DNA from: Chloroflexota bacterium
GTDB taxonomy: Bacteria; Chloroflexota; Anaerolineae; Fen-1058
Direction of reading: 5' to 3'
Length of the DNA: 7,709 nt
NCBI GenBank assembly: GCA_016219235.1
Contig: JACRBO010000869.1
Span: forward strand, 1 to 7,709
Translations under genes and position numbers: made by a program
Shown here: positions 1 to 7,709 of the stretch, piece after piece
How positions within the stretch are numbered: position 1 is the stretch's first letter
Layout of the letters: the number at the start of each line of letters is the position of its first letter
Notes under the pieces: model-generated
Database searches by the model: none
What the model saw: only the letters and a program-made list of their open reading frames with translations
Told to the model about the DNA's origin: nothing

Positions 1-13
1 CAAGTATTGATCG

Positions 14-40
14 TTTACAAGACCTTATTCGGGGTATAAT
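14..40 (+). promoter_or_regulatory. Sigma70-type promoter for the J-domain gene
   Basis: A perfect TATAAT lies at 35-40. TTTACA at 14-19 is a 5/6 match to TTGACA, but the spacer is only 15 bp, shorter than the usual 17. Transcription would start near 46-48, giving a leader of about 40 nt before ATG 86. No CIRCE (TTAGCACTC-N9-GAGTGCTAA) or HspR-type inverted repeat is visible, so heat-shock control by those systems is not supported here. The -10 is convincing and the -35 is tentative. Confidence 0.55.
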
Positions 41-85
41 ATTTTTAGAGGCTCACCTTTCAACATGAGCTGGATGTGAGTGTCA

Positions 86-1024
86 ATGGACTATAAAGAC
101 TACTATCAAACCCTCGGCGTCCCGCGCACAGCCACGCAGGACGAGATTAAAAAGGCCTACCGTAAACTGGCCCGCCAGTTTCACCCTGACAACAATCCCG
201 GCGATAAAAAATCAGAAACCAAGTTCAAGGAATTGAACGAGGCGAATGAAGTGCTCAGCGATCCCGCGAAGCGCAAGAAATACGATACGCTGGGTTCGCA
301 GTGGCAGCAATACGAGCGCATGGGCGGCCGGCCGGGCGGCTTCGATTGGAATCAGTGGACGACCGGGGGTGAAACCGTCGATATGGGCGATCTCTTTGGC
401 GGCAGCGGCGGCTTCTCCGATTTCTTTACGCGCATCTTTGGCGGAGTGGGTGAGGGCCAACCCGGAGCGGGGCCGGCGCATAGCGCGCGCCGATCGGCCT
501 CCCGCGCCCCGACGCGCGGCCGTGACATCGATCAGCCGGTCGAGATCAGCCTGCGCGATGCCTACACCGGCGCAACTCTCACAGTGCAAAAAGACGGCCA
601 AAAGCTGGAAGTCAAAATCCCGGCCGGCGTTAAAACCGGTTCGCGCATTCGTGTGGCCGGTCAGGGCAACCCCAGCCGATCGGGTGCGGCGGCGGGCGAT
701 TTGTACCTCGTGGTCAATATCGCGGCTGATCCCAAATTCGAGCGGGATGGCGATAACCTGAAGACCGATGTGACGACTGATCTGTACACGGCCCTCCTCG
801 GCGGCGAAGTGACTGTGCCCACACTGACGGGTGATGTGAAGTTGAAGATTCCGCCCGAGACGCAGCCGGGACGGGTGTTCCGCCTGCGCGGTCAGGGCAT
901 GCCTAACTTGCGCGAACCCCAAAATCATGGAGACTTACTGGTGAGGGTACAGGTTTCTTTACCGACCAATTTGACGGGTATTGAAAAGAACCTGTTTGAG
1001 CAGTTGGCGCAGTATCGGAAGTAG
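86..1024 (+). CDS. Class B DnaJ/CbpA-type J-domain co-chaperone
   Basis: This is a co-chaperone expected to stimulate Hsp70 (DnaK) ATPase activity and deliver unfolded clients in the cytoplasm. With the start at ATG 86 it has 312 residues. The J domain spans about residues 3-68, with the helix II-III HPD motif at 33-35. A Gly/Phe-rich linker follows (about 79-135, including FGGSGGF and IFGGVG). Two C-terminal beta-barrel domains begin at about 144 ([13 protein letters not shown]) and contain the typical [12 protein letters not shown] and LRGQGMP segments. No CxxCxGxG repeats are present, so the DnaJ zinc finger is absent, as in CbpA. A GTG at 80 would add two residues. I prefer ATG 86 because homologues typically begin M-(D/E)-YKDYY. 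The ribosome binding site is weak for either start. The gene has its own promoter and is followed by an HtrA-type protease, consistent with a protein quality-control role. The family call is firm; the exact start is less so. Confidence 0.93.
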
Positions 1025-1026
1025 GG

Positions 1027-1135
1027 GATTGGTGATTGGTAACTGGTCAATCGGTTAGCTGGTTGACTCGCAATCCAGTCACCGATTACCGGTTGACCAA
1101 TCACCGGTTGACCAATTGACTTATTGACCGCTAAC
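1027..1135. repeat. Inverted array of 7/8-bp GGT-ending units between dnaJ-like and htrA genes
   Basis: The array starts two bases after the dnaJ-like stop codon. On the + strand it reads GATTGGT, GATTGGT, AACTGGT, CAATCGGT, TAGCTGGT (1027-1063). From 1081 to 1135 the same kind of unit appears on the opposite strand: + strand ACCGATT, ACCGGTTG, ACCAATC, ACCGGTTG, ACCAATTG, ACTTATTG, ACCGCTAAC. The two halves face each other, so the transcript could fold into an imperfect hairpin around GACT (1065-1068) and AGTC (1077-1080). It fills nearly all of the 131-bp gap. There is no T-run, so it is not a standard intrinsic terminator. Repeats of TTGAC (for example 1108 and 1116) resemble -35 boxes, but no good -10 follows. 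Confidence 0.8.
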
Positions 1136-1155
1136 TTATTTCAAGGGATAGAACG

Positions 1156-2340
1156 ATGAAGTCGATCAAGTCTGTAACGATGGCCCTTATTGCCGTTCTG
1201 TTAGTAGCCGGTTGCCGCGAATTCAGCGTGTTTGAAACGCCCACGCCCCGACCGATAGTTGTCGGCAAGATCGAGCCGACGTCAGCCGTGCCGCCCACGC
1301 CGCTGCCTGCCTCGGTCGAAATCTCTGCCGACGCGGTTGAACTGCTGCTCCAAAACGTCTACGAGCGCACCAATCCCGGTGTGGTCAACATCGATGTGTC
1401 GGGCGGCACGGGCAGCGATCTGACCGAGTTCGGTTCCGGCTCCGGCTTCGTGATCGATCTGGATGGGCACATCGTCACCAACAATCACGTCGTCGAAGGC
1501 GCAGACGAGATCGACGTGACCTTTGCCGATGGCAGTGTGGCGGTGGCTAAGTTAATCGGCACCGATCCTTACAGCGATCTGGCCGTGATCAAGGTTGACG
1601 TGGATGCCGCTAAGTTACAGCCCCTGCCCATCGCCGATTCGGATCTGGTGAAGGTCGGGCAGCGCGTGATCGCCATCGGCAACCCGTTTGGTCTGGTGGG
1701 TACGATGACGGTGGGTATCGTCAGTGGCAAAGGCCGCACGCTGCCCGCCGATGGGCCAACCAGCGCGTCCGGTAATTTTAGCAATCCCGACATCATCCAG
1801 ACCGATGCGGCCATCAACCCCGGTAACTCCGGCGGGCCGCTGCTGAATTCCAAGGGCGAAGTCATTGGCGTCAACGCCGCCATCCGTACCGACGGCACCA
1901 ATCGCGCCAACTCCGGCGTCGGCTTTGCTATTCCGTCCAACACCGTCAGGCGCGTGGCGCAGCAGATTCTCAAGGATGGGCGCGCCTCGTATCCCTATCT
2001 GGGTGTCAGCGTCGACAATCACTTCACTATCGGTGAATTGGCCGTCGCGCTAAAACTGCCGGTGGTTAAGGGCGTGTTGGTGTCATCCGTCGTCAGTGGC
2101 GGCCCGGCGGATAGAGCCGGCGTGCGCGGCGGCGACCAGCAGCTTACGGTACGGGGCATTCCGGTTGTGGCGGGCGGCGACATTATCACCGCTATCGACG
2201 GCGATCCGATTGTCAGTTTCGATCAGATGATCGCGTATTTATCCAGTCAAAAACTGGTCGGGCAGGAGGTGACACTCACGATTTTGCGCGACGGCCAAAC
2301 TCTTCAACTGCCGTTGACGCTGGCCGATCGTCCCCGGTAA
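1156..2340 (+). CDS. htrA: HtrA/DegP-like serine protease, lipoprotein, one PDZ domain
   Basis: This is a trypsin-like (S1C) protease expected to degrade or handle misfolded proteins on the outer face of the membrane. The protein has 394 residues. A lipoprotein signal peptide ends in the lipobox LVAGC with Cys20, so it is predicted to be lipid-anchored rather than free. A Pro/Thr-rich linker (about 28-52) leads to the protease domain (about 60-275). The catalytic triad is visible: His111 in TNNHVV, Asp141 in YSDLAVI and Ser225 in NPGNSGGPL. One PDZ domain occupies about 278-392. Between its GPADRAG and GGDIITAIDG motifs it carries an extra segment (about 325-340), which I believe is common in Chloroflexota HtrAs. 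AAGGGA at 1143-1148 lies 7 nt before the ATG. No clear promoter was found, so it may be read from the upstream gene through the repeat array. Function is firm; substrates are unknown. Confidence 0.95.
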   Translation: MKSIKSVTMALIAVLLVAGCREFSVFETPTPRPIVVGKIEPTSAVPPTPLPASVEISADAVELLLQNVYERTNPGVVNIDVSGGTGSDLTEFGSGSGFVIDLDGHIVTNNHVVEGADEIDVTFADGSVAVAKLIGTDPYSDLAVIKVDVDAAKLQPLPIADSDLVKVGQRVIAIGNPFGLVGTMTVGIVSGKGRTLPADGPTSASGNFSNPDIIQTDAAINPGNSGGPLLNSKGEVIGVNAAIRTDGTNRANSGVGFAIPSNTVRRVAQQILKDGRASYPYLGVSVDNHFTIGELAVALKLPVVKGVLVSSVVSGGPADRAGVRGGDQQLTVRGIPVVAGGDIITAIDGDPIVSFDQMIAYLSSQKLVGQEVTLTILRDGQTLQLPLTLADRPR

Positions 2341-2346
2341 TTCACG

Positions 2347-2363
2347 AGCGCGGCAATCGCGCT
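2347..2363 (+). other. Short hairpin after the HtrA gene
   Basis: AGCGCG (2347-2352) and CGCGCT (2358-2363) form a 6-bp stem with a 5-nt loop just after the HtrA stop codon. No T-run follows, so it is a poor intrinsic terminator. It may be an RNA-stabilising or attenuating hairpin within an htrA to release-factor-like transcript. AGGAGG at 2383-2388, an excellent Shine-Dalgarno 6 nt before ATG 2395, follows it. Confidence 0.35.
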
Positions 2364-2394
2364 GTGCTCGATTATCATCCTCAGGAGGCGTGTC

Positions 2395-3501
2395 ATGTTT
2401 AGCAAAGATGATTTGCAGCAGCTCGCCGAGTATCAGGGTCAACATGGCGTACTCAGCCTGACCCTCAATGTTGATCCCACCAGACGCACCCGCGATGAAT
2501 ACCGCCTGACCCTGCGCCACTTGCTGCGCAGCGTTGGCGGCCGCGCCAACGGCGACGCCGCCCGCATCGAAGCGTTCTTCGATCACGAATATGACTGGAG
2601 CGGGCGCGGGCTGGCGATCTTTTCGAATCAGCACGAGGACTTCTGGAAAGTGTATTCACTCGCCGTCCCGATCGGCGATTCGATCTTCGTCGGGCCCAAA
2701 CCGCACATCACGCCGCTGGCGAATCTGTGGGACGCCTACGGGCGCTTTGTCGCCGCGATCGTCGATCGGCAGGGGGCGCGCTTTATCTTTGTCCAGCTGG
2801 GCGAAATCGTCGATGGCGAAGGCGTATTGGGCGAAGAAGTGCGCAAGACCAAATCGGGCGTGGGCGCCACCCCGACCGGCCGCCGGCGCAATTCCGACGC
2901 CCCGACCGATCGGCAGGAGAATGCGAAGATCAAACGCAACGTCAAAGATGCCGCGGCAGCGCTGGCCGCGTTTTGCGAAAAACACTCGCCGCGGTACGTG
3001 GTGCCGGGCGGCAATGCCGAGGTACTGAGCGAATTGCGGGGCTATCTGCCGCAACCCTGGGCCGAGCGCGTCATCGGCACCTTCGCAGCCGACATCGACG
3101 AAGCCGATCTGGCCGTGCGCGATCGTGCGCTGAAGGTCATCGACGAGTACGAAGCCAAACGAGAAGCCGAACTGGCCGATGCCGCCATAACGGCAGCGGC
3201 CAAGAACAGCCATGGCGCGGCCCGGTTAGGCGATGTACTGCGCGCGGCGCACGCCGGACAGGTGCAGACGTTGCTGATTGCGGAAGGTTTCCAGTCGCCG
3301 GGGTATCGCTGCGGCCAGTGCGGCTACCTGAGCGCGCAGTCGATGGCGCGCTGCCCGTACTGCAATGGCACGTTCGATCAAATCCCCGATGCGGTGGAGG
3401 CGGTGATCAGCAAAGTGGTCGAACAGGGCGGCCGGGTGGTGATGGTGCGCGGCCACATGGGGTTGACGGAGGCCGGTATCGCGGCGTTGCTGAGATATTG
3501 A
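2395..3501 (+). CDS. Bacterial eRF1-like (baeRF/VLRF1-type) protein with C-terminal zinc ribbon
   Basis: The 368-residue protein resembles bacterial homologues of archaeo-eukaryotic release factor 1. By analogy these act at the ribosome in termination, rescue or quality control. The N-terminal region is about 1-115. A central RNase H-like domain runs from about 116 to 260, with the strand FVAAIVDRQGARFIFVQ and the segment ENAKIKRNVKDAAAAL, which aligns in style with the eRF1 region after GGQ. A C-terminal L7Ae-like domain (about 272-368) is interrupted by a zinc ribbon with Cys306, Cys309, Cys320 and Cys323 (CGQCG and CPYC), as in eRF1 domain 3. Where eRF1 carries GGQ, this protein has SGVGATPTGRRR (about 154-165) with no Gln. 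Canonical peptidyl-tRNA hydrolysis is therefore doubtful. AGGAGG at 2383-2388 fixes the start. A strong terminator follows at 3544. It sits after chaperone and protease genes. I am fairly sure of the superfamily and unsure of the activity. Confidence 0.75.
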   Translation: MFSKDDLQQLAEYQGQHGVLSLTLNVDPTRRTRDEYRLTLRHLLRSVGGRANGDAARIEAFFDHEYDWSGRGLAIFSNQHEDFWKVYSLAVPIGDSIFVGPKPHITPLANLWDAYGRFVAAIVDRQGARFIFVQLGEIVDGEGVLGEEVRKTKSGVGATPTGRRRNSDAPTDRQENAKIKRNVKDAAAALAAFCEKHSPRYVVPGGNAEVLSELRGYLPQPWAERVIGTFAADIDEADLAVRDRALKVIDEYEAKREAELADAAITAAAKNSHGAARLGDVLRAAHAGQVQTLLIAEGFQSPGYRCGQCGYLSAQSMARCPYCNGTFDQIPDAVEAVISKVVEQGGRVVMVRGHMGLTEAGIAALLRY

Positions 3502-3543
3502 GATTGGAAGTTGGAAATTAGAGGTTGGACATTGGAAGTTGGA
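3502..3543 (+). repeat. Six perfect-length heptamers, consensus NNTTGGA
   Basis: Directly after the TGA stop (3499-3501) come GATTGGA, AGTTGGA, AATTAGA, GGTTGGA, CATTGGA and AGTTGGA without slippage. The base after the last unit (3544) is the first base of the terminator stem. The array therefore exactly fills the space between stop codon and terminator. Degenerate copies in the opposite orientation lie at 3662-3689. Confidence 0.85.
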
Positions 3544-3574
3544 GAGGGGTCGCCGTTGCGGCCCCTCCTTTTTT
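3544..3574 (+). terminator. Strong Rho-independent terminator
   Basis: GAGGGGTCGC (3544-3553) pairs with GCGGCCCCTC (3558-3567), giving a 10-bp stem with one G-T wobble and a CGTT loop. C and six T residues follow (3569-3574). It ends the transcript of the release-factor-like gene and separates it from the next unit. Confidence 0.88.
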
Positions 3575-3661
3575 CCCACTGGCAATCGCTAACGGGTGCA
3601 CGCAAAAGGCGTCAGCAGAGGCGGCTCCCACGCCGCCGGGCCGCGGACACACTCGCTAATC
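3575..3661. other. Non-coding spacer with one GC-rich hairpin
   Basis: No gene is supported here; the open frame crossing it has no coding signature. GGCGGC (3620-3625) and GCCGCC (3632-3637) can form a 6-bp stem with a 6-nt loop. No T-run follows it. The spacer is bounded by oppositely oriented heptamer arrays, so it could be part of a repeat-derived element, but I cannot show that from one copy. Confidence 0.4.
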
Positions 3662-3689
3662 GCCATCCTCTAACTTCCAATTTCCAGTA
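3662..3689 (-). repeat. Four heptamers of the NNTTGGA type, inverted
   Basis: On the + strand the units are GCCATCC, TCTAACT, TCCAATT and TCCAGTA. On the - strand they read TACTGGA, AATTGGA, AGTTAGA and GGATGGC, the same family as the array at 3502-3543. The last unit supplies the first two bases of the TATAAT box at 3688-3693, so the repeat overlaps the promoter of the next gene. Confidence 0.7.
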
Positions 3690-3693
3690 TAAT
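3688..3693 (+). promoter_or_regulatory. -10 box of a probable leaderless promoter
   Basis: A perfect TATAAT ends at 3693, followed by seven bases (CGCGCGC) and then ATG at 3701. Transcription usually begins about 7 nt after the -10, so the mRNA would start at or next to the A of the ATG. No Shine-Dalgarno sequence precedes this ATG, consistent with leaderless translation. No convincing -35 is present. The corresponding region is heptamer repeat. Confidence 0.65.
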
Positions 3694-3700
3694 CGCGCGC

Positions 3701-4132
3701 ATGAAGATTTACTTCTCCGGTTCGATCAGCGGCGGGCGCGAACACGCGGCGATCTATCAACAGCTGGTGGCGTATTTGCAAGCGTTGGGCCACGATGTTC
3801 TATCGGCGCACGTGGCCGACCCCGACGTGGTGGAGCGCGAGAAGGACGCCTCGCCCCATATCGTCTTCGAGCGTGATGTAGCTTGGGTGCATCAATGCGA
3901 CGTGATGATCGCAGAAGTGAGCACACCCTCGCTGGGCGTGGGCTATGAGTACGGTCTGGCCGTGCAGTTGGGCAAACCGGTGTTGTGTGTGTATCGATCG
4001 GGCCTGCGCCTGAGCAAGATGATCACCGGCAATCCCGCGCCGAATTTGAAAGTCGCCGCCTATTCCACTGAAGTAGAACTCGAACGCATCACGCAGACTT
4101 TTCTGGAATCATTGACCACCGCGCAAGCCTAA
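3701..4132 (+). CDS. DNPH1/Rcl-like 2'-deoxynucleoside 5'-phosphate N-hydrolase
   Basis: The 143-residue protein belongs to the nucleoside 2-deoxyribosyltransferase fold. It most resembles DNPH1 (Rcl), which cleaves the glycosidic bond of deoxynucleoside 5'-monophosphates to free base and deoxyribose 5-phosphate. Matching segments include YFSGSISGGRE (4-14), IFERDVAWV-type (about 54-63), AEVSTPSLGVGYE (71-83) and LSKMI (104-108). By comparison with mammalian DNPH1, Glu83 in GYE is the likely nucleophile, Asp59 a helper, Tyr4 an active-site residue, and Ser105 likely contacts the 5'-phosphate. That serine context favours a nucleotide rather than nucleoside substrate. Likely roles are nucleotide salvage or removal of abnormal deoxynucleotides from the pool; this is inference. 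It appears to be translated from a leaderless mRNA and is followed after 18 nt by the SDH-like gene with its own ribosome binding site. Family is firm and substrate is inferred. Confidence 0.85.
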   Translation: MKIYFSGSISGGREHAAIYQQLVAYLQALGHDVLSAHVADPDVVEREKDASPHIVFERDVAWVHQCDVMIAEVSTPSLGVGYEYGLAVQLGKPVLCVYRSGLRLSKMITGNPAPNLKVAAYSTEVELERITQTFLESLTTAQA

Positions 4133-4150
4133 ACGTCTTGAAGGAGACTA

Positions 4151-5161
4151 ATGGATCAACCCGTTGAAGCCCCCAAAATCAAGCAGCCTCCCGTGCTGTT
4201 CGATCAAACGCAAATCTTGATCGAGCAGGTCGCCGCGTTGCTGGGCGGCCCGATCGTCACGTACTGGAACAGCCCGCAAGGCTCGGTCTGCCATAACGAC
4301 GTGGTGGCGTTGTATGAACTGCTGGAGAAGATCGGCAAGCAAGATCTCATGTATCTGTACATCAAGTCCAGCGGCGGCGACGGGCGCGCTTCGTTGCGGT
4401 TGGTCAACCTGCTGCGCCAATACTGCAATCGCCTGATCGCGCTGGTGCCGTTGGAATGCGCGTCGGCGGCCACGATGATTACGCTGGGCGCGGACGAGAT
4501 CATGATGGGGCCGATGGCGTATCTGACGCCCGTCGATACCTCGTTGACGCACGACCTGTCGCCGCTCGATCGCGATAATGCGCGCGTCAGTGTCAGCCTC
4601 AACGAACTCACGCGCGTGATCGGACTGTGGCGCGCCGAACAGGCTGAATCCAAAGAGAACCCGTACAAGGCGCTGTTCCAATACGTGCATCCACTGGTGA
4701 TCGGCGCAGTCGATCGGGCCGAGTCGCTGTCGATCATGCTGTGCAAGAGTCTGCTGGCCTATCACATCGACGACGAAACCAAAGCCGATCAAATCTCGCG
4801 GACGCTCAACAGCAAATATCCGTCGCACAGCTACCCCATCCTGTTTGAAGAGGCGCAATCGATCGGGCTGAAGGTGACGCACATGCCCGCCGAGATCAAC
4901 ACGCTGCTGCTGGAACTCAACGAGCGGTATAGCGAAATGGGCCAGCGCTCCACCACCGACTTCGACGACACGCACGCGCACAGCAACGAAATTCTCAACA
5001 TCTGGGAAGCGGCCAACCATCAAGTCTATTATCAACAGGACAAAGACTGGTTCTATCGTACGGAAGAGCGCCGCTGGATTACGCTGAACGACAACAGCAG
5101 CTGGCGTCACATGGAACACGTCGACGGCGAGACAACCACGACGCTGTTGCACATTGCTTAA
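4151..5161 (+). CDS. SDH/ClpP-crotonase-fold serine protease-like protein (SppA relative)
   Basis: The 336-residue protein fits the serine dehydrogenase proteinase (SDH_sah) group of ClpP/SppA-fold proteins. The core lies at about 35-250. YIKSSGGDG (70-78) resembles the oxyanion glycine loop. ECASAATMITLGADEI (102-117) carries the probable nucleophile Ser105 and the helix typical of this fold. MGPMAYLTPVD (119-129) corresponds to the usual GP-x-LGPID segment, and SHSYPI (225-230) to the conserved SH-x-x-PI motif. There is no signal peptide or membrane segment, so it is predicted to be cytosolic, unlike SppA. The C-terminal 80 residues are rich in Trp, Tyr and His and look like an added small domain. 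AAGGAG at 4141-4146 precedes the ATG by 4 nt. It is in an apparent operon with the DNPH1-like gene. Proteolytic activity and substrate are unproven. Confidence 0.72.
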   Translation: MDQPVEAPKIKQPPVLFDQTQILIEQVAALLGGPIVTYWNSPQGSVCHNDVVALYELLEKIGKQDLMYLYIKSSGGDGRASLRLVNLLRQYCNRLIALVPLECASAATMITLGADEIMMGPMAYLTPVDTSLTHDLSPLDRDNARVSVSLNELTRVIGLWRAEQAESKENPYKALFQYVHPLVIGAVDRAESLSIMLCKSLLAYHIDDETKADQISRTLNSKYPSHSYPILFEEAQSIGLKVTHMPAEINTLLLELNERYSEMGQRSTTDFDDTHAHSNEILNIWEAANHQVYYQQDKDWFYRTEERRWITLNDNSSWRHMEHVDGETTTTLLHIA

Positions 5162-5192
5162 GACTGTTTCTTAACCGGTTTGTACTCTGCAT

Positions 5193-5300
5193 CGGCGATT
5201 GAAATCGCAGCAACAACTACGCAAAGTCGGCCGCCGCCGACTGGATTCCAGCCGACGAAGGTCGGCTTCGTGCAACTGTTGGCGCGAATTTCATTCGCCA
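5193..5300. repeat. ~108-bp nested palindromic intergenic element
   Basis: The element is a large imperfect palindrome centred on CTGGATTCCAG (5241-5251). The left arm (5194-5244) and the reverse complement of the right arm (5248-5299) match at roughly 37 of 52 aligned positions with one gap. Each arm holds two smaller hairpins: GCGATT/AATCGC (5195-5208), AGTCGGC/GCCGACT (5225-5242), AGCCGAC/GTCGGCT (5250-5267) and TGGCGcGAAT/ATTCGCCA (5280-5300, one bulged base). It resembles interspersed palindromic elements I recall from Chloroflexota and cyanobacteria. It carries no gene. It could fold in RNA and separate the SDH-like and PLP-enzyme messages. It accounts for most of the 183-bp gap; the rest shows nothing else. 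Confidence 0.75.
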
Positions 5301-5333
5301 GCCGCTTTACGAAACACTTTCCAATGAAAGACC

Positions 5334-5340
5334 GAGGAGA
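5334..5340 (+). promoter_or_regulatory. Ribosome binding site that decides the PLP-enzyme start
   Basis: GAGGAGA is a strong Shine-Dalgarno match. AGGAG (5335-5339) is 5 nt from ATG 5345 but only 2 nt from ATG 5342. I therefore take 5345 as the start. Starts further upstream would translate the palindromic element. Confidence 0.7.
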
Positions 5341-5344
5341 CATG

Positions 5345-6544
5345 ATGACCGCTCACGATCGATTCTTTACGCAAGCCGTTCACGCCGGGAGCGATCAACC
5401 GGCGGCCGGCGGTCGCCCGATCGCGCCGTCGATCGATCCGGCGGTGACGTACACCTATGACGACATGGACGATCTATCGGGCGCGCTGCATGACGGGGTG
5501 GGCTATTCGTATATGCGCTATGGCAGCCCGACGGTCGCTGCGCTGGAAAGCGCCGTGGCCGAACTCGAAGGCGCGGAGGAAGCAGTCGCGTATGCCACGG
5601 GTATGGCCGCGTTGCACGCTGCTTTCGTGCAGGCCAACATCTCGACAGAATGCCCGTTGATCGCGGCGCAGAATGTGTATGGCGCGACCTTCTCGCTGCT
5701 GCACAAGATGTTCGTGCCGGGCGAATCGGTCCACTTTGTCGAGATCACCGATCGAGACGCGGTACAGGCCGCGATTGATCGTTTTCACCCGCGCGCGATC
5801 TTCCTCGAATCGATCTCGAATCCGCTGTTGAAGATTCCTGATCCGCCGTCGATCGCAAACGCGGCGCGCGCCGTGGGCGCGAGTGTGATCGTCGATGCGA
5901 CGTTTGCCACGCCCTACGTGATGCAGCCCATCGCGCATGGCGCGGATGTGGTGGTGCACTCGGCGACGAAATATCTGGGCGGCCACGGCGATGTGATGGG
6001 CGGTGTGATCGCGACCGACACCGCACGCGCGAGTGAACTGCGCACTCAACTGCGTCTGTACGGCGGCAACCTCGGCCCGTTTGAGGCGTGGCTGGTGCTG
6101 CGCGGCGTGCGGACGCTGGCACTGCGCATGCGCGAGCAATGTGCGAATGCAGCGCGAGCGGCGCAGTGGTTGAGCGAGCAACCCTCGATTGCGAGAGTGA
6201 TCTATCCCGGCTTGCCCGATCATCCCGATCACGCGACGGCGAAGCAACTGTTTCGTGCAGATTGTTTTGGCGGCATCGTGACGTTTGAATTGCGTGAGGC
6301 TGATGAAGCGAAGGTCTTTCGCTTCATGGAATCGCTCAAACTGATCAAATGTGCGACCAGCTTAGGCGATGTGTACTCGCTGCTGCTGTATCCGGCGCAG
6401 TCCAGCCATCATGGGCTGGGCCGCGAGGAACGCTTGCGGCAAGGCATCGGTGATGGGCTGGTGCGCCTGTCGTGCGGCATCGAAAGCGCGGAGGATATTG
6501 TGGCGGATTTGCAGCAGGCGCTGAATGTGGCGAGTGACGAGTAA
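5345..6544 (+). CDS. Cys/Met-metabolism PLP-dependent enzyme (cystathionine gamma-synthase/lyase family)
   Basis: This is a fold-type I PLP enzyme of 399 residues, the usual length for the family, acting in the cytosol on cysteine, homocysteine or activated homoserine. PLP-binding Lys209 lies in HSATKYLGGHGD. Tyr56 and Arg58 in YSYMRYGSPT match the neighbour-subunit phosphate-binding motif. ATGMAALHA (84-92) is the cofactor phosphate loop, Tyr112 stacks on PLP, Asp184 contacts the pyridine nitrogen, and Arg374 in VRLSCGIE binds the substrate carboxylate. After Tyr112 it reads YGATF rather than the YGCTF of classical methionine gamma-lyase, which argues mildly against that activity. Cystathionine gamma-synthase, gamma-lyase and O-acylhomoserine sulfhydrylase cannot be told apart here. 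The last residues and the stop codon fall inside a heptamer array, and the next gene starts four bases after the stop. The frame stays open upstream to TTG 5180, but that extension is the palindromic repeat. Confidence 0.92.
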   Translation: MTAHDRFFTQAVHAGSDQPAAGGRPIAPSIDPAVTYTYDDMDDLSGALHDGVGYSYMRYGSPTVAALESAVAELEGAEEAVAYATGMAALHAAFVQANISTECPLIAAQNVYGATFSLLHKMFVPGESVHFVEITDRDAVQAAIDRFHPRAIFLESISNPLLKIPDPPSIANAARAVGASVIVDATFATPYVMQPIAHGADVVVHSATKYLGGHGDVMGGVIATDTARASELRTQLRLYGGNLGPFEAWLVLRGVRTLALRMREQCANAARAAQWLSEQPSIARVIYPGLPDHPDHATAKQLFRADCFGGIVTFELREADEAKVFRFMESLKLIKCATSLGDVYSLLLYPAQSSHHGLGREERLRQGIGDGLVRLSCGIESAEDIVADLQQALNVASDE

Positions 6545-6580
6545 CGAGTGAACACGCACCACGCAGCACGCACCACGCAA
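6532..6580 (+). repeat. Seven uninterrupted heptamers spanning a stop codon and a start codon
   Basis: The units are GAGTGAC, GAGTAAC, GAGTGAA, CACGCAC, CACGCAG, CACGCAC and CACGCAA, with no slippage over 49 bp. The PLP-enzyme stop TAA (6542-6544) lies in the second unit. The candidate GTG start of the glycosyltransferase (6548-6550) lies in the third. The array therefore encodes the C-terminus of one protein and the first ten residues or so of the next. Confidence 0.85.
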
Positions 6581-7709
6581 TGGCTGATCATTGTCACACT
6601 CGTGATTGCTGCCTTCCTGCGCCTCTGGCAGATCGGTGCGCTGCCGCCCGGCCTGCACTATGACGAGGCCGCCGATACGATCATCGCGGAACAGATCGCG
6701 CGTGGCGAGAGCGCGCCGATCTTCATCGAGGCTTATACCGGCAAAGAAGTCCTGTTCTTTTATTGGGCCGCTGCGTGGATGAAGTTGATCGGTCCGTCGG
6801 TGTTTGCGATGCGGCTGGCGGCGGCGCTGCTGGGCGTGCTGACCGTCGCGGCGACGTACCGGGTGGTTGCGGAGATTCTTGCATCTCGCATCGTGCAGCC
6901 TGCACGCCAGATGCACGATGCAGGAAGCAAGACTGTTGCACTGCTCGCCGCGATTTTCATTGCGACCTCGTTCTGGCACATCCTCATGAGCCGCCTGGGC
7001 TTTCGCTCGATCAGCGAGCCGTTGATTCAGGCGTTGGCGCTGGCGGCCTTGTTTCGCGGCTTGCGGCTGAATCGCTATCGGTGGTTCGTCGCCGCGGGCG
7101 TGCTCGTCGGCTTGAACCTCTACACGTATCTTGCGGCCCGATTGTTTCCGATCGGCATTGCGCTGATCTTCTTGTACTTCATCCTCTTTGATCGCGGGCA
7201 TCGGCTTGATCGATTGACGCAGTTCATGATCATGGTGGCCTCAGCGGTGATTGTATTCTTGCCATTGGGCGTGTACTTTGTGCAGCACCCCGACGCTTTC
7301 CTGACGCGCATTCAACAGGTTGCGCCACGCGGCGATCAACTGACGCCGTTATTCGAGAACGCACTGAAGGCGTTGGGCATGTTCTTTGTTGAGGGCGATC
7401 CGTATATCCGTTTCAACTTGCCGGGGCGACCGCTCTTTCCGGTGGTGTTGGGTGCGTTGTTTGTGCCAGGTGTCGTCGTTGCGCTGATCGGGATGTTTCG
7501 CGGGCGCACGGTGCAGCGGCGCGGCGCATACTTTAGTTTGATCGTATTAACACTGATCATGCTGCTGCCGACGACGCTGGCGGTGAACGAGATCACGCCG
7601 AGCAATCTGCGCGCCATCGGTTTGATGCCGGTCGTGTTTGTGTTCCCGGCGTTGGGTGCGTGGTGGTTGGTGAAGAAGATCAGGACGCTGATTCACGCTG
7701 ATTACGCTG
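6548..7709 (+). CDS. GT-C (GT39/GT83-like) membrane glycosyltransferase, 3' end outside the window
   Basis: The frame has no stop from GTG 6548 to the window edge: 387 codons, incomplete. The product is a polytopic membrane protein of the ArnT/PMT type, which uses polyprenyl-phosphate sugars on the outer face of the membrane. TM1 is about 12-27. The first outer loop follows, with PPGLHYDEA (33-41), where Asp39-Glu40 match the GT-C catalytic acidic motif. GKEVLFFYW (65-73) is typical too. TM2 is about 84-108 and TM3 begins near 129 (VALLAAIFIATSFWHI), with further helices to the end. Residues 111-128, between TM2 and TM3, are encoded by an inverted repeat and look like an insertion. The first residues (NTHHAARTTQ) come from a heptamer array, so GTG 6602, next to TM1, is an alternative start. 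No Shine-Dalgarno precedes 6548. The stop of the PLP enzyme is in the same frame, two codons upstream. The acceptor is unknown. Confidence 0.85.
   Translation, partial: MNTHHAARTTQWLIIVTLVIAAFLRLWQIGALPPGLHYDEAADTIIAEQIARGESAPIFIEAYTGKEVLFFYWAAAWMKLIGPSVFAMRLAAALLGVLTVAATYRVVAEILASRIVQPARQMHDAGSKTVALLAAIFIATSFWHILMSRLGFRSISEPLIQALALAALFRGLRLNRYRWFVAAGVLVGLNLYTYLAARLFPIGIALIFLYFILFDRGHRLDRLTQFMIMVASAVIVFLPLGVYFVQHPDAFLTRIQQVAPRGDQLTPLFENALKALGMFFVEGDPYIRFNLPGRPLFPVVLGALFVPGVVVALIGMFRGRTVQRRGAYFSLIVLTLIMLLPTTLAVNEITPSNLRAIGLMPVVFVFPALGAWWLVKKIRTLIHADYA
6878..6931. repeat. Inverted heptamer repeat inside the glycosyltransferase gene
   Basis: The left arm 6878-6897 and the reverse complement of 6912-6931 agree at 17 of 20 bases, with a 14-base loop. 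The left side also reads as heptamers TTGCATC, TCGCATC, GTGCAGC, CTGCACG (6879-6906). The right side reads as the complements CAGATGC, ACGATGC, AGGAAGC (6908-6928). The whole element is 54 bp and falls exactly on codons 111-128, in frame, in the loop between TM2 and TM3. Confidence 0.8.
7685..7709 (+). repeat. Short direct repeat of ACGCTGATT at the window edge
   Basis: ACGCTGATTC, ACGCTGATT and ACGCTG follow in tandem, cut by the window end. The array is still in the open glycosyltransferase frame (residues near IRTLIHADYA). It may mark another repeat at or near the 3' end of that gene. Confidence 0.5.

Follow-up and report, generated by a model that had tools for sequence, protein, structure and literature searches.

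The arrays analyzed here are made of short tandem units, mostly of seven bases, and their positions are retained across related species, often with a change of word. The units consist of a fixed core and free columns, neighboring arrays are mostly two arms that share one word in inverted orientation, and the arms agree by word, not base by base. Slippage alone, selection for stem pairing, terminators, REP/RAYT elements, and reverse-transcriptase products each failed at least one test. We tentatively propose, at a probability of about 0.35, that the arrays are read unit by unit by a putative factor, with slippage changing their copy number.

Period-7 arrays in the window and in related genomes

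The window, which is the whole 7,709-nucleotide stretch of Chloroflexota DNA that was analyzed, was scored for matching at lag 7 (match, +1; mismatch, -1.5), and segments scoring at least 7 were counted. Seven such segments were found, compared with a mean of 1.08 in 300 Markov-3 shuffles. Six of them fall at the four loci where the initial annotation had described a period of 7, and its statement that the unit sequence changes from locus to locus was also borne out; the seventh (5399 to 5415; score, 7.5) lies outside these loci. The parts of the four loci are the following.

1027 to 1066, no strand: locus 1, 5' arm; G/T-rich units of the GATTGGT type at a pitch of 7 to 8 (lag-7 segment 1024 to 1047; score, 9.5)
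1072 to 1135, no strand: locus 1, 3' arm; reverse-complement word ACCAATC / TTGACCAA at a pitch of 7 to 8 (period-15 segment 1081 to 1116)
3502 to 3543, no strand: locus 2, 5' arm; NNTTGGA units with period-7 and period-14 segments (3504 to 3543; score, 10.5)
3544 to 3574, forward strand: intrinsic-terminator-like hairpin with a T run, from inspection of the sequence; aligned in L060 and L001
3662 to 3689, no strand: locus 2, 3' arm; TTCCAAT, the reverse complement of the 5' arm word, from alignment with L060 and L001
6527 to 6549, no strand: locus 3, first word; GAGTRAC units (score, 11.0)
6553 to 6579, no strand: locus 3, second word; CACGCAC units (score, 15.0)
6877 to 6904, no strand: locus 4, 5' arm; NNGCATC units within a PMT-like reading frame (score, 8.5; fold z, -4.1)
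6910 to 6932, no strand: locus 4, 3' arm; TGCACGA/TGCAGGA (score, 8.5)

Taken singly, the window segments mostly have modest scores. The shuffle maximum for the window has a 95% point of 10.0 and a 99% point of 11.5, and the second word of locus 3 is the sole period-7 segment above all 300 shuffles. Locus 2 stands out more at period 14 (15.0 versus a shuffle maximum of 13.0), and locus 1, with its mixed 7/8 pitch, scores best at period 15 (1081 to 1116; 16.0 versus a shuffle maximum of 17.0). A stricter fixed-window scan (22 matches in 28 bases) flagged locus 2 alone, at period 14, and Tandem Repeats Finder detected period 7 at loci 2 and 3, gave locus 1 solely as 15 x 1.9, and did not list locus 4. 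All four Rfam matches up to an E value of 1, one of which (mir-341) lies over locus 1, were below the gathering score.

The 5' arm of locus 1 begins directly after the stop codon of a dnaJ-like gene (1022 to 1024), and that of locus 2 begins at the stop codon of a baeRF gene (3499 to 3501). The first word of locus 3 includes the stop codon of a PLP-enzyme gene (6542 to 6544), while the second lies within the 5' end of the PMT-like reading frame. The initial annotation had overlooked the inverted pairing at loci 1 and 4, the flanking of the terminator-like hairpin by the arms of locus 2, and the position of locus 4 within a reading frame. The RNA fold of 1020 to 1142, spanning locus 1, has a z of -6.4; locus 3 gave no hairpin fold (z, +0.64).

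The closest relatives are MAGs of the Thermoflexales (Chloroflexota). Contigs totaling 536 kb, taken without regard to arrays from two related MAGs of this order, contain 52 period-7 arrays, where about 0.8 would be expected, and 19 period-8 arrays, where about 2.6 would be expected. The genome-wide enrichment that had been predicted is therefore present and extends to period 8; neither a signal as low as that of shuffles nor a restriction to the loci of the window was seen. As also predicted, the arrays are denser in intergenic DNA, occupying 3.1% of intergenic bases versus 0.21% of coding bases, with 40 of 71 arrays mostly intergenic and 31 mostly inside called reading frames. Pooled lag autocorrelation of intergenic DNA has weak peaks at 7, 14, and 21 (z, 1.8, 3.0, and 3.3). 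Arrays occur in all three classes of intergenic gap, at 1/19 convergent, 20/146 tandem, and 6/17 divergent gaps, small numbers obtained with a home-made gene caller. Intrinsic terminators should concentrate at gene 3' ends, above all in convergent gaps, and these counts do not show such a concentration.

Conserved sites and inverted arms

At sites matched in a second species, 22 of 25 hold an array (control, 4.8%). At seven of the 25, and at locus 1 of the window, the word differs in both arms together, and there a species' own arms match each other better than they match the arms of the other species when the split is chosen fairly for self and cross scores alike. By this scoring L089:12016 is marginal, and at L090:12275 the cross score exceeds the self score (17 versus 13). 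At the locus 1 site, L060 carries a hairpin built from a different word, ATTAGTAN, at pitch 8; the locus 2 array is present in L060 too, L048 has GTGCGTA units at the site of the first word of locus 3, and at the locus 4 codon site two relatives hold different inserts, all in the same frame. Array length also differs between species at orthologous sites, such as L090:7485 and L090:8190.

Among 37 neighboring array pairs, 28 are inverted and none is direct. The G-richer arm comes first in 24 arm pairs and second in 3, a count that omits ten contigs picked partly for neighboring opposite-strand matches, whereas other intergenic hairpins divide 75:91; the rule holds on either strand. A deamination gradient was considered as the source of this polarity and set aside on inspection, since it is transversions that separate words such as TGACGAG/CTCGTCA.

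The inverted pairs, the fold z of -4.1 to -7.1 in seven of nine stretches tested, and the paired change of word in both arms are what would be expected if selection acted on a stem-loop in RNA or on cruciform DNA, for transcript stability or operon insulation, with the word immaterial; the hairpins of cyanobacterial STRR repeats are discussed in such terms in the available part of PMC2670836. We nevertheless consider this explanation unlikely. The variable columns of the arms are not paired (52% Watson-Crick versus 56% when permuted; 46 elements), many arrays have no detected second arm (140 arms, 37 neighboring pairs), locus 3 does not fold, the cross score at L090:12275 is the higher one, and the sharing of words between loci is left unexplained. 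Snap-back copying from one arm to the other was rejected because unit variants are not mirrored between the arms. Perfect dyads do occur, as at L092:1787 (24/24), but matching is no better than with the units shuffled.

Unit structure and the dictionary of words

In the TGCGTGN word (125 units from 40 arrays), the information content is 0.16 bits in the free column and 1.09 to 1.88 in the others. Changes concentrate in one column, at 120 versus 88.6 +- 3.6 for 40 arrays and at 114 versus 81.5 +- 3.6 for 37 arrays from other Chloroflexota. The 52 period-7 arrays, from contigs not picked for arrays, fall into 14 word clusters, where random words give 33. The locus 3 word CACGCAN is found again in G001 and G002; three units with up to two mismatches gave 323 and 304 matches, respectively, and the reversed pattern gave 130 and 126. 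The initial annotation had proposed a process that makes or keeps the period, whatever the word. The persistence of the period at sites where the unit differs between species speaks for this, but the small dictionary and the conserved core do not, since neither is predicted by a process concerned with the period alone.

A purely mutational origin, in which STRR-like heptamer repeats arise by replication slippage and hairpin-associated mutation couples the arms, with no reader and no function, is an alternative that we rate almost as probable as reading by a factor. It is favored by the length changes at orthologous sites, by neighbors that look duplicated stepwise within L266:2351, by the occurrence of arrays in all gap classes, and by the fact that heptamers outnumber every other long SSR class in many genomes, for which a polymerase footprint has been suggested (as reported in the available part of PMC4679880). 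Slippage duplicates whole units, however, so the columns should vary alike, which the observed heterogeneity contradicts; arm-to-arm copying should mirror unit variants, and they are not mirrored; the polarity and the small dictionary are unaccounted for.

The G-inward polarity resembles head-to-head telomere fusion, and together with the free column and the small dictionary it would suit an origin in which a telomerase-like (DRT10-type) reverse transcriptase placed its products on both sides of DNA breaks, where they were captured; bacterial reverse transcriptases that produce short tandem repeats are known (PMC12632851, in part). This origin is very improbable, as the RVT_1 model had no match in the 6.5 Mb of array-rich G002 and two in G001, a model that divergent UG-type enzymes may escape. 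Copies of a discrete mobile hairpin (REP/RAYT or MITE) would account for numerous dispersed hairpins with common words and are still harder to credit: among 41 G001 elements, from about a tenth of the genome, no pair was 90% identical over at least 45 bp, and the RAYT gene (Y1_Tnp) was absent from G001 and had two matches in G002, both incomplete MAGs.

A putative unit-reading factor and known heptamer repeats

In the preferred explanation, a sequence-specific trans-acting factor would read each unit separately, as DNA or RNA, and would assemble along adjoining 7/8-base sites much like the ribbon-helix-helix proteins omega and MetJ, the latter with 8-bp boxes. Such a factor would tolerate related words, and unit-wise reading would preserve the core, allow the linker column to vary, set the pitch, and favor an inward orientation; copy number would change by slippage or unequal exchange, which would also help variant words spread. 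Omega reads 7-bp units that are contiguous, nonpalindromic, and either direct or inverted, with one dimer on each unit (PMC9499535, in part). The 7-bp operator/parS arrays of omega (pSM19035) thus resemble ours in their contiguous short units, direct or inverted, but involve one word, six sites, and a known protein, whereas here there are many words and a putative factor. In a search limited to the RHH_1 profile, G001 and G002 each had a single match, and no reader was found.

A single regulator with hundreds of sites and many words would be odd. Against unit reading stand the switching of words at conserved sites, the stepwise duplicated look of some arrays (L266:2351), the 31 of 71 arrays mostly in reading frames, and the Thermoflexales units, which are not quasi-palindromic above chance (1.88 versus 1.91); at other loci quasi-palindromy slightly exceeds chance (1.92 versus 1.77; 15/300 shuffles). 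A bolder proposal, which we think rather unlikely, is that a putative polymerizing, sequence-specific protein reads hundreds of inward-facing 7/8-bp arrays chromosome-wide, the sites being retained as the word and the specificity of its reader change in concert.

Among known kinds of repeat, the cyanobacterial STRR hairpin comes closest. The link to STRR heptamers drawn in the initial annotation was upheld: the STRR repeats of filamentous and heterocystous cyanobacteria are likewise intergenic 7-base tandem units able to form hairpins, and their function is unknown (PMC2670836, in part). Shared with them are the many 7-base tandem arrays (52 in 536 kb) and the hairpin-forming pairs (28 of 37 inverted); the host differs, being Chloroflexota instead of a heterocystous cyanobacterium, pitch 8 is common too, and polarity, free columns, and word switching were not found in the parts of the STRR descriptions available. 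In the P6b stems of the Nostoc trnL intron, two heptad words (TDNGATT and NNTGAGT) form the same stem with repeated replacement (PMC4476775, in part), but at one intron position, in contrast to the many sites and words of the Chloroflexota arrays. The TAACTGA repeats of Beggiatoaceae, Cyanobacteria, and Bacteroidetes are also multicopy intergenic heptamer arrays but have a single word and are nearly all direct (PMC4679880, in part). Dispersed heptamer arrays further include GGGNATC/GGGGA(C/T)T in Xanthomonas and Nostoc, some of them inverted in Xanthomonas, and (GATAGRA)n in Chloroflexus aurantiacus; in the portions available, these are studied as one-word G-quadruplex or satellite sequences (PMC4692102; PMC6749651). 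In 250 of the 366 kb of Trichormus variabilis plasmid A, taken as a cyanobacterial reference, we found 7 period-7 arrays, compared with 1.0 expected, and by eye one inverted pair, too few for polarity.

Since about 1990, heptamer repeats have been described from many bacteria, and we know of no agreed cause. The rules measured here, namely, a fixed core with free columns, G-inward polarity, a dyad at the level of the word and not of the base, and a conserved site with a switching word, discriminate between slippage, stem selection, and binding arrays, and any closed genome can serve to check them. If the polymerizing-protein proposal is true, the STRR repeats of cyanobacteria and heptamer repeats elsewhere would represent chromosomal binding arrays of this kind in other phyla. 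With the same site holding different words in related species, a long-unexplained class of bacterial repeats becomes testable.

Heptamer arrays in the window and in related genomes

The window contains seven genes, all on one strand, encoding the following:
DnaJ-like protein
trypsin-PDZ (HtrA-like) protein
baeRF family 10 protein
nucleoside 2-deoxyribosyltransferase
SDH-type ClpP-like protease
Cys/Met-metabolism PLP enzyme
PMT-like membrane glycosyltransferase

Its heptamer array sites are as follows:
1027-1135, locus 1
3502-3543 and 3662-3689, locus 2
6527-6579, locus 3
6877-6932, locus 4

Among the 67 loci recovered with the protease gene, the nearest relatives of the window are Thermoflexales MAGs, namely, BIN20 (G002; contig loci L060 and L048), with 83-95% nucleotide identity, and Go_SlAct_bin_560 (G001; L001), with 83-89%. 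Close relatives of the window's SDH-type protease were also found at 66-69% identity in Piscinibacter, Ideonella, and Variovorax records (L026, L039, L047, L050, L052, and L061), which suggests gene transfer or misbinning. Period-11 arrays in the protease-gene loci number 20 (18 intergenic; 2.3 expected).

The period-7 repeats proposed in the initial annotation for four loci are real: seven window segments were found, versus 1.08 in shuffles. Six of the seven lie at the named loci, and several are weak when taken singly. The enrichment extends beyond the window. In 30 G001 and 20 G002 contigs with consecutive or even numbers (262 kb), 31 period-7 and 14 period-8 arrays were counted, where 0.4 and 1.6, respectively, were expected; the multiples 14 and 21 and period 15 (11 arrays) were also up, and periods 5, 10, 11, and 13 remained at 0-2. 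Forty more contigs (274 kb) contained 21 period-7 arrays (0.4 expected) and 5 period-8 arrays (1.0 expected), with multiples of 3 up as well (8, 6, 7, 10, and 11 arrays for periods 6, 9, 12, 15, and 18), nearly all coding. These fragmentary MAGs were sampled at approximately 10% (G001) and 3% (G002). By home-made longest-ORF masks, arrays occupy 3.1% of the bases between genes but 0.21% of those within genes, and 40 of 71 are mostly intergenic. A long unbroken CACGCAT array at the start of a G002 contig (C871:4-114) perhaps marks an assembly break due to a long array.

Unit structure, inverted arrangement, and polarity

The unit combines a constant core with columns that are free to vary. For TGCGTGN, represented by 40 arrays with 125 units, the final column holds 0.16 bits, and word assignment ignored this column, which works in favor of this outcome. 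Adjacent units differ there 55% of the time, versus 2-27% for the other columns, which hold 1.09-1.88 bits. The same value, 0.16 bits, holds for column 6 of TTGGAAG, whose 6 arrays were assigned with no column left free. A word-free test revealed that changes concentrate in one column: 120 versus 88.6 +- 3.6 (40 arrays), 87 versus 65.8 +- 3.1 (32 arrays from the ten picked contigs, which were taken from a hit list partly for neighboring opposite-strand hits), and 114 versus 81.5 +- 3.6 (37 arrays from other Chloroflexota), the observed value being reached in 0 of 2,000 null draws for each set. The dictionary is small, with 52 period-7 arrays from unpicked contigs forming 14 clusters (33 for random words). 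The degenerate heptad YGMGTRN, composed by eye and partly from the same data, accounts for 24 of 55 arrays, with 1.0 expected. The distribution of CACGCAN is patchy: of 80 genomes akin to G001, 32 contain it. Hairpins of the CACAGAGACACGGAG / AACACGAAGGACACAAAGG type (L265:5886-5933 and L219:11813-11895) are perhaps another short-pitch word family.

Array pairs no more than 80 bases apart were inverted in 28 of 37 cases and direct in none, with 9 below threshold; 16 of the 28 lie in the ten picked contigs, 9 in unpicked contigs, and 3 in the window, L060, and L048. For many arrays no partner arm was detected (140 arms, 37 neighboring pairs). At other loci, three of four neighboring pairs were inverted and one was direct; further sampled genomes yielded five inverted and two direct pairs, one of each belonging also to the preceding set. 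The G-richer arm is the 5' arm, by 10:2 (3 ties) and 6:0 in unpicked contigs and 8:1 in other Chloroflexota, for a total of 24:3 versus 75:91 (29 ties) in array-free intergenic hairpins (Fisher P = 1.6e-5). As a dyad, the element shows this polarity alike on either strand, and therefore the direction of transcription or replication cannot be its cause.

Stem selection or arm-to-arm copying predicts pairing of the variable columns, which was not seen: Watson-Crick pairing was 52%, versus 56% in column-permuted arms (46 elements, 215 pairs), and whole-arm match was 0.825, versus 0.824 with units shuffled (33 elements). The arms have the word in common and nothing finer. A role as terminators was likewise rejected, with arrays in 1 of 19 convergent, 20 of 146 tandem, and 6 of 17 divergent gaps by a home-made codon-score gene caller. 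At two sites, window locus 2 and L093:7787, the arms lie on either side of a terminator-like hairpin.

Conserved sites with changing words

An array is also present in G002 at 22 of 25 anchored sites, versus 4.8% of random intergenic-centered G002 intervals. The 25 sites come from the window, L001, and six contigs of G001 and are those that could be anchored in G002; 12 others lacked anchors and were dropped. Among the 22, L089:1156 extends over 621 bases and may be a chance match. Two rows of the comparison represent a single site viewed from two species. A word switch in both arms was first apparent at eight sites, the G002 array of L093:9899 being judged by eye only. Fairer scoring, in which the cross-species comparison also chooses its own split, retains seven (self 10-23, cross 7-14). 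Window locus 1 survives (self 21 and 23, cross 14 and 13); L090:12275 is lost (self 13 and 13, cross 17 and 17); and the margin of L089:12016 in G002 is 10 versus 9, with 5 of 40 shuffles equally good. From words read by eye, the differences at L089:12016, L089:13196, and L123:5118 stay within a single degenerate family, and those at L088:15749, L088:16288, and L093:9899 fall outside one.

At locus 4, each of three species has its own insert at a single codon site, with 74, 65, and 86 bases between shared anchors in the same frame. In-frame CCCTCACCC...CCCTCTCCC-type inserts in L001 and L048 lie at the position of the heptamer hairpin of window 6877-6932, a codon site that seems to accept unrelated hairpins. 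The spacer between the locus 2 arms (3590-3655) is absent from L060 and L001. Because its GAGGCGGCTCCCACGCCGCCGGG-like sequence recurs in L115:1778-1837 and L140:1275-1336, this array site seems to harbor a second family of dispersed hairpins. Intergenic positions 5205-5285 resemble by eye the hairpin L098:562-633 (GCAACAACTACACGAAGCCGACC...), of another dispersed family. In G002, approximately 1.2 kb of extra sequence directly adjoins a heptamer hairpin site (L149:3875-5100 versus L090:10515-10550).

Possible origins and relation to known heptamers

The arrays combine a pitch, a polarity, a core with a free column, a small dictionary, and conserved sites at which the word changes. A candidate factor would read the units singly, one after another, by analogy with omega of pSM19035, for which reading of 7-bp units one by one, direct or inverted, is described (PMC9499535); against this reading, a search for such a factor in G001 and G002 gave one RHH_1 match in each and did not find it. 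Slippage with no reader is about as likely as a unit-reading factor, given that it is an established process and that stepwise duplication is visible in L266:2351. It does not, however, account for the column and polarity results. The polarity would suit a telomerase-like source, yet RVT_1 had no match in G002.

The earlier Chloroflexota description in the literature searched, which left subscription papers mostly outside so that earlier reports may exist, is (GATAGRA)n of Chloroflexus aurantiacus (PMC6749651). STRR heptamers of filamentous cyanobacteria are described as hairpin forming and of unknown function (PMC2670836), and in the P6b stem of Nostoc trnL one heptad word is reported to be exchanged for another (PMC4476775). 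Since STRR heptamers form hairpins and the P6b stem swaps words, the Chloroflexota arrays are classed here as a variant of this STRR / P6b heptad kind.
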